In this document: positions 1 through 64,000 of the stretch, in pieces
Layout of the letters: every line of letters begins with the position of its first letter
Numbering within the stretch: the stretch's first letter is position 1
Assembly (NCBI RefSeq): GCF_001006045.1
Contig: NZ_CP011267.1
Span: 1,488,001-1,552,000 of the forward strand
DNA length: 64,000 nucleotides
DNA from: Geoglobus ahangari
GTDB lineage: Archaea > Halobacteriota > Archaeoglobi > Archaeoglobales > Archaeoglobaceae
Direction: 5' to 3'
Made by a program: the position numbers and the translations under genes
Notes under the pieces: model-generated
Told to the model about the DNA's origin: nothing
The model's database searches: none
Seen by the model: only the letters and a program-made list of their open reading frames with translations

Positions 1-547
1 AGTCCCTGTCGAGCCCCCTCACGGTCTCAACGCAGAACCTGCTGCCCTCGAAGTAGAGGGTCTTGGAGTACATCTCCAGGTTTCCAGCCACAACGTTGGT
101 CAGCTGAACGTTCGCACCGTTTTCTGCTGAAACCCTCACGAGCTCGTCTAGTATCTCTATGTTGTCCCTCGTCAGGACTATCTGCGTGGTAGCCTTCTCG
201 CCCGCCTTCTTCAGCTTCTCCTCGATCTTCCTGAAGACCAGTCCCTTCCTGTGTCTCGCGTCGAAGTCAATGGATATCCCTATCCTGTCGAGCAGCTCGA
301 GAACCTCGTCGAAGTTCCAGTCTATCATTCCGTTGGTGCTCAGCATCGTCTCTCCGTTAACCATCTCGAGAATCCTCGTGATCTGGGGGTGAAGGAGGGG
401 TTCTCCGTAACCGTAGAGCACGAGCTCGTCAGCATCCGCGACCTTCTCAACAAGGCTCAGATCCACGTGATTCGGTTTGTCCCTCTTTCTGAAGCAGTAC
501 TCGCAGCTCAGATTGCAGGACGTGGTTACCTCAAGCTGAAGTTTCAT
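1..547 (-). CDS. Radical SAM protein, probable tungsten-cofactor oxidoreductase maturase (3' end outside window)
   Basis: The frame starts at ATG 547-545 and runs off the left edge, so about 182 residues are visible. Residues 11-18 read CNLSCEYC, the CX3CX2C motif that holds the radical SAM 4Fe-4S cluster, followed by a GYGEP motif near residue 45 that normally contacts SAM. The gene starts 22 bases after the stop of the aldehyde ferredoxin oxidoreductase upstream, on the same strand, so the two form an operon. Radical SAM proteins in this position are known as tungsten-cofactor oxidoreductase maturases; the assignment to that family is inferred from the neighbour and the motif. The C-terminal part, where further cysteines would be, is not visible. 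Confidence 0.8.
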   Translation of the reverse strand, partial: MKLQLEVTTSCNLSCEYCFRKRDKPNHVDLSLVEKVADADELVLYGYGEPLLHPQITRILEMVNGETMLSTNGMIDWNFDEVLELLDRIGISIDFDARHRKGLVFRKIEEKLKKAGEKATTQIVLTRDNIEILDELVRVSAENGANVQLTNVVAGNLEMYSKTLYFEGSRFCVETVRGLDRD

Positions 548-569
548 AAAAATCAAAAAGAAAAGAGAG

Positions 570-2417
570 TCAGACTATTCCGAGCTCCTTCAGCTTCTCC
601 TCCGTCGGGACTCCGTTCACCCAGCCTCTCAGCCTGTAGTACTCCTCCTTCATCTTCTCGAAGTCCTCTTTGCTGACCACCTGTCCCTTCGTCGGCCCCT
701 CCGGAACCGGATCCTCGAAGAGCCTTCTTGGCAGCGTGTCGTCCTTGCCGTTGAATCCGAACTTGTTGATTATCAGCCTCTCGAGGTTGTATATTCTCTC
801 TCCAATGGTCAGGATGTCCTCCGCACCCATGTCCCAGCCTGTAACTGCTGAGAGGAGGCTCGCGTAGTCGTCAGCTCCGAGGGCGAAGGTCGTGAAGAGG
901 CAGTTAACCGTTGAGTTCACGGTGGACGTGAAGTCCTGGAACACCTTGACCCACTGCGCCTTGCCCTCGTACGTGAGCGGGTCTATCTTCTCCGGCAGGC
1001 CGATGATTTCCGGACTCACCGTGTAGCCGGTGACGTGGCACCCGCCTCTGTTGGCTGTTGCGTAGTTCAGGCCTATGCCCTTTATGCCCCTCGGATCGTA
1101 AGCGGGCATCTCCAAGCCCTTAACGCTCATTGAGACGTCGAGGCCAAATATCTCCGCCATTCTCTTCGAGCCGAGAGCCAGATACTTCCCAACCCCTATC
1201 CTGTAAGCAGTCTTCCAGACTCCATCAACGAGAGCTACAGGGTTGCCGAAGTTGTACTCTATGCCCTGCGTGTCCTCGAGTGTGAGCTTGCCCCTCTCGT
1301 AGAGCTCCATCGCGCATGCTATGGCCGAGCCCATGGAAATCGTGTCCAGTCCGAGCTCGTCGCACAGGTGGTTGGCCTTGATTATCGCCTCGAGGTCAAT
1401 CACGCCCGTGTCGTTTCCAAGGCTCCAGATCGACTCGTACTCAGGCCCCTCGGAGTTGAGAACCTGCCACGGCCCCTTCTTCACCGAAGTTGCCCTGCCG
1501 CATGCGATAGAGCATCCCCAGCAGGCGTGGTTCCTGTCGAGGTACTTCTCTGCCATCGTCTCTCCGCTTATGTCATTGGCTTTCTCATGGTATGCGCCCT
1601 GCCAGTTCTTGTAGGGCAGAGCGCCGCTCTCGTTTATCACGTTCACAAGCACGGCAGTACCGTACTTGGGCAGCCCCTCTCCCGTGACGGGGTTCTGCTT
1701 TATCTTGTCGAGCGCGCTCTTTGTCGCCTCCTTGAACTCATCCGGCTTGGCAATCTCCGGCCTGAAGCTCCCTCCGACGACTATCGCCTTCAGCATCTTG
1801 CTGCCCATCACCGCTCCTACACCAGTTCTGCCTGCCGCCCTGTGGTAGTCGTTCATTATCGCAGCATAGTTCACGAGGTTCTCTCCTGCAGGCCCTATGC
1901 ACGCGACGCTGACCTTCTCCTCGTACCTTCTCTCCAGAATCGCCGTGGTGTCAAAAACGCTCCTGCCCCAGAGGTCGCTCGCCTTCCTCAGCTCGGCCAC
2001 ACCGTCAATAATCTCGAGGTACACGGGCTCGCTCGACGCGCCCTCAATCACGATCATGTCGAAGCCTGCGAACTTCAGGTACGGCCCCCACTTTCCACCG
2101 CTGTTCGCCGAGGCGATGGAGCCTGTGAGCGGGCTTCTCAGGGCCATCACGTGGTATCTGCCCGCCTCCGGAAAACCAGCAACACCGGTCGCAGGGCCGG
2201 TGCCAAAGATGAGAACGTTCTCCTCTCCAAGCGGGTCAACATCTCTCGCTGAAAGACCCTCCTTCTCGTACTCCTTCAGGTACTGCCACAGCAGGTAGAC
2301 GGAATAGCCCTTTCCGCCGAGGTACTTCCTTGCAACCTCCTCGTCTACATCAAGCACGTCAAGAGACCCGCTCGAAAGATCCACTCTCAATATACTCCCC
2401 ATAAAACCGTTTCCCAT
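570..2417 (-). CDS. aor: Aldehyde ferredoxin oxidoreductase (tungsten enzyme)
   Basis: This 615-residue protein has the length of the AOR family (about 605). It should oxidise aldehydes to carboxylic acids in the cytoplasm, passing electrons to ferredoxin by a tungstopterin and one 4Fe-4S cluster. The cluster ligands are visible as CWGCSIAC (CX2CX3C) in the middle and a distant Cys in VNCLFTTF near the C terminus. GRTGVGAVMGSKMLKAI and GERIYNLERLI are family signatures. The start MGNGFMGSILRVDL is preceded by a GGAG Shine-Dalgarno. It is the first gene of an operon with the radical SAM gene downstream. The substrate (acetaldehyde, aromatic aldehyde or other) cannot be told from sequence. Confidence 0.93.
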   Translation of the reverse strand: MGNGFMGSILRVDLSSGSLDVLDVDEEVARKYLGGKGYSVYLLWQYLKEYEKEGLSARDVDPLGEENVLIFGTGPATGVAGFPEAGRYHVMALRSPLTGSIASANSGGKWGPYLKFAGFDMIVIEGASSEPVYLEIIDGVAELRKASDLWGRSVFDTTAILERRYEEKVSVACIGPAGENLVNYAAIMNDYHRAAGRTGVGAVMGSKMLKAIVVGGSFRPEIAKPDEFKEATKSALDKIKQNPVTGEGLPKYGTAVLVNVINESGALPYKNWQGAYHEKANDISGETMAEKYLDRNHACWGCSIACGRATSVKKGPWQVLNSEGPEYESIWSLGNDTGVIDLEAIIKANHLCDELGLDTISMGSAIACAMELYERGKLTLEDTQGIEYNFGNPVALVDGVWKTAYRIGVGKYLALGSKRMAEIFGLDVSMSVKGLEMPAYDPRGIKGIGLNYATANRGGCHVTGYTVSPEIIGLPEKIDPLTYEGKAQWVKVFQDFTSTVNSTVNCLFTTFALGADDYASLLSAVTGWDMGAEDILTIGERIYNLERLIINKFGFNGKDDTLPRRLFEDPVPEGPTKGQVVSKEDFEKMKEEYYRLRGWVNGVPTEEKLKELGIV

Positions 2418-2424
2418 GCTATCA

Positions 2425-2477
2425 TCTCCTGCAGGAGAATATTATTCACGAACCTATATATACTTTATCGCGAATAA
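2425..2477 (-). promoter_or_regulatory. Promoter of the aor operon with two palindromes
   Basis: On the minus strand a TATA box (AGTATATATAGG, about 2453-2466) lies about 27 bases before an expected start site near 2433. It is flanked by an inverted repeat, TTATTCACGA at 2442-2451 and TCGCGAATAA at 2468-2477, so a protein bound to both arms would cover the TATA box. A perfect 14-base palindrome TCTCCTGCAGGAGA at 2425-2438 overlaps the start site and contains the Shine-Dalgarno GGAG. Operator function is inferred. Confidence 0.5.
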
Positions 2478-2497
2478 ATCGTTAATTGGGACGTTCC

Positions 2498-3877
2498 TCA
2501 ATACCTCCTGAGCTTCAGCTCGAAAACCGCCCCAGAAGGTACGTTATCGTAAACTTTAATCTCTCCGCCGAGCAGCTCCACGACCTTCTTTGCGATGAAC
2601 AGCCCAAGCCCCGTGCTGCCGATTGTGCTGAAGCCCTCCTCGAAAACCCTGTCCTTTATCTCGTCAGGAACCCCCTTTCCGTCATCCCTGATCCTAAGAA
2701 CTCCGAACCTCCCCTCGACGCAGGTCTCAAGGAGAATCGTCACCCGCTCCCTGCCGCTGTGGGTGACAGCATTCCTCAGAATGTTGTCTATCACCGACTT
2801 CACCGACTCGTTGGCCTTGACGAACACATCCATCAGGGAGTACTGGATGTCGGCCACACACTCGTAGCTCCTCGCCACCTCCCTCACGTAGTCAGCCAGA
2901 TTGACGCTGTACGTTGCACCCACGGCCTCCTCTATAGCCTTGGACTCCTTTATAAGCGTCACAATCCTGTCTATCTTCCTCATTGCGTTCTCCCTGAGCT
3001 TTTCGTCGTTCATCTCCAGCGCCGCCTCCACCACGGTTATGTCGTTCAGTATGTCGTGCCTCAGAATCTTGTTCACGAGCGAGAGGTACTCGCTCTTCTT
3101 CTTAAGCTCGCTTGTGAGCATGTGCAGGTCAGTTGTGTCGACGAGGATGCTCGTCACCGCCGGCTTCCCCTTATACATGATCCTTGACGGCCTTCCGGTT
3201 ACCCAGAAAACGCTCCCGTCCTTCGTGATGACCCTCCAGGAGTAGGTCTCTGCCGCCCTCTTGCCGCTGAGCCTCTCCCTGTACCTCCTCTCCACGGTCT
3301 CCCTGTCCTCGGGATGAACGAAGTTCAGCGGGTTCATCCTCTTCAGCTCGTCCCACGTGTATCCGAGCAGATCGAGGAGGGACTTGTTGGCGTAGACGAA
3401 CTTCTCTCCCTGAACTATGTACGCGGGATTCGGGGATTCGTGAACGAGAACCCTGAACAGCTCGCTGTTCTCCTTCAGCTGCTCTTCGAGCTGCTTCCTT
3501 TTCGTTATGTCGATCCAGTTCCCTATAACGTAAAGCCCGTCCTCGCACCTCACAGGGGTGACGTAGCCCCACACCCACCTGACCTTTCCGCTCTTCGTCA
3601 GGTATCTGCACTCGTAGCTCACGATTTCCTCGTCGAATATCTTGTCCAGCACCTTCTTTATCTTTTCAAGATCCTCATGATAGACCAGATCGAGAATGGA
3701 CGAGCCAACCAGCTCCTCTCTGCTGTACCCCGTCGCCTTCTCAACAATTTCGTTCACGTAAAGTATCCTGTACTGATCATCGTGAACGTAAATTCCAGCG
3801 AGCGACTTGTCGGCCACAAGCCTCCAGAAGTCCTCGTTAAATTTGCTACAATTTATCATCTTTTCCAATTTATCCAC
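2498..3877 (-). CDS. PAS-PAS sensor histidine kinase, soluble
   Basis: Counted from the GTG at 3877, two PAS domains (about residues 20-125 and 140-250) are followed by a dimerisation helix pair with H-box RHDILND (His274) and an ATPase domain with N-box (DNILRNAVTH), G1 (DDGKGVPDE) and G2 (GSTGLGLFIAKK). No membrane segment is present, so it senses a cytoplasmic or gas-like signal. GTG 3877 gives 459 residues. ATG 3859 (MINCSKF) fits better the TATA box near 3888-3897, which predicts a start site about 3865. The gene is divergent from the PAS/GAF protein at 3966, and the nearby single-domain response regulator is a plausible partner. Confidence 0.9.
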   Translation of the reverse strand: MDKLEKMINCSKFNEDFWRLVADKSLAGIYVHDDQYRILYVNEIVEKATGYSREELVGSSILDLVYHEDLEKIKKVLDKIFDEEIVSYECRYLTKSGKVRWVWGYVTPVRCEDGLYVIGNWIDITKRKQLEEQLKENSELFRVLVHESPNPAYIVQGEKFVYANKSLLDLLGYTWDELKRMNPLNFVHPEDRETVERRYRERLSGKRAAETYSWRVITKDGSVFWVTGRPSRIMYKGKPAVTSILVDTTDLHMLTSELKKKSEYLSLVNKILRHDILNDITVVEAALEMNDEKLRENAMRKIDRIVTLIKESKAIEEAVGATYSVNLADYVREVARSYECVADIQYSLMDVFVKANESVKSVIDNILRNAVTHSGRERVTILLETCVEGRFGVLRIRDDGKGVPDEIKDRVFEEGFSTIGSTGLGLFIAKKVVELLGGEIKVYDNVPSGAVFELKLRRY

Positions 3878-3965
3878 AAAGGAGGATATATAATTAACGA
3901 GAGATAGCGGGCATTCGTTAAATCAAAAACTATTAATTTGCCGCTGTCGTGGTTTTATCAGGTAG

Positions 3966-6047
3966 ATGAAGGTCGTAATCGTCTCCGGGAAATACAGGCA
4001 AATGCTCGAGGATGTTGTGGCATCTCTTGGGGTTAGATATAATGTTTACCTGAGAGACCTGAATGAGATTCCTGATAGTCTGGAGAACTCCCTGCTGGTT
4101 GTGGAAGAAGAGCTGATCAGCACTCCAGAGCAGGTGAAGCTCATAGACCGGTTGAGATCGTCAGGAAACCGCATCTTTGTTCTCAGCAGCGATCCAAACA
4201 ACGCACCCGGTCATGTTAAAAGTGTTGCAGATGGAGTGCTGGCCGCAAGCAAGTCCGAGGTTGCATCAGCTATTGCCGCAGCACTCTCTGCAGAAGAACA
4301 ATCTCCAGATAAAGAATCCGAAAAAGACGGTTCTTTCCAGCGAGACGTGTTTGCGAGCGTTATGGAGGCCGTTAACGCTGGATACCTCCTCCTCGACACA
4401 AACGGAGTCATTCTGGACGTGGACAGAAGCGCCAGAAGGATCGTGGGAGAAGATCTTTCAACGGGGAAGAGCCTCCTCGACGTGTTCGACATCGAGGGAG
4501 ACCTGAAGAGCGCATTTCAGGCAGACAGGGAGAAGAGCGTTTTTGCGAGGCACAGGATTTCGGGAAGAAGGTTTACCCTCTCGATCAGGAGAGCCGGGAA
4601 CGTTTTCCTGTGCGTTGTGAGAGAGGAGATGGATGTAGAGAGACTTCGAAGAGAGCTGTTTGAGTGCAGAGAATCGTTCAGAGCTCTGAACGATAGCGGT
4701 GCGTTCGGGATTGCGATTGTGAGGAACAACAGGATCCTTTCGCACAACGGCAAGCTCGCAGAACTTGTTGGGAAAGCCTCAGAAAGGCTGTCCGGGAGGT
4801 CTTTCCTGCTGCTGTTTCACGAGGACGACAGGAAAAGGGTTGAGGATCTGATGGCCAGCGGCGGGAGGTTGGAAAACGTCAGGATGAGGTCGAGCAGCGG
4901 GACAAGGTACGTTGCGCTGACGGCCGTGAAATCAGGTGATAGCGTTCTGTGCACGCTCTTTGACGTCACCCAGTACGTTCTTGAGAGAGACGAGGAGAGG
5001 AAGATCAAAGACGCCTACAGGACTGTGTACGAGCTCTCCCCGTACCCCATCGTCGTGCACGACAGGGGAAAGGTTGTGATGTACAACCGGAAGGCGAAGG
5101 AGTTCTTCAAAATGCAGGGAGACATGACCGGAATCAACCTCATGGACTTCATGCCTCCAGAATCAAAGAGCAAGTTCCTGAGAAAAATAGAGTCCTTAGC
5201 CATGGGGTTCGATACCTGCCCGGTGGAGGAGATCCGGTTCAACATAGACGGCGATGAGAGGGAGACCCTGATAAACTGCAGGGCGATATCTCTGGGAGGG
5301 CGAAGCCTTGTCATATCGGTGATCGTAGATCTTACCGAAAGCGTCAGGGTTTCCCGGCTGCTCAGGATAATACACAAGATTAACACGAGCCTTGTTGAGA
5401 TAAAGAGCAAGAAGTTGGTGATACAGCACGCCCTCAAGGAGCTCGAGAGGGAGTATCATCAGGCCTTCGCGGTGATGAAGGCCAGAAACGGTTTCGAGGT
5501 CGTTACCCCATCCGAGATGATGTACGTGAGGGAGGTCGAAAACGAGTGCGTCAAGCGGGCAATGGAGACCCACAGGGAGATCATAGTCAAGAGGAACAGC
5601 CACCCGGAGGAGTGTGTTTACAGGGAGCTTCACGATGAATACGAGACTGCAGTCTTCCCGCTTCAGATAGGGAACGAGCTCTTTGGGTTTTTGACGATTA
5701 TAGCCGCAAGAATATTCCTCGACGCTGAGATAAAGCTGCTCAGAACCCTCGTTGGAACGCTGGCCTACGTCTACCACAAGAGCGAGCTCGAGGAGGTCAG
5801 GCTCAGGGCAATAGAGCAGCTGAAGAGGAACATTCACGAGTTCTCCATCGTGCTCGACAGGATCAAGAACCCTCTCGCTGTGATCTACGGATACTGCGAG
5901 CTCACAGACGAGATACATGACGTGAACCTCATGGCCGCCAAGATACGGGAGGAGGTCGAGAGAATAAACGATCTCCTCAAACAGCTCGAGAGGGACTGGG
6001 AGGCGAGCGAGGACCTCCTGGATTTCATAGAGGGTATAAGAAGGTGA
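3966..6047 (+). CDS. Multi-PAS/GAF signalling protein with degenerate kinase dimerisation domain
   Basis: The 693 residues start with a receiver-like alpha/beta domain (about 1-110, VVEEE in the place of the phospho-Asp), then three PAS domains (about 130-220, 228-340, 345-460) and a GAF-like region (about 465-610). The C terminus (about 618-690) aligns with a histidine kinase dimerisation helix. However, the H-box reads LDRIKNPLAVIYGYCEL, with Asp where the phospho-accepting His should be, and no ATPase domain follows. It therefore cannot be a kinase itself; it may dimerise with one, for instance the kinase encoded divergently next door. Function is inferred from domains only. Confidence 0.8.
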   Translation: MKVVIVSGKYRQMLEDVVASLGVRYNVYLRDLNEIPDSLENSLLVVEEELISTPEQVKLIDRLRSSGNRIFVLSSDPNNAPGHVKSVADGVLAASKSEVASAIAAALSAEEQSPDKESEKDGSFQRDVFASVMEAVNAGYLLLDTNGVILDVDRSARRIVGEDLSTGKSLLDVFDIEGDLKSAFQADREKSVFARHRISGRRFTLSIRRAGNVFLCVVREEMDVERLRRELFECRESFRALNDSGAFGIAIVRNNRILSHNGKLAELVGKASERLSGRSFLLLFHEDDRKRVEDLMASGGRLENVRMRSSSGTRYVALTAVKSGDSVLCTLFDVTQYVLERDEERKIKDAYRTVYELSPYPIVVHDRGKVVMYNRKAKEFFKMQGDMTGINLMDFMPPESKSKFLRKIESLAMGFDTCPVEEIRFNIDGDERETLINCRAISLGGRSLVISVIVDLTESVRVSRLLRIIHKINTSLVEIKSKKLVIQHALKELEREYHQAFAVMKARNGFEVVTPSEMMYVREVENECVKRAMETHREIIVKRNSHPEECVYRELHDEYETAVFPLQIGNELFGFLTIIAARIFLDAEIKLLRTLVGTLAYVYHKSELEEVRLRAIEQLKRNIHEFSIVLDRIKNPLAVIYGYCELTDEIHDVNLMAAKIREEVERINDLLKQLERDWEASEDLLDFIEGIRR

Positions 6048-6116
6048 AGTTTTTTGAAGTTAGAACCGAAATTACTATAAAGTGTTTTAGGGTAAATGGG
6101 TCTGGGTGGTTATGAT

Positions 6117-6467
6117 ATGAAGATACTTGTGGTTGATGACGACATCACTATGAGAGAACTCCTCAGGCTCATGCTCAAAAATCACGAGGTTTACGAGGCT
6201 GATAACGGGAATCGGGCCATCGCAATTTACGAGAGGTTTAAGCCCGATGTTGTTCTCATGGACATTCTGATGCCGGGGATGGACGGTATTGAGGCCACGA
6301 AGGAGATCCTAAAGAAGGATCCGGACGCCATAATAATCGGAATTTCCGCCTTTGCCTCCAACAAGGGCAAGGACATACTCGAGGCCGGGGCGAGAGATAT
6401 ACTCGAAAAACCCTTCACGAGGAAAAAGCTTCTCGAGCTAATTGAGAAGCACATCTCTGCCCGATAA
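6117..6467 (+). CDS. Single-domain response regulator (CheY-like receiver)
   Basis: A complete receiver domain of 116 residues with the acidic pair DDD near the N terminus, phospho-acceptor Asp in VVLMDILMP, the switch residue Ser in GISAFAS and the conserved Lys in EKPF. No output domain follows. The start at ATG 6117 is chosen over an in-frame ATG at 6096 because it begins exactly at the beta-1 strand (MKILVVDDD) and GGTGGT lies just upstream; a TATA-like ACTATAAAG lies at about 6073-6081. It sits 70 bases after the PAS/GAF protein and probably takes phosphate from the kinase at 2498-3877. Confidence 0.92.
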   Translation: MKILVVDDDITMRELLRLMLKNHEVYEADNGNRAIAIYERFKPDVVLMDILMPGMDGIEATKEILKKDPDAIIIGISAFASNKGKDILEAGARDILEKPFTRKKLLELIEKHISAR

Positions 6468-6589
6468 ATTTTTCATTTCCAAGCATCATTTCCGGGAATG
6501 TCGGAAGAGGTTGCGGCTTCGTGATTCTGGTCTGACCGCAAGTATAATAAATCGACGTGGCTCAGAGTCCTACACGTCAACACCCTCAA

Positions 6590-6673
6590 GCGGGGGTTGC
6601 CGAGTCAGGAAAAGGCGCGGGATTGAGGGTCCCGTCCCGTAGGGGTCCGAGGGTTCAAATCCCTCCCCCCGCA
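6590..6673 (+). tRNA. tRNA-Leu (anticodon GAG), provirus attachment gene
   Basis: The acceptor arms GCGGGGG (6590-6596) and CCCCCGC (6666-6672) pair and the discriminator is A6673. The anticodon stem CGGGA/TCCCG holds the loop TTGAGGG, giving anticodon GAG for leucine codon CUC. A long class II variable arm precedes the T arm GAGGG-TTCAAAT-CCCTC. There is no intron, and CCA is not encoded. A TATA box (GTATAATAAA, about 6542-6551) lies upstream. An integrase-like reading frame continues directly out of the 3' end. Confidence 0.95.
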
Positions 6674-7014
6674 TCCGATTTTTTAGCTGATCAGTTTGAG
6701 AGGTTCTGCAAGGCAGTGGATCTCAAGGATGTTTCTGACGACGAAAAACACCGCTATAAGAAAGCCGTGAGAGAGTTCCTCGAGGCATGTTTATACGATT
6801 TAGACGATAACCGCATAATTATTTATATAAACGAAATAAAACAGCAGCTCAGCCCACGAACGGCCAGAAAGCGCCTGATATACATTCGTGCGTTCCTCAA
6901 ATTCATAAACCACCCACTCGCAGAGCACATCGAACTGCCAAAGATACCGAGACAGAAGAAGATCGTCGTCAAGCCCAGAGACCTAAGACAGATACTCATC
7001 GAGGCGGACAGCGG
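6674..7014 (+). pseudogene. Integrase fragment (core-binding domain only) next to tRNA-Leu
   Basis: After the tRNA the frame encodes about 110 residues that look like the helical SAM-like core-binding domain of an archaeal tyrosine recombinase (HRYKKAVREFLEACLYD, SPRTARKRLIYIRAFLKFI, then a basic linker). The frame is also open backwards through the whole tRNA to 6557, as expected if attP lies inside the integrase gene (SSV-type partitioning). The catalytic domain with the Arg/His/Tyr residues is missing: at about 7010-7015 the sequence switches to antisense tail-hub sequence. It is a relic, not a working integrase. Family assignment is by pattern, not by search. Confidence 0.65.
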
Positions 7015-7371
7015 TGCTCGTACTCAACAACCTTGAAGCTGCCCTTAACCTTGATAGAGTCAAGCTTTATGCGTGTGTCAACTGCAGCCTTCCAGATTAG
7101 CAGCGATTTAAGCCTGTATTTCTCCTGCTTTTCCTCAGATTCATCATCCACTCTGCGAACCTCCAAAAGCCCAGTCTCGCTGCTGAGCACTATCTGCTCT
7201 GCGGTGTTGTCTTTCGGGACGAAGTAGCCCTTACCATCTTTAATGTAGTACCTGAAGTCTGCATCTCTCGCAAGTGTTTCAAGGGTATGTTCCAGCATCT
7301 CTGAACGACATGGGACGGGTAGTTGAGATGCCAGTCTGCACAACCTTGCCCACCACTAGGATCCAGCACTC
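7005..7371 (-). pseudogene. Phage tail hub (XkdQ/gpD-like) fragment
   Basis: Minus-strand translation gives TLARDADFRYYIKDGKGYF, SSETGLLEV and a C-terminal SIKVKGSFKVVEYEH, the pattern of contractile or siphovirus-like tail hub proteins: a peptidoglycan- or baseplate-associated ring protein with a 'DTDFxYYI...' domain and a final KG-F-V-E-H strand. Upstream in another frame at 7315-7371 the same protein continues (GKVVQTGISTTRPMSF), so there is a frameshift near 7295-7310. Both ends are cut: the C terminus by the junction with the integrase fragment, and the N terminus where it abuts the chaperone-like remnant. Non-functional provirus remnant. Confidence 0.6.
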
Positions 7372-7699
7372 TAGAAAACCATTTTTGCAACCTCGCTCAA
7401 ATCCGTTCCTTCAGGGACCGTGATGCTGGTTCTCTTGTTCATCTCTGCAAGGTTGTCAACCGCTATGATCTCAGCCGCAAGATCAGCACCTTCTTATTGT
7501 CAGTTCCGGTTCCTTCACGCATGCCAGAATCAGATCTCTGTACATGTCGGCAGGGCCTTATCTTCCCTTCCTATTGTTTTCAGCAATCTGTATCCGCTCA
7601 GTTTCTGGAGTTTTGAACACCCGCTCTTCAATATTTATTTCAAAAAAGCTTCTCGGTCGTGGATCGAAATCTTCTCGAGAAGTATAAAAATGGAAGTCA
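7372..7699 (-). pseudogene. Broken virion gene, tail-chaperone-like
   Basis: Minus-strand frames give, in order, DFHFYTSREDF, an acidic stretch ending FEINIEERVFKTPETERI, an in-frame TAA in the 7550s, then ADMYRDLILACVKEPELT, a frameshift near 7494, and AEIIAVDNLAEMNKRTS to a TAG at 7372-7374. The composition and the location downstream of the tail tube and before the hub resemble a tail assembly chaperone, but this is inferred. At least one nonsense codon and one frameshift make it non-functional. The tape-measure gene expected between it and the hub is absent. Confidence 0.5.
7651..7699. repeat. 49-bp direct repeat, copy A
   Basis: Matches copy B at 8269-8317 in 41 of 49 positions; all eight differences are transitions. 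It contains the perfect palindrome CTTCTCGAGAAG (7671-7682). It lies just downstream of the coiled-coil gene stop. Read on the minus strand both copies encode DFHFYTSREDF with silent changes only in the first 11 codons, so the repeat is probably a duplicated piece of coding sequence. Confidence 0.75.
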
Positions 7700-7706
7700 G
7701 AATAAA

Positions 7707-8175
7707 TTACTGATATGTGTTGTTTAGTTCTTCCTCAAGCTCTTTCAACTTTCTCTTGAGCTTCTCATATTCTTCTTTTTCGATTTGCTTTACTTCTTTG
7801 AGTTCTTCAATATCTATCTTGAGCTCGTCAATTTTTGCTTCAATAGCTAATAGCCTCACCATTACAGGAGACGTTAGAATTGGTTTTACATCCGTTGTTA
7901 ACTGGATGCTATTCAGGTTCCCTTGCAGCTTTTGGATTTGATCCACTATCGGTTTCATACGTTCTTGTAGTTGATTTATTGATTCCAACATTTTCCTAAA
8001 CTGGTCCATGGATGTTGCTGGAAGCCTAACTTTTTCAACTGCTTTTTGAAACTCCTCTTGTGCTTTAATCCATGGTTCAAGAGCATCTTGTAGTTTTTTT
8101 CTGCATTAAATACCATCGCTTAAGGGCTAACACCAACTGTTCATCTCTCAATTCCTGCCTCTCTTCTTCTGCCAA
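7707..8175 (-). pseudogene. Coiled-coil virion protein gene with one-base frameshift
   Basis: The 3' part (7707-8009) encodes about 100 residues of long heptad-rich helix (IEAKIDELKIDIEELKEV, EEYEKLKRKLKELEEELN). Reading further upstream, the coding pattern continues in another frame to a TTG at 8175-8173 that has GGTGAT just before it (N terminus about MAEEERQELRDEQLVLALKR). The two frames meet at a run of seven A (minus strand, 8094-8100); six A would restore one protein of about 155 residues. It could be a genuine mutation or a base-calling error. Function is unknown; its position among tail genes suggests a virion or assembly protein. Confidence 0.6.
8094..8100 (-). other. Homopolymer frameshift site
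   Basis: A run of seven A on the coding (minus) strand. Removing one A joins the two open halves of the coiled-coil gene. The shift needed is +1, so a classical -1 slippage at this A-run does not explain it. Confidence 0.6.
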
Positions 8176-8268
8176 GATTATCACCCAACATTCATATTTC
8201 TCTCAAAAATTTAAAAGTATCGAAAAGCTATAAAGCTATGAATTATGAAGAAAGTAAAACTATTAATT

Positions 8269-8317
8269 TCTCAGTCATGGGTTGAAATCTTCTCGAGAGG
8301 TATAGAAGTGGAAATCA
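8269..8317. repeat. 49-bp direct repeat, copy B
   Basis: Second copy of the element at 7651-7699 (41 of 49 identical, transitions only), sitting 11 bases after the stop of the DUF4411 toxin gene. On the minus strand it encodes the same DFHFYTSREDF peptide, but a TGA stops the frame three codons later. The coiled-coil gene lies between the two copies. Confidence 0.75.
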
Positions 8318-8328
8318 ACACAGGTATT

Positions 8329-8832
8329 TCAGAATCTCCAACCTTCGTGCCTAAACACATCAAATATTTTTAAGCATTTTATACCATAATGGTTTGAGAC
8401 ATAGGGGATTTTGACTTTATTTCCCTTCAGAATTTCTTCGGTTACTATTATAGGTTCATTAGGGCCAAAAATTGTGGGTGTCTTTCGTATTTCAAGAGCT
8501 AACGCCACTAACCAAGGGTCTGCATCTTTGTATGTATTACCGTTTATTTTAACAAACGCTTCAAAATTCTTTAGAATGTCTGCAAGGTATTTTTGCTGAG
8601 CTGTTGAATACGATCTAAACAAGTTCGGATATTTGTTTTTTTGTTCTTTAGCCCACTTTTTTAGTTCGTCGTCTTGGCTTTCGATTTCGAGGTATACTTC
8701 GATATGGGAATAGAGCCTGTCCTCTAAGTGCAAATCGATAAGTCTTTTCCATACTGATGGATATATGTCTATGGGATTGCAATCCATCAAATCTATAAGG
8801 GAACTCGAATCTATGATATATACTACCGCCAA
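8329..8832 (-). CDS. DUF4411 PIN-like toxin
   Basis: A 167-residue protein beginning MAVVYIIDSSSLIDL, with the acidic residue Asp8 of a PIN fold, a middle Glu, and YKDADPWLVALA carrying the Asp pair typical of DUF4411. PIN toxins are metal-dependent RNases. Its start overlaps by 10 bases the end of the M78-family gene upstream, the usual arrangement of COG2856/DUF4411 toxin-antitoxin modules. AT-rich codon use differs from the surrounding host genes and marks it as acquired. This pair is the only clearly intact gene set in the provirus remnant. Confidence 0.85.
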   Translation of the reverse strand: MAVVYIIDSSSLIDLMDCNPIDIYPSVWKRLIDLHLEDRLYSHIEVYLEIESQDDELKKWAKEQKNKYPNLFRSYSTAQQKYLADILKNFEAFVKINGNTYKDADPWLVALALEIRKTPTIFGPNEPIIVTEEILKGNKVKIPYVSNHYGIKCLKIFDVFRHEGWRF

Positions 8833-9995
8833 ACCCCACCCACCTGCTCTACCAGTTTATTAAATGTTCTGGTTTTAGCAGACGGGATCGCTTCTAAAGC
8901 AGCAGAATATGGGATTAAATTGTTCCTGTAATTCTGGATAACCAATGCTAAATATTTTTCTCCAAGTTCTGACAATATTCGTACTTCTGGTTTTGGCCCC
9001 CCTGATTTTTTCTTGGGAGTAGAAGATTTAATCTTAATCTTCTCTAAAGCAGTATCATACTCTTTTTTAGAGATGTAATCCAATTTTAGCATAGTGTACA
9101 ATAACATGTGTTTACTTACTTTATACCTTGCAGAGAGTTTGTTTAGAGTTTTTACCCTTGTTAACGATGAGCGATGGTTTTCGAAAACTCTGATTGCTAT
9201 GTCTTTCGGGAGCAAAAAAGATGCTGCAAACTCATTACACCACTTTTCTACTCTATTTTTGGTTGGGACAGCAATATTTGGCATATCTACTGCTGATTCC
9301 CCTAAAAGTATGTGTCCAAATTCATGCATCAATGTAAATATTCTTGGTTTGTACTGATCTCTGGAATTGATTGTTATAATCGCAGGATAGTCGTCTATCA
9401 AGGTAAACCCTCTTGCATCCTCTACTGGCATCCCATACTGGAAAACAAACACATTTAATTCTTCAATTCTATGTCTTAGGTATCTGAATAAACTTGGTGC
9501 GTCTTTAAGTTCCTCAATTTGTTTATACTCACTCAGCTCGAATTCCTCTCTATACTTCTCCGCAACCTTATCTGGATCGTCCCTAAGAGTTGCATTCATT
9601 ATGCGTGGCTCGGCACTATACTCTAAATTCTCGAGAAGTTCTTTCGCCACTTTTTGTAAACCTCTCACTTTTCTGAATACTAAAAGAGTCTCTCTATTGA
9701 ACTCACCCTCTCTACCATGGATAAAGCGATAGTCTTTGGGCACAAATATCTCTCTGGGTTTTGGAAGAAAAAATGCTGCAACAGGAACCTTATAGAGTTT
9801 AGAGAGCTCTTTAATCAATGTGAAAGAAGGTTTTATTTTTCCTTCTTCCATTAATTCGAGTTCTTCTGTTTCTATCTTTAATTTATCAGCTACTTCCTCA
9901 ATGCTGTATCCTGATATTTTCCTGAGCCATTTCATAACATCTGGGTTTAAATCAACGGGTATCTCTTCAACCACATTCAATTTTTCATCTTTCAT
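8823..9995 (-). CDS. XRE/M78 (ImmA/IrrE-like) antitoxin-protease
   Basis: 390 residues. The N terminus (about 15-75) is a helix-turn-helix (VMKWLRKISGYSIEEVADKL). The middle holds an M78 zinc-peptidase domain with HEFGHILLGE (HEXXH) near residue 240. The C terminus is a helical region. ATG 9995 is chosen over an in-frame start at 10073 because the extra 26 residues are hydrophobic, unlike the family, and a TATA-like TTTATTTAAT (about 10033-10043) predicts a start just before 9995. Such proteins repress their own operon and neutralise the DUF4411 toxin encoded next. Very AT-rich, so probably horizontally acquired. Confidence 0.85.
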   Translation of the reverse strand: MKDEKLNVVEEIPVDLNPDVMKWLRKISGYSIEEVADKLKIETEELELMEEGKIKPSFTLIKELSKLYKVPVAAFFLPKPREIFVPKDYRFIHGREGEFNRETLLVFRKVRGLQKVAKELLENLEYSAEPRIMNATLRDDPDKVAEKYREEFELSEYKQIEELKDAPSLFRYLRHRIEELNVFVFQYGMPVEDARGFTLIDDYPAIITINSRDQYKPRIFTLMHEFGHILLGESAVDMPNIAVPTKNRVEKWCNEFAASFLLPKDIAIRVFENHRSSLTRVKTLNKLSARYKVSKHMLLYTMLKLDYISKKEYDTALEKIKIKSSTPKKKSGGPKPEVRILSELGEKYLALVIQNYRNNLIPYSAALEAIPSAKTRTFNKLVEQVGGVWR

Positions 9996-10053
9996 GGTAT
10001 TAAATTTTGCTATTAATAATTTGATAAAAAACATTAAATAAAATTTCAAAGAG

Positions 10054-10431
10054 CTATGTCCAGTTCTCCTCAATCTTCAGGGCCAGACCCTCAATTGTGA
10101 CCTCTCCCACCTTGTCGCCAACATCTCCAGGATCAATCTTGGTTATCACGGCATCATGCACGTTTACTGTGAGCCCTGTCGCCCTGAATGTCACGTTGAT
10201 CACGTCTCCGTTGTTCTTGAATGCTGAGATCTGAGCAAGAGCTTCGCTGGTTATCCTGCATTTCACGCTCCAGCTCGGCTTTGGATACTTCTTGTTGTAG
10301 CCCACCACACCCTTGGCAGTTTCTATGTGGGTGATTTTCACCTCGTTGTTGTAGCTGAAGCTCACCACATCGTCAACCTCAACTCCTCCGATGCTTACAG
10401 AAGCCTCCTTAGAATACTACTCCTTGACCAT
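10054..10431 (-). pseudogene. Phage tail tube protein gene with in-frame amber codon
   Basis: The protein pattern (WSVKCRITSEALAQISAFK, EVTIEGLALKIEENWT at the end) matches tail tube proteins of the XkdM type, which polymerise into the inner tail tube. The natural start is ATG 10431-10429, with GAGGTGAT at ideal distance, but codon 5 is TAG (10419-10417) and the frame then continues open for 120 codons. The next usable start would be the internal methionine near 10368, deleting about 21 residues. The neighbouring tail genes are broken, so a nonsense mutation is more likely than recoding. Overlaps nothing; 58 bases before the toxin-antitoxin start. Confidence 0.65.
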
Positions 10432-10441
10432 TCACATCACC

Positions 10442-10617
10442 TCACACTGTAATTGCGAGATTCAGCTCGAACGTCTCGACCTCTCTAGCCAGAACTGCTG
10501 TAACGCTGACGTCCTTCAGTATTCTCTATACCTTCCAGTCTGTCCTCTGCATCGCCAAGGAATTCGAGCATAACTGCTGTATTCTCAGGAAGTATTTTAA
10601 ATGAAAGTCGTATGCTA
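10442..10617 (-). pseudogene. Short broken virion gene upstream of tail tube
   Basis: Minus-strand frames give FKILPENTAVMLEFLGDAED followed, after a frame change near 10517-10522, by ILKDVSVTAVLAREVETF and a stop TGA at 10442-10444, five bases before the tail tube Shine-Dalgarno. Two missing bases at the frame change would restore one continuous reading frame of nearly 60 codons. In related viruses the tail sheath gene sits here, so this may be its C-terminal remnant, but no sheath motif is recognisable. Confidence 0.4.
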
Positions 10618-10926
10618 GACGGTTTCGATTATCGTGGCCGTTTCCTGATACTTAACTGTGTAACGGATAAAATATAACTGTCGTCTTAAAGATCTATCTG
10701 AGCGGTAGCTCAGATCATTAATCTCCGATCTACTAGTCACCTTAATTCCATCTATGGCTAGCAGATTTTTAAGTATCACATCAGTAGTAAGTCAAAATGT
10801 AGGCGTCAATTATATCTGCAGCCGAGATGTTGGCATCATCTCTTGCATGAACATTGATGCTCAGAATTATCTGAGCTCTTCTCCTCTCGTGTAGTTAATG
10901 TCATAATCAACAATTTCTTCCTCCAC
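10615..10926 (-). pseudogene. Broken virion gene, tail-completion-like
   Basis: Starting at GTG 10926 the minus strand encodes VEEEIVDYDINYTRGEEL, then after frame changes near 10872 and 10795 ILSINVHARDDANISAADI and ILKNLLAIDGIKVTSRSEIN ... YTVKYQETATIIETV, ending TAG 10615-10617. Together this is a protein of about 105 residues with the small alpha/beta look of head-tail joining or tail completion proteins and the right position before the tail tube. At least two frameshifts. An 8-bp stem with loop GGTA (10696-10715) falls within it. Confidence 0.45.
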
Positions 10927-11018
10927 ATGGTTTTATTTTAAGAATTTTCACAAAAGCTTGAATTGAGCCAATGACAGGCTAGTTAACCCAGCAATTTTGA
11001 AAAACTGGGCAGCAGAGC

Positions 11019-11447
11019 TTAAAGCTTCAGTCCACCCACGATGTGGTCGAGAATGCTGTCCCCCTTCGTCACCCATAGCGCCACTACGCATCCTGCTATT
11101 AGAACGTAGTTGGCTACCACGCTATCGAAGGAGAATTTGGCGAGCCTGACCCTCTTTTTCATAGGCCAGTAAAACTGCACACCGGACTTCGTCAGCATGT
11201 CGAGGAGAATGTGCATCCCAATACCATAGAAGGCAATAACTCCGAGCGTTGGGTTGAAGTAGGCCACGCTTATCGAGACGAGAGACATGAACAGAAACGA
11301 GTGTGTGACCGTTCTGTGCTTGAGCCCGACAATGTAATCGAGGTCGCTGATAAGGCCAAACAGAACCGCGTAGAGCGAAAGTTCTGGGTTGGAGGTGAGG
11401 ATGAATACCGGCGTGAACGTGGCGATGGCGTGGGTCTTTTTGAGCAT
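11019..11447 (-). CDS. YdjM/DUF457 family membrane-bound putative metal-dependent hydrolase
   Basis: 142 residues with four hydrophobic segments and the family's polar motifs: KKTHAIAT at the N terminus, ISDLDYI, HRTVTHS and HILLDMLT. The His and Asp residues in these motifs are thought to bind metal at the inner membrane face. Bacterial YdjM is LexA-controlled, but nothing here shows such control. It is the first clearly intact host-like gene to the right of the provirus remnant and is transcribed towards it. The activity is unknown. Confidence 0.8.
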   Translation of the reverse strand: MLKKTHAIATFTPVFILTSNPELSLYAVLFGLISDLDYIVGLKHRTVTHSFLFMSLVSISVAYFNPTLGVIAFYGIGMHILLDMLTKSGVQFYWPMKKRVRLAKFSFDSVVANYVLIAGCVVALWVTKGDSILDHIVGGLKL

Positions 11448-11500
11448 GACACGTTTTTATGAGTATTTGAATATAAATGTGTTGCATTCTTTATCCGACA

Positions 11501-11529
11501 TATTAATATAGTTGTCGAACAATTGTTCG
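11501..11529 (+). promoter_or_regulatory. kaiC-like gene promoter with perfect palindrome
   Basis: A TATA box TATTAATATA (11501-11510) predicts a start site at about 11532, the A of the ATG, so the mRNA is leaderless. The perfect 14-base palindrome CGAACAATTGTTCG (11516-11529) lies between TATA box and start site, a typical position for an archaeal repressor site. Regulator unknown. Confidence 0.6.
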
Positions 11530-11531
11530 TC

Positions 11532-12860
11532 ATGGTTTTGTCAAAAATTATAAGCGGCGGCATTCCCGACGGTTCGGTAATTCTGATCTCCGGGGAGGCT
11601 GGAACCGGTAAAACTATTCTCGCTTCGTCCATAGCTCAGGAGGAGCTTGAGAGGGGTAAGAAGGTTATGTTCATATCCTTTAACGAAACTGAGGATGAGT
11701 TTTTCGAGAACATGAAAAAGGTGGGTCTGGATCTCGAAAAACCCGGGTTTCTGTACTACGATCTTTTCAGCGTTGGCAGGGGAATAGTGGAGAACCAGCT
11801 GAACTACATCTACACTGAGATCTACAAGGTCAAACCGGATCTGATTGTGATTGACTCGCTGACGTCCATTTTGACGTCTTTCTCGAGAGATCATGTTAGG
11901 AGCTTCCTGAACACGTCAATCAGCAGGTTCGTGAAAATGCTGAACTCCAAGGCAATTCTGATATCCGAAAGACCGTTTGGCAGGGAGGGGTTCGGCCACG
12001 GAATTGAGGAGTTCGTTGTCGACGGTGTGATCTCCCTTGAGCTGGTTTACGAAAGAGAACACTACAGAAGGGTGATGAGGATACTGAAGATGCGCGGAAG
12101 GAGAATAGAGAAACCCAGTTACGAGTTTGAGATAACTGACAGCGGACTGATCGTGTTTGAGATTCCTGAGCTTGATGCGAGCGAGTTCGTCTCCAACGAG
12201 AAGCTCACAACGGGGATACCACGCTTGGACGAGCTGACCAGTGGTGGATTTTACAGGGGAAGCATAACCGTCGTGGTCGGCAACACGGGAAGCGGAAAGA
12301 CGACCTTTGGCCTCCACTTCTGTCACGCAAACGCGATGCTCGGGAGGAGGGCGGTGTTCGTGACGTTTGAGGAGAGCAGGAATGCGATTTTGAGGGCCAT
12401 GGAGAACTACGGTATGGACTACGAGCCAGTGAAGGACAGACTCCTGATCTATGACTTTGTTCCGGAAGCCAAGAGCCCGATCTCGTATTTTGTGGAGATA
12501 TCCCGGCTTATATCCAGATACCGGCCGGACGTCATGGTCATCGACAGCCTCTCGTCGCTCCAGCAGCACATGAACCCCACGGAGCTGGCGAAAATGATGA
12601 GGTACCTCCAGATAGTGTCCAAGGAGAACGGAACGGCTGTGCTCGCGACGCTGAACAGGTGGGTTGATCTGTCCAGCCTCTCTTCCTTCCCGGCGACCAA
12701 TCTCAGCACGCTCGCGGACAACATGATAGTCCTGTCCACGTTTATTGAGGGAGGGGAGCTGAAAAGGAAGCTCGTGATCCTGAAGCAGAGGGCGAGTCCA
12801 CACTCTGTGAGGGTTCACGAGTACTCTCTCGGTGAGGGAGGTGTGGTGATCCATGACTGA
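11532..12860 (+). CDS. KaiC-like double-RecA-domain ATPase
   Basis: 442 residues in two RecA-like halves. The first has Walker A GEAGTGKT (residues 21-28) and Walker B LIVIDSLTS. The second has Walker A GNTGSGKT (about 252-259) and Walker B VMVIDSLSS. The cyanobacterial KaiC phosphorylation sites are not recognisable, and no kaiA or kaiB is near. Archaeal proteins of this class are thought to be signal-transduction ATPases, often linked to motility. The start ATG 11532 is chosen because the promoter geometry makes it leaderless. It overlaps by 8 bases the small gene that follows, indicating translational coupling. Confidence 0.9.
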   Translation: MVLSKIISGGIPDGSVILISGEAGTGKTILASSIAQEELERGKKVMFISFNETEDEFFENMKKVGLDLEKPGFLYYDLFSVGRGIVENQLNYIYTEIYKVKPDLIVIDSLTSILTSFSRDHVRSFLNTSISRFVKMLNSKAILISERPFGREGFGHGIEEFVVDGVISLELVYEREHYRRVMRILKMRGRRIEKPSYEFEITDSGLIVFEIPELDASEFVSNEKLTTGIPRLDELTSGGFYRGSITVVVGNTGSGKTTFGLHFCHANAMLGRRAVFVTFEESRNAILRAMENYGMDYEPVKDRLLIYDFVPEAKSPISYFVEISRLISRYRPDVMVIDSLSSLQQHMNPTELAKMMRYLQIVSKENGTAVLATLNRWVDLSSLSSFPATNLSTLADNMIVLSTFIEGGELKRKLVILKQRASPHSVRVHEYSLGEGGVVIHD

Positions 12861-13158
12861 GGAGCTGCCGGACTCGACAGAGGAGCTTGTGGTCGAGGCT
12901 GTGAGAAAGGCAGCGGAAAAGACGAATCCCGCGCTCGTGAGGGTGCTTGAGGTTCACCTGAAGGAGACAACGGGCATGGGGCTTGACGTGGCCTACAGGG
13001 ATGCCGATGCCTTCATAGAGAGTGTGAAGAAGCTGTTCGGCGAGTATGGGGCGAGATTTTTCGAACTTGCGATTATCGGGGAGATAAGGGACACCTTCGG
13101 GATTGCGACGGCAGCGGACACTCTCAGAGATGTCGTTCGGGAATTGAAGGGGATGTGA
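12853..13158 (+). CDS. Small helical protein coupled to KaiC, NitrOD5-like
   Basis: 101 residues, all helical in appearance: an N-terminal helix with AVRKAAEKTNPALVRVLEVHL, then DADAFIESVKKLFGEYGARFFELAIIGEIRDTFGI. This resembles the archaeal NitrOD5 output domain, which is found alone or attached to signalling proteins. No catalytic motif is seen. The start overlaps the KaiC-like gene by 8 bases (ATG 12853), so the two proteins are probably made together and may interact. Family assignment is moderately sure; function is unknown. Confidence 0.7.
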   Translation: MTEELPDSTEELVVEAVRKAAEKTNPALVRVLEVHLKETTGMGLDVAYRDADAFIESVKKLFGEYGARFFELAIIGEIRDTFGIATAADTLRDVVRELKGM

Positions 13159-13183
13159 CGTGAATGTTAATGAATAATCAGAA

Positions 13184-13197
13184 AAGTTTAAATATTC
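13184..13197 (+). promoter_or_regulatory. Promoter P1 of the aromatic operon (drives leader ORF)
   Basis: Purine-rich BRE-like GAAAAG followed by TTTAAATAT centred near 13190 predicts a start site at about 13215-13218. This coincides with the ATG of the aromatic leader ORF at 13218, so that ORF would be read from a leaderless or nearly leaderless mRNA. Confidence 0.6.
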
Positions 13198-13217
13198 AGC
13201 ACCGAGACTTCATTTGA

Positions 13218-13292
13218 ATGCCCGCACACACGAGCAGGTATGGGTATTTCGGATTTTTCTGGTTTAACTTTAGCTTTGGCTTTAGCTTCTGA
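13218..13292 (+). CDS. Aromatic-rich 24-residue leader peptide, candidate attenuator
   Basis: ATG 13218 to TGA 13290-13292 encodes a peptide beginning MPAHTSRYGYFGFFWF. Of 24 residues, eight are Phe (11, 13, 14, 16, 18, 20, 22, 24), two Tyr (8, 10) and one Trp (15). It ends 90 bases before the first gene of the operon that makes Phe, Tyr and the chorismate precursor. Five of the eight Phe codons are TTT, making the transcript U-rich (TTTTT at 13254-13258). The layout mirrors bacterial pheA/trp leader peptides, where ribosome stalling on scarce aminoacyl-tRNA controls downstream expression. How stalling would be read here (U-tract termination, RNA folding or promoter interference) is inferred. 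The start matches promoter P1. Confidence 0.7.
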   Translation: MPAHTSRYGYFGFFWFNFSFGFSF

Positions 13293-13311
13293 AATCGGGA
13301 GGTGTTGTCTT

Positions 13312-13380
13312 GTGCGCCTGTGCTGTTCGAGGGTCTTGGGGACGGTATATATAATTCCTTTGAATAAAAGAGGTGCATAA
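13312..13380 (+). other. Second short ORF between leader and aroA' (doubtful)
   Basis: A GGGAGGTG ribosome binding sequence (13297-13304) is followed by GTG 13312 and 22 codons to TAA 13378-13380, two bases before the aroA' ATG. The peptide (MRLCCSRVLGTVYIIPL...) has no aromatic bias. The strong Shine-Dalgarno without another gene to serve is the only reason to note it; TTG starts in other frames at 13305 and 13310 are also possible. Confidence 0.25.
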
Positions 13381-13388
13381 AAATGCAC
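13342..13388 (+). promoter_or_regulatory. Second promoter P2 and hairpin over the aroA' start
   Basis: GGTATATATAATT (about 13343-13355) is a good TATA box that would start transcripts near 13375, downstream of the leader. GTGCAT (13373-13378), loop AAAA, ATGCAC (13383-13388) is a perfect 6-bp inverted repeat. One arm overlaps the Shine-Dalgarno GAGGTG and the other contains the aroA' AUG. Folding would hide both. Confidence 0.5.
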
Positions 13389-14153
13389 GGAAAGAAAAGG
13401 AGGATGAGACGGATACTCAAGGGGGAAAGAACGTTCATAGTTCCTATGGATCACGGAATGACCAAACCGGAGGTTGGACTGGAGAATGTGGACAGGATGC
13501 TCGCCCTCCTTGACGGAATAGTGGACGCGTTCGTCCTGCACAAGGGAATGGTCAAGCACTCTGACTATGTAGACGAGATGGAGTCCGCCCTGATTGTCCA
13601 CCTCTCTGCCTCAACCTACCTGAGCCCGGACCCGCTGGCGAAGAGAGTTGTTACGAGCGTAGAAAAGGCCATACAGCTTGGGGCTGACGCGGTGAGTGTC
13701 CACGTGAACGTGGGGAGTGACAGCGAGGGAGAGCAGATAAGGGAGGCGTCAATGATCTCAGAGGCGTGCGACGACTACGGAATCCCACTGCTCGTGATGA
13801 GCTACCCGAGGGGAAGAGGGATCAACGAATTCGGAGTGGAGGAGGTCAAGCTCGCGGTCAGGGTTGCAAACGAGATTGGGGGGGACATAGTCAAGACAAA
13901 CTACACCGGAAGCGTGGAGACGTTCAGGGAGGTGGTCGAGCACTCGAGGATACCTGTGGTGATCGCGGGAGGGATAAAGAAGGAGAGCTCAGCAGAGTTC
14001 CTTGAGGTCGTCAAGGAAGCGCTCGACGCTGGGGCGAAGGGTGTTGCGGCCGGCAGAAACATATTTCAGGCGGAGAATCCAAGGGAGCTTGCCATCAAGA
14101 TTGCGAGAGTAATTCACGGTGTCGTCTATGAAAGAGATCTGGTTAATAGATGA
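13383..14153 (+). CDS. aroA': 2-amino-3,7-dideoxy-D-threo-hept-6-ulosonate synthase (AroA')
   Basis: 256 residues, a class I aldolase-type TIM barrel of the DhnA family. VPMDHGMT near the N terminus and the Schiff-base Lys in DIVKTNYTG are visible, with a phosphate-binding VVIAGGIKK near the C terminus. In archaea it condenses L-aspartate semialdehyde with a deoxy-ketohexose phosphate, the first step of the route to 3-dehydroquinate without DAHP. First structural gene of the aroA'-aroB'-aroD-tyrA/CM/pheA operon. ATG 13383 has GAGGTG at a good distance, but the start is inside a small inverted repeat. Its 3' end overlaps aroB' by 26 bases. Confidence 0.93.
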   Translation: MHGKKRRMRRILKGERTFIVPMDHGMTKPEVGLENVDRMLALLDGIVDAFVLHKGMVKHSDYVDEMESALIVHLSASTYLSPDPLAKRVVTSVEKAIQLGADAVSVHVNVGSDSEGEQIREASMISEACDDYGIPLLVMSYPRGRGINEFGVEEVKLAVRVANEIGGDIVKTNYTGSVETFREVVEHSRIPVVIAGGIKKESSAEFLEVVKEALDAGAKGVAAGRNIFQAENPRELAIKIARVIHGVVYERDLVNR

Positions 14154-15105
14154 TGGAGAAGTCTGGGATGAAGTGAAGGAGCACGTTAAGGATGCTATAG
14201 AGCTCGGGTTTACCGGTGTGGCCGTTAAGAAGGAGTTCATGGAACTTGTGAGAAAGCTCGGCAACATTGAGGTTGAAGAGGCAGAGGTTTTCAGGATAAG
14301 AGGCGCGGAGGATCAGGAGAGAGTGGTGGAGCTGAGCAGGACTGCCGGAAGGATATTTCTGAGCTTTGACAACTGGAAGATCATCCCCCTCGAGAACCTG
14401 ATAGCGATGAAGGGAAGCGCCAAGATAATTCCGATAGTGAGCGATGCCGAGGAGGCGAGGGTGGTGCTGACAACCCTTGAAAGAGGTGCGGACGGAATTG
14501 CGATAACTCCGAGGAGCAGGGACGAGATGAGGTCGTTCAGAGACGTTGTTGAGGAGACGGAGTCGGTCAGGCTCGTGAAGGGCAGGGTTGTGGAGATAAG
14601 GAAGCTCGGCATGGGGGACAGGGTGTGCGTTGACACGATCACGATGATGACCCCGGGAGAGGGGATGCTCGTCGGGAACACGGCCGAGTTCATGTTCCTC
14701 GTGGCGAGCGAGAGCGAGGAGAGCGAGTATGTGGCCTCAAGGCCGTTCAGGGTAAATGCCGGGAGTGTGAACGCCTACATAAAAGTCGGTGAGAGGACAA
14801 GATACCTTGCCGAGCTGAGGGCTGGGGACGAGGTGGAGATAGTCAGACATGATGGCAGGACGAGGAGGAGCTACGTTGGGAGGGTAAAGATAGAGAAGAG
14901 GCCGATGTTGCTCGTCAGGGCGAGGGCTGGAGATGTGGAGGGGTCGGTGATCCTGCAGAACGCCGAGACGATAAAGCTCGTCGGGGAGGGAGGAAGGCAC
15001 ATAAGCGTCTCGGAGCTCAAGGAGGGAGATGAGATACTCGTTTACATCGGAGAGAAGGCCCGTCACTTTGGAGTCGCTGTGGAGGAGAGCATAATTGAAG
15101 GGTAG
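14128..15105 (+). CDS. aroB': 3-dehydroquinate synthase II (AroB')
   Basis: 325 residues of the archaeal DHQ synthase II family, which oxidatively deaminates and cyclises the AroA' product to 3-dehydroquinate using NAD+. The typical C-terminal beta-rich part (KVGERTRYLAELRAGDEV, TIKLVGEGGRHISVSELKEG) is present. ATG 14128 (MKEIWLIDDG) is preferred over GTG 14120-region starts because family members begin with a 'K-W' strand there. Overlap with aroA' (26 bases) and with aroD (11 bases) shows tight translational coupling. Confidence 0.93.
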   Translation: MKEIWLIDDGEVWDEVKEHVKDAIELGFTGVAVKKEFMELVRKLGNIEVEEAEVFRIRGAEDQERVVELSRTAGRIFLSFDNWKIIPLENLIAMKGSAKIIPIVSDAEEARVVLTTLERGADGIAITPRSRDEMRSFRDVVEETESVRLVKGRVVEIRKLGMGDRVCVDTITMMTPGEGMLVGNTAEFMFLVASESEESEYVASRPFRVNAGSVNAYIKVGERTRYLAELRAGDEVEIVRHDGRTRRSYVGRVKIEKRPMLLVRARAGDVEGSVILQNAETIKLVGEGGRHISVSELKEGDEILVYIGEKARHFGVAVEESIIEG

Positions 15106-15712
15106 CTTTGTTGTGAGCGTCAAGAGCTTCGCGGAGGCATCTCAGGCCGTTAGGGTAGCGGACGTGATCGAGTTCAGGCTCGACCTCTTCCCCTCTTTAC
15201 CGGAGTACGACAGAATCAGAACGGAGAAGCCCTCGATAGTCACCATAAGGCTCAAGGAGGATGGTGGAAGGTACGAGGGCGAGGAGGAAGAGAGGCTTGA
15301 GCTCTTGAGGAAGTATTCCAGGTATGTGGACTACGTTGACCTCGAAACGAGGCTCGATGATGAGGTATTTCTGAAGTTCGAGAAGGTCAAGATCATAGAG
15401 TCCTATCACAACTTCACTGAGACGCCGTCGTACGAGGAGCTGGTCGACATAGTCGAGGCCAAAAGGGGTGACGTGATAAAGATCGCGACGATGGGCGCTG
15501 GGAAGGAGGACGTCGTCAAGATCGTAAAGCTCCTGACTGAGTACGACGACGTCGTGGCGTTTTTGATGGGGAGGAAGTTCGCATACACGAGGATCCTCTC
15601 CTTCATCCTCGGCTCCCCGTTCATCTACTGCTCCCTCTCCACCCCTGTAGCTCCCGGGCAGTATGACGTTTACACAGCAAGAAAGATTCTGAAGTCGATG
15701 GGAGTCATATGA
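15095..15712 (+). CDS. aroD: 3-dehydroquinate dehydratase, type I
   Basis: 205 residues. Type I signatures are VIEFRLDLF near residue 26, the catalytic His in ESYHNF and the Schiff-base Lys in GDVIKIATMG, which dehydrate 3-dehydroquinate to 3-dehydroshikimate. The start is TTG 15095, with GGAGGAG upstream; the first strand GSFVVSVKSF fits the family and no ATG is available before it. Overlaps aroB' by 11 bases and its TGA overlaps the next ATG. Confidence 0.92.
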   Translation: MKGSFVVSVKSFAEASQAVRVADVIEFRLDLFPSLPEYDRIRTEKPSIVTIRLKEDGGRYEGEEEERLELLRKYSRYVDYVDLETRLDDEVFLKFEKVKIIESYHNFTETPSYEELVDIVEAKRGDVIKIATMGAGKEDVVKIVKLLTEYDDVVAFLMGRKFAYTRILSFILGSPFIYCSLSTPVAPGQYDVYTARKILKSMGVI

Positions 15713-17577
15713 GGATCCTGATTTACGGAATGGGCGGGATGGGTGGAATTTTCCACAGGTTCTTCGAGAACAGGGGCTACTTCGTCAAGGGCTACGACCT
15801 GAACCCCGACAGGAGTGAGGTGAGCTACGGGGAGATCGACGGGTTTGACGTCATATTTCTCTGCGTTCCAATGGATGAGATAGAGAATGCCCTCGAGGAC
15901 ATAGCAAGGAAGAACAGGAGCGCGCTCATAGTGGACATCTCAACGCTAAAGAACCTCGCAATTCCCCACCTCGAGAGGCTTGGCTTTGACTACCTCAGCA
16001 TCCACCCGATGTTCGGGCCGGACAGCGAGATAGGACTGTCGAACATAATCGTCGTTCACGAGAGTGGTAGGGAGGAGGAAAGGGTAATCCTCGAGGAGTT
16101 CAGAAGGGCTGGGGCAATAATCTCTCACATCTCTGTGGAGGAGCATGACAGGAAGATGGCCGAAATTCAGGGAACGGCCCACTTCCTCCTCTTCCTGTTC
16201 GCCCTGACTCTCAGGGGAAGGTTCGGGAAGGCATACCACTACGGCTCCCCGATATTTCTTGTCATGCACAAGCTCGCCAGCAGGATAATCAATCAGGACT
16301 GGAGGCTGTACTACCACATTCAGAAGAACGCTGAGGAGCTGAGGAAGGAGATTCTGGAGAATGCAAGGGTTCTTGACGAGATCATGAAGGACGAGCGGTC
16401 GTTCAAGGGCCTTGTTGATGAGCTGAGAGAGGAATTCGACGATTACAGGGACTCGACGATAGTGCTTGATGCGTACAAAACGACCGTCAATGCAGAGGGC
16501 ATAGACATGCTGAGGGGCTACATAAGGGCGATAGACTCCCTCGTCCTCCGGCTGATCGAGAAGAGGGTTGAGGCCGGAAGAAAGGTGGCTATGGAGAAGC
16601 TGAAGCTCAACGAGCCGGTCGAGATCTCTCATGTAGAGGATGTCAAGCTGAGGGAGCTTGTGACCAAAACAGAACTGAACCCCGTGATGGTCTCGGAGAT
16701 CTTCGAGAGGCTGATGAAGCTCACCAAGGAGGAGGAGTACAGGATTCTCGGTGTGAGGAAGAAGGTTGCCGTTCTCGGCCCTCCGGGAAGCTTTTCTGAG
16801 GAGACGGCGTTAAAGCTCGTGGGCTCGAGGCTGCCCCTCATCTACCAGAGCAAGGTGGAGGACATATTTCTCGCGGTGGAGAGCGGGAAAGCAGATTACG
16901 GCATAGTCCCCATAGAGAACTCCCTTCAGGGGACTGTCCTGCAGACCCTCGATGCTCTCTTGAGGCATGACGTGGAGGTCTTCGCCGAATACGAGTCGGA
17001 GATCAGGCACAACCTCGTGGCCAAGAAGCGACTGCCCCTCAGGGACATAGAGGTCGTGTACTCCCACCCTCAGGCAATAGCCCAGTGCAGCGAGTTCATA
17101 AACAACTACCTACCGCACGCGGAGATAAGGTACACGAGAACCACAAGCGAGGCGATAGAGATGCTGGACGACAGGTCAGCGGCCATAGCGTCTGAGCTCG
17201 CGGCCAAGCTCTACAGGCTGCAGGTCATAAAGAGGGACATTCAGTCATTGACGTCAAACAGGACGAGGTTCTACATTATACGGAGGAGTGGCGGCTCTGT
17301 GAATGGTGATGAGAGCCTGACGTGCCTGTTCTTCGGAGTGGATGACAGGCCGGGGGCACTCTACAGGGTGCTTGAGGTCTTCTACAAGAACGGGATAAAC
17401 CTCAGGAAGCTCGAGAGCAGGCCAGCTGGCACGAGGCTCGGGGACTACATATTCTTCGCCGAGGCTGAGGAAAAGCTCGGAGAAAACATCGTGGAGGAGA
17501 TAAAAAAGAGAACGACGTTCTGCAAGGTCGCTGGCTTCTTCAGGAAGGTTGACAGGCTCGACGTCTTCACAGGTTAG
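15709..17577 (+). CDS. Trifunctional prephenate dehydrogenase / chorismate mutase / prephenate dehydratase
   Basis: 622 residues join three enzymes of Phe and Tyr synthesis. About 1-260 is an NAD(P)-dependent prephenate dehydrogenase (IYGMGGMGGIFHRFF nucleotide site, SIHPMFGP, H-F-L helix). About 261-345 is an AroQ chorismate mutase (IDSLVLRLIEKRVEAGRKVA). About 350-622 is prephenate dehydratase (GPPGSFSEETA, TRTTSEAIEM, TSNRTRFYII) with a C-terminal ACT domain (FFGVDDRPGALYRVLEVF, ESRP) for feedback by Phe. A. fulgidus has the same fusion (AF0227). ATG 15709 overlaps the aroD stop. Its stop overlaps a convergent gene by 11 bases. Confidence 0.95.
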   Translation: MRILIYGMGGMGGIFHRFFENRGYFVKGYDLNPDRSEVSYGEIDGFDVIFLCVPMDEIENALEDIARKNRSALIVDISTLKNLAIPHLERLGFDYLSIHPMFGPDSEIGLSNIIVVHESGREEERVILEEFRRAGAIISHISVEEHDRKMAEIQGTAHFLLFLFALTLRGRFGKAYHYGSPIFLVMHKLASRIINQDWRLYYHIQKNAEELRKEILENARVLDEIMKDERSFKGLVDELREEFDDYRDSTIVLDAYKTTVNAEGIDMLRGYIRAIDSLVLRLIEKRVEAGRKVAMEKLKLNEPVEISHVEDVKLRELVTKTELNPVMVSEIFERLMKLTKEEEYRILGVRKKVAVLGPPGSFSEETALKLVGSRLPLIYQSKVEDIFLAVESGKADYGIVPIENSLQGTVLQTLDALLRHDVEVFAEYESEIRHNLVAKKRLPLRDIEVVYSHPQAIAQCSEFINNYLPHAEIRYTRTTSEAIEMLDDRSAAIASELAAKLYRLQVIKRDIQSLTSNRTRFYIIRRSGGSVNGDESLTCLFFGVDDRPGALYRVLEVFYKNGINLRKLESRPAGTRLGDYIFFAEAEEKLGENIVEEIKKRTTFCKVAGFFRKVDRLDVFTG

Positions 17578-17755
17578 AGAACATCATCAGAAACAGGATT
17601 CCGAAGAGCATCGCGAACATGAAGATGATGTAGTTCCTCTGCTTCTTTCTGTCCTCCTCGTACCTGTTCTGGCACTCCTTTCCGCAGAATATCTCCTCAG
17701 GCTCTATGGCCTTACCGCAAACAACGCAGTGCCTGTGCGGAATTATTCCGGGCAT
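17567..17755 (-). CDS. Zinc-ribbon, tail-anchored small membrane protein (DUF2116-like)
   Basis: 62 residues: an N-terminal zinc ribbon with HCVVCGKAI and IFCGKECQNRY (two CX2-3C pairs), a charged linker and one C-terminal membrane helix (YIIFMFAMLFGILFLMMF). Archaeal DUF2116 proteins have this build; function is unknown. It converges on and overlaps the 3' end of the trifunctional aromatic gene by 11 bases. Confidence 0.8.
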   Translation of the reverse strand: MPGIIPHRHCVVCGKAIEPEEIFCGKECQNRYEEDRKKQRNYIIFMFAMLFGILFLMMFSNL

Positions 17756-17786
17756 GTGGCAAATTCTGCGAGCCCGTATAAATAGT

Positions 17787-18377
17787 TTATTTCTCCTTTA
17801 TGTACTTCTCAAGAACCGAATCGAGTTCGACCTCGTAACCCCTGACCCTGAGCCTGAAGACGTACTTCTCGTCTATTGGCGTTTCGGACTTCAGGATGAA
17901 CGTGAGCTGGTTGTCGTTTAGCTCCTTCTCGAGGTGGAAGATCTCGGAGAACAGCCTCGAGATAAGGATCTCGTCTCTCCTCGGCTGGGCACCCTTGATC
18001 ATCAGCCCGACGACCGTGCCGTTCTTCCCCTCCACCTTGTTCATCAGGTTGGCGAGGAAGAGGTATGTTTTTTCGAGGCCGTGAACAAGAATGAGCTCGG
18101 AGATGAGGGTTATGCAGACAGAAGAAGGCTCCCTTCTCGTCTCTATCGATTTTGACAGGAGAATGTTGATCTCGTTGAGGTTGGCGATGTTGAACTTTCT
18201 GGAGCTGAAAATCTCGAGATTCGGTCTCTTTCTGTAGGCGTCGATTATTCTCTGAACTATGAGGGGATTTTCCGAGGGGAACCAAATTACGTTATCTGAG
18301 ACCTTTGTGGTGATGTTGTATGCCAGTGAGGTTCCGCCGAAGCCACTGTCTGCTATGACGAGATAGCTTTTGACCAT
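17787..18377 (-). CDS. Degenerate RecA/KaiC-like protein, function unknown
   Basis: 196 residues. The N terminus VKSYLVIADSGFGGTSLAYNI looks like a strand and P-loop position, but the lysine and serine/threonine of a Walker A are missing, so ATP binding is doubtful. The rest alternates strands and helices like single-domain KaiC relatives that archaea use in signalling. Leaderless start at ATG 18377 from a TATA box at about 18400-18409. An inverted repeat lies between TATA and start. The similar-looking protein at 54476-55117 may be a distant relative. Confidence 0.55.
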   Translation of the reverse strand: MVKSYLVIADSGFGGTSLAYNITTKVSDNVIWFPSENPLIVQRIIDAYRKRPNLEIFSSRKFNIANLNEINILLSKSIETRREPSSVCITLISELILVHGLEKTYLFLANLMNKVEGKNGTVVGLMIKGAQPRRDEILISRLFSEIFHLEKELNDNQLTFILKSETPIDEKYVFRLRVRGYEVELDSVLEKYIKEK

Positions 18378-18382
18378 TACTC

Positions 18383-18409
18383 ATCACACCTGGGGTGATA
18401 ATATAATCT
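18383..18409 (-). promoter_or_regulatory. Promoter with 17-base imperfect palindrome
   Basis: ATCACACCTGGGGTGAT (18383-18399, seven of eight arm positions pair) lies between the minus-strand TATA box (AGATTATATTAT, about 18398-18410) and the start codon at 18377, a position where a repressor would block initiation. Confidence 0.45.
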
Positions 18410-18456
18410 TTACTGCCAATTTATTAACCTTATTCCCTAAATACTTCTCTTAGCCT

Positions 18457-18471
18457 CCATCATTATGATGG
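18457..18471. repeat. Inverted repeat CCATCAT-T-ATGATGG
   Basis: Perfect 7-bp arms around a single T, immediately after the stop of the ubiquitin-like gene (minus strand) and upstream of the promoter of the 17787-18377 gene. It could be a transcript-end hairpin or an operator. Confidence 0.4.
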
Positions 18472-18472
18472 A

Positions 18473-18715
18473 TTAGCCACCAGAAATAACCCTGAGCACT
18501 TTAACCTCTCCGTCTTCTACGGTGGAGTCTATGGGCACAGGTTCGGTATTCTTAACGAGCACCACGGTCTCAGGATTGATTCCGAACTCCTCAAGAAGCT
18601 CTGAATACTTCTTCCCCGGCTCAACCTCAACCTCCCTCTCCCTGATATCGAACCCTCCTAAAAAAGTGAACTTGACCTTAATCCTCCTCCGGTAGGATTT
18701 CTCTTGCGACCTCAT
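18473..18715 (-). CDS. Ubiquitin-like small archaeal modifier / MoaD-ThiS family protein
   Basis: 80 residues with a beta-grasp pattern (IKVKFTFLGGFDIREREVEV, a helix SELLEEFG, PVPIDSTVEDGEVKVLRVISGG) ending in Gly-Gly, the tail that is adenylated or thiocarboxylated in MoaD, ThiS and SAMP proteins. It may carry sulfur or be attached to other proteins. ATG 18715 is the only standard start that keeps the whole fold; it lies inside the end of the small gene upstream (overlap 38 bases). No E1 partner is adjacent, though an E1-like protein is at 58289-58897. Confidence 0.75.
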   Translation of the reverse strand: MRSQEKSYRRRIKVKFTFLGGFDIREREVEVEPGKKYSELLEEFGINPETVVLVKNTEPVPIDSTVEDGEVKVLRVISGG

Positions 18716-18785
18716 GAACGGTTCTATCTTCCCTCGGGTTTTTAATGTCATCGACATTCTTGAGAAGCAGCTTCTCATCCTTCAT
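18678..18785 (-). CDS. 35-residue acidic/charged peptide overlapping the ubiquitin-like gene
   Basis: ATG 18785 is preceded by an ideal AAGGAGATC and opens a frame with MKDEKLLLKNVDDIKNPRED and ends ...REILPEED with TAA 18678-18680. An in-frame ATG at 18839 would add an Arg-rich N terminus, but the TATA box at about 18851-18860 places the transcript start after it. The frame overlaps the next gene by 38 bases in another frame, as in coupled operons. Function unknown. Confidence 0.5.
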   Translation of the reverse strand: MKDEKLLLKNVDDIKNPREDRTVHEVAREILPEED

Positions 18786-18917
18786 GATCTCCTTCTTCCT
18801 GCCCTTTCTCCTGAAAAGCCTCCAGTTAAAGCGTCTCATATGGGATCACAATTATATAGTTGGTTTTTCCCCTATATTAATATTCTCCGACCCCGGCGTA
18901 AAATTTCTCAGAAGATA

Positions 18918-19508
18918 TTATTTAAATGCACCAAACAAATCCACCCTACCCCTCCTTGCAAGCACATCCTTGAGAGTGTTCTTCACTCCGGAGATATCTC
19001 CCTTCTTGGCCACCGTGGGAATAACCCTCTCCCTGTCCACACTCATTCTGGATGAGATGTACTCAAGCACCTCCTCGCCGTTCTCGACCTTGTCGAACTT
19101 GTTCGCGCAGACTATCACCTCAACACCCACATCTCGCAAGAAATCGGCCATCTCAACGTCAACCGGGATGTATCCCCTGCTGTCCCACCTCTCCACAACT
19201 TCTCTGAAGGCCTTGGAGTCGATCACTATCACTCCCGCAGCGATTCTGCTCGCGTTCTCCTCAATGTAGTGGACGATGAAGTCCTTCACCCTCTCGTTGA
19301 ACCCCCTGCTTACACCTTTAACATACCCAAAACCCGGGAGGTCGGTGGCGAGAAGGTCTCTGTAGCTGTAGAAGTTCGGGGCGATGGTCGTGCCGGGCCT
19401 CTTTCCTTTCCTCACCCGGACACCGAAAAGGTGGGAAAAGAGGGTGGACTTGCCAACGTTCGATCTGCCTGTAAAAATTATCTCGATGTTAACCCGGCCA
19501 GAGCCCAT
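18918..19508 (-). CDS. engB: EngB/YihA-type GTPase
   Basis: 196 residues with G1 GRSNVGKST, G2 Thr in PGTTIAP, G3 DLPGFG and G4 NKFDKVE, the order and spacing of EngB. Bacterial EngB assists large ribosomal subunit assembly; the archaeal role is taken to be similar. It starts inside the end of the Sec61 beta gene (20-base overlap) with MGSGRVNIEIIFTGRSN. Confidence 0.9.
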   Translation of the reverse strand: MGSGRVNIEIIFTGRSNVGKSTLFSHLFGVRVRKGKRPGTTIAPNFYSYRDLLATDLPGFGYVKGVSRGFNERVKDFIVHYIEENASRIAAGVIVIDSKAFREVVERWDSRGYIPVDVEMADFLRDVGVEVIVCANKFDKVENGEEVLEYISSRMSVDRERVIPTVAKKGDISGVKNTLKDVLARRGRVDLFGAFK

Positions 19509-19662
19509 AGTACGCGTTGAGAATTATCGTCAGGAATCCAACCACGAGGCCGAAAGCGAGCACGGCTTTTGGACTTATCTTTATCTGAGTCTTCTCCTCC
19601 TCGAAGTACCTCATTATTCCTGCCGAGGACATCAGTGGTGGTGCCTTCTCCTTCTTCGCCAT
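19489..19662 (-). CDS. secG: Preprotein translocase subunit Sec61 beta (SecG)
   Basis: 57 residues: MAKKEKAPPLMSSAGIMRYF, an acidic linker EEEKTQIKISPKAV and a single C-terminal membrane helix (VLAFGLVVGFLTIILNAYYG). This is the compact archaeal Sec61 beta with its conserved 'P-x-x-A-G-L/I-x-R-Y/F' stretch. It is the small tail-anchored subunit of the SecYEG channel. The start ATG 19662 matches a TATA-like GTTAAATAC (about 19682-19694) for leaderless transcription, and the gene is coupled to engB. Confidence 0.92.
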   Translation of the reverse strand: MAKKEKAPPLMSSAGIMRYFEEEKTQIKISPKAVLAFGLVVGFLTIILNAYYGLWPG

Positions 19663-19669
19663 GGGGAAT

Positions 19670-19694
19670 GGTATTATACCCCATGTATTTAACT
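19670..19694. promoter_or_regulatory. Overlapping divergent promoters (Sec61 beta / amidohydrolase)
   Basis: GGTATTATACC (about 19670-19680), itself palindromic, is 26 bases before the amidohydrolase ATG at 19701. The minus-strand TTAAATAC next to it is about 27 bases before the Sec61 beta ATG at 19662. The two TATA elements are side by side, so only one polymerase can probably initiate at a time. Confidence 0.5.
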
Positions 19695-19700
19695 TTATCC

Positions 19701-20669
19701 ATGCAACCCCTCAGAGTCCTCGATGCCGTGAGCGGAGAAACGGGCTACTTCCTTCTGGACTCGGAGTGGAGGTTCGAGGTTGCGAGCGTGACTCCCGACT
19801 TCGTCGTCTTCCCCTCATTCTTCAACGCCCACACCCACATAGGCGACTCTGCTGTAGAGGCTCCGAAGATGGGGCTCGAGGAGCTTGTGGGGCCCGGGGG
19901 GTACAAGTTCAGGGTTCTTGAGGAGTCGAGCGAGGATGAGCTTGTCGAGTGGATGAGGAAATCAGTGGCACTGATTGCAAAAACAGCCTCAACATCGCTC
20001 GAGTTCAGGGAGGGGGGTCTGCGGGGATACGAGCTGTACCTGAAGGCAGATGAGGAGAGGAGGCTCATGGCCCTTTCAAGGCCATCGAGCGAGGAGGAAG
20101 CTAAGAGGCTCGTGGAGATATCGCAGGGCTTCAACTTCAGCAGCGTGAGGGATCACGACCTCGACCTTCTCGAGTTCTGCAGAAGATTGGCGAGGAAGCA
20201 CGGGAAGGTTTTCGCGATTCATGCCGGGGAGAAAGATGGTGGGGACGTGGAAGATGCCCTGTCCCTCGAGCCGGACTTCATCATCCACATGAACATGGCG
20301 GAGAGGAGGCAGGTGGAGGAAGCAATGGAGACTGGAGCAGGAATAGTGACGTGCTTCAGGTCAAACGCGTTTTTTGGGCTCATGAACATCAAAAACTACG
20401 AGCTGTTCTCGGAGTACGAGAGGTGGATGATCGGCACGGATAATGCCATGATAGCATCCCCGTCAATGTTCGACGAGGTCAGGTTCGCGAGCTACCTGTT
20501 TGATCCGGAGGTTGTTTTTCAGGCCTCCACGAGGAACCCGTTTTTCGAGAGCTACACGATCGCGAGGATGGAGAAGGTGAACCCGCGAAACCCTGTGCTT
20601 TCGATAGTTCGTAGGCTCGAGAGCTGCGACGTCTTCAAAATTGTGAGGGGGAGCGTTTCCTTCGAGTAG
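19701..20669 (+). CDS. Amidohydrolase-family metal-dependent deaminase/hydrolase
   Basis: 322 residues of the amidohydrolase superfamily TIM barrel: metal ligands in NAHTHIGD, a His in VFAIHAGEK, FIIHMNMA, and the catalytic Asp in IGTDNAM. This resembles nucleoside or chlorohydrolase-like deaminases of Archaeoglobales, but the substrate is unknown. ATG 19701 is used because the TATA box is exactly one promoter distance upstream; in-frame upstream Met codons would lie in the Sec61 beta gene. It converges with the dUTPase-like gene, whose stop abuts its own. Confidence 0.8.
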   Translation: MQPLRVLDAVSGETGYFLLDSEWRFEVASVTPDFVVFPSFFNAHTHIGDSAVEAPKMGLEELVGPGGYKFRVLEESSEDELVEWMRKSVALIAKTASTSLEFREGGLRGYELYLKADEERRLMALSRPSSEEEAKRLVEISQGFNFSSVRDHDLDLLEFCRRLARKHGKVFAIHAGEKDGGDVEDALSLEPDFIIHMNMAERRQVEEAMETGAGIVTCFRSNAFFGLMNIKNYELFSEYERWMIGTDNAMIASPSMFDEVRFASYLFDPEVVFQASTRNPFFESYTIARMEKVNPRNPVLSIVRRLESCDVFKIVRGSVSFE

Positions 20670-21173
20670 TCAGACGTTCTCTCCCCTGTAGATCCCCGAG
20701 TACCCCTCGGTCTCTCCGTCGAGCCTGAAGAAGACGAGCTGCACTATTCTCGCGTTCCTCTTGAGCCACAGCCCGTCCTCGTTGTAAACCACCAGCCCCA
20801 CCTCGCTCCTGCCAACGTATCCAGCATCCCACACGGCCGTGAGGATGTTCGCTCCGGCCCTTATGAGGCTCGACCTCGGTCTGGCAAGGGCCATCATGTC
20901 ATTGGGGATTCTCACGACCTCGTTTATGTAGGCTCTGTAGTACCCCTTCTCCAGAAAGACCCACTCGTTCTCGAAGGGCATTTCCTCAGTTTCTGGAATT
21001 CTCCTCTCGGAGTTGTCGAAGTCCAGCCTGCCCTCCCCTGAAATCCTCGCAACCTTTCTCAGCGTGCAGTCGAATCCGTTGGGCTGGAGCTGGGTCTCGA
21101 GGTCGACGTAGTCGGAGATCAGGGACTGGCTTTCAATCAGCCTCCGGATCTCATCCTTGGAGAGCACACCCAT
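20670..21173 (-). CDS. dUTPase / dCTP deaminase family protein
   Basis: 167 residues. QPNGFDCTL near residue 31 and ARPRSSLIRAGANILTAVWD with DAGYVGRSEVGLVV are the trimeric dUTPase/dCTP deaminase signatures. The catalytic Glu that dCTP deaminases carry after the PRSSL region is not obvious and the motif looks dUTPase-like, as in archaeal members annotated as dUTP diphosphatase. It should remove dUTP and supply dUMP. A TATATATCC element upstream gives a short leader. Confidence 0.85.
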   Translation of the reverse strand: MGVLSKDEIRRLIESQSLISDYVDLETQLQPNGFDCTLRKVARISGEGRLDFDNSERRIPETEEMPFENEWVFLEKGYYRAYINEVVRIPNDMMALARPRSSLIRAGANILTAVWDAGYVGRSEVGLVVYNEDGLWLKRNARIVQLVFFRLDGETEGYSGIYRGENV

Positions 21174-21205
21174 AGCGGAAGTATCTCACGCGGATATATA
21201 CCTTC

Positions 21206-21562
21206 CTACCCTCCGAACCTCCAGCCCCTCCTTGCTGAGATGCTGGTGAAGTCTATGTAGTACGCATCCACCTCATCGTACATTTTGAGGTTTCTCGCAA
21301 CCTCTACGGCAATTATGTGCGCGCACGGTGCTTTGCCTTTGAGGTTGAACTGGAAGTCCCTGCAGGTGCAGAACCTCTCGTCGACTATGTACTCCTCTCT
21401 GCCAACCACCACGAAGAAGTCTCTGTACCTCTTGACCCTCCGCTCCTTAACGTAGAAGAACGCCTTGTCACCTCTTTTACCAAAAACGTCAATCAGGTAT
21501 TTGTAAAGGGAAAAATCGAACCTTTTGAACCTCTTCAGGTTCTCGAGCTCACTCCAGGTCAT
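21206..21562 (-). CDS. SWIM zinc-finger protein
   Basis: 118 residues with a CXCX(n)CXH motif, CTCRDFQFNLKGKAPCAHII, near residue 70-90. SWIM domains bind zinc and contact DNA or proteins, for example as partners of RadA paralogs in archaea. The rest has no recognised motif. Its start overlaps the DUF2150-like gene upstream by 14 bases, indicating one operon. Confidence 0.8.
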   Translation of the reverse strand: MTWSELENLKRFKRFDFSLYKYLIDVFGKRGDKAFFYVKERRVKRYRDFFVVVGREEYIVDERFCTCRDFQFNLKGKAPCAHIIAVEVARNLKMYDEVDAYYIDFTSISARRGWRFGG

Positions 21563-22121
21563 CCTCCACTTCCGTTCTGTCGATCTCGATGAGGTGGTGG
21601 ACTGTGCTTATCGCATCTATGGCGTCAAGCCATCCGATGACGAACAGATCCTCGTCAGGAATTTCGAGATCCTCAGGCAACCTCTCACCTGCGAGTGCCT
21701 TGGCCGCCATCTTTGCCATGTCCTCGAACGCACCCTCAAGGTCTCCACTCTTCTCCTTCTTTATTGCGTCCTCCAGAAGCTTCTCGAAGGACTTTCTGCT
21801 GACCTTTCCGGCTATCGTCAGCTCGAGCCCCTTTGCGACCACCTTCATGTTCTCCTTGGTCATCTCGAGCAGCTCAGCCTTCACATCGTCTCCAACATCG
21901 TAGCTCCTGTCGAGGAGGGGCTTGCTCTCCTCTATGAACTTCAGAGCGTCCTTCTTGGTCACCTCCCTCTCCCTTATGCTCTTCAGGAGGTTCAGGCATG
22001 CGATTATGTAGTCGTCGAGCATCTTGTCGAACACTTCCAGCCCCTTCCCGCTCTCAAGGTCAAGCTCCTCGTCCTTTATCCTCTCAATCCAGTTGTTGAG
22101 CCTGTCTTCGGTGTAGAACAT
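21549..22121 (-). CDS. Conserved archaeal helical protein (DUF2150-like)
   Basis: 190 residues, helical and acidic throughout (MFYTEDRLNNWIERIKDEEL, LLKSIREREVTKKDALKFIEE, WLDAIDAISTVHHLIEIDRT). It resembles the uncharacterised archaeal DUF2150 family; the assignment comes from memory of the family pattern. No catalytic motif is seen. It is upstream of and overlaps the SWIM-domain gene. Confidence 0.65.
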   Translation of the reverse strand: MFYTEDRLNNWIERIKDEELDLESGKGLEVFDKMLDDYIIACLNLLKSIREREVTKKDALKFIEESKPLLDRSYDVGDDVKAELLEMTKENMKVVAKGLELTIAGKVSRKSFEKLLEDAIKKEKSGDLEGAFEDMAKMAAKALAGERLPEDLEIPDEDLFVIGWLDAIDAISTVHHLIEIDRTEVEDDLE

Positions 22122-22187
22122 CAGCAGAACTTGTCAAGCCTGAAATATAACGTTTTTGTTCGGCAAAGAATTGAATGAAAAAGAGGT

Positions 22188-23774
22188 TCAGAGGTGGATG
22201 TAAACCGCGTCGATTATCCCGTCAAGCTTCTGCATCTCCTCGAGCACCTCTTCACTCGGCGGATCGTCAACGAGCAGAAGCATGAGCTGGATTCCCCCGG
22301 GCTTATCGCCATATCTGCCGACAATCATTCCGGCGATGTTGATGTTGTTCTTGCCGAACAGCGTTCCAACCCTGCCGATGACCCCGGGCTTGTCCTCGTG
22401 CAGGGAGATTATGTAGTGCCCTTTCGGGACGAAGTCGGTCTTGTACTTGTCTATCTTGATTATCCTGTAGTCGTCTCTGCCAAAGCTCGTTCCAGCAAGG
22501 TAGATCGACCTTCCTCTCCCCTCAACGTTCACCTCAAGCAGGCTCTCGTAGCTGTCGGTCTTCTCTATCTTGCTCTCCTCGACCTCTATGCCCCTCTCCT
22601 TTGCGATTGGCATCGCAGAAACAAGGTTTATGTTTGGCCCGAGTATGTACTCAAGCAGGCCCTTCAGCAGAGCCCTTGAGAGGTAGGATGTGTCTCTCTC
22701 GGCAAGCTTGCCCCTGTAGGTGACCTTGACCTTCTCGAAGTTCCCTCCGAGCCTTGCGGCGGCAATCTTCCCCATCTTCTCGGCCAGCTTCAGGTAGGGC
22801 ATCAGGTATTCGAACTCCTCAGCGCTGAGGGATGGGAGGTTGACCGCGTTTCTGACCGGATACCCGTGGAATAGGTTTATTATGTCCTCTGCGATTATCA
22901 AACCCACGTTGGTCTGGGCCTCCTTTGTCGACGCACCTATGTGGGGGGTGGTGACGACGTTCTCCAGCTTGAGGAGTTCGCTGTTCGGGTCTGGGGGCTC
23001 GGTCGAGTAAACGTCAACCCCAGCGGCATACACCTTTCCGCTCTTTATCGCCCTGATAAGCGCGTCCTCGTTAATTATCCCTCCCCTCGCGCAGTTGATG
23101 ACTATTACTCCATCCTTCATCCTCTCGAACTCTCTCTCGCCTATCAGGTTCTCGGTCTCCTTGGTTTTGGGAACGTGAACGGTTATTATGTCAGCGTTCT
23201 CTATGAGCTCGTCGAAGCTCACGAGCTTCACTCCGAGCTCTTTAGCCTTGCTCTCGCTTATGTATGGGTCGTAGGCAATAACGTTCATGTCAAAAGCCTT
23301 CGCCCTCTTGGCGACCTCGTAGCCTATCCTTCCCAAACCGATTACGCCTATGGTCTTCCCCCTGAGCTCCACTCCAACGAACTTCTTCCTCTCCCACTTG
23401 CCCTCCTTAACGCTCCTGTCGGCCTGGGGGATCTTCCTCGCCGCTGCGAGAATGAGGCCTATGGCAAGCTCAGCCGTCGAGACCGTGTTACCTCCGGGAG
23501 CGTTAACGACAATAATTCCCTTCTGCGTTGCCGCGTTCACGTCAATGTTGTCTACACCAACTCCAGCCCTGCCGATGATCTTGAGCCTCCTGCCCCTCTC
23601 TATGACCCTCGCGGTGACCTTCGGAGAGCTCCTCACTATGAGGGCGTCGTAGTTCTCGATTATCTCCTCAAGCTCCTCCTCACTTATTCCGGGCCTCTCG
23701 TCCACCACGAGGCCCTCTTTTCGCATTCTGTCAATCGCCTCTCTGGCGATACTGCTGGCCACGAGGACTTTCAT
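22188..23774 (-). CDS. serA: D-3-phosphoglycerate dehydrogenase
   Basis: 528 residues, the long SerA form. It has a substrate and NAD domain (GVIGLGRIGYEVAKRA, catalytic Arg in NCARGG, His in TTPHIGAST), an intervening domain (about 320-450) and a C-terminal ACT domain (HEDKPGVIGRVGTLFGKNNI) for serine feedback. It oxidises 3-phosphoglycerate in the first step of serine synthesis. ATG 23774 is used: a TATA box GTTTATATTAAG lies about 25 bases upstream and the 19 preceding in-frame residues are unlike the family. Confidence 0.93.
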   Translation of the reverse strand: MKVLVASSIAREAIDRMRKEGLVVDERPGISEEELEEIIENYDALIVRSSPKVTARVIERGRRLKIIGRAGVGVDNIDVNAATQKGIIVVNAPGGNTVSTAELAIGLILAAARKIPQADRSVKEGKWERKKFVGVELRGKTIGVIGLGRIGYEVAKRAKAFDMNVIAYDPYISESKAKELGVKLVSFDELIENADIITVHVPKTKETENLIGEREFERMKDGVIVINCARGGIINEDALIRAIKSGKVYAAGVDVYSTEPPDPNSELLKLENVVTTPHIGASTKEAQTNVGLIIAEDIINLFHGYPVRNAVNLPSLSAEEFEYLMPYLKLAEKMGKIAAARLGGNFEKVKVTYRGKLAERDTSYLSRALLKGLLEYILGPNINLVSAMPIAKERGIEVEESKIEKTDSYESLLEVNVEGRGRSIYLAGTSFGRDDYRIIKIDKYKTDFVPKGHYIISLHEDKPGVIGRVGTLFGKNNINIAGMIVGRYGDKPGGIQLMLLLVDDPPSEEVLEEMQKLDGIIDAVYIHL

Positions 23775-23776
23775 CG

Positions 23777-23843
23777 GATTCTGCTGAATCTGGCTTAATA
23801 TAAACTTTTTTGAACACGATTCAGATGGCATGATCGCCGAATC
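23777..23843 (-). promoter_or_regulatory. serA promoter with GATTC/GAATC half-sites
   Basis: GATTC-TGCT-GAATC (23777-23790) sits between the TATA box (about 23793-23805) and the leaderless start. A second GATTC (23818-23822) and GAATC (23839-23843) lie upstream of the TATA box. Repeated half-sites on both sides of a TATA box suggest a dedicated regulator. Confidence 0.45.
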
Positions 23844-23868
23844 ATAATGAAAAATAGTTAAAAATGGG

Positions 23869-25400
<1,532 letters not shown>

Positions 25401-25634
25401 GGATGCAGCAAGGAGGTGTGGTATTTAAACTTGTTTAGTAACTTTTCTGAAAAGTTCATAAAACTTGAAAAATACTGAAAAAATTCTAAAGAAAATTTAG
25501 TGAAGTCGGGCTGGACTTCAGCTATCTTAATTTGCTATTGAGTTTTTCGAAAAAATCCCGTTTTGCATTAACGATTTTTAGAAGTTTTCCGGTTTGATCA
25601 AAAATTTTTTAAATTATTTCTGCGAGCAGGGTGC
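25401..25634. other. AT-rich intergenic region (amtB promoter side)
   Basis: 234 bases of unusually AT-rich sequence between divergent genes. It contains the amtB TATA box, one inverted repeat TGAAGTC-6-GACTTCA (25501-25520) and several A/T runs, with TTTTTTAAATTATTT (about 25604-25618) as a possible TATA region for the gene at 25635. No gene is seen in it. Confidence 0.5.
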
Positions 25635-26167
25635 ATGAAGAACCCTCCCCGGATCTCAATCGCCCTCGACGAGGAGACCAACAGGATATTCACCGAGCTG
25701 AGGGGATCGTTCACAAGCGTCAGCGAGATGTTCAGGGAGCTCCTAAGGTTCTACAGCAGGTTCAGGTTCCTCGAAAATCAGGATCCGTTCAGGATAAAGA
25801 CCTACGTCGAGATGCTCTCCGAGGGTGAGCACGTGATCCTCGACATAGACCACTGGGTCGCGTTTCTCAGGTTCATGAACACTCACCCAGAAAAGGAGAG
25901 GTTCTGGGAGGTTCATGAGAGGATCCCAAGTCGCACGCCGAGGAGTTCGAGGGGAGGGACGCGGAGTTCATACTGCGGAGATTGGAGGCCTGCAACTTCT
26001 TCAGGCTCAACGTCAAGAGCGGGGAGTACACCCTCGTCCTCTGGAATGACGAGGTCAAGGAGTTCGTGAGGGAGTTCCTCGAGGGCGTTTTCGAGGGCAT
26101 GGGTATCAAGGCCGAGATCAAGGAGGAGATAGCCAAGCTGAGGGTCAGGTTTGAGCAGGGAGAGTAG
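25635..26167 (+). pseudogene. RHH-type regulator gene split by a frameshift
   Basis: The first part (25635 to about 25915) starts like a ribbon-helix-helix protein (RISIALDEETNRIFTELRG) and continues with VEMLSEGEHVILDIDHWVAF. At about 25915-25921 the reading frame changes and goes on as SHAEEFEGRDAEFILRRLEA, then KSGEYTLVLWNDEVKEFV to the stop at 26165-26167. One added base would restore a single protein of about 177 residues. Families of this build occur in several copies in Archaeoglobales and are assumed to be regulators. The lesion could be real or a sequencing error. The convergent acyl-CoA ligase gene follows. Confidence 0.65.
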
Positions 26168-26202
26168 AGAACAGAACAAAATTTGAATAAAAAATTAAGT
26201 CG

Positions 26203-27912
26203 TCATTCAGTCTTCTTCATCTCCTTCTCCCTCAGCACCCTCCTCAGTATCTTCCCCACAGCAGATTTGGGCAGCTCATCCACAAACTCTATCAGCCTCG
26301 GCACCTTGTAGGCAGCAAGCCTCTCCCTGCAGAACTTCTCGATCTCCTTCTCGTCCACCTTGCCTTTATACTCCTCCTTCAGCACGATGAACGCCTTGAC
26401 CGTCTCCCCTCTGTACTTGTCAGGGACACCAATCACCGCGCACTCCAGCACAGCAGGATGCTCATACAGAACCTCCTCAACCTCCCTCGGATAGATGTTG
26501 TACCCACCCGCAATTATCACATCCTTCTTCCTGTCCACTATGTAGAAGTACCCATCCTCATCCATCTTCGCCATGTCTCCTGTGAGAAGCCACCCGTTCA
26601 CGAGTGTCTTCTTCGTCTCCTCCTCCATCTTGTAGTACCCCTTCATCACCTGCGGGCCGTAAATTGCAAGCTCTCCCACTTCTCCAACCGGGAGGATCTT
26701 GCCCTCCTCGTCTATGACGACTGAATAGGTGTCCGGGAAGGGGATTCCTATGCTGCCCTCCTTGTTGAGCCCGTAGAAGGGGTTTCCGTGCGTGACGGGT
26801 GAGGTCTCGCTCAGGCCATAGCCCTCAATGAGCTTGGCCCCTGTCTCCTTCTCGAAGGCCCTTTTCAGCTCTATTGGCAGCGGAGCAGCCCCGCTTATGC
26901 ACGCCTTCAGGGATGTGAGGTCGTGCTTCTTCAGATCCGGGTGGTTGAGTATCGCGTTGAACAGCGTTGGAACTCCGCAGAATATTGTCACCTTGTACTT
27001 GTCTATGGCCTGAATTATCCTCTTGATGTCTCTCGGGTCTGGCAGGAGGATTATCTTCCCACCAACGGCGATAGGGGCGTTCATGCTCGTCGTCATGCCG
27101 AACACGTGGAAGTATGGCAGAACTCCGAGGAACACGTCCCCTTTACCCCTCCCGGGTATCCACTCCACGGTCTGGTAAACGTTCGCTACGAGGTTGTAGT
27201 GGGTGAGCATCGCGGCCTTTGGCAGTCCTGTGGTTCCGCCGGTGTACTGGAACACAGCAACATCCTCCTTCGGGTTTATCTCCTCTCTTTCCTTCAGCTC
27301 CTCCCTGCTGAGCGCCTCCCTCCACTCGTATATGCCCTTCTCCTTCGGAATGCTCACCTTCTCCTTCTTGAACCTGTACAGGAAGTTCAGCGGGAAGGAC
27401 AGGTACTCCTCCACCCTGCAGACGATGATGTGGTCAATCCTCCCCTCTTTCATGAGCCCCTGAATGTTCTTGTAAACGGGCTCGAAGATTATGGCAATTC
27501 TCGCCTCGCTGTTGTCCGCTATGTGCCTCAATTCTCTTTCAGTGTAGATCGGGTTGGCCTGAACCACCTTGCCTCCAGCCTTCAGCACCGCGTAGTAGGA
27601 GATGATGTAGTGGGGGATGTTGGGCAGGGCGAGCATCACCCCGTCTCCCTTCTTCACCCCGAGCTCCTTCAGGAAGGCTGCGAGCCTGTTTGATGCTTCA
27701 TCAAGCTCCCTGAACGTGATTTCCTTGCCGAAGAATACAACTGCGGTGGCATCAGGTTTCTCCTTAGCCGTATTCTCCAGAAGAGCGTAAAGCGGCACCT
27801 CTGGATATTCGAGAGAATCGCGAACCCACTCGTCATAGAACTTCAGCCAGACCCTGTTTATCTCCTCTGGCCTTATCTCGGTAATGTTCCGTCCTTCCAC
27901 ACCCAGCGCCAT
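26203..27912 (-). CDS. fadD: Long-chain fatty acid-CoA ligase
   Basis: 569 residues of the AMP-binding adenylate-forming family: P-loop YTGGTTGLPKAAMLTH, the A5-type motif EGYGLSETSPVTHG, the hinge region LLTGDMAKMDEDGYFYIVDRKKD and the C-terminal catalytic Lys in PKSAVGKILRR. It activates fatty acids to acyl-CoA, the entry of beta-oxidation, which Archaeoglobales carry out with many paralogs; an acyl-CoA dehydrogenase lies at 63190. Chain length cannot be told. Confidence 0.88.
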   Translation of the reverse strand: MALGVEGRNITEIRPEEINRVWLKFYDEWVRDSLEYPEVPLYALLENTAKEKPDATAVVFFGKEITFRELDEASNRLAAFLKELGVKKGDGVMLALPNIPHYIISYYAVLKAGGKVVQANPIYTERELRHIADNSEARIAIIFEPVYKNIQGLMKEGRIDHIIVCRVEEYLSFPLNFLYRFKKEKVSIPKEKGIYEWREALSREELKEREEINPKEDVAVFQYTGGTTGLPKAAMLTHYNLVANVYQTVEWIPGRGKGDVFLGVLPYFHVFGMTTSMNAPIAVGGKIILLPDPRDIKRIIQAIDKYKVTIFCGVPTLFNAILNHPDLKKHDLTSLKACISGAAPLPIELKRAFEKETGAKLIEGYGLSETSPVTHGNPFYGLNKEGSIGIPFPDTYSVVIDEEGKILPVGEVGELAIYGPQVMKGYYKMEEETKKTLVNGWLLTGDMAKMDEDGYFYIVDRKKDVIIAGGYNIYPREVEEVLYEHPAVLECAVIGVPDKYRGETVKAFIVLKEEYKGKVDEKEIEKFCRERLAAYKVPRLIEFVDELPKSAVGKILRRVLREKEMKKTE

Positions 27913-27991
27913 GCTAAATTCTTGGCGATTAATTATTTAAAACTATCCCGAGGGTTAAGGTTAATATTCAGAAAGGGCCATGGCATGTGGA

Positions 27992-29260
27992 ATGCGGGTT
28001 TACATTGAGACGTACGGCTGCACGACGAATCAGGCTGACACGGACATAATGAGGGGCATTCTCTCCCAGAGGCACGATGTCGTCGGGAGCCCTGATGATG
28101 CGGAGATAGTGGTCGTCAACACGTGCGGGGTCATAGACTTCACTGAGAGGAAAATAGTCAGGAGGATCCGGGAGCTTAAGGGCAGCGGCAAGAAGGTGAT
28201 TGCCACTGGTTGTTTGTCGAGAATTTCGAGGAAAAACCTCAGAGAAGTCTGTGACGCGCTCGTCAGCCCCGACAACGTGCACAGGATAGATGAGGCGGTT
28301 GAGGGGGTTGCGAGGGGAGAGAGGGTTGAGATTCTGGAGGTAACGTCGGTTGACAAATCCGAGCTGTGTATGTACAAGAGGAGGCTTAACGAGAACGCCA
28401 TAGCGATCGTGTCGATATCTGAGGGCTGTCTCGGAAGCTGCAGCTACTGTGCTACAAAAATCGCGAGGGGGAGGCTGAGGAGCTTCTCGGTTGAGAGCAT
28501 TGTTAGAGAGGTTGAGGTTGCGGTGAAGGCTGGATACAGGGAGATACAGCTCACGTCTCAGGACACGGGAGCTTACGGCCTTGATAGGGGAGAGAATCTC
28601 GCCGATCTGCTTGAGAGGATAGCAGGGATAGAAGGGGACTTCAGGGTCAGGGTGGGCATGATGAACCCGCAGCACGCAGTGGCGATCCTTGACGATCTGA
28701 TAAACGCGTTCAGCAGTGAGAAGATCTACAAGTTCCTGCACATCCCGGTTCAGAGCGGAGACAACAGGGTTCTGGAGGACATGAGGAGGGGACACACCGT
28801 GGAGGACTACGAGCATGTTGTCGAGGAGTTCAGGAGGAGCTTCGATGACGTCGTGGTTTCGACGGACATCATCGTCGGATTTCCGACTGAGACTGAGGAG
28901 TCGTTCTGGATGAGCTACGAGCTGATCGAGAGGATGAGGCCGGACATAGTCAACATAACCCGGTTCTCTCCGAGAAAGGGCACACCCGCATACAGGCTGA
29001 GGGACATGCCTGACTGGATAAAGAAGGAGAGGAGCAGGAAGCTCACAGAGCTCACGAGAAGGATCGGGCTTGAGAACAACCTGAAGTTTGTTGGAAAAAG
29101 CGCGAGGGTGCTCGTGACAAAAGCCGGAAAGAACGGTACGCTCCTCTCAAGAACGGACTCTTACAGGCCGGTCATCGTCGAATCTGGAAAAATAGGAGAG
29201 TTTCTCAGTGTAAAAATTGAAAAGGCGGAGTTCAACTACCTGAAGGGCTCTCCCTGCTGA
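27992..29260 (+). CDS. tRNA N6-threonylcarbamoyladenosine methylthiotransferase (MiaB-like)
   Basis: 422 residues in the MiaB/CDKAL1 order. An N-terminal methylthiotransferase domain has Cys in ETYGCTTNQAD, VNTCGVID and ATGCLSR. The radical SAM domain has CLGSCSYC (CX3CX2C) near residue 145. A C-terminal TRAM domain begins FVGKSARVLV. Archaeal members convert t6A37 to ms2t6A37. ATG 27992 (MRVYIETYGC) is chosen over ATG 27980 because the TATA box GGTTAATATTC is one promoter distance upstream. Its 3' end overlaps the symporter gene by 29 bases, tail to tail. Confidence 0.9.
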   Translation: MRVYIETYGCTTNQADTDIMRGILSQRHDVVGSPDDAEIVVVNTCGVIDFTERKIVRRIRELKGSGKKVIATGCLSRISRKNLREVCDALVSPDNVHRIDEAVEGVARGERVEILEVTSVDKSELCMYKRRLNENAIAIVSISEGCLGSCSYCATKIARGRLRSFSVESIVREVEVAVKAGYREIQLTSQDTGAYGLDRGENLADLLERIAGIEGDFRVRVGMMNPQHAVAILDDLINAFSSEKIYKFLHIPVQSGDNRVLEDMRRGHTVEDYEHVVEEFRRSFDDVVVSTDIIVGFPTETEESFWMSYELIERMRPDIVNITRFSPRKGTPAYRLRDMPDWIKKERSRKLTELTRRIGLENNLKFVGKSARVLVTKAGKNGTLLSRTDSYRPVIVESGKIGEFLSVKIEKAEFNYLKGSPC

Positions 29261-30800
29261 GCAAACTCACCACCACGAACGTCAGCGTTGCCAGCGGTAA
29301 AGCAATCACCATGGGGTCAATAACCGTCCACGGGAATCCTGCAAGCGCGTCCTTTCCGAATAGCATTCTCGCAATTCCGAGAGCAGAGGACTCCTTTATG
29401 TGGAAGAACGTTATGTAGATCATTGACGTTGCGAAGCCAACGACTATGCTCGCCTTTGCCCCTGCCGAGCTTGCCCTGCTCCAGTACAACCCTCCGAGGT
29501 ATGCGGGGAGGAAGGATGAGGCGCAGAGGGCGAAGAACATCGCAGTTCCCCTGGCGATGACTCCTGGCGGGAGGATGTACGCGAGGAAGATACTGAAGAG
29601 TATTCCCACCGCTATGGCCATTCTGGTTATCAGCACCGTCCTCTCGTCGTACTTCCCCTTAAGAAATCCCGCCTGAAACACATCTCTGCCGAGGGCGCTG
29701 CCGATTGTGTGGAACTGGCTGCTCAGCGTGGACATTGCCGCTGCGAGCAGCGTGACGAGGAACACAGCAACGAACCAGTCTGGCATGAACGAGCTTATGT
29801 ATGCGGGTATGACCTTGTCCACGTTTCCTCCTGCAACAGCGATTGACGGCTTGCCCACAGTCTCCATGAAGTACGCGTTGCTCAGCGCACCGACTATGAA
29901 TGCCGTTCCTACAGTGAAGAAGATGAATATGCTCCCGATCGGGACGGCCTTGTCCAGATCCCTGTCGCTTGCTACAGTCATGAACCTCACCGCAAGCTGC
30001 GGCTGGGCGAGGACACCGATGCCGACTCCGAGTATGAGCGAAGAGACGAGAGTCCACCACGCAGCACTCCCGAGCTCAGGGAAGTTTGTCCATCCCGTGT
30101 ACCCGGGTATTTTCTGGGCGAATATCTTTATCGCAACTGGGTTTAGGGATGTGAGGGCTTCATGGGCCTGAACTATCCCTCCGAACCACGAGTACGTCAT
30201 TGCGAGGAGAACCACCATGCTCGCGAGCATTATGGTTCCCTGAAAAGCATCGGTGTAAACGACTGCAATAAGGCCGCCATAGACGACGTACATCGCTATG
30301 ATCAGCGCCATTATGAATAGCGCGATGTTGTAGTCTATGTTCAGCGACACCTCAATGAACCTCGCAGCCCCTATGAGCACCACTCCTGCGTAAAGGGGCA
30401 TGAAGAGAAAGACTATAAGCCCTGAGAACACCTGAATGAATCTGGAGTTGTACATCTTGCCCATGAGCTCTGGAAACGTCAGAGCGTTGACCTCAAGCCC
30501 CTTCTTCCTGACCCTCTTGCCGACCACCGCGTATGCGATGATTATGCCCACGAGGATGTTCAGGAACGTGAGCCAGAGGAGGGAGAAGCCGAAAATGCTC
30601 GCCACCCCTCCGAACCCGACTATCGCGGAGGTCGAGATGAAGGCCGCCCCGTATGACAGGGCCATAATCACCGGGTGTATCCTCCTGCCCGCCACCAAGT
30701 AGTCTTCCGAGTCCTTGGTAGTTCTGAAGCCGTAGTAGCCGAAGTAGCCCGTGACGAGTAAATATGCTACCACTATTATTGCTACAAGCAGCAGATCCAT
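29232..30800 (-). CDS. Sodium:solute symporter (SSS family)
   Basis: 522 residues with about 13 membrane segments. Family features are FGYYGFRTTKDSEDYLVAGR after the first helix, a Na+-site region SYGAAFISTSAIVGFGG and LAAAMSTLSSQFHTIGSALGRD in the eighth-helix region. Substrates in this family include acetate, proline and pantothenate; the actual one is not visible. It is the second gene behind a 31-residue membrane peptide with only four bases between. Confidence 0.88.
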   Translation of the reverse strand: MDLLLVAIIVVAYLLVTGYFGYYGFRTTKDSEDYLVAGRRIHPVIMALSYGAAFISTSAIVGFGGVASIFGFSLLWLTFLNILVGIIIAYAVVGKRVRKKGLEVNALTFPELMGKMYNSRFIQVFSGLIVFLFMPLYAGVVLIGAARFIEVSLNIDYNIALFIMALIIAMYVVYGGLIAVVYTDAFQGTIMLASMVVLLAMTYSWFGGIVQAHEALTSLNPVAIKIFAQKIPGYTGWTNFPELGSAAWWTLVSSLILGVGIGVLAQPQLAVRFMTVASDRDLDKAVPIGSIFIFFTVGTAFIVGALSNAYFMETVGKPSIAVAGGNVDKVIPAYISSFMPDWFVAVFLVTLLAAAMSTLSSQFHTIGSALGRDVFQAGFLKGKYDERTVLITRMAIAVGILFSIFLAYILPPGVIARGTAMFFALCASSFLPAYLGGLYWSRASSAGAKASIVVGFATSMIYITFFHIKESSALGIARMLFGKDALAGFPWTVIDPMVIALPLATLTFVVVSLLSRESPSGS

Positions 30801-30804
30801 CCCA

Positions 30805-30900
30805 TCACCTCTTCAGGATTCCGTAGAGCACTCCACCCACCACAACAAGCACCGTCAGCAGGTATCCTGCCGCTGTCCAGACGTCACCCATGCCCAGCAT
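30805..30900 (-). CDS. Symporter small accessory membrane peptide
   Basis: 31 residues: MLGMGDVWTAAGYLLTVLVV and one membrane helix ending in GILKR. GGTGATGG precedes ATG 30900 at five bases; ATG 30906 in the same frame is also possible. The stop is four bases before the symporter ATG. Very small proteins of this build precede SSS transporters in several prokaryotes and are assumed to assist them. Leading gene of the pair. Confidence 0.75.
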   Translation of the reverse strand: MLGMGDVWTAAGYLLTVLVVVGGVLYGILKR

Positions 30901-31028
30901 TCCCATCACCTTGACACTGTGTTACTCTGAGACACACTTGCAATATATAAGCTTTGTGATCTGGTATTATAAAAGCCGAAGTATTATTTTTAGAAAAATT
31001 TTTAAATGGGGTTGGTAAATAATTAATC

Positions 31029-31154
31029 ATGAACAAATGTCCCATCTGTGGCCACGAACTCTCGGTAGAAGAGGACAGCAACGAGGTAACCAAGGTATCC
31101 AGAAAGTGCAGAAAGTGCGGTTTTGAGGCAGTTGACTATGCCATGAAGCACTAA
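31029..31154 (+). CDS. 41-residue zinc-ribbon protein
   Basis: [16 protein letters not shown], then a middle stretch and [15 protein letters not shown] form a four-cysteine zinc ribbon. The start ATG 31029 matches a TATA-like TTTTTAAAT about 27 bases upstream, predicting a leaderless mRNA. Stop TAA overlaps the stop of the convergent winged-helix gene (shared CTAA at 31151-31154). Function unknown. Confidence 0.7.
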
Positions 31155-31549
31155 AGCGAGTCGGGGTCGTTTCCCAGCACGACAGTCCACCACCATCTGG
31201 CCATGTCAACGAGGTCTCTGCTGAACATGCCGGAAAGTCTGTATTCTCCACCTCTTATGGATATCATTCCCGCTCCCAGGAGCTTGTTTCTCATTGAGTA
31301 GAACGATGAGCGGTTCATCTCGAGCATCTTCATAGTCTCCTCCCACTCATCAACCCTAAGCGGTCTTCCAGCCTTCTGCCTCTCCTCGATGAGAGTTATG
31401 AACTTCATCGCTTTTATCGCCACCTCCTCCTTCCTGAATATCCTCCTCATTAGCTCGAGAAAAGGGTTCTTGGACTGGGTTATCCTCGCGCTCGCCGAGC
31501 TTCTGACGATTATCGACGTTGCCGTCCGCGGTGCGTCGCTGACCTTCAT
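31151..31549 (-). CDS. Conserved protein with winged-helix-like C terminus
   Basis: 132 residues. The middle ([42 protein letters not shown]) looks like a helix-turn-helix and wing: recognition helix around [10 protein letters not shown] and a short wing around [10 protein letters not shown]. The N terminus is basic and Ser-rich. Probably a DNA-binding regulator; target unknown. Divergent from hisG, so it may regulate it, though no operator stands out. Confidence 0.6.
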
Positions 31550-31632
31550 GTTCTCTCATTCTCCAGATAGCTAAAAATCTGTTTCGGATGTTGGGCTGAA
31601 AAACTTTTAAAACTCGTTGACAAGCTGGGGTG

Positions 31633-32475
31633 ATGATTATCGCCTTGCCGAACAAGGGCCGGCTGGCAGAGCCCTCCTTAGAGCTGCTGAGGTCTGCCGG
31701 GATCAAGGTGGAGAGCGAGGGGAGGAGGCTGATAGCCTCGACCAACAGAGAAGATATCGCGGTCCTCTTCGCGAGGGCCCGGGACATCCCGGAGTACGTT
31801 TACAAAGGAGCAGCCCAGGTGGGAATAACCGGGCTGGACATGGTTTATGAGGCTGGGGTGAGCGTTGAGACACTCCTGAAGCTCGACTTCGGGAAGGCAA
31901 AGATAGTCGTCGCCGCACCATCGGGCTCGGAGATAAGGAAGGTTGAGGATCTTGAAGGAAGAGCTGTGGCCACGGAGTTCAGGAAGATCACTCAGGACTT
32001 CTTCTCTGGGCTTGGAATTGACGTTGAGATCGTGGAGGTAAGTGGAGCGTGCGAAATAGCCCCGTCCATAGGTATAGCCGACGCGATAGTTGACCTGATG
32101 TCCACAGGAACCACCCTCAGGCTGAACGGCCTTGAGGTAATCGCAGAGATCATGGAAACGCAGGCTGTGCTGATCGCCAACAGGAAGGTGGTGGATGATT
32201 TCAACGTGCAGGCTCTCAAGACCGCCCTTGAGAGCGTTCTGAACGCGAGGGGGATGGTCTACCTGATGATGAACGTCCCGGAGGACAGGCTTGAGGACGT
32301 GAAGAGCGTCGCCCCGGGACTGAAGGGGCCGACCGTCATGAAGGTCGAGTCCAACGGAATGCTTGCAGTCCATGTTGTGATCCACGAAAGCCACCTGTTC
32401 GAGGTCGTTGAGAGGCTGAAGATGGCTGGAGCGAGAGACATACTGGTGATTCCGGTTCAGAGACTGATATTTTAG
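31633..32475 (+). CDS. hisG: ATP phosphoribosyltransferase, long form
   Basis: 280 residues: MIIALPNKGRLAEPSLELL start, the PRPP-binding region DAIVDLMSTGTTLRLNGL and a C-terminal histidine-sensing domain (VMKVESNGMLAVHVVIHES), so this is the long form that does not need HisZ. It starts histidine biosynthesis from ATP and PRPP. The TATA box CTTTTAAAAC (31602-31611) makes the ATG at 31633 leaderless; a GTG one codon earlier is less likely. No other his gene is adjacent. Confidence 0.93.
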   Translation: MIIALPNKGRLAEPSLELLRSAGIKVESEGRRLIASTNREDIAVLFARARDIPEYVYKGAAQVGITGLDMVYEAGVSVETLLKLDFGKAKIVVAAPSGSEIRKVEDLEGRAVATEFRKITQDFFSGLGIDVEIVEVSGACEIAPSIGIADAIVDLMSTGTTLRLNGLEVIAEIMETQAVLIANRKVVDDFNVQALKTALESVLNARGMVYLMMNVPEDRLEDVKSVAPGLKGPTVMKVESNGMLAVHVVIHESHLFEVVERLKMAGARDILVIPVQRLIF

Positions 32476-32545
32476 CCCGCTTTCCCGTTTTCGGAAACTT
32501 CAATTAGGAAAATCTATTTAAGTTGCGGAATTGTGCAGGGATGCA

Positions 32546-34102
32546 ATGTTCCGCAAGATTCTGGTTGCCAATCGTGGCGAGATTGCGGTAAGAGTTATGC
32601 GTGCCTGCAAGGAGCTGGGGATAAAAACCGTGGCTGTCTATTCTCTCGCCGACAAGCGTGCCTTTCACCGTGTTTACGCTGACGAGTGTTACTGCATAGG
32701 CGATCCCGAGCCGGCAAAGAGCTATCTGAACATGGACGTGATTCTTGAGGTCGCGAAGAAGAGCGGGGCTGAGGCCATACACCCCGGCTACGGGTTCCTT
32801 GCGGAGAACCCCGAGTTTGCAAAGAGGTGTGAGGAGGAGGGAATCGTCTTCATAGGTCCCTCACCTGATGTGATCTCGGCAATGGGCTCCAAGATTAACG
32901 CGAGGAGGCTGATGAGGGAGGCAGGAGTGCCGGTGGTTCCGGGGAGCGAGGAGCTCAGAACTGCGGATGAGGCCGTTGAGTTCGCGGAGAAGATTGGCTA
33001 CCCTGTGGCGATAAAGGCCAGCGGAGGTGGGGGTGGGATTGGGATAACCATCGCCAACAACGCCGAGGAGGTCAGGAAGGCGTTTGAGAAGAGCAGGAAG
33101 CTCGGAGAGAAGTACTTCAGGGACTCCTCTGTTTACGTTGAGAAGTACCTGCCCAAGCCGAGGCACATAGAGTTTCAGATACTCGCCGACGACAGGAAGG
33201 TCATCCACCTCGGCGAGAGGGAGTGCAGCATCCAGAGGAGGCACCAGAAGCTAATTGAAGAGGCACCATCTCCAGCTTTCGACGAGGAGGTGAGGGAGAG
33301 GTTCGGGAAGATTGCGGTTAAGGGTGCAAGGCACATAGGCTACAGAAACGCAGGAACGATGGAGTTTCTCTATCAGGACGGGGAGCTTTACTTCCTCGAG
33401 ATGAACACGAGGCTTCAGGTCGAGCACACCGTGACCGAGATGGTCACGGGAGTGGACATCGTGAAGGAGCAGCTCAGGATAGCTTATGGTGACGGGATAA
33501 GCTTCGATCAGGAGGACGTGACGATCAGGGGGCATGCCATAGAGGCGAGGATAAACGCTGAGGATCCGATAAGCTTCCTGCCGAGGAGCGGGAAGATAGT
33601 CAGGTACCGCTCCCCTGGCGGGCCTGGAGTGAGGGTTGACAGCGGAGTGCACATGGGGTACGAGATCCCGCCGTACTACGACTCAATGATCTCCAAGCTG
33701 GTAGTCTGGGGCAGAACGAGGATTGAGGCGATTGCGAGGATGAGGAGGGCGCTGTACGAGTACATAATTGAGGGTGTCGAGACAAACATCCCCTTCCACA
33801 TGGTCGTCCTCGAGGATGAGGAGTTTGTTAGGGGTAACACGCACACGAAGTTTGTTGACGAGAGGAACATACCCGAGAGGGTTCTGCAGTCCCTCAAGAG
33901 CATCAGGCACCTCAAGACGAGGCTGGACGAGATATTCACGAGGGATCACTACGAGTGCGAGTTCGAGGAGAATATCGTGCCGGTTGCGGTTTCAGCTGTC
34001 ATGGCCTACATCGAGAGCGAGAGTGTGGAGGGGCTCATAGAGGCAAAGACGAGCGAGTCGTGGAAGATATACCACAGGCTGAAGAGGCTGGGGTGGTTCT
34101 GA
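32546..34102 (+). CDS. pycA: Biotin carboxylase / pyruvate carboxylase subunit A
   Basis: 518 residues, ATP-grasp biotin carboxylase: [23 protein letters not shown]-binding [33 protein letters not shown]. It carboxylates the biotin on a partner subunit, in archaea usually PycB for oxaloacetate synthesis, which is not in this window; an acetyl/propionyl-CoA carboxylase role is also possible. ATG 32546 is leaderless from the TATA-like CTATTTAAG at about 32513-32521. It overlaps the HTH gene that follows (TGATG). Confidence 0.88.
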
Positions 34103-34383
34103 TGCCGGACGAGAAGCTTGCAAGGGCTCTGAGGGCGAGGGTCAGGAGGAAGATCCTGAGGGAGATAATCAGCGCCGGCAGGCTCAGCGTTCACGAGGTC
34201 GCGGAGAGGGTGGGAATCTCGGAGTACTCGGCTTCAAGGCACCTCAAGCTCATGTACGACCTCGGAATCCTCGACTTCGAGCAGAAGCACCCCGAGAAGT
34301 ACTACTTCGTCAAGCTGAAGTCCCTGAAAGACCTGCTTGAGGCGTATGATAGGGTTGTTGAGGAGATGGAGGTGAATAGATGA
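34102..34383 (+). CDS. ArsR-like winged helix regulator
   Basis: 93 residues with a compact winged helix: RRKILREIISAGRLSVHEVA, VGISEYSASRHLKLMYDLGI as recognition helix, and a wing EQKHPEKYYFVKL. There are no metal-binding Cys. It is coupled to pycA (1-base overlap of stop and start) and to purE (overlap ATGA), so it may regulate this cluster. The effector is unknown. Confidence 0.8.
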   Translation: MPDEKLARALRARVRRKILREIISAGRLSVHEVAERVGISEYSASRHLKLMYDLGILDFEQKHPEKYYFVKLKSLKDLLEAYDRVVEEMEVNR

Positions 34384-34850
34384 AGGCCGTAATCTTGATG
34401 GGCTCAAAGAGCGATCTGGATTATGGTAAGAAGGTGGCAGAAAAGCTGAGGTTCTTTGGAATTGATGCCGTGCTCAGGATAGCCTCGGCCCACAAAACCC
34501 CTGCAAAGGCTCTCGAGATAATTGACGAGTACGAGAATGAGGACGTGGTCTTCGTCACGATAGCCGGAAGGAGCAACGCTCTGAGCGGTTTTGTTGATGC
34601 AAACACAACGAGGCCTGTGATCGCCTCTCCACCCATAAGCGAGAAGTTCGCCGGGATGGATGTGCTTTCAAGCATAAACATGCCCTCGGGTGTGTCGCCA
34701 ATGCTCGTTCTCTACGCCGAAAATGCCGCTTTGGCCGTGGCGAAGATATTCGCAGTCAAGAGCGAAGAGGTCAGGAAGAGGATCATGGAGTACCAGAGGG
34801 CCAAGAAGGAGGAGATCTACAGGGCAGACGAGGAGGCAAAAAGTTTATAA
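34380..34850 (+). CDS. purE: 5-(carboxyamino)imidazole ribonucleotide mutase / AIR carboxylase PurE
   Basis: 156 residues of the PurE fold. MKAVILMGSKSDLDYGKKV binds the phosphate, followed by ASAHKTP and FVTIAGRSNALSGFVDA, typical of PurE (the catalytic His in AHKTP). It carboxylates or rearranges AIR in purine synthesis. No PurK is near. It overlaps the HTH gene by four bases, and purC follows after 26 bases with its own promoter. Confidence 0.9.
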   Translation: MKAVILMGSKSDLDYGKKVAEKLRFFGIDAVLRIASAHKTPAKALEIIDEYENEDVVFVTIAGRSNALSGFVDANTTRPVIASPPISEKFAGMDVLSSINMPSGVSPMLVLYAENAALAVAKIFAVKSEEVRKRIMEYQRAKKEEIYRADEEAKSL

Positions 34851-34876
34851 TCTAATCCACCAAGCGGTGATCCCAG

Positions 34877-35899
34877 ATGGGGAGCGTTAAAGATCTCGAA
34901 ATTTTGAAGCCGCCGTCAGAGAGGCCCGGCATCGGAAGATTTCACTTCTCCGATCGCTATTCCGTCTTCGACTACGGCGAGATGCCAGACCTGCTGGAGA
35001 ACAAGGGCAAGGCTCTGTGTTTGCTGTCAGCACACTTCTTCGAGCTTCTCGAGAAGGAGGGAATCGCCACGCACTACATTGGCGTTGTTGAGGAGGGGAA
35101 GGCTAAGAGGCTGGACGAGCTTAGCGAGCCCACAAACGTGATGGAGGTGAAGCTCGTCCACGTTCACAGGCCTGAGAGGAGAGGAGATGGCTACGACTAC
35201 TCGATCTTCCAGAGCCTGAAAGGCAACTTCCTGATCCCGCTTGAGATCATCTACAGGAACTCTCTGCCTGAAGGGAGCAGCGTCTTCAGGAGGCTGAAGA
35301 GGGGAGAGATCTCCCTGAAGGATCTTGGACTTGAGAGGATGCCCGAGCCGGGTCAGAGGATGGAAAGACCGATTGTGGACTTCTCGACAAAGCTTGAAGA
35401 TGTGGACAGGTACCTGAGCAGGGAGGAGGCGAGGAGAATCTCCGGCATGAGCGAGGAGGAGTTTGAGGCGCTTGTAAAGCTAACGCTTAAGGTTGACGAG
35501 ATCATCACCAGAGAGACTGAGAAGGCAGGAATTGAGAACGAGGACGGAAAGATAGAGGTTGCTTTTGACGAAAATCGCGAGCTGATGCTTGTCGATGCTC
35601 TCGGCACGCCAGACGAGTGCAGGTTCAGCTTCAACGGCATCGAGATGAGCAAGGAGGTGCTGAGGAGGTACTACAGGAACACTGACTGGTACAGAAGAAT
35701 CGAGAAGAGCAAAGGGGAGGAGGAGTGGAGAAAAATTGTAGGGAAACCACCGAGACTTCCCGAGGAGCTGAAGAAAGCGGTTGAGGAGATGTACATGTCC
35801 GCATGCAACGAGATTGTTGGCCGAAAATTCTTCGACACCCCTCCCATGAAGGACGTGATGAGGAAGATTTCCGAGTTTATGGAGGTGTACGATGGTTAA
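34877..35899 (+). CDS. purC: SAICAR synthase
   Basis: 340 residues, longer than the roughly 240 of bacterial PurC. YSVFDYGEMPDLLENKGKAL at the N terminus, VKLVHVHRPERR, IPLEIIYRNSLPEGSS and VALPDE-like LVDALGTPDECRF are the signatures. It joins CAIR with aspartate. A TATA box AAAGTTTATAATC (about 34840-34852) just before the gene gives a short leader. Its stop overlaps the carA start by 8 bases. Confidence 0.9.
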   Translation: MGSVKDLEILKPPSERPGIGRFHFSDRYSVFDYGEMPDLLENKGKALCLLSAHFFELLEKEGIATHYIGVVEEGKAKRLDELSEPTNVMEVKLVHVHRPERRGDGYDYSIFQSLKGNFLIPLEIIYRNSLPEGSSVFRRLKRGEISLKDLGLERMPEPGQRMERPIVDFSTKLEDVDRYLSREEARRISGMSEEEFEALVKLTLKVDEIITRETEKAGIENEDGKIEVAFDENRELMLVDALGTPDECRFSFNGIEMSKEVLRRYYRNTDWYRRIEKSKGEEEWRKIVGKPPRLPEELKKAVEEMYMSACNEIVGRKFFDTPPMKDVMRKISEFMEVYDG

Positions 35900-36974
35900 G
35901 GCTTACCTCGCTCTTGAGGATGGAACCGTGGTAGAGGGCGTTGCCTTTGGAGCTGAGAGGGATGCGGAGGGAGAGCTGGTCTTCAACACCGCGATGACGG
36001 GGTACGTTGAAGCACTGACAGATCCAAGCTACAAGGGGCAGATTCTGATGATGACCTACCCGCTCATAGGCAACTACGGGGTTTGCAGGGAGGATTTCGA
36101 GAGCGACGGGGTTAAGGTGGAGGGCTTTGTTGTGAAAGAGCTGTGCAGGCACCCGAGCAACTGGAGGAGCGAGATGAGCGTCGATGAGCTGCTGAAGGAG
36201 TACGACGTGCCGGGGATAGAGGGCGTGGACACGAGGATGATAACCAAGAAAACGAGAATCTACGGGGCGATGAAGGCTGTCATAGCTGTTGGAGACGATG
36301 TTGATAAAGAAAGGCTCGTGGAGAGGGCAAGAAACCAGCCCTCGATAACCGAGCTCGACCTCGTTGACAAGGTGTGTGTTAAAGAGCCGAGGAGGATCGA
36401 GGCGAAAAAGCCGAGGTTCGAGGTTGTTCTGATAGACCACGGGATAAAGATGAGCATAGTCAGACAGCTTCTGCTTAGAGGGGTGAGCGTCACGCTGGTC
36501 CCATACACCTATCCCGCCGAGAAGATTCTTGAGGAGGATTACGACGGGGTTTTCATCTCAAACGGTCCCGGAGACCCCGCGAGGGTGAGTGAGAGTGTCG
36601 AGACGATAAGGAGGCTGGCTGGAAAGCTGCCGATGGCTGGCATATGTCTCGGCCACCAGCTCGTTGCGAGGGCATTCAACGCCAAGACGTTCAAGCTGAA
36701 GTTCGGCCATCACGGCGCTAACCAGCCCGTGAAGGACTTCGAGACAGGCAGAGTTTTCATCTCAAGCCAGAATCACGGGTTTGCGGTGGACGAGAAGACC
36801 CTGCCCAAGGACATGGAGGTCACGCAGATAAACCTCAACGACAGGACTGTTGAGGGAATAAGGCACAGGGATATTCCGCTGATAAGCGTGCAGTACCATC
36901 CTGAGGCTGGCCCCGGCCCCCACGACACCTACTTCTTCTTCGACGAGTTTGTGAGGATGCTTGAGGAGTATTAG
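35892..36974 (+). CDS. carA: Carbamoyl-phosphate synthase small chain
   Basis: 360 residues. The N-terminal carA domain (LALEDGTVVEGVAFGAERDA, FNTAMTGYVEALTDPSYKG) is followed by a class I glutamine amidotransferase with nucleophile Cys in GICLGHQL and catalytic His-Glu in VQYHPEAGPGP. It passes ammonia from glutamine to CarB for pyrimidine and arginine synthesis. Overlaps purC by 8 bases; carB follows after 9 bases. Confidence 0.95.
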   Translation: MVKAYLALEDGTVVEGVAFGAERDAEGELVFNTAMTGYVEALTDPSYKGQILMMTYPLIGNYGVCREDFESDGVKVEGFVVKELCRHPSNWRSEMSVDELLKEYDVPGIEGVDTRMITKKTRIYGAMKAVIAVGDDVDKERLVERARNQPSITELDLVDKVCVKEPRRIEAKKPRFEVVLIDHGIKMSIVRQLLLRGVSVTLVPYTYPAEKILEEDYDGVFISNGPGDPARVSESVETIRRLAGKLPMAGICLGHQLVARAFNAKTFKLKFGHHGANQPVKDFETGRVFISSQNHGFAVDEKTLPKDMEVTQINLNDRTVEGIRHRDIPLISVQYHPEAGPGPHDTYFFFDEFVRMLEEY

Positions 36975-36983
36975 GGTGATGCG

Positions 36984-39900
36984 ATGCCGAAGAGAGAAGA
37001 CATAAAGAAGATCATGGTCATAGGAAGCGGCCCGATAGTCATAGGGCAGGCTGCCGAATTCGATTATTCCGGAAGTCAGGCCTGCAAGGCCCTGAGGGAG
37101 GAGGGTTATGAGGTCGTCCTCGTCAACTCCAACCCGGCAACCATCATGACAGACCCTGAGATGGCCGACAAGACATACATCGAGCCCATAACCGCTGATG
37201 TGGTTGCGAGGATAATCGAAAGGGAGAGGCCTGACGCTCTTCTCCCAACACTTGGCGGTCAGACCGGGCTGAATGTGGCCGTTGAGCTGCACGAGATGGG
37301 AGTTCTCGACAAATACGGGGTCAAGCTCATTGGTGCGAACATCGAGGCGATAAAGAAGGCGGAGGACAGAGACCTTTTCAGAAAGGCGATGGAGAACGTC
37401 GGGATTGAGGTACCGAGGAGCGAGATTGCCAACAGCGTCAGAGAAGCTTTAGACATTGCAGACGAGCTTGGTTACCCAGTGGTTGTCAGGCCAGCCTTCA
37501 CCCTCGGAGGAACGGGAGGGGGGATAGCCTACAACAGAGAGGAGCTGATGGAGATTGCGAAGAAGGGCATAGAGATGTCCCTGATAAATCAGGTGCTCAT
37601 CGAGGAGAGCGTGATCGGCTGGAAGGAGTTCGAGCTTGAGGTGATGAGGGACAAGGCCGACAACGTGGTGATAATCTGCTCCATCGAGAACTTCGACCCG
37701 ATGGGCGTGCACACCGGAGACAGCATAACCGTCGCCCCAGCCCAAACCCTCACAGATCAGGAGTACCAGCAGCTGAGGGACTACGCGATAAAGATAATCA
37801 GGGAGATCGGGGTTGAGACGGGCGGGAGCAACATCCAGTTTGCCGTTCATCCTGAGAATGGCAGAATTCTTGCCATAGAGATGAACCCAAGGGTGAGCAG
37901 GAGCTCTGCACTGGCGTCGAAGGCAACGGGATTCCCGATAGCAAAGATTGCCGCGAAGCTTGCTGTAGGCTACACGCTCGACGAGATTCCGAACGACATA
38001 ACCAAAGAGACACCTGCAAGCTTCGAGCCCACGATAGACTACGTGGTCGTCAAGATTCCGAGGTTCGCTTTCGACAAGTTCCCCACTGCGGACAAAACTC
38101 TCGGCACGCAGATGAAGAGCGTTGGGGAGGTAATGGCGATAGGCAGGACATTCGAGGAGGCGCTGCAGAAGGCGATAAGGAGCCTCGAAATCGGCAGGTT
38201 CGGGCTTGGAGCCGACGGGAAGGATAAGAAGCCGGGAAGGGACGAGATAATCCAGAAGCTCATAACCCCCAACCACCAGAGGATCTTCTACATAAAGTAT
38301 GCCCTCGAGAGCGGGTTCTCGGTGAGGGAGGTTGCCGAGCTCACCAAGATCGACCCATGGTTCATAGAGAAGATAGCCAACATCGTTGGCATCGAGAGGG
38401 AGCTGAGAGAGTACGCGAAAACCCACACGATCGAAGACCTGCCCATTGAGGTTCTCAAAAAGGCCAAGCAGTACGGCTTCAGTGACTACCAGATTGCCAG
38501 GATATTCGGGGTGAGCGAGAGGGATGTCAGAAGAGCGAGGAAGAGAGCCGGGCTTGTCTCGACGTTCAAGATGGTTGATACATGCGCTGCCGAATTTGAG
38601 GCCAAAACGCCATACTACTACTCGAGCTACGAGCTTGAGAACGATGCTGTGAGGACTGACAGGAAGAAGGTGATGATTCTCGGCAGCGGGCCCAACAGGA
38701 TAGGACAGGGAATCGAGTTCGACTACTGCTGTGTGCATGCAGTCCTGAGCGCGAAGGAAGAGGGATATGAGACCATAATGGTGAACAACAATCCAGAGAC
38801 GGTCTCAACCGACTACGACACCTCGGACAGGCTTTACTTTGAGCCTATAACCCATGAGGACGTTATGGACATCTACGAGAACGAGCAGCCCGAGGGTGTG
38901 TTCGTCCAGTTTGGAGGTCAGACCCCACTGAACATAGCGAGGCAGCTTGAGGAGAGCGGGGCGAGAATCCTCGGCACATCTGTGGACTCCATTGATCTTG
39001 CAGAAGACAGGGAGAAGTTCGCGGAGATATGCAGGAAGCTCGGCATTCCCCAGCCGGAGAACGGCATAGCGTTCAGCATAGAGGAGGCTAAGGAGATAGC
39101 GAGGAGGATTGGGTACCCCGTGCTTGTAAGGCCCAGCTACGTCCTTGGCGGAAGGGCGATGGAGATCATCTATGATGAGGAGACGCTCGAGAGGTACATA
39201 GAGGAGGCGATAGAGGTAAGCCCTGAGAAGCCGATCCTGATAGACCGCTTCTTAGAGGATGCGGTCGAGGTGGAGGTTGACGCTCTCTGCGATGGGGAAG
39301 AAGTGGTGATAGGCGGGATAATGGAGCACATCGAGGAGGCAGGAGTTCACAGCGGCGATTCGGCATGCGTCCTGCCACCCCAGACGATCCCGCCGGAGAT
39401 CATCAACAGGATCATAGACTACACGAGGAGGCTCGCCCTCGAGCTGAAAGTTGTGGGGCTGATAAACATCCAGTATGCGGTTAAGGGGGACACGGTTTAC
39501 ATACTCGAGGCAAACCCGAGAGCGAGCAGAACCGTTCCGTTCGTGAGTAAGGTAACGGGCATACCCCTTGCAAAAATTGCAGCGAAGCTTATGCTCGGAA
39601 AAAAGCTCAGGGAGCTTGGTGTCAGGGAGAGGATATTTCCGAAGCATGTGGCCGTGAAGGAGGTCGTCTTCCCGTTCATAAAACTCCCCGGGGTTGATCC
39701 GGTTCTCGGGCCGGAGATGAAGAGCACGGGAGAGGTCATGGGCATCGACTACGACTTCGGCATCGCCTACTACAAGGCTCAGTTGGCTGCCGGCATGAGG
39801 CTGCCATTGGAGGGCACGGTATTCATCAGCGTCAGGAGGGAGGACAGGGAGAAGGTGCTGCCTGTTGCAAAGAAGCTCAGCGAGATGGGGTTCAGGATCC

Positions 39901-40223
39901 TCGCGACTGACGGGACTGCTGAGTTCCTGAGGAGCAACGGGATTGAGGCTGAGGTGGTTCTGAAGGTCAGTCAGGGGAGGCCAAACGTGATAGACAAGAT
40001 AATCAACAGGGAGATCGACTTCATAATCAACACCCCCAGCGGGAAGAGGGGCAAGACAGAGGGCTACATGATAAGGAGGGCTGCGGTGGACTACGGTGTG
40101 CCCTACATAACCACAGTCAGCGGAGCTATAGCGGCCGTGAAGGGAATTGAGGCGATGAGAAGAGCGAGGATGACGATAAAGAGCATTCAGGAGTACCACA
40201 GGGAGATGGATGAAGGAAATTGA
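36984..40223 (+). CDS. carB: Carbamoyl-phosphate synthase large chain
   Basis: 1079 residues, full length. Two ATP-grasp halves start [20 protein letters not shown] and [20 protein letters not shown], with a helical oligomerisation domain between and a C-terminal MGS-like allosteric domain (about 940-1079, [30 protein letters not shown]). Makes carbamoyl phosphate. Its end overlaps larB by 14 bases. Confidence 0.96.
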
Positions 40224-40938
40224 GGAGCTGCTTAAAAAGCTGGATGGAAAGACAATATCCAAAATTTTTCTTGAGAGGTTAGCTGAGGGCATTAACCTCG
40301 ACCACATGAGGCACCTCAGGGCAGGAAAGCCAGAGGCCGTGCTCGCGGAGTTCAAAACGGTTGACGAGGTTGTCGAGATAGCGAAAAAGTGCGTGTCCGA
40401 AAAAAGGCCCGTCCTCTTCACAAGGGTTACTGCGGAGCAGTCCACAGCACTCTCAGAGCTCGGGCTCGCTATCAACGAGAGGGCGAGGACGGCAAGGCAC
40501 ATGAGGCTCGAGGAGGAGTCAGGAAAGGTTGCAATTTTCGCTGCCGGCACGTCGGACATTCCCGTGGCGGAGGAGGCGAAGGAAACTGCAGAGTTTCTCG
40601 GGATGGAGGTGCTCAGGTTCTACGATGTTGGTGTTGCAGGAATACACAGGCTCATAGAGCCACTCGAGGTGCTTTCGAAAGAGGACGTGGACTCGGTGAT
40701 CGTGGTTGCAGGGATGGAGGGTGCGCTGCCGTCAGTTGTTGCAGGTCTCGTTGACCTGCCTGTCATTGCGGTTCCAACGTCTGTGGGTTACGGAACAAGC
40801 CTGAAGGGCTTTACAGCCCTATTCTCAATGCTCCAGAGCTGCTCATCGGGGGTTGCGGTCGTCAACATAGACAACGGCTTCGGCGCGGCCGTTTTTGCCC
40901 ACCTGATCTCGAAGAGGGTCAGGAAAAAGAGGTTATAG
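40210..40938 (+). CDS. larB: LarB, nickel-pincer cofactor carboxylase/hydrolase
   Basis: 242 residues: an N-terminal helical part ([20 protein letters not shown]) and a PurE-like C-terminal half ([57 protein letters not shown]). LarB carboxylates nicotinic acid adenine dinucleotide at the start of nickel-pincer cofactor synthesis. No larC or larE is in the window, so its product could be used by genes elsewhere. It overlaps carB by 14 bases and converges on the macro-domain gene. Confidence 0.85.
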
Positions 40939-41517
40939 GCGCTTCTCAAACACACTCTTGGCCTTCTGGAGGGACTCGCTGTCGTATATGACCAGCGCAA
41001 CCACCTTCAGGTTCCTTGCCTCTTCTGAGAACTCCTCCACGACCTTCAGAAAGGTCTCGACCACCATCTCGAGTGGGCATCCATAAATGCCAGCGCTCAC
41101 AGCCGGAAATGCTATGCTCTTCAATCCGAGCTCCTCGGCCTTTTTCAGCGGGCCAAGGAACGCGAGTCTGAGCTTCTCCTCGTAGCTCTCCCCCCACTTC
41201 CCCCTGCATATTGGCCCGACTGTGTGGATGACGTACCTTATCCCGTTCTCCTCGAGCCTCATCGCTGGCGTTACAACAACCTCTCCGTGCTCGATGTAGT
41301 CCCTGCCGACCTGCTCCCTCATCGCCTCCTTGCTGATCCTCGTGTATTCAGCGGCATTCCCAGCACACGCCCTCGCTATGGCATACGCCACTCCACCACC
41401 GTGCTCCAAGTGCCTGTTTGCCGCGTTGACGATCGCCTCAGCTGGGTACTTGGTAATGTCCCCCTGAACGAGCCTCACCTCAACGCCGCTGAACCTCAGG
41501 ACGACTTCGGGCTTCAT
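40933..41517 (-). CDS. Macro-domain protein (ADP-ribose-binding)
   Basis: 194 residues with the macro fold signatures VRLVQGDITKYPAEAIVNAA, GGGVAYAIARACG-like stretch, VIHTVGPICRGKWG and IAFPAVSAGIYGCPLE. A. fulgidus AF1521 is a characterised macro domain that binds ADP-ribose; this appears to be the same kind of protein. It may remove ADP-ribose or hydrolyse its 1-phosphate. TATA box AAGTATAAAGG near 41545 makes ATG 41517 leaderless. Confidence 0.9.
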   Translation of the reverse strand: MKPEVVLRFSGVEVRLVQGDITKYPAEAIVNAANRHLEHGGGVAYAIARACAGNAAEYTRISKEAMREQVGRDYIEHGEVVVTPAMRLEENGIRYVIHTVGPICRGKWGESYEEKLRLAFLGPLKKAEELGLKSIAFPAVSAGIYGCPLEMVVETFLKVVEEFSEEARNLKVVALVIYDSESLQKAKSVFEKRL

Positions 41518-41583
41518 ATTCTGAATAATGCTGCTCTCCTTTATACTTTTTTCAGCACCTTACGTTTCCGTCATTCTGGAAAG

Positions 41584-41614
41584 GCTTATAAACCTCTCGG
41601 GTTTGTTCCCAAAC
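41584..41614 (+). promoter_or_regulatory. trp operon promoter with inverted repeat
   Basis: TATA box GCTTATAAAC (about 41584-41593) predicts a start site at about 41614, just before the trpC ATG (41616). GTTTG-TTCC-CAAAC (41601-41614) lies between the two. There is no leader peptide here, unlike the aroA' operon. Confidence 0.45.
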
Positions 41615-41615
41615 A

Positions 41616-42314
41616 ATGAGAAAATACCTATCAAAAATGATTAAGCTTAGGAAACAGGAGGGACTCAACGCGGTGATAGCCGAGATCAAGGTGCACTCCC
41701 CGAGGCACGGGGATATGCTGAGGGGAAGGAGCGTTTTCGACATCCTTAAAGCGTATGAGAGGTGCGATGTGGCCGGGATATCCTACATCACGGAGGAGAA
41801 GCACTTCAGGGGGAGCTTCGAGACGTTCAGGGAGATCTGCAGGAACACGGACCTGCCCGTTCTGAGGAAAGACTTCGTAACGAGTGTTGATGAGGTGGAG
41901 AGGACGGCTGAGGCTGACGGCTCGGCACTGCTGCTTATAGCCAGAGTTCTCGGCGACAGAACTGCGGAGTTAGTGGACGTTTGCCACGACCACGGGATCG
42001 AGGCCCTCGTCGAGGTGCACTCCAGAGATGACGCGAGCATCGCAATCGAAACCGGTGCCAGGCTGATCGGGATAAACAACAGGGACATCTCGAGGCTCGA
42101 GCTCGACGACGGGAGCGTGGAGGTCACCGAGACGATCGCTCCCCTGCTGAAAACTCCGGCCTTGAAGGTCAGCGAGAGCGGAATCTCCAGCCTTGAGCAC
42201 CTGGCCCGCGCTTTGAAGCATGCAGACGCCGTTCTTGTTGGAACGGCTTTCATGTTAGCTGATGATCTGGAAGGAAAGGTGAGGGAGTTTGTGAGGGGTG
42301 GTGGGGATGCTTGA
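41616..42314 (+). CDS. trpC: Indole-3-glycerol-phosphate synthase
   Basis: 232 residues. VIAEIKVHSPRHG (catalytic Lys), LPVLRKDFVTSVDEV, ALVEVHSRDD and LIGINNRDISRLELD are the IGPS signatures. It closes the indole ring. First gene of the trp operon, leaderless from the promoter at 41584-41593, overlapping trpD by 8 bases. Confidence 0.95.
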   Translation: MRKYLSKMIKLRKQEGLNAVIAEIKVHSPRHGDMLRGRSVFDILKAYERCDVAGISYITEEKHFRGSFETFREICRNTDLPVLRKDFVTSVDEVERTAEADGSALLLIARVLGDRTAELVDVCHDHGIEALVEVHSRDDASIAIETGARLIGINNRDISRLELDDGSVEVTETIAPLLKTPALKVSESGISSLEHLARALKHADAVLVGTAFMLADDLEGKVREFVRGGGDA

Positions 42315-43284
42315 GCACGTTCTCTCCTCAGAAAGGATGACGTTCGATGAGGCTTACAGGGCATTTTCCTCCCTCTTCGACGAGAACCCCTACAGAATCG
42401 CTGGCTTTCTCTCGGCCCTCGAGGTGAGGGGGTACGGGGCTGAGGAGATAGCGGGATTCGCAAGGGCGATGGTGGATCAGGCCGTCCGGCTGAACCTCGG
42501 CGAGGTGATGGACGTCGTTGGCACGGGTGGAGACGGCATGGCGACGATAAACGTGAGCACGGCCACGGCCATCATCCTCTCGCTGTTCACGAGGGTTGCG
42601 AAGCACGGAAACAGATCCGTGACGTCGAAAAGCGGTTCAGCCGACTTTCTCGAAAGGGCTGGAGTGCGGATCGTGCTCGATCCGGGTGAGGTGAGGCGAA
42701 TGATCGAGAAAACGAACTTCACGTTCCTCTTCGCACCCCTCTACCACCCCTCTCTTTCGAGGGTGATGCCCGTCAGAAAGAGTCTGGGGATAAGGACAGT
42801 GTTCAACATCCTCGGCCCCCTCGCAAACCCTGCGAGACCGCGGAGGATTCTGCTTGGTGTGAGTGATGAAAGGATTGCTGAGAAGATTGCCGTAGCGTTG
42901 AGCATGCTCGGCGTTGAGAGGGCAGCGGTTGTGCATGGCTATCCCATCGATGAGGTCAATCCGTCGGGCAAAACTCTCGTGTGGGAGATTGACGGTGACA
43001 GGATGGAGAGCTACACCATAACTCCCGAGTACTTTGGCGTAAAGAGATGCAAACTTGTCCCATGCCTCTCTGCTGAGGAGAGTGTGGAGAGGGTCAAAGC
43101 AGTATTCTCCGGGAAAGGGCTGGAGGAAGACAGGAAATTCATCCTGCTCAACTCGGCTCTCGCACTCTACCTCTGCGGCTACGACTTCACCGAGGCAAGA
43201 GAGCTGGCAGAGAGCACCCTTGATGGAAGCGCCCTGAAAAAACTGGAGGAAATAGCATGCGTGTCAGGCAGCTCGATCCAGTAG
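42307..43284 (+). CDS. trpD: Anthranilate phosphoribosyltransferase
   Basis: 325 residues: VVGTGGDGMATINVSTA binds PRPP, KHGNRSVTSKSGSADFLE, PVRKSLGIRTVFNILGPLANP. Transfers phosphoribose to anthranilate. ATG 42307 (MLEHVLSSERM) is preferred over the GTG codons at 42298 and 42301 because GGGGTGGTGGGG precedes it. Overlaps trpC by 8 and trpE by 28 bases. Confidence 0.95.
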   Translation: MLEHVLSSERMTFDEAYRAFSSLFDENPYRIAGFLSALEVRGYGAEEIAGFARAMVDQAVRLNLGEVMDVVGTGGDGMATINVSTATAIILSLFTRVAKHGNRSVTSKSGSADFLERAGVRIVLDPGEVRRMIEKTNFTFLFAPLYHPSLSRVMPVRKSLGIRTVFNILGPLANPARPRRILLGVSDERIAEKIAVALSMLGVERAAVVHGYPIDEVNPSGKTLVWEIDGDRMESYTITPEYFGVKRCKLVPCLSAEESVERVKAVFSGKGLEEDRKFILLNSALALYLCGYDFTEARELAESTLDGSALKKLEEIACVSGSSIQ

Positions 43285-44552
43285 AGCCGGTCAGGCTCTA
43301 CAGCGTCCTGAGAGAAGAGGAGTATCCGTTCATACTCGAGTCTGCTGACAGGCACAGCAGAAGGGCCCGTTACTCGTACATCTCCGCGAACCCTGACTTT
43401 GTGGTTGAGGTTGGTGAAAGGGGAACGGTGGTGGACGGAACGCGCGTCTCAAAGGAGAGAGACCCATTCAGGGCCCTCAAGAGCTTCAGCCTGAGCGCGT
43501 CGGGAAGGAGGTTCTCCGGAGGATTCGTTGGCTACATCTCGTACGACAGCGTCCTTCAGCACATTGGTGAGAGGGTGGAGAAGGGTTCGGTTTTCGGTCA
43601 TTACAGCTCATTCTTCGCCTTCGACCACCTCGAAAACAGGCTGTACTTCTTCGCCGATAGCGATGAGGAGCTTAAGTGGGCTGAAAGGGCTGTGAGGAGG
43701 GCGAAGAGGGCTGAGATCGAGTCAGAGGATGGGACGTCGGAGATTGCGGGACAGGATTCTGGCATGGAGGAGTTTGTCGAGGATGTTCTTAGGGCGAAGG
43801 AGCACATTTTTGCTGGAGACGTCTTTCAGGTCGTCATTTCGAGGGAGTATGTCGTGGACACAGATCTGTCCCCCTTTCAGGCCTACCTGAACCTGCGAAG
43901 GCTGAACCCAAGCCCGTACATGTTCTGCCTCGAGTTTGACGTTGCGCTTGCGGGCTCCTCTCCGGAAACCCTCGCGAGCGTGGAAAACGGCTACCTGAAG
44001 GTCAACCCCATAGCCGGCACCGCGAGGAGAGGGAAGAGTGAGAAAGAGGACGATGAAATCGTGATGAAGCTTCTGGAGGACGAGAAGGAAAGGGCAGAGC
44101 ACGTGATGCTTGTGGATCTGGCGAGAAATGACGTCAGAAAGGTGTGCAGGGCAGGGAGTGTGGAGGTCGTCAGGTTCATGGAGGTGCTGAAGTACAGCCA
44201 CGTGATGCACATCGAGAGCGAGGTGAGGGGAAGACTGAAGGAGGGCTGCGACGTCTTCGACGCAATTTCAGCATGCTTTCCAGCAGGTACGCTCACGGGA
44301 GCGCCGAAGATCAGGGCAATTGAGATCATAGATGGGATCGAGCGATCCAGGAGGGGAGTTTACGGCGGAGCGGTGGGCTACTTCTCCCATGAAGCGGACT
44401 TTGCAATAGCTATCAGGATGGCGGAATTCGGGAAAAAGGTCAGAGTGAGGGCTGGAGCGGGGATAGTTGCCGACTCCGTGCCTGAAAGGGAGTTCTTCGA
44501 GACCGAGAGGAAGATGGAGGCGGTTTTAAGGGCCCTGGGGGTGGAGAGGTGA
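43257..44552 (+). CDS. trpE: Anthranilate synthase component I
   Basis: 431 residues, the short archaeal form. The tryptophan-binding motif near the N terminus is kept (FILESADRHSRRARYSYI), so feedback inhibition is likely. The chorismate-binding core has NPSPYMFCLEF, PIAGTARRG, DEKERAEHVMLVDLARND, GTLTGAPKIRAIEII. Works with TrpG. Overlaps trpG at GTGA. Confidence 0.95.
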   Translation: MRVRQLDPVEPVRLYSVLREEEYPFILESADRHSRRARYSYISANPDFVVEVGERGTVVDGTRVSKERDPFRALKSFSLSASGRRFSGGFVGYISYDSVLQHIGERVEKGSVFGHYSSFFAFDHLENRLYFFADSDEELKWAERAVRRAKRAEIESEDGTSEIAGQDSGMEEFVEDVLRAKEHIFAGDVFQVVISREYVVDTDLSPFQAYLNLRRLNPSPYMFCLEFDVALAGSSPETLASVENGYLKVNPIAGTARRGKSEKEDDEIVMKLLEDEKERAEHVMLVDLARNDVRKVCRAGSVEVVRFMEVLKYSHVMHIESEVRGRLKEGCDVFDAISACFPAGTLTGAPKIRAIEIIDGIERSRRGVYGGAVGYFSHEADFAIAIRMAEFGKKVRVRAGAGIVADSVPEREFFETERKMEAVLRALGVER

Positions 44553-45109
44553 TCCTCGTCATAGACAACCGCGACTCATTCGTGTGGAACCTCGTCGAAT
44601 ACGTCTCGCTGTTCGACAGGGTGAGGGTTGTGGGAAATACCTTGACGGCTGCAGAGGTGAAAAGGCTCGATCCAGACGGAATCATCATCTCGCCCGGTCC
44701 GGGGCATCCTGAGAACAGAAGGGATGTGGGAAACTGCCCGGAGATCATACTGAAGTCTGAAGTCCCCGTTCTCGGGGTCTGTCTCGGACACCAGATCATC
44801 GCCCAAGTTTTTGGAGGCAGGGTGGAGAGGGTTAGTCCCGTCCACGGGAAGGCGAGCCTGATCGAGCATGATGGCAAAGGCATCTTTCGCGGGGTTTCAA
44901 GGCCGCTGAAGGCCGGGAGGTATCACTCCCTTGCAGTGACTGAAGTGCCGGACGGGTTCAGGGTTACTGCCGTTTCTGGTGGCGTTGTGATGGGCATCAG
45001 GAGCAGGGATGGGCTGCTGGAGGGGGTGCAGTTTCACCCCGAGAGTGTGCTGACGCCGAGAAGCGAGGGGCTCAGGATTGTGAGGAACTTTGTGGAGGCC
45101 TGCAGATGA
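44549..45109 (+). CDS. trpG: Anthranilate synthase component II (glutamine amidotransferase)
   Basis: 186 residues, class I amidotransferase with the nucleophile in VLGVCLGHQII and catalytic His-Glu in VQFHPESVLTPRSEG. Starts at GTG 44549 overlapping the trpE stop (GTGA). Supplies ammonia to TrpE. Short 'HGK' motif near VHGKASLIEHD fits TrpG rather than PabA, and the operon confirms it. Confidence 0.95.
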   Translation: MILVIDNRDSFVWNLVEYVSLFDRVRVVGNTLTAAEVKRLDPDGIIISPGPGHPENRRDVGNCPEIILKSEVPVLGVCLGHQIIAQVFGGRVERVSPVHGKASLIEHDGKGIFRGVSRPLKAGRYHSLAVTEVPDGFRVTAVSGGVVMGIRSRDGLLEGVQFHPESVLTPRSEGLRIVRNFVEACR

Positions 45110-45723
45110 TTGTGAAGGTGTGCGGCATAAGGAGCACTGAGGAGCTCGAGCTCGTAGAGAGATATGCGGACTTCACAGGAGTCGTGATGGATGGCAGCTC
45201 GAGAAGATTCGCCGGGCGGGAAAGGGCGAGGGAGATAGTGGAGGTGGCCTCGATACCGGTCTTCGTGGTCCTAACATGCGACAGCTTCGAGGAGGCTTAC
45301 AAAATCGCGGGTGAGATAAGCGCGGAGAACATTCAGGTGCACTCCCAGAATTTTCCGGCTGAGGACTTTCAGATGCTGAAGGAGCACGGATTCAGGCTGA
45401 TAAAAGCGTTCAGGATTCCAAAGCACTCCGAAGACTTCAGAAGGGATGCAGTGGAAATAATCAGGATGATCGAGCAGTACCGTCCAGACTATCCCCTCCT
45501 CGACACCGGGAAGGGTACTGGTGAGGTTCACGACCTGAGGGTCAGCAGGGAGGTTGCAAAGGCTGAGAGAATAATTCTCGCGGGAGGCCTGAATCCCGGG
45601 AATGTGAGGCACGCTGTCGAGTTCGTGAAGCCACTGGGTGTGGACGTGTCAAGCGGTGTGGAGAGGGACGGAAGGAAGGATGAGGCCCTTGTAAGGGCAT
45701 TTGTGAAGGAGGTGAGAGGATGA
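45106..45723 (+). CDS. trpF: Phosphoribosylanthranilate isomerase
   Basis: 205 residues, a TIM barrel with the catalytic Cys in VKVCGIRS, a catalytic Asp in PLLDTGKGTGEVHDL and the phosphate site ILAGGLNPGN and DVSSGVERDGRKD. Amadori rearrangement step. ATGA overlaps at both ends with trpG and the ACT gene. Confidence 0.94.
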   Translation: MIVKVCGIRSTEELELVERYADFTGVVMDGSSRRFAGRERAREIVEVASIPVFVVLTCDSFEEAYKIAGEISAENIQVHSQNFPAEDFQMLKEHGFRLIKAFRIPKHSEDFRRDAVEIIRMIEQYRPDYPLLDTGKGTGEVHDLRVSREVAKAERIILAGGLNPGNVRHAVEFVKPLGVDVSSGVERDGRKDEALVRAFVKEVRG

Positions 45724-46067
45724 TTGAGGTTCATGAGGAGGTTTTTGCGGTCGTCAATGTTGGGAGCCTTGGGAATGCGGACTTCTTTGCGGCGGTCAGG
45801 GATGCTGACGGGAAGCTCACGCTGATTCTTCCCGAGAAACACCTGAAGGATCTTGAGTTTTCAGAGGTGGAGAAGGGATTCAGGCTGATAACCTTCAGAA
45901 CCAAGCTCCCGTTCGACACGGTTGGGTTTATAGCCAAGGTATCCTCAGCACTTGCTCGGGAAGGAATCCCGATTCTCGTGCTCTCATCATTCTCCACAGA
46001 CCACATTCTCGTCAGGAACGAGCATGTCGAGAGAGCGGTCGAGATTCTCGAAAAGGTGGTCTTATGA
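45720..46067 (+). CDS. ACT-domain protein within the trp operon
   Basis: 115 residues, a small beta-alpha-beta protein. The C-terminal half reads like an ACT domain ([39 protein letters not shown]), and the N-terminal half ([20 protein letters not shown]) may be a second, diverged repeat. ACT domains bind amino acids. Placed between trpF and trpB with four-base ATGA overlaps on both sides, it is made in step with the trp enzymes and may sense tryptophan or serine. No enzyme activity is apparent. Confidence 0.8.
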
Positions 46068-47230
46068 GGTTTGGCGAGTTTGGAGGAAGGTTTGTCCCTG
46101 AGATGCTCATACCTCCGCTTGAGGAGCTTGAGGAGAAGTACGAGGAGCTGAAGGAGAGTGAGGAATTCAAGAGAGAGCTTGATGAGCTGCTGAGGAGCTA
46201 TGCAGGACGGCCAACACCACTTTACTACGCCGAAAACCTGAGCAGAAAGGTTGGAGGGGCAAAAATCTACCTCAAAAGGGAGGATCTGCTCCACAGCGGA
46301 GCCCACAAGATAAACAACACCCTCGGACAGGCTCTTCTCGCCAAGCACATGGGTAAGAGCAGGCTCATAGCCGAGACGGGGGCCGGACAGCATGGTGTAG
46401 CAACAGCCATGGCAGGGGCAAAGCTCGGGCTGAAGGTGGACGTGTACATGGGGGCTGAGGATGTTGAAAGGCAGAGGCAGAACGTCTTCAGGATGCGCCT
46501 GCTTGGGGCGAACGTAATTCCAGTTGAGAGCGGGAGCAGAACCCTCAAAGATGCAATAAACGAGGCCCTGAGGGACTGGAGCAGAACTTTCGAAAGCTCT
46601 CATTACCTCATCGGCTCCGTGGTTGGCCCCCACCCATACCCAACAATTGTCAGGGACTTTCAGTCCGTCATTGGCAGGGAGATCAGGGCACAGATCCTCG
46701 AAGCTGAAGGATGTTTGCCAGAGGCAATAATCGCGTGCGTTGGGGGAGGGAGCAACGCCATCGGGGCGTTTTATGAGTTCATCAAGGACAAAGAGGTTAG
46801 GTTGATAGGGGTTGAGGCAGGAGGTAGGGGAATAGAGAGCGGGGAGCATGCTGCAAGTCTAAACGCAGGAGAAAAGGGAGTGTTGCACGGAATGCTCTCG
46901 TATTTCCTTCAGGATGAGGATGGTCAGATTCTCGACACCCACAGCATCTCAGCTGGCCTTGACTACCCGGGAGTGGGACCAGAGCACGCGTGGCTCAGAG
47001 AGACCGGGAGGGCTGAGTACGTAACAGCATCGGATGATGAAGCTCTCGCAGCCTTCATGGAGCTGTCGAGGACTGAGGGGATAATCCCGGCCCTCGAATC
47101 TTCCCACGCTCTGGCATATGCGATGAAGCTCGCGGAGCAGCTCGACAGGGATAGCGTTGTGGTAGTGAACCTCTCGGGCAGGGGTGACAAGGATATGGGC
47201 ATCGTGATGGAGGTGCTGGGGAATGCTTGA
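46064..47230 (+). CDS. trpB: Tryptophan synthase beta chain (TrpB1 type)
   Basis: 388 residues. The PLP lysine is in [15 protein letters not shown], with [14 protein letters not shown], the phosphate loop [12 protein letters not shown] and [18 protein letters not shown], with the catalytic Glu near LIAETGAGQ. Length and sequence fit TrpB1, the form working with TrpA. Overlaps the ACT gene by four bases and trpA by eight. Confidence 0.96.
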
Positions 47231-47972
47231 CAGGTCTCTGGTTACGTTCATCACTGCAGGCGATCCGAGTCCGAAAAAAACCCTGGACTTCATGCTCGTT
47301 CTCGAGAGGTACTCTGACGTGATCGAGCTCGGAATCCCATTCAGCGATCCTGTCGCTGACGGCAGTGTGATACAGAAAGCAAACGTCAGAGCATTGAAGA
47401 ACGGGTTCAGAGTCAGGAGTGTCTTCGAAATCGTGAGGGAGTTCAGAGAGCATTCTGAAAGGAGGGTCGTGCTTATGACCTACTACAACCCCGTGTTCAG
47501 GATGGGTGTTGAGAAGTTCGTCAGGCTCTCTGCTGAAGCGGGGGTTGATGGCATGATCGTTGTTGACCTGCCGGCAGACAGCAGCGAGGAGTACGTGAGG
47601 ATCTGCAAAAAACACGGAATCAGAACGATCTTCATCGCCTCGCCCAACACCACTGACGAGAGGCTGAGGGTTATTGATAACGCGAGCACGGGTTTTGTTT
47701 ATCTGACCTCTGACTATGGCACGACGGGCAGAAGGGATAAAATCGGGGAGAAAGCTTTCGATCTTCTCAGGAGGGCCAAGAATATTTGCAGGAATCCCGT
47801 TGGCGTGGGATTCGGCGTCTCCAAGGCGGAGCATGTCAGAAGTCTGATCGATGCTGGGGCTGACGGGGTGATAGTGGGGAGTGCGATCGTGGAGCTTGTG
47901 GAGAAGCATGGCAAAGATGCGGATGGGTACATTGAGGAGAGGGTGAGGGAGCTTGCGAAGGGGCTTGGCTAA
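47223..47972 (+). CDS. trpA: Tryptophan synthase alpha chain
   Basis: 249 residues, TIM barrel: [16 protein letters not shown], the catalytic Glu in [15 protein letters not shown] with its catalytic Asp, [27 protein letters not shown] and [12 protein letters not shown]. Releases indole from indoleglycerol phosphate for TrpB. Last gene of the operon. Confidence 0.95.
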
Positions 47973-47977
47973 CTCTT

Positions 47978-48406
47978 CTAAAGAAGATTTTCAATGGCTT
48001 CTTTGATACTCCAGATCTGTATCACTCTCCTCTTTTTTATTTCGTCAAAGTGCTTGTCATTTGTAATCAATATGGCGTCAGCCTTCAGACACGTAGAAGC
48101 ATGGTAGATGTCGGCAAATTCGTTTTTTGGCATAAATTTCTTGCAAATCTCTACGCTATGAATGTCGGGTTCAACAAGCCTGATTTTTTCCTCGATTACT
48201 TCCAGTAAAATTGACCCAGATCTTCCGAGATATTCTTTGTATCTTCTGTATTCTTCCAGCAGAACTGAATTTCCAACAAGCTCTATTTCCTCGGAAAAAC
48301 ACAATTTGAATATCAATGCGGTAGATTTTGTGATTCCAGACTTCGCCGACGCGATGAAAAGATTTGTATCAGGAAAGATTCTCAATCTTCTCTTTTGCAA
48401 TCTCAT
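47978..48406 (-). CDS. vapC: PIN-domain toxin (VapC-like)
   Basis: 142 residues: first acidic residue in RIFPDTNLFIASAKSG, then SVLLEEYRRY, an acidic ADIYHASTCLKADAILITND and the last Asp in ITNDKHFD, the PIN active-site order. PIN toxins are RNases that stop translation. It overlaps the antitoxin gene by 38 bases. AT-rich codon use contrasts with the trp operon, and its stop lies close to that of trpA, convergent. Confidence 0.85.
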   Translation of the reverse strand: MRLQKRRLRIFPDTNLFIASAKSGITKSTALIFKLCFSEEIELVGNSVLLEEYRRYKEYLGRSGSILLEVIEEKIRLVEPDIHSVEICKKFMPKNEFADIYHASTCLKADAILITNDKHFDEIKKRRVIQIWSIKEAIENLL

Positions 48407-48626
48407 TCACATCCTGTTTTATTTTTTCGATGTCTCTGCTCTTTAACGATTTGAATTCCTCTAAGGCCTCATTTATCATCTGGGTGAAGTCTATCTTCCT
48501 CATGACAAGGATGTTGCTGGAAAGCTTGAAAATCAGAAGTTCATCATCTTCTCTGAGCATTAACTCCTCTCTTATTTCTTTGGGTATTGTAATCCTGCCT
48601 CTCTTATCGAGTTTTGCAATGACCAT
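48369..48626 (-). CDS. vapB: AbrB-type antitoxin (VapB-like)
   Basis: 85 residues: an AbrB/SpoVT swapped-hairpin domain (VIAKLDKRGRITIPKEIREEL) and a helical C-terminal half that would wrap the toxin (QMINEALEEFKSLKSRDIEK). Leaderless ATG 48626 from the TATA box CATTATATAATT (about 48648-48659) with the operator below in between. Operon with the PIN toxin. Confidence 0.88.
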   Translation of the reverse strand: MVIAKLDKRGRITIPKEIREELMLREDDELLIFKLSSNILVMRKIDFTQMINEALEEFKSLKSRDIEKIKQDVNEIAKEKIENLS

Positions 48627-48629
48627 CGA

Positions 48630-48647
48630 TTACCCATCTGTGGGTAA
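48630..48647. promoter_or_regulatory. vapBC operator
   Basis: TTACCCATCTGTGGGTAA has perfect 7-bp arms and lies between the TATA box and the first codon of the antitoxin, the position of an autorepressor site. Upstream (48660-48898) about 240 bases hold no clear gene, only a short 31-codon frame at 48688 without support. Confidence 0.65.
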
Positions 48648-48898
48648 AATTATATAATGTTTTTCTTTCGTTCCATTGGTAATTGCATGATTGCGAGGAC
48701 AAGAAAAACAATGCTTGTAAACACTGTGTTGATCCATAATCTCTACGTTAATATCTTCTTTCCAACTTGCTCAGCCTGAAACGGCGTGTTGGCTTAATTT
48801 GGGGTCTGCCAAACGGGGTAAATTCCCGAATGCCCACTTTAAACATATAATTTACTCAATCAGGTAAAATTTTTAAATCTAAAACAGATGAAAATGTC

Positions 48899-49262
48899 GT
48901 GCATGCGATAGAAGTTCTAAATCTCGAAAAAAGATTTGGAAATACAAAAGCCCTTGATGGACTCACATTCAGCGTTGGGAAAGGAGAGATCTACACACTC
49001 CTCGGTAAGAACGGTGCTGGCAAAAGCACGACCCTTAAAATTCTTGCAGGGCTTCTCCGGCCCGATAATGGCTGTGCGAGAATCCTCGGACGTGATGTTA
49101 GAGACAGAAAGTCAGTACTCGAGCGAGTTGGTTACATTCCAGAGGAGCCTGTCCTGTTCCCGTATCTAACGGCGAGAGAAGTTCTGATGTTCTCTGCAAG
49201 GATGAGCGGGATGGACGAATGGGAGGATAGAGTGAGATATCTGTTGGAGGTGATCAGCTTCT
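48899..49262 (+). pseudogene. ABC transporter ATP-binding protein, truncated
   Basis: From a start near 48899-48902 (HAIEVLNLEKRFGNTKALDG) with Walker A GKNGAGKST near residue 37, a full N-terminal half of an ABC ATPase is present up to about residue 121 (RVRYLLEVISF). The signature LSGGQ motif, Walker B and the switch His are missing: the sequence jumps to membrane-protein sequence at about 49260. A TATA-like AAATTTTTAAATC lies just upstream. It cannot hydrolyse ATP. Confidence 0.75.
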
Positions 49263-49907
49263 CGCCCAAGGTGGAAGTCCGGAGCTCAAACAGCATGAGC
49301 TGGGGAACAAAGCCGGTGACCGAGCTGAGAAGAATGAAGGTGCACTACATTCCATTACTCGCGATTCCCGCCTACCTCATCGCAGAATTCATCACTCTCT
49401 ACCTTCCTTCGGGATTGCCAGATTATTTCGCACTGTACTTTGCGATTCCAGCCGTGTCGTTCATGGACTTTCTTGCGAGGCAGGAGTCCTCGACGTTCTG
49501 GCTCTACAGGTCGAGCGATGTGGTCAGCGAATTCACAAAGGTGACAATCTTGAAGGTAGTACTTGGAGGATATGCAGTTTACCTCCCTTCAGCAGCCTTC
49601 GTTTACCCGTTAGTCTCAGATTTAATCTGGATTTACGTTTCGACCATATCTCTACCATTCATGTCCGTAATATGCACAGTTCTGGCTCTCAGAGATCTGT
49701 CGAAACCAAGGGGGGAGGCTGTTACATCTGTTCGGAGTGGAAAAGGGGACGGTGGGTGTTGCACACTTCTTCTTGCTGTCGCTGGTAGCAGGAGTTATCT
49801 ATGCTCTGACGCTTTATGCTGGGTACTACTCAGCCCTCGTGATTCTGCTCCTGCCACTCTGCATGCCCATTCTGAAAAAGATTGGCAGCGAGGTGGATGT
49901 CGCGTGA
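49263..49907 (+). pseudogene. ABC-type permease remnant (5'-truncated, frameshifted)
   Basis: The reading frame continues with hydrophobic segments (YIPLLAIPAYLIAEFITLYL, DLIWIYVSTISLPFMSVICT). After six G at 49710-49715 the real frame shifts: one G fewer gives HLFGVEKGTVGVAHFFLL, then LVAGVIYALTLYAGYYSALV to the stop TGA 49905-49907. It has lost its N-terminal part by the deletion that joined it to the ATPase. It overlaps the next gene by four bases (GTGA), as an intact operon would. Confidence 0.65.
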
Positions 49908-50494
49908 AGGCAGTCGTTTACAGAGATAAGAGGAAAAGCACGATCACGTTCGCCATCTTTCTGGTGGGTGTCTTTCTGGCCTCGCTTGCGATGGTCTATG
50001 CAGGGCTGTCTGAAGCTGCGATTCTGGCGTTCTTTGTGGTGATTTATCTGGCCTTAAGAGTACCACTGTTTGTTTTTGCCAAAAGCGCGGAGTCTGTGGA
50101 GGTGGACGTGATTGAGGAGGTGGAGACAAGCCCTTCAGCAGTTTTCAGGGCGATGATCGGGAATTCAAAAGCTTTTATAATCTGTTTCTCGTCTCTGGTT
50201 GCTGCACTCATCCTGTTCGTCGCTATTATCCCTCAATACACGTTCTTTCCACTTAACATGCTTCTGATCCTCCTTGTTGTTTCGGTGTTCAGAAACACTC
50301 GCCTGAAGGTCTGCAGACAGGGGATCGTGGATGGTGGGAGCGCCTTAATTCCCTGGAGCGAGTTCTCCGGTGTGAGGAACGTCGGAGGACTGATAATTCT
50401 CGAGAGGAGGTTTGCTTTTCCTGTTGTTCTTCCAGAGCGGAAGGATTTGCTGCAGACAATTGGAGATCTCCTCGGCCCGAAAGCCAGCGGGTAA
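49904..50494 (+). CDS. Membrane protein of the former ABC transporter operon
   Basis: 196 residues from GTG 49904: a basic N terminus, four hydrophobic segments in two pairs (TFAIFLVGVFLASLAMVYAG, ILAFFVVIYLALRVPLFVFA, FIICFSSLVAALILFVAII, MLLILLVVSVF), and a C-terminal strand-rich domain (GIVDGGSALIPWSEFSGVRN) like a bacterial PH-like domain. It is the only undamaged gene of the locus, but it may not be functional without its partners. Confidence 0.6.
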   Translation: MKAVVYRDKRKSTITFAIFLVGVFLASLAMVYAGLSEAAILAFFVVIYLALRVPLFVFAKSAESVEVDVIEEVETSPSAVFRAMIGNSKAFIICFSSLVAALILFVAIIPQYTFFPLNMLLILLVVSVFRNTRLKVCRQGIVDGGSALIPWSEFSGVRNVGGLIILERRFAFPVVLPERKDLLQTIGDLLGPKASG

Positions 50495-50528
50495 AATTAT
50501 TTTAACTCTCCACACCCATCACTCATGA

Positions 50529-51398
50529 ATGGTCAAGAGCCTGTCGGATCTCAAGGGATACCAGATAGTCGGGAAGCATTCGGCAGTAAAGACGTGTCTG
50601 TGGCTCAAGAAGTCGCTCAAGGATGAGGGTTACTGCTACAAACAGAAGTTTTACGGGATAGCGAGCCACCGCTGTCTTCAGATGTCCCCAGCCCTGATCT
50701 GCAACCTCTCGTGCGTTCACTGCTGGAGACCCCTTGATTTAATGCCTCCCTTCACCGAGTGGGACGAGCCGGAGTTCATCTTCGAGGAGTCCATAAAGGC
50801 CCAGCACCGATTGCTGAGCGGCTTCCACGGGACTGAGGGGGTGAACAGGAGGAAGCTTGAGGAGGCCTACAGGCCGAATCAGGTGGCGATAAGCCTCATA
50901 GGCGAGCCCACTCTGTATCCGAGAATCGACGAGCTGGTTGAGGTTTACAGGAGAAACGGCTTCACCACATTCCTTGTTACCAACGGCACGAACCCGCAGG
51001 CTGTGGAGAGGGTTGAGCCCTACCAGCTCTACCTGAGCATAACTGCATGGAATGCAGAATCCCACAGAGCCCTGCAGGGCAGAGACCAGTGGGGTAAAGT
51101 AGAGGAGACGATGAGGATTATGGCCGAAAAGGACAGCAGAACCGTGATAAGGCTAACGCTGATGAGGAACGTGAACATGGAGCCGGAGAAGTTTGTTGAA
51201 ATTGTGGACAAAGTTCAGCCCGACTTCATAGAGGCCAAGGCCTACATGCACCTCGGGCATTCAAGGCTCAGGCTCGACAGGAGTGCAATGCCGTCCCACG
51301 AGGAGATCAGGGAGTTCTCCGAGAGGCTCGCGAGGCTGACAGGCTATGAGGTTAAGGATGAGAGCGAGATAAGCAGGGTGGTGCTCCTTGAGAGGTGA
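50529..51398 (+). CDS. taw1: 4-demethylwyosine synthase Taw1/TYW1
   Basis: 289 residues. The radical SAM motif CNLSCVHCWRP is near residue 58-68 with two upstream cysteines (KTCLWLK, GYCYKQK, HRCLQMSP) that bind the second cluster. SLIGEPTLYP and VTNGTNP are typical. It condenses pyruvate with m1G37 in tRNA-Phe to make the tricyclic wyosine core. Its stop overlaps the translin gene by 11 bases. Confidence 0.93.
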   Translation: MVKSLSDLKGYQIVGKHSAVKTCLWLKKSLKDEGYCYKQKFYGIASHRCLQMSPALICNLSCVHCWRPLDLMPPFTEWDEPEFIFEESIKAQHRLLSGFHGTEGVNRRKLEEAYRPNQVAISLIGEPTLYPRIDELVEVYRRNGFTTFLVTNGTNPQAVERVEPYQLYLSITAWNAESHRALQGRDQWGKVEETMRIMAEKDSRTVIRLTLMRNVNMEPEKFVEIVDKVQPDFIEAKAYMHLGHSRLRLDRSAMPSHEEIREFSERLARLTGYEVKDESEISRVVLLER

Positions 51399-51972
51399 TT
51401 ACCTGCAAAGGCTCAGGGCTGAGCTGGAGGAGAAGGAGAGGGTGAGGGAGGAGCTCATACTGAAGTCGAGGGAGCTCAGGCTGAACAGCTCGAAGGCGAT
51501 TGCAAACATCCACGCCGGCAGGTTCGAGAAGTCCGGAGAGTTTTTGAAGAAAGCAGAGGAGCTGCTCGACGATGTCCTAAGCTACAGGGACAGGTATCCG
51601 GAGCTGTTCTACCTCGCCCACGATGCGGTTCAGGAGTTTGTTGAGGCATACGCTTTCAGGCACATCGTCGAGAGGCTGGAGCTCCCAGAAGACCTTCCGG
51701 TGGACATCCCCCAGTCCGTTCTCCCCGGCCTTGCCGACTGCGTGGGAGAGATGAGGAGGTACGCGCTTACGCTCATGGTCAGGGGAGAGGAGTTTGATAG
51801 GGTGGAGAGGATAATCCAGCTGATGGAGGAAATCTACTTCACCCTGATAGAGTTCGACTTCCACGACAAGCTCACCAGCAATCTAAGGCCAAAGCTCGAC
51901 ATGGCGAGGAACGCGATAGAGAGGACGAAGTCCGACTACCTCACGGCAAGGGTATCGAGAGCGGTGGAGTGA
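51388..51972 (+). CDS. Translin-family RNA-binding protein
   Basis: 194 residues, all helix. ELILKSRELRLNSSKAIANIH, FYLAHDAVQEFVEAYAFRHI and MEEIYFTLIEFDFHDKLTSNL match the translin/TRAX family, which in A. fulgidus forms an octameric RNase like C3PO. The acidic residues of the catalytic helix (E/D in AVQEFVEAYA) appear present. Start TTG 51388 inside the end of taw1; no better start is available. Confidence 0.85.
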   Translation: MRGDYLQRLRAELEEKERVREELILKSRELRLNSSKAIANIHAGRFEKSGEFLKKAEELLDDVLSYRDRYPELFYLAHDAVQEFVEAYAFRHIVERLELPEDLPVDIPQSVLPGLADCVGEMRRYALTLMVRGEEFDRVERIIQLMEEIYFTLIEFDFHDKLTSNLRPKLDMARNAIERTKSDYLTARVSRAVE

Positions 51973-52009
51973 GAAAAGCTTTTCTTTTTTCCCTGCAACA
52001 GGCCTTTCA

Positions 52010-52939
52010 ATGGGCAGGGTTTTCTTGATAGGCATCGCCGGAGACAGCGGCTCGGGCAAGACCACATTTGCAGAGGGAATAAGGAGGATGTTCCCCGGCA
52101 GGGTTTCGGCGCTAAGCATGGACGACTACCACACCCTATCCCGGAGGGAGAGGATTGAGAGGGGAATAACGCCTCTCAACCCGGAGATGACTGATCTCGG
52201 ACTTTTCAGAGAGCACCTGCTGAAGCTCAGGAGCGGAAAGCCCATCGAGAAGCCCGTTTACGACCACTCCACCGGAGAAATAAGGTGCTGCGAGAGGTTT
52301 GAGCCAAGTGAGATCGTAATAGCCGAGGGACTCCACACCCTTTACGAGGGGCTGAACGAGCTCTACGATTACAGGATATTTGTGGATCCTGCCAGAGAGA
52401 TCAAGAGGAGGTGGAAGCTGAAGAGGGACGTTGAGGAGAGGGGCTATAGGAGGGAGGACGTCATCAGGGAGATAATCCAGAGGGAGCCAGACTACAAGAG
52501 GTACGTGGACTTCCAGAAGATCTACGCAGACACGATCGTGAAGATCTACCCCAGCATGCTGAGGAGCTCGGAGAGGATAGCCTACCTGTCCTCTCAGGAG
52601 GAGATGTACCGCGTGAGGCTCGTGTTCACGAACCTCTCTGTGAGCATGAAGCATGTCGGCCTGAAGCTGGACCTCTCGAGGATGATCAAGGCCGGAGAGA
52701 GGGACTTCGCCATATCCTTCTTCTCGGACTACTACCACGGAAAGAGGGCGAGCTTCATAGACGTGGATGGATTTCTGAGCGTGGAAATATTCGAGTCACT
52801 CCTCGACGTGCTGAGGGATGAGACTGGAGAGGAGCTGAAATGGGATGTGGGGGAGTACGCGAGCTCTACAGAGGTTGCGAAGCTGATGATCTGCTGGAAC
52901 CTCGTTGAGGTGATGAAGTCGAGGAGTAACGAAGGATGA
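52010..52939 (+). CDS. prk: Phosphoribulokinase / uridine kinase family
   Basis: 309 residues: P-loop GIAGDSGSGKTTFAEGI, the DDYH motif in SMDDYHTLSR, phosphoribulokinase-like PLNPEMTDLGLFREHLLKLR, KPVYDHSTGEI and EGLHTLYEGLNELYDYRIFV. The archaeal type phosphorylates ribulose 5-phosphate for a reductive hexulose-phosphate pathway with Rubisco. Uridine kinase is the alternative. The C-terminal third (about 205-309) is an extra domain typical of phosphoribulokinases. No Rubisco gene is in the window. Confidence 0.8.
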   Translation: MGRVFLIGIAGDSGSGKTTFAEGIRRMFPGRVSALSMDDYHTLSRRERIERGITPLNPEMTDLGLFREHLLKLRSGKPIEKPVYDHSTGEIRCCERFEPSEIVIAEGLHTLYEGLNELYDYRIFVDPAREIKRRWKLKRDVEERGYRREDVIREIIQREPDYKRYVDFQKIYADTIVKIYPSMLRSSERIAYLSSQEEMYRVRLVFTNLSVSMKHVGLKLDLSRMIKAGERDFAISFFSDYYHGKRASFIDVDGFLSVEIFESLLDVLRDETGEELKWDVGEYASSTEVAKLMICWNLVEVMKSRSNEG

Positions 52940-54439
52940 TTAGTCTTTTCCATCCTCAATGCTCACGAGCTCCTCATCTATCTCCCTGATGACCTTTTCT
53001 CCAACCTCCTCGCTGATTATTCCCTTTCTGACCAGCTCGCTGACCGCACTCCTCTCCACCTCGAGGACTTCCCTCCACACCTTCCGGTACTCCTCCTCCC
53101 TTATGTCCTCCCGGCTCAGAACCTCTGAGACCTTGGCCTTGAGCCTCTGCTCAACCTTCTCCAGCTCGTCGATGACATGGCTTGCGATCTCGTGATCCAC
53201 CTCACCCTTCGACGCCATCCTGTTCAGCTCCTCAACCGCTCTTCTAATCGAGAACAGCCTCGCTCTGAGCTCCTCGTATTCGGCCTTGCTCTCGTCCCTC
53301 CTGAAAACCCTTCTTGCATAAATGTCGAGGCTGAGCCCCTGAACCACAAGCGAGAATATCACCACTCCGAAAACCATCGAGACTATCTCTTCCCTCATGG
53401 GGCCGCTGTAGCTCAGCGCCAAGGCAACAGGGATGGTTCCGTGCAGTCCTCCCCAGAAGACCACGTTCTGCCAGGACAGCCTCATCCTCAGGGCGGAGAG
53501 GATTGGGTAGACAACGACCGCCCTGCCAGCCAGAACCGCGAGTATGGCGATGGCGATAAGGTCTGCATGCTCTGAGAGCCTGTAAACTGGAGTGTCGAGG
53601 CCTATAAGAATGAAGACGAGGGAGTTCACGATGAATACTACCGCGCTCCAGAAGTTCACAAGCGTTATCCTCGTTGTTGGTGACATTGAGAACTCCGTTC
53701 CGTAGTTGCCGACTATAAGGCCTGCCGTGACCACCGCGATGACTCCCGAGACTCCGAAAGCCTCGGCGATTAGAAAGGTTCCGAAGGCCAGTATGACTGT
53801 GAGCGTAACCTCGATGAGGGCATCGTCTATGTGGGCGAGGAGCCTGTAGGCTGAATAGCCCAGCAGAAATCCGACCACTGCTCCTCCGATGCACACAAAG
53901 AAGAACTCAGCGATCCCCTGCCATACCGACGTGCTCCCGGCCAGCATTCCGAGGAGTATTGAGTATATGACGACGGCGGTGCCATCGTTTATTATGCTCT
54001 CGCCCTCCATTATCGTCGTAAGTCTCTTGGGAGCCCCGAGCTTCTTGAACGTTGCGAGCACCGAGACCGGGTCTGTGGGAGAGACCATAGCGGCGAATAT
54101 CAGGGCGAGCAGAATTGGGATACCGGAAAGGCTTGCTATGTAGCCTGCGACAAGTATCGAGATTAGGAGGCCGAGGGTTGCGAGGGCAAGGATGGGCTTG
54201 GCGTTTCTCCTAAGCTCGCCTATGTCCATCGCCAATGCTCCCTCGAAAAGCAGGGGCGGGAGGATGAGGGTGAACACGAGCTCCTCTGTGAGCTGGATTG
54301 GAGGAAAGAGGCCGGAAAGCCCCACAGCGATGCCCACGAGCACAAGGGCGATGGTGTATGGAAAGCGGACGTACTTTACCCCGGTTGCTATCAGGATGGC
54401 TATGAGAAGCAGGGAGAGGAGTTCGGCGAGCAGCTCCAT
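52940..54439 (-). CDS. Na+/H+ antiporter (CPA1/NhaP-like)
   Basis: 499 residues: about 12 membrane segments to residue 390 including FAAMVSPTDPVSVLATFKKLG and the ND-type pair in GESIINDGTAVVIYSILLG, then a cytoplasmic coiled-coil tail of about 110 residues (EELRARLFSIRRAVEELNRM, KAKVSEVLSREDIREEEYRKV). Exchanges sodium for protons. Its 3' end lies against the phosphoribulokinase gene, convergent. Confidence 0.92.
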   Translation of the reverse strand: MELLAELLSLLLIAILIATGVKYVRFPYTIALVLVGIAVGLSGLFPPIQLTEELVFTLILPPLLFEGALAMDIGELRRNAKPILALATLGLLISILVAGYIASLSGIPILLALIFAAMVSPTDPVSVLATFKKLGAPKRLTTIMEGESIINDGTAVVIYSILLGMLAGSTSVWQGIAEFFFVCIGGAVVGFLLGYSAYRLLAHIDDALIEVTLTVILAFGTFLIAEAFGVSGVIAVVTAGLIVGNYGTEFSMSPTTRITLVNFWSAVVFIVNSLVFILIGLDTPVYRLSEHADLIAIAILAVLAGRAVVVYPILSALRMRLSWQNVVFWGGLHGTIPVALALSYSGPMREEIVSMVFGVVIFSLVVQGLSLDIYARRVFRRDESKAEYEELRARLFSIRRAVEELNRMASKGEVDHEIASHVIDELEKVEQRLKAKVSEVLSREDIREEEYRKVWREVLEVERSAVSELVRKGIISEEVGEKVIREIDEELVSIEDGKD

Positions 54440-54475
54440 GAAGAGTCTCGTATTTGGAGAAGATAAAGGAAGCGG

Positions 54476-55117
54476 TTACCCGTGCTCCTCCATTTCGAGG
54501 TTCGCACCGACCTTGAAGTAGACCGTTCCCGGCTGGATGTAGGGGACTATGCTCTGAATCACGTTGAGCTCGTAAACCTCCTCTCCGAAGCTGAAGACAT
54601 TGTCCATCTTCCTGATGTGGATTGCCACGTCGAACATCCCGGAGATCGTGGCTATCTCGCCGTTGCTGTAGCTCTTCCACGCTGTGAACGCGATAATCTT
54701 CAGGTCGTCTCCTATGCTCTCGATGATCCTGAAGAACATCTTCTGGTAGTCCTCAACGATTATCTTCAGCAGCCCCCTGCACAGGATGATGAGCGTCCCC
54801 CTGAGCCCCTTTATGTACTCCGTGAGCTCGTCGATCTGGTTGTAGGAGAACGCCACGTCTCCGTCTCCATTTCCCGACAAATTCAGAGTCACTATTCTGG
54901 CCTTGCTCAGATCAACATCCGTGTGGGCTGAGATCTCCCGGAGCGTTTTCATCACGGGGTTGGATATGGCGAGAATCGTCAGCTCGCCCTCGGTCTCGTT
55001 CAGAATCCTCTTGAAGATGGAGAGCGCCGGGTATATGTTCTCGTAGAATATCACCGTGTTGTGGTTGTCCTTCACGAGCGCGTCGATGAGGTCGGCTCCC
55101 GTGGCAATCATCATCAT
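54476..55117 (-). CDS. Degenerate RecA/KaiC-like protein
   Basis: 213 residues, alternating strands and helices (NTVIFYENIYPALSIFKRIL, LTILAISNPVMKTLREIS, KGLRGTLIILCRGLLKIIVED) but without a Walker A. It looks like an inactive RecA/KaiC-like domain; function unknown. Leaderless from TTATAC at about 55140-55147; three ATG codons in tandem (55117, 55114, 55111) make the exact start uncertain. Confidence 0.5.
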   Translation of the reverse strand: MMMIATGADLIDALVKDNHNTVIFYENIYPALSIFKRILNETEGELTILAISNPVMKTLREISAHTDVDLSKARIVTLNLSGNGDGDVAFSYNQIDELTEYIKGLRGTLIILCRGLLKIIVEDYQKMFFRIIESIGDDLKIIAFTAWKSYSNGEIATISGMFDVAIHIRKMDNVFSFGEEVYELNVIQSIVPYIQPGTVYFKVGANLEMEEHG

Positions 55118-55179
55118 GATTGTAATTTGAGGTTTACCGTATAAATTTCTTTCGCATGAAAGGTTTGTTTTAATCGGCG

Positions 55180-55974
55180 TTAATCGAACCTTCTGAAGGC
55201 TATACCCGCATAGCCAACAACGTAGCTCTTGTCAGCAACATCTCCGCTCGTGGAGTAGTGCACGAGCCTTGCACTGGCTCCAAAGTGCTTGGCCACGAGC
55301 ATCGCAACGGCAATGGGCCCGTACCCGCAGACGCTGGCCTGCATGTCGTATATCGTCCTGTAGAACTTCCCGACGTCCATGCTCTCTATCGCCCTTATCA
55401 CGACCTCATCCTTCCTCCTGCACTCCTCGTCTGGCAGGTAGTGGTGCATGTCGCTTGACGCCACAATCGCGAAGCTCCTGCCGGTCTCCTCGTACGCCTT
55501 TATGATCTCCTCCGCGACCTCCCTCGCGCTCTCCTCGTCCTGCAGCCCCATGCAGATCGCCACGATCCTGAAGTCCCTGTGCAGGTACTGCAGAAACGGG
55601 ATCTGCACCTCGAGGCTGTGCTCCTCCGCGAAGGCCATCTCGTCAGGCACAACAGCTACCTTCGGCATCGCCTCGATGAACTCCTCGTCCGGCTCGACGA
55701 CGCCGAGGGGGGTCATCCACTCGTCTCTGGAAACAGCCACCGGCATCCCGAAGCCCGTGTGGTTGGGGCCGATGACTATGAACGTCTCGACATCCGGCAG
55801 GAGGGAGTGAACTCTGCCTGCAGTCCTGCCGGAGTACATGTAGCCGGCATGGGGGGAGACTATCGCAATCACGTCCTCGTCCTTCATCCCCTTCTCCGTG
55901 AACTCACCGAGCATTGCGAGGAGTGATTCGGGGTTCGAGGGATAGAATGAGCCTGCAAACTTCGGGTACCTCAT
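55180..55974 (-). CDS. MEMO family protein (AmmeMemoRadiSam system B-like)
   Basis: 264 residues. The family residues are visible in SPHAGYMYSGRTAGRVH, GPNHTGFG, EEHSLEVQIPFLQYLH and SSDMHHYLPDEE; the three His residues plus Asp are the metal-like site of MEMO1, related to class III dioxygenases. Some family members occur with AMMECR1 and radical SAM partners, which are not adjacent here. Molecular activity unknown. Confidence 0.9.
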   Translation of the reverse strand: MRYPKFAGSFYPSNPESLLAMLGEFTEKGMKDEDVIAIVSPHAGYMYSGRTAGRVHSLLPDVETFIVIGPNHTGFGMPVAVSRDEWMTPLGVVEPDEEFIEAMPKVAVVPDEMAFAEEHSLEVQIPFLQYLHRDFRIVAICMGLQDEESAREVAEEIIKAYEETGRSFAIVASSDMHHYLPDEECRRKDEVVIRAIESMDVGKFYRTIYDMQASVCGYGPIAVAMLVAKHFGASARLVHYSTSGDVADKSYVVGYAGIAFRRFD

Positions 55975-56011
55975 AGTTGTTAAATATGCTGGATTCTAAA
56001 TAAACGTTGTC

Positions 56012-56902
56012 ATGAGAGTTGGTGTCGTCGTCAACCCGAGGGCGGGGAGAGGTGCTGATGCTGAGCTTGTGAGGAGTGTGGTGGAGCGCCTGAGGCCAGA
56101 GAGGGTTCTTGCCGGCCAGGACGATCTCGGGGCGAGGTATCTGGATTCCTCAGAGATCATCGAGGTTGAGAGAACTTTCGACAGGCATGACACAGTGAGG
56201 CTCGTTAAGGCGATGGACGGGCTTGTGGACGTGATCGTGGTGTTTGGAGGGGACGGGACGATGAGCGATGCAGCGTCAGCATTTCCCGAGACACCGCTGC
56301 TCTGCATAGGCACAGGGACGACGAACGTGAGCCCCCTTCTGTGCCCGCCTGACTTCGATCCGAGCACGCTGGTAGAGGTGCCCTTCAGCGGCCTTTATGT
56401 CAGGGAGTTCGAGAGGGTTGCGTTCAACGACGTTGTTGCCGGCCCGACAATCCTCGCGACCGTTGATGGTAAGATCAGGGAGGTTGACGCCCTCGCATAC
56501 ATGCACGGAGAGGTGAAGCTTGGCAACCCCTCAAAGTTCTACGCCCGGGTATCTGCTGAGGGCCGAACCCTCGAGGGGGTTTACGGAAACATATTCATCT
56601 CGATGCTCGACTCGAGGTATTTGGGGAAGGGGATCTCCGGCGGAGCGTCGATATCTGCCTTCGTCGGCTTCAGCTGCCTCATAGCATGCCTCAGCCACAC
56701 TGTCGTTGTTGGCTCGATGAGCAAGGAATCCCTCAGGAGCATAGAGCCGATAAAAACCGAGACCCTGAGCTTCGACAGCTCTGCAAAGATGTACGCTGAA
56801 ACTGTTATCTCGGCCGATGGAAATCCGTTCACCCACTCTCAGGAGGTGGAGGTCGTCTACAAAAAAGATGTTGTCAGGGTTCTGAAGCCTCGACGACCTT
56901 AG
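56012..56902 (+). CDS. ATP-NAD kinase-like protein
   Basis: 296 residues: VVVNPRAGRGADAELV at the start, the phosphate-binding VVFGGDGTMSDAA and TTNVSP, the order of ATP-NAD/diacylglycerol kinase-like proteins (COG3199). The substrate is not certain: NAD, a lipid or another nucleotide. Its 3' end overlaps the copper chaperone gene tail to tail by 29 bases. Confidence 0.8.
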   Translation: MRVGVVVNPRAGRGADAELVRSVVERLRPERVLAGQDDLGARYLDSSEIIEVERTFDRHDTVRLVKAMDGLVDVIVVFGGDGTMSDAASAFPETPLLCIGTGTTNVSPLLCPPDFDPSTLVEVPFSGLYVREFERVAFNDVVAGPTILATVDGKIREVDALAYMHGEVKLGNPSKFYARVSAEGRTLEGVYGNIFISMLDSRYLGKGISGGASISAFVGFSCLIACLSHTVVVGSMSKESLRSIEPIKTETLSFDSSAKMYAETVISADGNPFTHSQEVEVVYKKDVVRVLKPRRP

Positions 56903-57080
56903 CCGAGTATCCAAACCTCTCGATGGCCTTTATGTACCTCTCAACGTCTCCGTCAACTTCGATCTCTGCAGACCTGAGGTCTATGGAAACAACCTTCGCA
57001 CCCTCCTTTGTCAGCACGTTTTTCACCGTCATCATGCACCCGTGGCAGGTAAGGCCAGACAGCTCGAGCTTAACCCTCAT
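56874..57080 (-). CDS. copZ: HMA-domain copper chaperone
   Basis: 68 residues, ferredoxin-like fold with the copper-binding CX2C in LTCHGCMMTVKN and the helix and strand pattern of CopZ/Atx1. ATG 57080 follows GAGGTGATTTG. Its position divergent to a TRASH-domain regulator (57177) indicates copper control. It may feed copper to a P-type ATPase that is not in this window. Confidence 0.88.
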   Translation of the reverse strand: MRVKLELSGLTCHGCMMTVKNVLTKEGAKVVSIDLRSAEIEVDGDVERYIKAIERFGYSAKVVEASEP

Positions 57081-57090
57081 CAAATCACCT

Positions 57091-57165
57091 CGAAACGAAT
57101 TTCGCGTTGAAAGTTATATACCTCTCTTTTAACCCGGTGTTAGAAAAGTAAATAAGATTGCTAAC
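57091..57165. promoter_or_regulatory. Divergent copper-gene intergenic region with two inverted repeats
   Basis: CGAAA-CGAA-TTTCG (57091-57104) lies near the copper chaperone start. GTTAG (57139-57143) and CTAAC (57161-57165), 17 bases apart, lie just before the regulator start at 57177. Each is a possible binding site for the TRASH regulator. Confidence 0.4.
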
Positions 57166-57176
57166 AAAGTGACTTC

Positions 57177-57701
57177 ATGAAGCTGGACGAGTACGACATG
57201 AAGATCCTCGACCTGCTCTCAGAGAACTCCCGCCTGAGCTACAGCGAGATAGGGAAGATCCTCGGGCTTGCGAGGCAGACCGTCAAGTCCAGAATAGAGA
57301 GGCTCGAGAAGGAGGGAATCATAGAGAAGTACACGATCAAGATATCTCCTGCAATAGACACCAGAAAGACGTTCTTTCTGCTGATAGAAAGCGAGAACAT
57401 GCCGGACGAGTTCCCAGAGGTCTACAGGGTTGGGAAAGACAGGTATCTTGTCAAGGCGGTCATCGCAACCCCCGACTCGCTTTCTGAGTATGCGAGGAGG
57501 TACAAAGTAGTGGAGATCTTGCCGGTCATAGAGTACAGGCAGGGGAAGATGACGGAGGGGATGGAGGTTGTTTTCAGGTGCGATTACTGCGGCAAGGAGC
57601 TCAGGGAGAAGCCGATAGTCTACAAGAGGCACAACAAGCTCTACGTCTTCTGCTGTCCAACCTGCCTCGACATGTTCAGGGAGTCAAATTACGATGGATA
57701 A
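57177..57701 (+). CDS. Lrp-like HTH regulator with TRASH metal-binding domain
   Basis: 174 residues. An AsnC/Lrp-like winged helix (DMKILDLLSENSRLSYSEIG, LARQTVKSRIERLEKEGII) is followed by a middle domain and a C-terminal TRASH domain with CDYCGKEL and FCCPTCLDMFRES, the cysteine pattern of copper-sensing archaeal regulators. It probably controls the divergent copper chaperone. Copper as the ligand is inferred from the neighbour. Confidence 0.85.
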   Translation: MKLDEYDMKILDLLSENSRLSYSEIGKILGLARQTVKSRIERLEKEGIIEKYTIKISPAIDTRKTFFLLIESENMPDEFPEVYRVGKDRYLVKAVIATPDSLSEYARRYKVVEILPVIEYRQGKMTEGMEVVFRCDYCGKELREKPIVYKRHNKLYVFCCPTCLDMFRESNYDG

Positions 57702-57731
57702 TATTTTATACTTCCGGGATGAATGGACTAC

Positions 57732-58292
57732 ATGTTTTTTGAGATCGAGGAAATCAAGCGAAAGCGAAAGAAGCTCGGCATAACCCAGAAGAAGCTGGCC
57801 GAGCTCGTCGGTGTCAGCCAGCCGCTGATAGCGAGGATTGAAAGCGGTGACCTCGATCCCAAGCTCTCACTCGTCAAAAGGATTTTTGAGGTTCTCGGCG
57901 AGCTTGAGGGGAAGGGCATTAACGCCCGCAGGATCATGAACTCTCCGGTCATCTCCGCCAGCCCGGATGACGGCCTTCTCGACGTCATAGACGTTATGAG
58001 GGAGAAGGGGATATCCCAGCTTCCCGTGATCAAGGACGGGTCAAATCTGGGCTGCATAACTGAGAGTTCGATACTGAAGGTCGTGATGATCCGGGGAATT
58101 GACGGGGCGGAGAACATGACGGTGAAGGACATCATGGAGGATCCCCTTCCGGAGATATCACCGAACGAGACGCTGGAGAGCATCTCGAAAATGCTTTTAA
58201 ATAACCCTGCACTACTCGTGGTCGAAAACGGTAAGATAGTGGGAATAGTGACGAAGCACGACGTCATGAAGGCGATGAGGGAAAGGGAATGA
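57732..58292 (+). CDS. XRE-family regulator with CBS pair
   Basis: 186 residues. An XRE helix-turn-helix (KLGITQKKLAELVGVSQPLI, RIESGDLDPKLSLVKRIF) is followed by two CBS domains (INARRIMNSPVISASPDDGL and VKDIMEDPLPEISPNETLE) that commonly bind adenine nucleotides. Start ATG 57732 fits the TATA box ATTTTATAC (about 57703-57711); ATG 57723 is the alternative. It overlaps the E1-like gene by four bases, so the two are one operon. Confidence 0.85.
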   Translation: MFFEIEEIKRKRKKLGITQKKLAELVGVSQPLIARIESGDLDPKLSLVKRIFEVLGELEGKGINARRIMNSPVISASPDDGLLDVIDVMREKGISQLPVIKDGSNLGCITESSILKVVMIRGIDGAENMTVKDIMEDPLPEISPNETLESISKMLLNNPALLVVENGKIVGIVTKHDVMKAMRERE

Positions 58293-58897
58293 ACATCGGG
58301 AAGATTTTCTGGCACGGGATGGCGGAGGAGGAGAAGATAGAGTACCTGAGCAAGTTCAGCGTCGCGGTAATAGGCAGCAGGATGCTCATGGAGCTGCTGT
58401 GGAGGGGAGGCGTTGGATGTGTGAGGTACATAGGGGACTTCATCACTCCAAACGACGCGAGGCTGGACTGCACGGTTGAGCCACTCGAGGCAAATGACTA
58501 TGATGTTGTTCACCCGATGAGCCCAGACTCGTGCGTGATAAGCTACCCGTTCCCGGACGACTACAGGGAGCTGAAGAGGCAGCTCAAGGGGATAGATGTG
58601 GTTGTTGCGCACAAGCACATCGACATTGCGGCGAGAATTGCCGAGGAGCTCGGCTCACCCTTCATCCCGAACATAATCACCACGTTTCTGCCAGACGGTG
58701 TGAAGTACTGGGAGGTTGAGATGCCGAGGGTCAAGTTCGACCCCATATCCTACGCCCTGACATGCTCAATTCAGGCCGGGGAGATTCTTAGGATATTCAC
58801 GGGCTACCACATGCCGACAATTGCCCCAGAGGCCTACATCGTGGACACCCGCTCCCAGTACTACCTGAAGAAGGTGACGCTCAGGGTGAGAGAATGA
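58289..58897 (+). CDS. ThiF/E1-like nucleotide-binding fold protein
   Basis: 202 residues. FSVAVIGSRMLMELLWRGGVGC resembles the Rossmann nucleotide site of ThiF/E1 enzymes, with a diverged glycine pattern; a downstream Cys-rich zinc site of true E1 proteins is not seen. Its role is unknown: it may bind a dinucleotide, or act with the ubiquitin-like protein. It lies between a CBS regulator and the beta-RFAP synthase gene, with four-base overlaps on both sides. Confidence 0.45.
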   Translation: MNIGKIFWHGMAEEEKIEYLSKFSVAVIGSRMLMELLWRGGVGCVRYIGDFITPNDARLDCTVEPLEANDYDVVHPMSPDSCVISYPFPDDYRELKRQLKGIDVVVAHKHIDIAARIAEELGSPFIPNIITTFLPDGVKYWEVEMPRVKFDPISYALTCSIQAGEILRIFTGYHMPTIAPEAYIVDTRSQYYLKKVTLRVRE

Positions 58898-59841
58898 GGG
58901 TTCGCATCAGAACCCCCTCGAGAATCCACATTACCCTCATAGACCTCAACGGGGAAATCGGAAGAGTGGATGGCGGCGTGGGCCTGACCCTCGACTCCCC
59001 CGGAATAGAGCTCGTTGCGAGGGAGAGTGACGGGGTTGTTGTTAGGGGTGAGGGAGAGTCCCTCAAGAGGTTCGAGGACGTAGCAAAGATATTCGCCGAG
59101 AAATTTGGAAGGGGAATCGAGGTGGAAGTAAAGGAGAGCTATCCATCCCACATTGGACTCGGGAGCGGAACGCAGACGAGTTTGGCCGTGGGGGTTGCCT
59201 ACTGCAGGCTGTATGGAATCGACATGTCCCCGAGAGACGTTGCCGTGCTTACCGGCAGGGGTGGAACGTCTGGAATAGGGGTCGCGGCCTTCGAGAGCGG
59301 GGGGTTGATTGTAGATGGAGGTCACTCGAGAAGGGAAAAGCCTGGATTCTTGCCATCCTCCTTCAGCAGGGCGAGGCCCGCACCAGTCATCTCGAGGCTG
59401 GGCTTCCCGGAGGACTGGGACGTTTACCTCTTCATACCCGAGGGAAAGGGCTTCTACGGAATGAGGGAGAAGGATCTGTTCGAGAGGAACACCCCTCTGC
59501 CACTTGAGGAGGTCAGGGAGCTTTCGCACCTGATACTCATGAAGCTCCTCCCGTCTGTGGTAGAGCACGACTTGGATGGTTTCGCAGAGGCCGTTTACAG
59601 GATCCAGCACCTGGGCTTTAAGAGGGCGGAGGTCATGCAGTATGGTGACTTGATCTCCGGAGCCATAGAGGAGCTGAGGGAATACGGGGCGGTTGGCATG
59701 TCCTCCACGGGGCCGACCGTTTACTTCATCGGGGAGAAGGAAGGTGTGGAGGCCGGAAAGGCCTACTTCTCCGAGAGATGGGTGGATGTTGGCGTTGTGA
59801 AGACCAAGGCGAGGAACAGGGGGGCTGACGTTGAGGTATAA
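58894..59841 (+). CDS. Beta-ribofuranosylaminobenzene 5'-phosphate synthase
   Basis: 315 residues, GHMP-like fold: VRIRTPSRIHITLIDLNG, the phosphate loop SYPSHIGLGSGTQTSLAVG and GRGGTSGIGVAAFESGG. It joins PRPP with 4-hydroxybenzoate (or 4-aminobenzoate) in tetrahydromethanopterin synthesis. The enzyme was characterised from A. fulgidus, so this fits the organism. It overlaps the Nop5 gene by 11 bases. Confidence 0.92.
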   Translation: MRVRIRTPSRIHITLIDLNGEIGRVDGGVGLTLDSPGIELVARESDGVVVRGEGESLKRFEDVAKIFAEKFGRGIEVEVKESYPSHIGLGSGTQTSLAVGVAYCRLYGIDMSPRDVAVLTGRGGTSGIGVAAFESGGLIVDGGHSRREKPGFLPSSFSRARPAPVISRLGFPEDWDVYLFIPEGKGFYGMREKDLFERNTPLPLEEVRELSHLILMKLLPSVVEHDLDGFAEAVYRIQHLGFKRAEVMQYGDLISGAIEELREYGAVGMSSTGPTVYFIGEKEGVEAGKAYFSERWVDVGVVKTKARNRGADVEV

Positions 59842-60607
59842 CCTGTGGTTTGGTGTTTACGAGAACGGGAGGGTGGAGAAGAGCGGAGACCTGAGGAGGT
59901 CGTTCCTCAACGCGCACAACCCATCTCCCCTCCCATTCTCGGTGAGCGAGGTTGGTGCCGAGGTGTTTGGTGAGGAGTACTACCCGACGCTCAGGAAGGT
60001 AGCTATAAGCGTTGCCCAGATGCTCGTGGAGAAGGAGCTGAGGAGGGAGGACAGGTACGTAATAGCCCTCGTCAGAACCTTGGACGAGATAAACAACACC
60101 GCCAACCTGCTGGACGAGAAGCTCAGGGAGCTGAAGGAGGTCAAGGAGAGCGAGCTTGTTAGGGAGTTCGAGGAGAAGATTCTCGAGCTCAAGAGGTTCA
60201 GGGGAGAGATAGAGAGGGAGATAGAGGTTGTCATGAGGAAGATCGCACCCAACGTGAGCGAAATCGTTGGGGAGAAGATAGGGGCGAGGCTGCTTGAGAA
60301 GGCCGGGAGCCTGGAGAAGCTCGCGGAGATGCCTGCAAGCACGATACAGGTTATAGGTGCCGAGAAGTCGCTGTTCAAGGCGCTCGCGAGAATGAGGAAG
60401 GGGAGAAAGGCGAAGGTGCCGAAGCACGGAGTCATCTTCCAGCATCCGTTCATAAAAACCCTGCCCAAGAAGAAGAGGGGGAAGATGGCGAGGTTCATGG
60501 CCGGAAAGCTCGCGATAGCTGCGAGGATTGATTACTTCAAGGGAGAGTTGAATGAAAAGCTCGCTGAGGAGGTTAGGGGGAAGTATGAGCAGCTTTCAAG
60601 GAAGTGA
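59831..60607 (+). CDS. C/D box RNP protein Nop5
   Basis: 258 residues of the Nop5/56/58 family but short, as in Archaeoglobus. Coiled-coil region (about 80-145), NOP domain ending VIGAEKSLFKALARM, HGVIFQHPFIKTLPKKKRGKMARFMAGKLAIAARID. It holds fibrillarin on C/D guide RNAs. Start TTG 59831 is used because it opens at the family N terminus RYNLWFGVYENG. Overlaps fibrillarin by 23 bases. Confidence 0.92.
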   Translation: MRYNLWFGVYENGRVEKSGDLRRSFLNAHNPSPLPFSVSEVGAEVFGEEYYPTLRKVAISVAQMLVEKELRREDRYVIALVRTLDEINNTANLLDEKLRELKEVKESELVREFEEKILELKRFRGEIEREIEVVMRKIAPNVSEIVGEKIGARLLEKAGSLEKLAEMPASTIQVIGAEKSLFKALARMRKGRKAKVPKHGVIFQHPFIKTLPKKKRGKMARFMAGKLAIAARIDYFKGELNEKLAEEVRGKYEQLSRK

Positions 60608-61247
60608 AATCCTGCACAACGTGTTTGTTGGAGAGGTGGACGGCAGAAGGAGGCTGTTCACCAGATCACCCTATCCTCCCCACTACGGGGAGAGGAAGTT
60701 TGGAGACTACAGGGAGTGGATTCCGCAGAGGAGCAAGCTCGGTGCAATGCTCATCAAGGGGGAAAAGGTGAGGCTGGAGAGGGACATGAAAATGCTCTAT
60801 CTGGGATGTGCGAGCGGAACGACGGTCAGCCACATATCTGACATTCTCGACGAGGGCGTGATTTATGGAGTAGAGTACTCGGCAAAGCCGTTCCAGAAGT
60901 TTCTGGAGCTGGCGATGGAGAGGAAGAACATAATTCCGATCCTCGGCGATGCGGGCAAGCCGGAGAGGTACAGCGGGATTGTTGAGAAGGTGGACTTCAT
61001 CTATCAGGACATAGCGCAGCGAAATCAGGTTGAGATATTCAGAAGGAACTTTCAGTTTTTCGCAGAGGAGGATGCTGAAGGGCTGATCTTCGTCAAGGCG
61101 AGGAGCATAGACTCGACGAGGGATCCGGAGGAGGTTTACTCTGAAGTCGTCGAGGAGCTGAGCAGGAGCTTCAGGGTGCTGAAGAGGGGCTCTCTGGATC
61201 CGTATCACAGGGATCACATATTCGTGTACGTAAGGTGGAAGGGATGA
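60585..61247 (+). CDS. flpA: Fibrillarin, rRNA/tRNA 2'-O-methyltransferase
   Basis: 220 residues. The SAM-binding core MLYLGCASGTTVSHISDI with DEGVIYGVEYSAKP and VDFIYQDIAQRNQ, and the family N-terminal HNVFVGEVDGRRRLFTRSP. ATG 60585 (MSSFQGSEI) is chosen over 60552 as the family starts about there. Its TGA overlaps the next ATG. Confidence 0.95.
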   Translation: MSSFQGSEILHNVFVGEVDGRRRLFTRSPYPPHYGERKFGDYREWIPQRSKLGAMLIKGEKVRLERDMKMLYLGCASGTTVSHISDILDEGVIYGVEYSAKPFQKFLELAMERKNIIPILGDAGKPERYSGIVEKVDFIYQDIAQRNQVEIFRRNFQFFAEEDAEGLIFVKARSIDSTRDPEEVYSEVVEELSRSFRVLKRGSLDPYHRDHIFVYVRWKG

Positions 61248-61906
61248 GACAGAGGTTCGTTCTCGACACGACCGCAATCACGGACACCGGGATGAGGGTG
61301 AAGGAGGGCTATGAGACGCTCTGCGAGTCTGCGAACGACATACTCGACCTCATCGCCAAGGCGAGGCTCAAGCTGGACATAAGCTGCTACGTCCCCTATC
61401 CGTCCGTCTACACCGAGCTTACGAGCTTTTTCAAGAGGTACGGGTGTGAGAAGGAGGTCTTTGTCAAGCTCGACACGTGGCTCGTCAAAAAAACACCAAA
61501 CAGGTACGAGGTCAAGATTCCCGCGGAGATCTTTCACGAGTACATCATCACGATGCGCCAGAAGATAAACAAGGCGAGGCGCATAGCCGAGGACTTCATG
61601 TGGGAGAGTTCGGCTCTCGGCCTGAAGTATGAGAAGAGGGAGGATCTGAAGGACGAGGTGGGGGAGCTGATCTCAAAGTTCAGGGACAAGTACCGGGAGG
61701 TCATGAGGCACGGCGTCCTCGACTCATCCCCAGACCTTGACGTTCTGCTTCTCGCCAAAGAGCTTGATGCGGCTGTAGTCTCGAGCGATGAGGGGATAAG
61801 AAGGTGGAGTGAGAGGATGGGTTTGAGGTTCGTCGAGGCTAACAAGTTTCCGAGAATGCTGAGGGAGTATCTGAGGCTCGTGGAGGGGAAGAAGGATGAG
61901 GATTGA
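61244..61906 (+). CDS. HARP: PIN-like RNA-free RNase P homolog / RNA ligase partner
   Basis: 220 residues. RFVLDTTAITDTGMR at the N terminus, with PIN-type Asp residues in SPDLDVLLLAKELDAAVVSSDEG and EGIRRWSERMGLRFVEA, the pattern of the UPF0278/RNA-ligase-partner family. Aquifex relatives (HARP) act as a protein-only RNase P; in archaea that also have RNA-based RNase P the role is unclear. ATG 61244 overlaps the fibrillarin stop (ATGA) and GGTGGAAGGG is upstream. It overlaps hisS by 11 bases. Confidence 0.88.
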   Translation: MRQRFVLDTTAITDTGMRVKEGYETLCESANDILDLIAKARLKLDISCYVPYPSVYTELTSFFKRYGCEKEVFVKLDTWLVKKTPNRYEVKIPAEIFHEYIITMRQKINKARRIAEDFMWESSALGLKYEKREDLKDEVGELISKFRDKYREVMRHGVLDSSPDLDVLLLAKELDAAVVSSDEGIRRWSERMGLRFVEANKFPRMLREYLRLVEGKKDED

Positions 61907-63101
61907 GAGGCCGAGGGGGACGAGAGACTTTCTGCCCGACGAAATGGAGAGGAGGAGGGCTATAGAGAACTTGATGAGGAGGATCGCGGAGAGCTTCGGG
62001 TACAGGGAGGTTGCGACGCCGACATTCGAGCACCTCGAGCTCTTCACGCTCAAGTCCGGAGAGGGGATAGTGGAGGAGATCTACGCCTTCAAGGACAAGT
62101 CCGGCAGAGATCTGGCGCTGAGGCCTGAACTCACGGCTCCCGTAATGAGGATGTTCGTGAACGAGTGCTCGGTCATGCCGAGGCCCCTGAGGTTTTACTA
62201 CTTCGCCAACTGCTTCAGGTATGAAAGGCCTCAGAAGGGGAGGTACAGGGAGTTCTGGCAGTTTGGTGTGGAGCTAATAGGAAGCGACAGGCCTGAGAGT
62301 GACGCGGAGGTCATCTACCTGGCTTACAAGATTCTGAAGGCTCTCAGAGTCAGGTTCACCCTTCACGTCGGGCATGTTGGACTGCTGAGGAGCGTTCTGA
62401 GGGATGTTGGGGAGAGGGACAGGGCGATGAGGCTCATAGACAAGAAGGACTGGAAGGGGCTCGAGGAGCTTTTGAGGGCTGAGGGGAGGAAACACCTCCT
62501 CGATGTCGTTCTGCAGCTGTCTGAGGCTGAGAGTGTCGAGGAGGCGAGGGAGATCTACCCGGACTTTGACTACAGCCACGTTGAGAGGGTTGCAGAAATC
62601 CTTGAATCCCTCGGCGTGGATTTCAGGCTGGACTTCGGGATAGCAAGGGGGCTGGACTACTACACGGGCGTGGTTTTCGAGATGTATGCTGAGGGTCTGG
62701 GGGCTCAGAAGCAGGTGTGCGGTGGTGGCAGCTACAGGCTCGCAAAGCTATTCGGCGGGGAGGACGTGCCGTCAACAGGGTTCGCGATTGGGTTTGACAG
62801 AGTCGCGGAGGTCTGCGAGGTTGAGGTTGAGAGGCCGAAGGTCGCGATTGTGGTTGGCTTTGGCGACCACAAGAAGGCGATGAAGGTCGCAGAGATTATC
62901 AGGGAAGCTGGGGTTGCTGCGGTTGTTGATGTGATGGGCAGGAACGTGAAGAAGCAGCTGAGCTTCGCCAACTCGATCAATGCAGACTATGCCGTCTTCG
63001 CTGGCGAGGAGTTTGACAGAGGGGTTGTGACGGTCAAGGATCTGAGGAGCGGTGAGCAGAGAGAGGTGAAGGTGCAGGAGCTGAATGAGCTGTTCGGATA
63101 A
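61896..63101 (+). CDS. hisS: Histidyl-tRNA synthetase
   Basis: 401 residues, class II synthetase: GTRDFLPDEMERRRAIENLM, motif 2 YYFANCFRYERPQKGRYREFW, histidine-binding QFGVELIGSDRPESDAEV and RGLDYYTGVVFE, then the C-terminal anticodon-binding domain starting near VEVERPKVAIVVGFGDHKKA. Ends the beta-RFAP/Nop5/fibrillarin/HARP operon, all joined by overlaps. Confidence 0.95.
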   Translation: MRIERPRGTRDFLPDEMERRRAIENLMRRIAESFGYREVATPTFEHLELFTLKSGEGIVEEIYAFKDKSGRDLALRPELTAPVMRMFVNECSVMPRPLRFYYFANCFRYERPQKGRYREFWQFGVELIGSDRPESDAEVIYLAYKILKALRVRFTLHVGHVGLLRSVLRDVGERDRAMRLIDKKDWKGLEELLRAEGRKHLLDVVLQLSEAESVEEAREIYPDFDYSHVERVAEILESLGVDFRLDFGIARGLDYYTGVVFEMYAEGLGAQKQVCGGGSYRLAKLFGGEDVPSTGFAIGFDRVAEVCEVEVERPKVAIVVGFGDHKKAMKVAEIIREAGVAAVVDVMGRNVKKQLSFANSINADYAVFAGEEFDRGVVTVKDLRSGEQREVKVQELNELFG

Positions 63102-63189
63102 CCTCTGGCTTTCACCTTGACTTTTTTTCCGGTCAATTTGAGGGGCTGGAGTAAAAATTGTTATAAATTTTAATGACAAATCTTGCTCC

Positions 63190-64000
63190 ATGAAGTTTCT
63201 CGACCTCGACGAGCTGAGCGATGAGGACAAGCTTCTGAAGGAGGAGGTGCACCGCTTTGCTGTGGAAGTTATGAGGCCCGCATCCATAGAGCTGGACAGA
63301 ATGGAGCCTGAGGAGAGAGTCAAGCCGAATTCTCCGTACTTCAGGGTCTTCCGGGAGATGAAGAAGCTCGGATACCACAAGATAACAATTCCGGCGGAGA
63401 TGGGTGGTGTTGACCTGACCCCCCTGCAGAGGTACATGATAATGGAGGAGCTCGGATGGGGGAGCCTGGGGCTTGCCACAGCAATAGGCGTTGACCAGAT
63501 TCCGTTTGCGTGCGCAGCACTATTCGGCCCTCCTGAGCTTTACGAAGAACTCGTCGTTCCATGGCTTGAGGACGACAAGGGGAAGTATCACGGGTGCTGG
63601 GGAGTTACCGAGCCCGAGCACGGCAGCGACTACCTGATCGCCCTCAGGGAGGATGAGGAGCTTGTGAGGAAGTTTGGAAAGGGAAACGTTGTTGCCGAAA
63701 AGGACGGAGACGAGTGGATAATCTCGGGCCAGAAGTCCGCATGGGTCTCTTCAGCTCCAGTGGCAACCCACTGCGGGTTGCATGCCCAGCTCAAGGACGG
63801 AAAAACCCTGCTCGATGGACTGTTCTGCATCGTGCCCCTTGATGCAGATGGAGTGAGAAAGGGCAGGCCTGCGGACATGCTCGGGATGAGGGACGACCCG
63901 CAGGGAGAGCTTTTCTTCGACGGGGTCAGAATTCCGGAGAGCCACGTTGTTGTCGCTCCCGGGTTCTTTTACGGGGTGTTTCTCGACCAGCTCCTCTGCC
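63190..64000 (+). CDS. Acyl-CoA dehydrogenase (3' end outside window)
   Basis: About 270 residues visible: N-terminal helix bundle (LKEEVHRFAVEVMRPASIEL, IPAEMGGVDLTPLQRYMIMEE), the start of the middle beta domain with the FAD-binding stretch CWGVTEPEHGSDY and FDGVRIPESHVV. The first oxidation of beta-oxidation, with FAD and an electron-transfer protein. The catalytic Glu is outside the window. Leaderless start ATG 63190 from GTTATAAATT near 63160. Confidence 0.9.
   Translation, partial: MKFLDLDELSDEDKLLKEEVHRFAVEVMRPASIELDRMEPEERVKPNSPYFRVFREMKKLGYHKITIPAEMGGVDLTPLQRYMIMEELGWGSLGLATAIGVDQIPFACAALFGPPELYEELVVPWLEDDKGKYHGCWGVTEPEHGSDYLIALREDEELVRKFGKGNVVAEKDGDEWIISGQKSAWVSSAPVATHCGLHAQLKDGKTLLDGLFCIVPLDADGVRKGRPADMLGMRDDPQGELFFDGVRIPESHVVVAPGFFYGVFLDQLLC

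Follow-up and report, generated by a model that had tools for sequence, protein, structure and literature searches.

The window, a stretch of 64,000 nucleotides at C1:1488001-1552000 of the single 1,770,093-bp contig of the Geoglobus ahangari genome, contains an intact tRNA-Leu(GAG) gene followed by the features collected in Table 1. The tRNA is 100% identical to the tRNA-Leu(GAG) of congeners and is shorter than the gene placed at 6557-6673 in the original prediction, as 6557-6589 is merely upstream DNA with an in-frame GTG at 6557. Immediately downstream and in frame with the tRNA 3′ half lies a fragment of an integrase gene, intC, which matches a PHROG integrase profile (5.7e-6), remains under every Pfam cut-off when taken alone, and shows 85% amino acid and 89.6% nucleotide identity to a complete integrase of the congener G002. 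The latter stands at tRNA-Leu(TAA) and likewise reads through a tRNA. Integrase homology breaks off sharply about 23 residues ahead of the first catalytic arginine, in agreement with a predicted truncation before the catalytic residues, and no remnant of the catalytic domain was found elsewhere in the whole genome.

Table 1. Features at and downstream of tRNA-Leu(GAG), in window coordinates
Feature	Coordinates	Strand	Evidence
tRNA-Leu(GAG), intact; rebuilt attB / left junction	6590..6673	+	ARAGORN
intC fragment, continuing the frame of the tRNA 3′ half; encodes the integrase core-binding domain and lacks the catalytic one	6674..7012	+	
Baseplate hub pseudogene, frameshifted fragment	7008..7493	-	PHROG 196 baseplate hub 1.6e-12; 65% identity to L123
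Deletion junction, intC joined to minus-strand baseplate-hub gene	7012..7013	.	Integrase homology ends 7012, hub homology begins ~7008
Coiled-coil ORF and remnant, also in a viral contig	7707..8160	-	Best segment 74% identity to L120
DUF4411 gene, intact	8329..8832	-	Pfam 1.1e-26; 74% identity to G028 copy
HTH + M78 (ImmA/IrrE-like) gene, intact, partner of DUF4411	8823..10073	-	Pfam M78 1.7e-15; 73-74% identity to G028 copy
Gene in tail-tube position, after sheath gene in L123	10054..10368	-	No profile match of its own
Remnant of tail-sheath gene 3′ end	10379..10534	-	Matches L123 5712-5867, end of sheath gene (PHROG 205)
Displaced tRNA-Leu(GAG) 3′ flank CATGGTTTTATTTT, right end of insertion	10926..10939	+	Follows uninterrupted tRNA-Leu(GAG) in G003, G005, G006

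The frame encoding the integrase domain passes through tRNA-Leu(GAG), of which it is the sole stop-free frame, leads into the core-binding domain and ends at 7033. It had been described as open through the entire tRNA, and from stop to stop it does span 161 codons, but an open frame of this kind is weak evidence alone and little better than chance. Across 63 distinct tRNA genes, 49% of sense frames lack a stop. Congeners that have no integrase at tRNA-Leu(GAG) show this frame open as well, and the tRNA 5′ half, which lies outside the duplicated att core, contains a stop in six of 22 true members of the family. The weight of the split-integrase reading is therefore carried by the homologs. With about half of tRNA frames open anyway, the tRNA frame and the integrase domain could be unrelated, an ordinary integrase fragment having landed beside a tRNA; this is extremely improbable, as at all 22 loci with an identifiable tRNA (window included) the tRNA is intact and points in the same direction, with the integrase frame running out of its 3′ end and a conserved YIN motif following that end at a near-constant 51-57 residues.

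The integrase domain is encoded in 26 of the 99 genomes searched, the window's own included. A single-sequence search of the genome collection with the window fragment gave no confirmed match, and a search with an alignment returned chiefly Archaeoglobi together with weak bacterial matches; plasmid records gave no match, and phage records only two weak ones, to Acinetobacter phages at 23% identity. The tRNAs targeted are those for Leu (five anticodons), Gly, Arg, Gln, Lys, Ser and Thr, with at least 13 anticodons represented. Nine integrated elements of about 2.6 to 40 kb have both ends (in G001, G016, G027 (twice), G028, G029, G039, G040 and G057). Each has intC at the intact tRNA and, at the far end, a copy of the tRNA 3′ half of 45-63 nt that is 97-100% identical; ahead of this copy, and in its frame, stands intN, an RHH/CcdA-like segment of 40-45 residues (MKKRTSxYxDAxL...; Pfam CcdA). 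The intN frame through the tRNA copy is the intC frame in 9/9 elements, for which the chance is about 5e-5 with three equal frames and about 1e-3 when only stop-free frames are counted. Furthermore, one 3.4-kb contig carries an unsplit integrase gene; a check of this contig for circularity found no terminal overlap. Frame-matched intN and intC parts and an unsplit gene are to be expected if the attachment site lies within the integrase gene, and they bear out the assignment of the window fragment to the intC side of a gene split at the tRNA 3′ half. By the extent seen in the relatives, the att core of the window would be about 6620-6673.

A classical integrase in the style of pNOB8 or lambda, starting just after or inside the tRNA, never split and merely lying beside the attachment site, would accord with the GTG at 6557 in the window frame, with the lack of an intN in the window genome and with the Xer-like nature of the enzyme, which pNOB8-type enzymes share. 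It is nevertheless very unlikely, since nine relatives carry the RHH-type segment before the 45-63 nt tRNA copy in the exact intC frame and the unsplit protein joins both parts. One further element, a 37-kb region of G002 (G002:C1:713672-750633; L064, L084), has mismatched ends, with a left intC in the VQIP frame and a right intN in the FKS frame that continues into the start of another intC, and resembles two elements that are nested or have formed a hybrid.

The right end of the insertion is marked by the displaced flank of the tRNA. The bases after the uninterrupted tRNA-Leu(GAG) in G003, G005 and G006 are TGGTTTTATTTTGAAAAT, and in the window intC stands in place of this normal 3′ flank, while CATGGTTTTATTTT occurs at 10926 with zero mismatches, against a chance expectation of 0.23 matches per window at up to two mismatches. 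The 13-mer ATGGTTTTATTTT has two copies in the whole genome, the second being directly 3′ of tRNA-Leu(TAA). As the flank has been replaced by intC and reappears at 10926, the insertion spans 6674 to about 10926 (4.3 kb), and its far end lies there rather than past 11000 as originally proposed. Neither the expected second copy of the tRNA 3′ half nor intN was found in the whole single-contig genome, and for this reason the split at the window locus itself is not directly seen. The refutation of a split gene set out in advance required two observations together, a missing tRNA copy and unsplit homologs that start after the tRNA, and of these the missing copy alone is borne out. A decayed tRNA copy just before 10926 is not claimed, as the tRNA-like alignment there is marginal, with 5% of shuffles equally good. 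The displaced-flank test offers a simple way to locate the far end of decayed insertions that lack a second tRNA copy. Beyond the insertion, the YdjM-like gene and aldolase region corresponding to window 11451-13279 are about 260 bp apart in G001, a spacing suggesting that the KaiC-like gene (11523-12860) and the gene after it were inserted or lost.

Between intC and the displaced flank lie remnants of viral genes in the same order as in viral loci. L123 has hub, sheath and tube genes, and L120 and L115 combine the integrase family of the window with a hub gene, L115 being a related provirus that sits in tRNA-Leu(GAG) itself. The contractile tailed-provirus gene set was seen in G002, where the provirus carries terminase, portal, head, sheath, tape-measure and baseplate genes, and in part in G001 and L123; the window keeps just the hub, sheath-end and tube-position remnants of it. 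In the G002 provirus about 5 kb separate intC from the hub gene, which would put the deletion at 7012 at about 5 kb or more. Some of the window remnants may be later additions by other events. The coiled-coil ORF is flanked by a 50-bp direct repeat (84%; 7650-7699 and 8268-8317) containing GAAATCTTCTCGAGA, possibly a shared promoter or operator.

Remnants of intC are present at tRNA-Leu(GAG) in all three complete Geoglobus genomes, and the first bases after the tRNA are similar, as would be expected if the G001 and G002 remnants were the same insertion and the scar had been inherited from a common Geoglobus ancestor. Common inheritance is improbable on several grounds: the G001 and G002 remnants have only 38-43% amino acid identity to the window integrase, compared with 85% for the G002 integrase at tRNA-Leu(TAA); the other window remnants were not found at the tRNA-Leu(GAG) loci of G001 and G002; and the site is uninterrupted in G003, G005 and G006. 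The two congeners share another integrase scar at tRNA-Leu(GAG), an older one (L068 6902-7400 in G001 and L075 4103-4600 in G002), which is derived from a different integrase than that of the window.

The DUF4411 gene and its HTH-M78 partner are intact within the scar and form a pair that is also present inside the G028 element, with the HTH-M78 gene also found in the viral contig L116. Compared with the G028 copies, the DUF4411 gene has a pN of 0.14 and a pS of 0.76, the pair as a whole has a pN of 0.14-0.15 and a pS of 0.73-0.76, and dN/dS of the HTH-M78 gene is about 0.06. As pN is far below pS, the pair is under strong purifying selection, and selection has probably kept it intact in the decayed provirus. 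PADLOC lists RmrA-like matches for the M78 protein, and the pair may be retained as a toxin-antitoxin or defence pair. It could have arrived together with the virus.

Taking the locus and its relatives as a whole, the segment from 6674 to about 10926 is very probably the relic of a contractile-tailed provirus in tRNA-Leu(GAG), whose integrase gene was split on integration and which was later reduced by deletion while the intact DUF4411/HTH-M78 pair was kept. From the intC fragment, the displaced flank and the viral gene remnants observed in the window, and from the intN/intC pairs observed in relatives, a likely order of events can be proposed. The integrase gene of the virus would have begun with a short N-terminal segment of RHH type, followed by the sense-read tRNA 3′ half as a linker and then by the core-binding and catalytic domains. 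On integration tRNA-Leu(GAG) would have been rebuilt with intC beside it and intN at the opposite end of the provirus; with its two parts so separated, the gene would be split and self-excision presumably blocked. Deletions would later have removed the catalytic half of intC together with a stretch of at least about 5 kb reaching to the baseplate-hub gene, as well as most of the virus and intN with the second tRNA copy.

The part of the integrase encoded by the tRNA appears to be tolerant of its own sequence. The conserved T-arm is read in all three frames, giving FKS/FES at 8 loci, VQIP at 7 and GSNP/GSTP at 7, and mapping the frame onto the integrase tree takes about six changes, which rules out reading phase as a clade marker. 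When the unsplit protein is modelled with AlphaFold, confidence is good for the core-binding and catalytic domains, low at residues 1-6 and lowest at residues 39-57, a range spanning most of the tRNA-coded linker (44-59). A disordered linker, as the model would suggest, would explain the tolerance of all three frames.

In a review (PMC8371274), suicidal integrases, in which the gene is split on integration, are placed in the SSV, pTN3 and pT26-2 families with PF16795, and a single origin is suggested for them. The same review takes a PF16795 (Phage_integr_3) catalytic domain as the criterion for the SSV type. Members of the window family score 16-24 bits against this profile, whose cut-off is 27 bits, compared with 100-213 bits for strong PF16795 integrases of the same genomes, and cross-scores between HMMs of the two groups are at most 18 bits. 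Searched against structures, the window-family profile finds XerA (60 bits) but not SSV1, and a profile built from PF16795 integrases finds SSV1 (63 bits) but not XerA. XerA also ranks first for the window family in a fold search, and a XerA profile scores 70 and 96 bits for the family, below the equivalog cut-off for XerA (NF040815, 220 bits). Two PF16795 integrase regions, of the true SSV-type lineage, are present elsewhere in the window's own genome (G000:C1:1150026-1150544 and 16862-17302).

The attachment site is also placed differently in the two groups. The window family reads the tRNA 3′ half in sense and has intC at the intact tRNA, whereas of the 27 PF16795 ORFs, which come almost entirely from Archaeoglobi genomes, 17 have the T-arm antisense and none in sense, and none has an intact tRNA adjoining its start. 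The window family and PF16795 integrases thus place the site in opposite orientation, and would leave opposite halves of the gene at the tRNA. The PF16795 member L161 appears to use the tRNA 5′ half in sense, as described for pTN3 (PMC8371274). Xer-like integrases with an antisense tRNA 3′ half inside the gene were seen at L046 (1345-2268), which belongs to another family of the phylum and scores 205 bits to the window-family HMM, and at L123 (3555-4601, minus strand; 36 bits), so that att orientation varies across the wider Xer-like group. The description of the scar as SSV-type consequently stands for the mechanism, an att site inside a gene that is split, and fails for the family, given the sub-threshold PF16795 scores, the XerA structures as nearest neighbours and an att orientation opposite to that of typical PF16795 integrases.

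Compared with known systems, the window family shares with the type I, suicidal integrases of SSV1, pTN3 and pT26-2 (PMC8371274) an att inside the integrase gene, a tRNA target and the intN/intC split, with an att of 45-63 nt in relatives against about 45-60 bp in the SSV type (criterion about 40-60 bp); it departs from them in failing to reach PF16795, in having XerA as its nearest neighbour and in its sense tRNA 3′ half. Like XerA and pNOB8-like recombinases it has core-binding and catalytic (PF00589) domains and XerA as best match by sequence and fold, but it differs from these in its extra RHH segment, its tRNA-coded linker and the splitting of the gene on integration. ArcVen-P3 of Archaeoglobus veneficus (PMC4158269) similarly comes from the Archaeoglobi and has its split integrase at a tRNA gene, but that integrase was called SSV-like by its authors, with a Thermococcus spindle-shaped virus as the nearest relative, and it is not a tailed provirus. 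No description of Xer-like self-splitting integrases was found in the open-access literature searched, outside which the main 2020 suicidal-integrase paper lies, and an earlier description is possible.

Judged from these sequence comparisons, the window family may well represent a second origin of self-splitting, contrary to a single PF16795 origin. It would be a Xer-like lineage found in Archaeoglobi proviruses, with a sense-oriented tRNA 3′ half, a disordered linker read in three frames and at least 13 anticodons as targets. Since a fixed tRNA sequence is read in each of its three frames, the amino acids of the linker would seem to be of little importance, and this indifference may help such integrases to switch tRNA targets. 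If the family lies outside the SSV, pTN3 and pT26-2 group, the self-splitting strategy, thought to have evolved once, would have evolved at least twice, and with two origins the selection favouring self-splitting would become testable.
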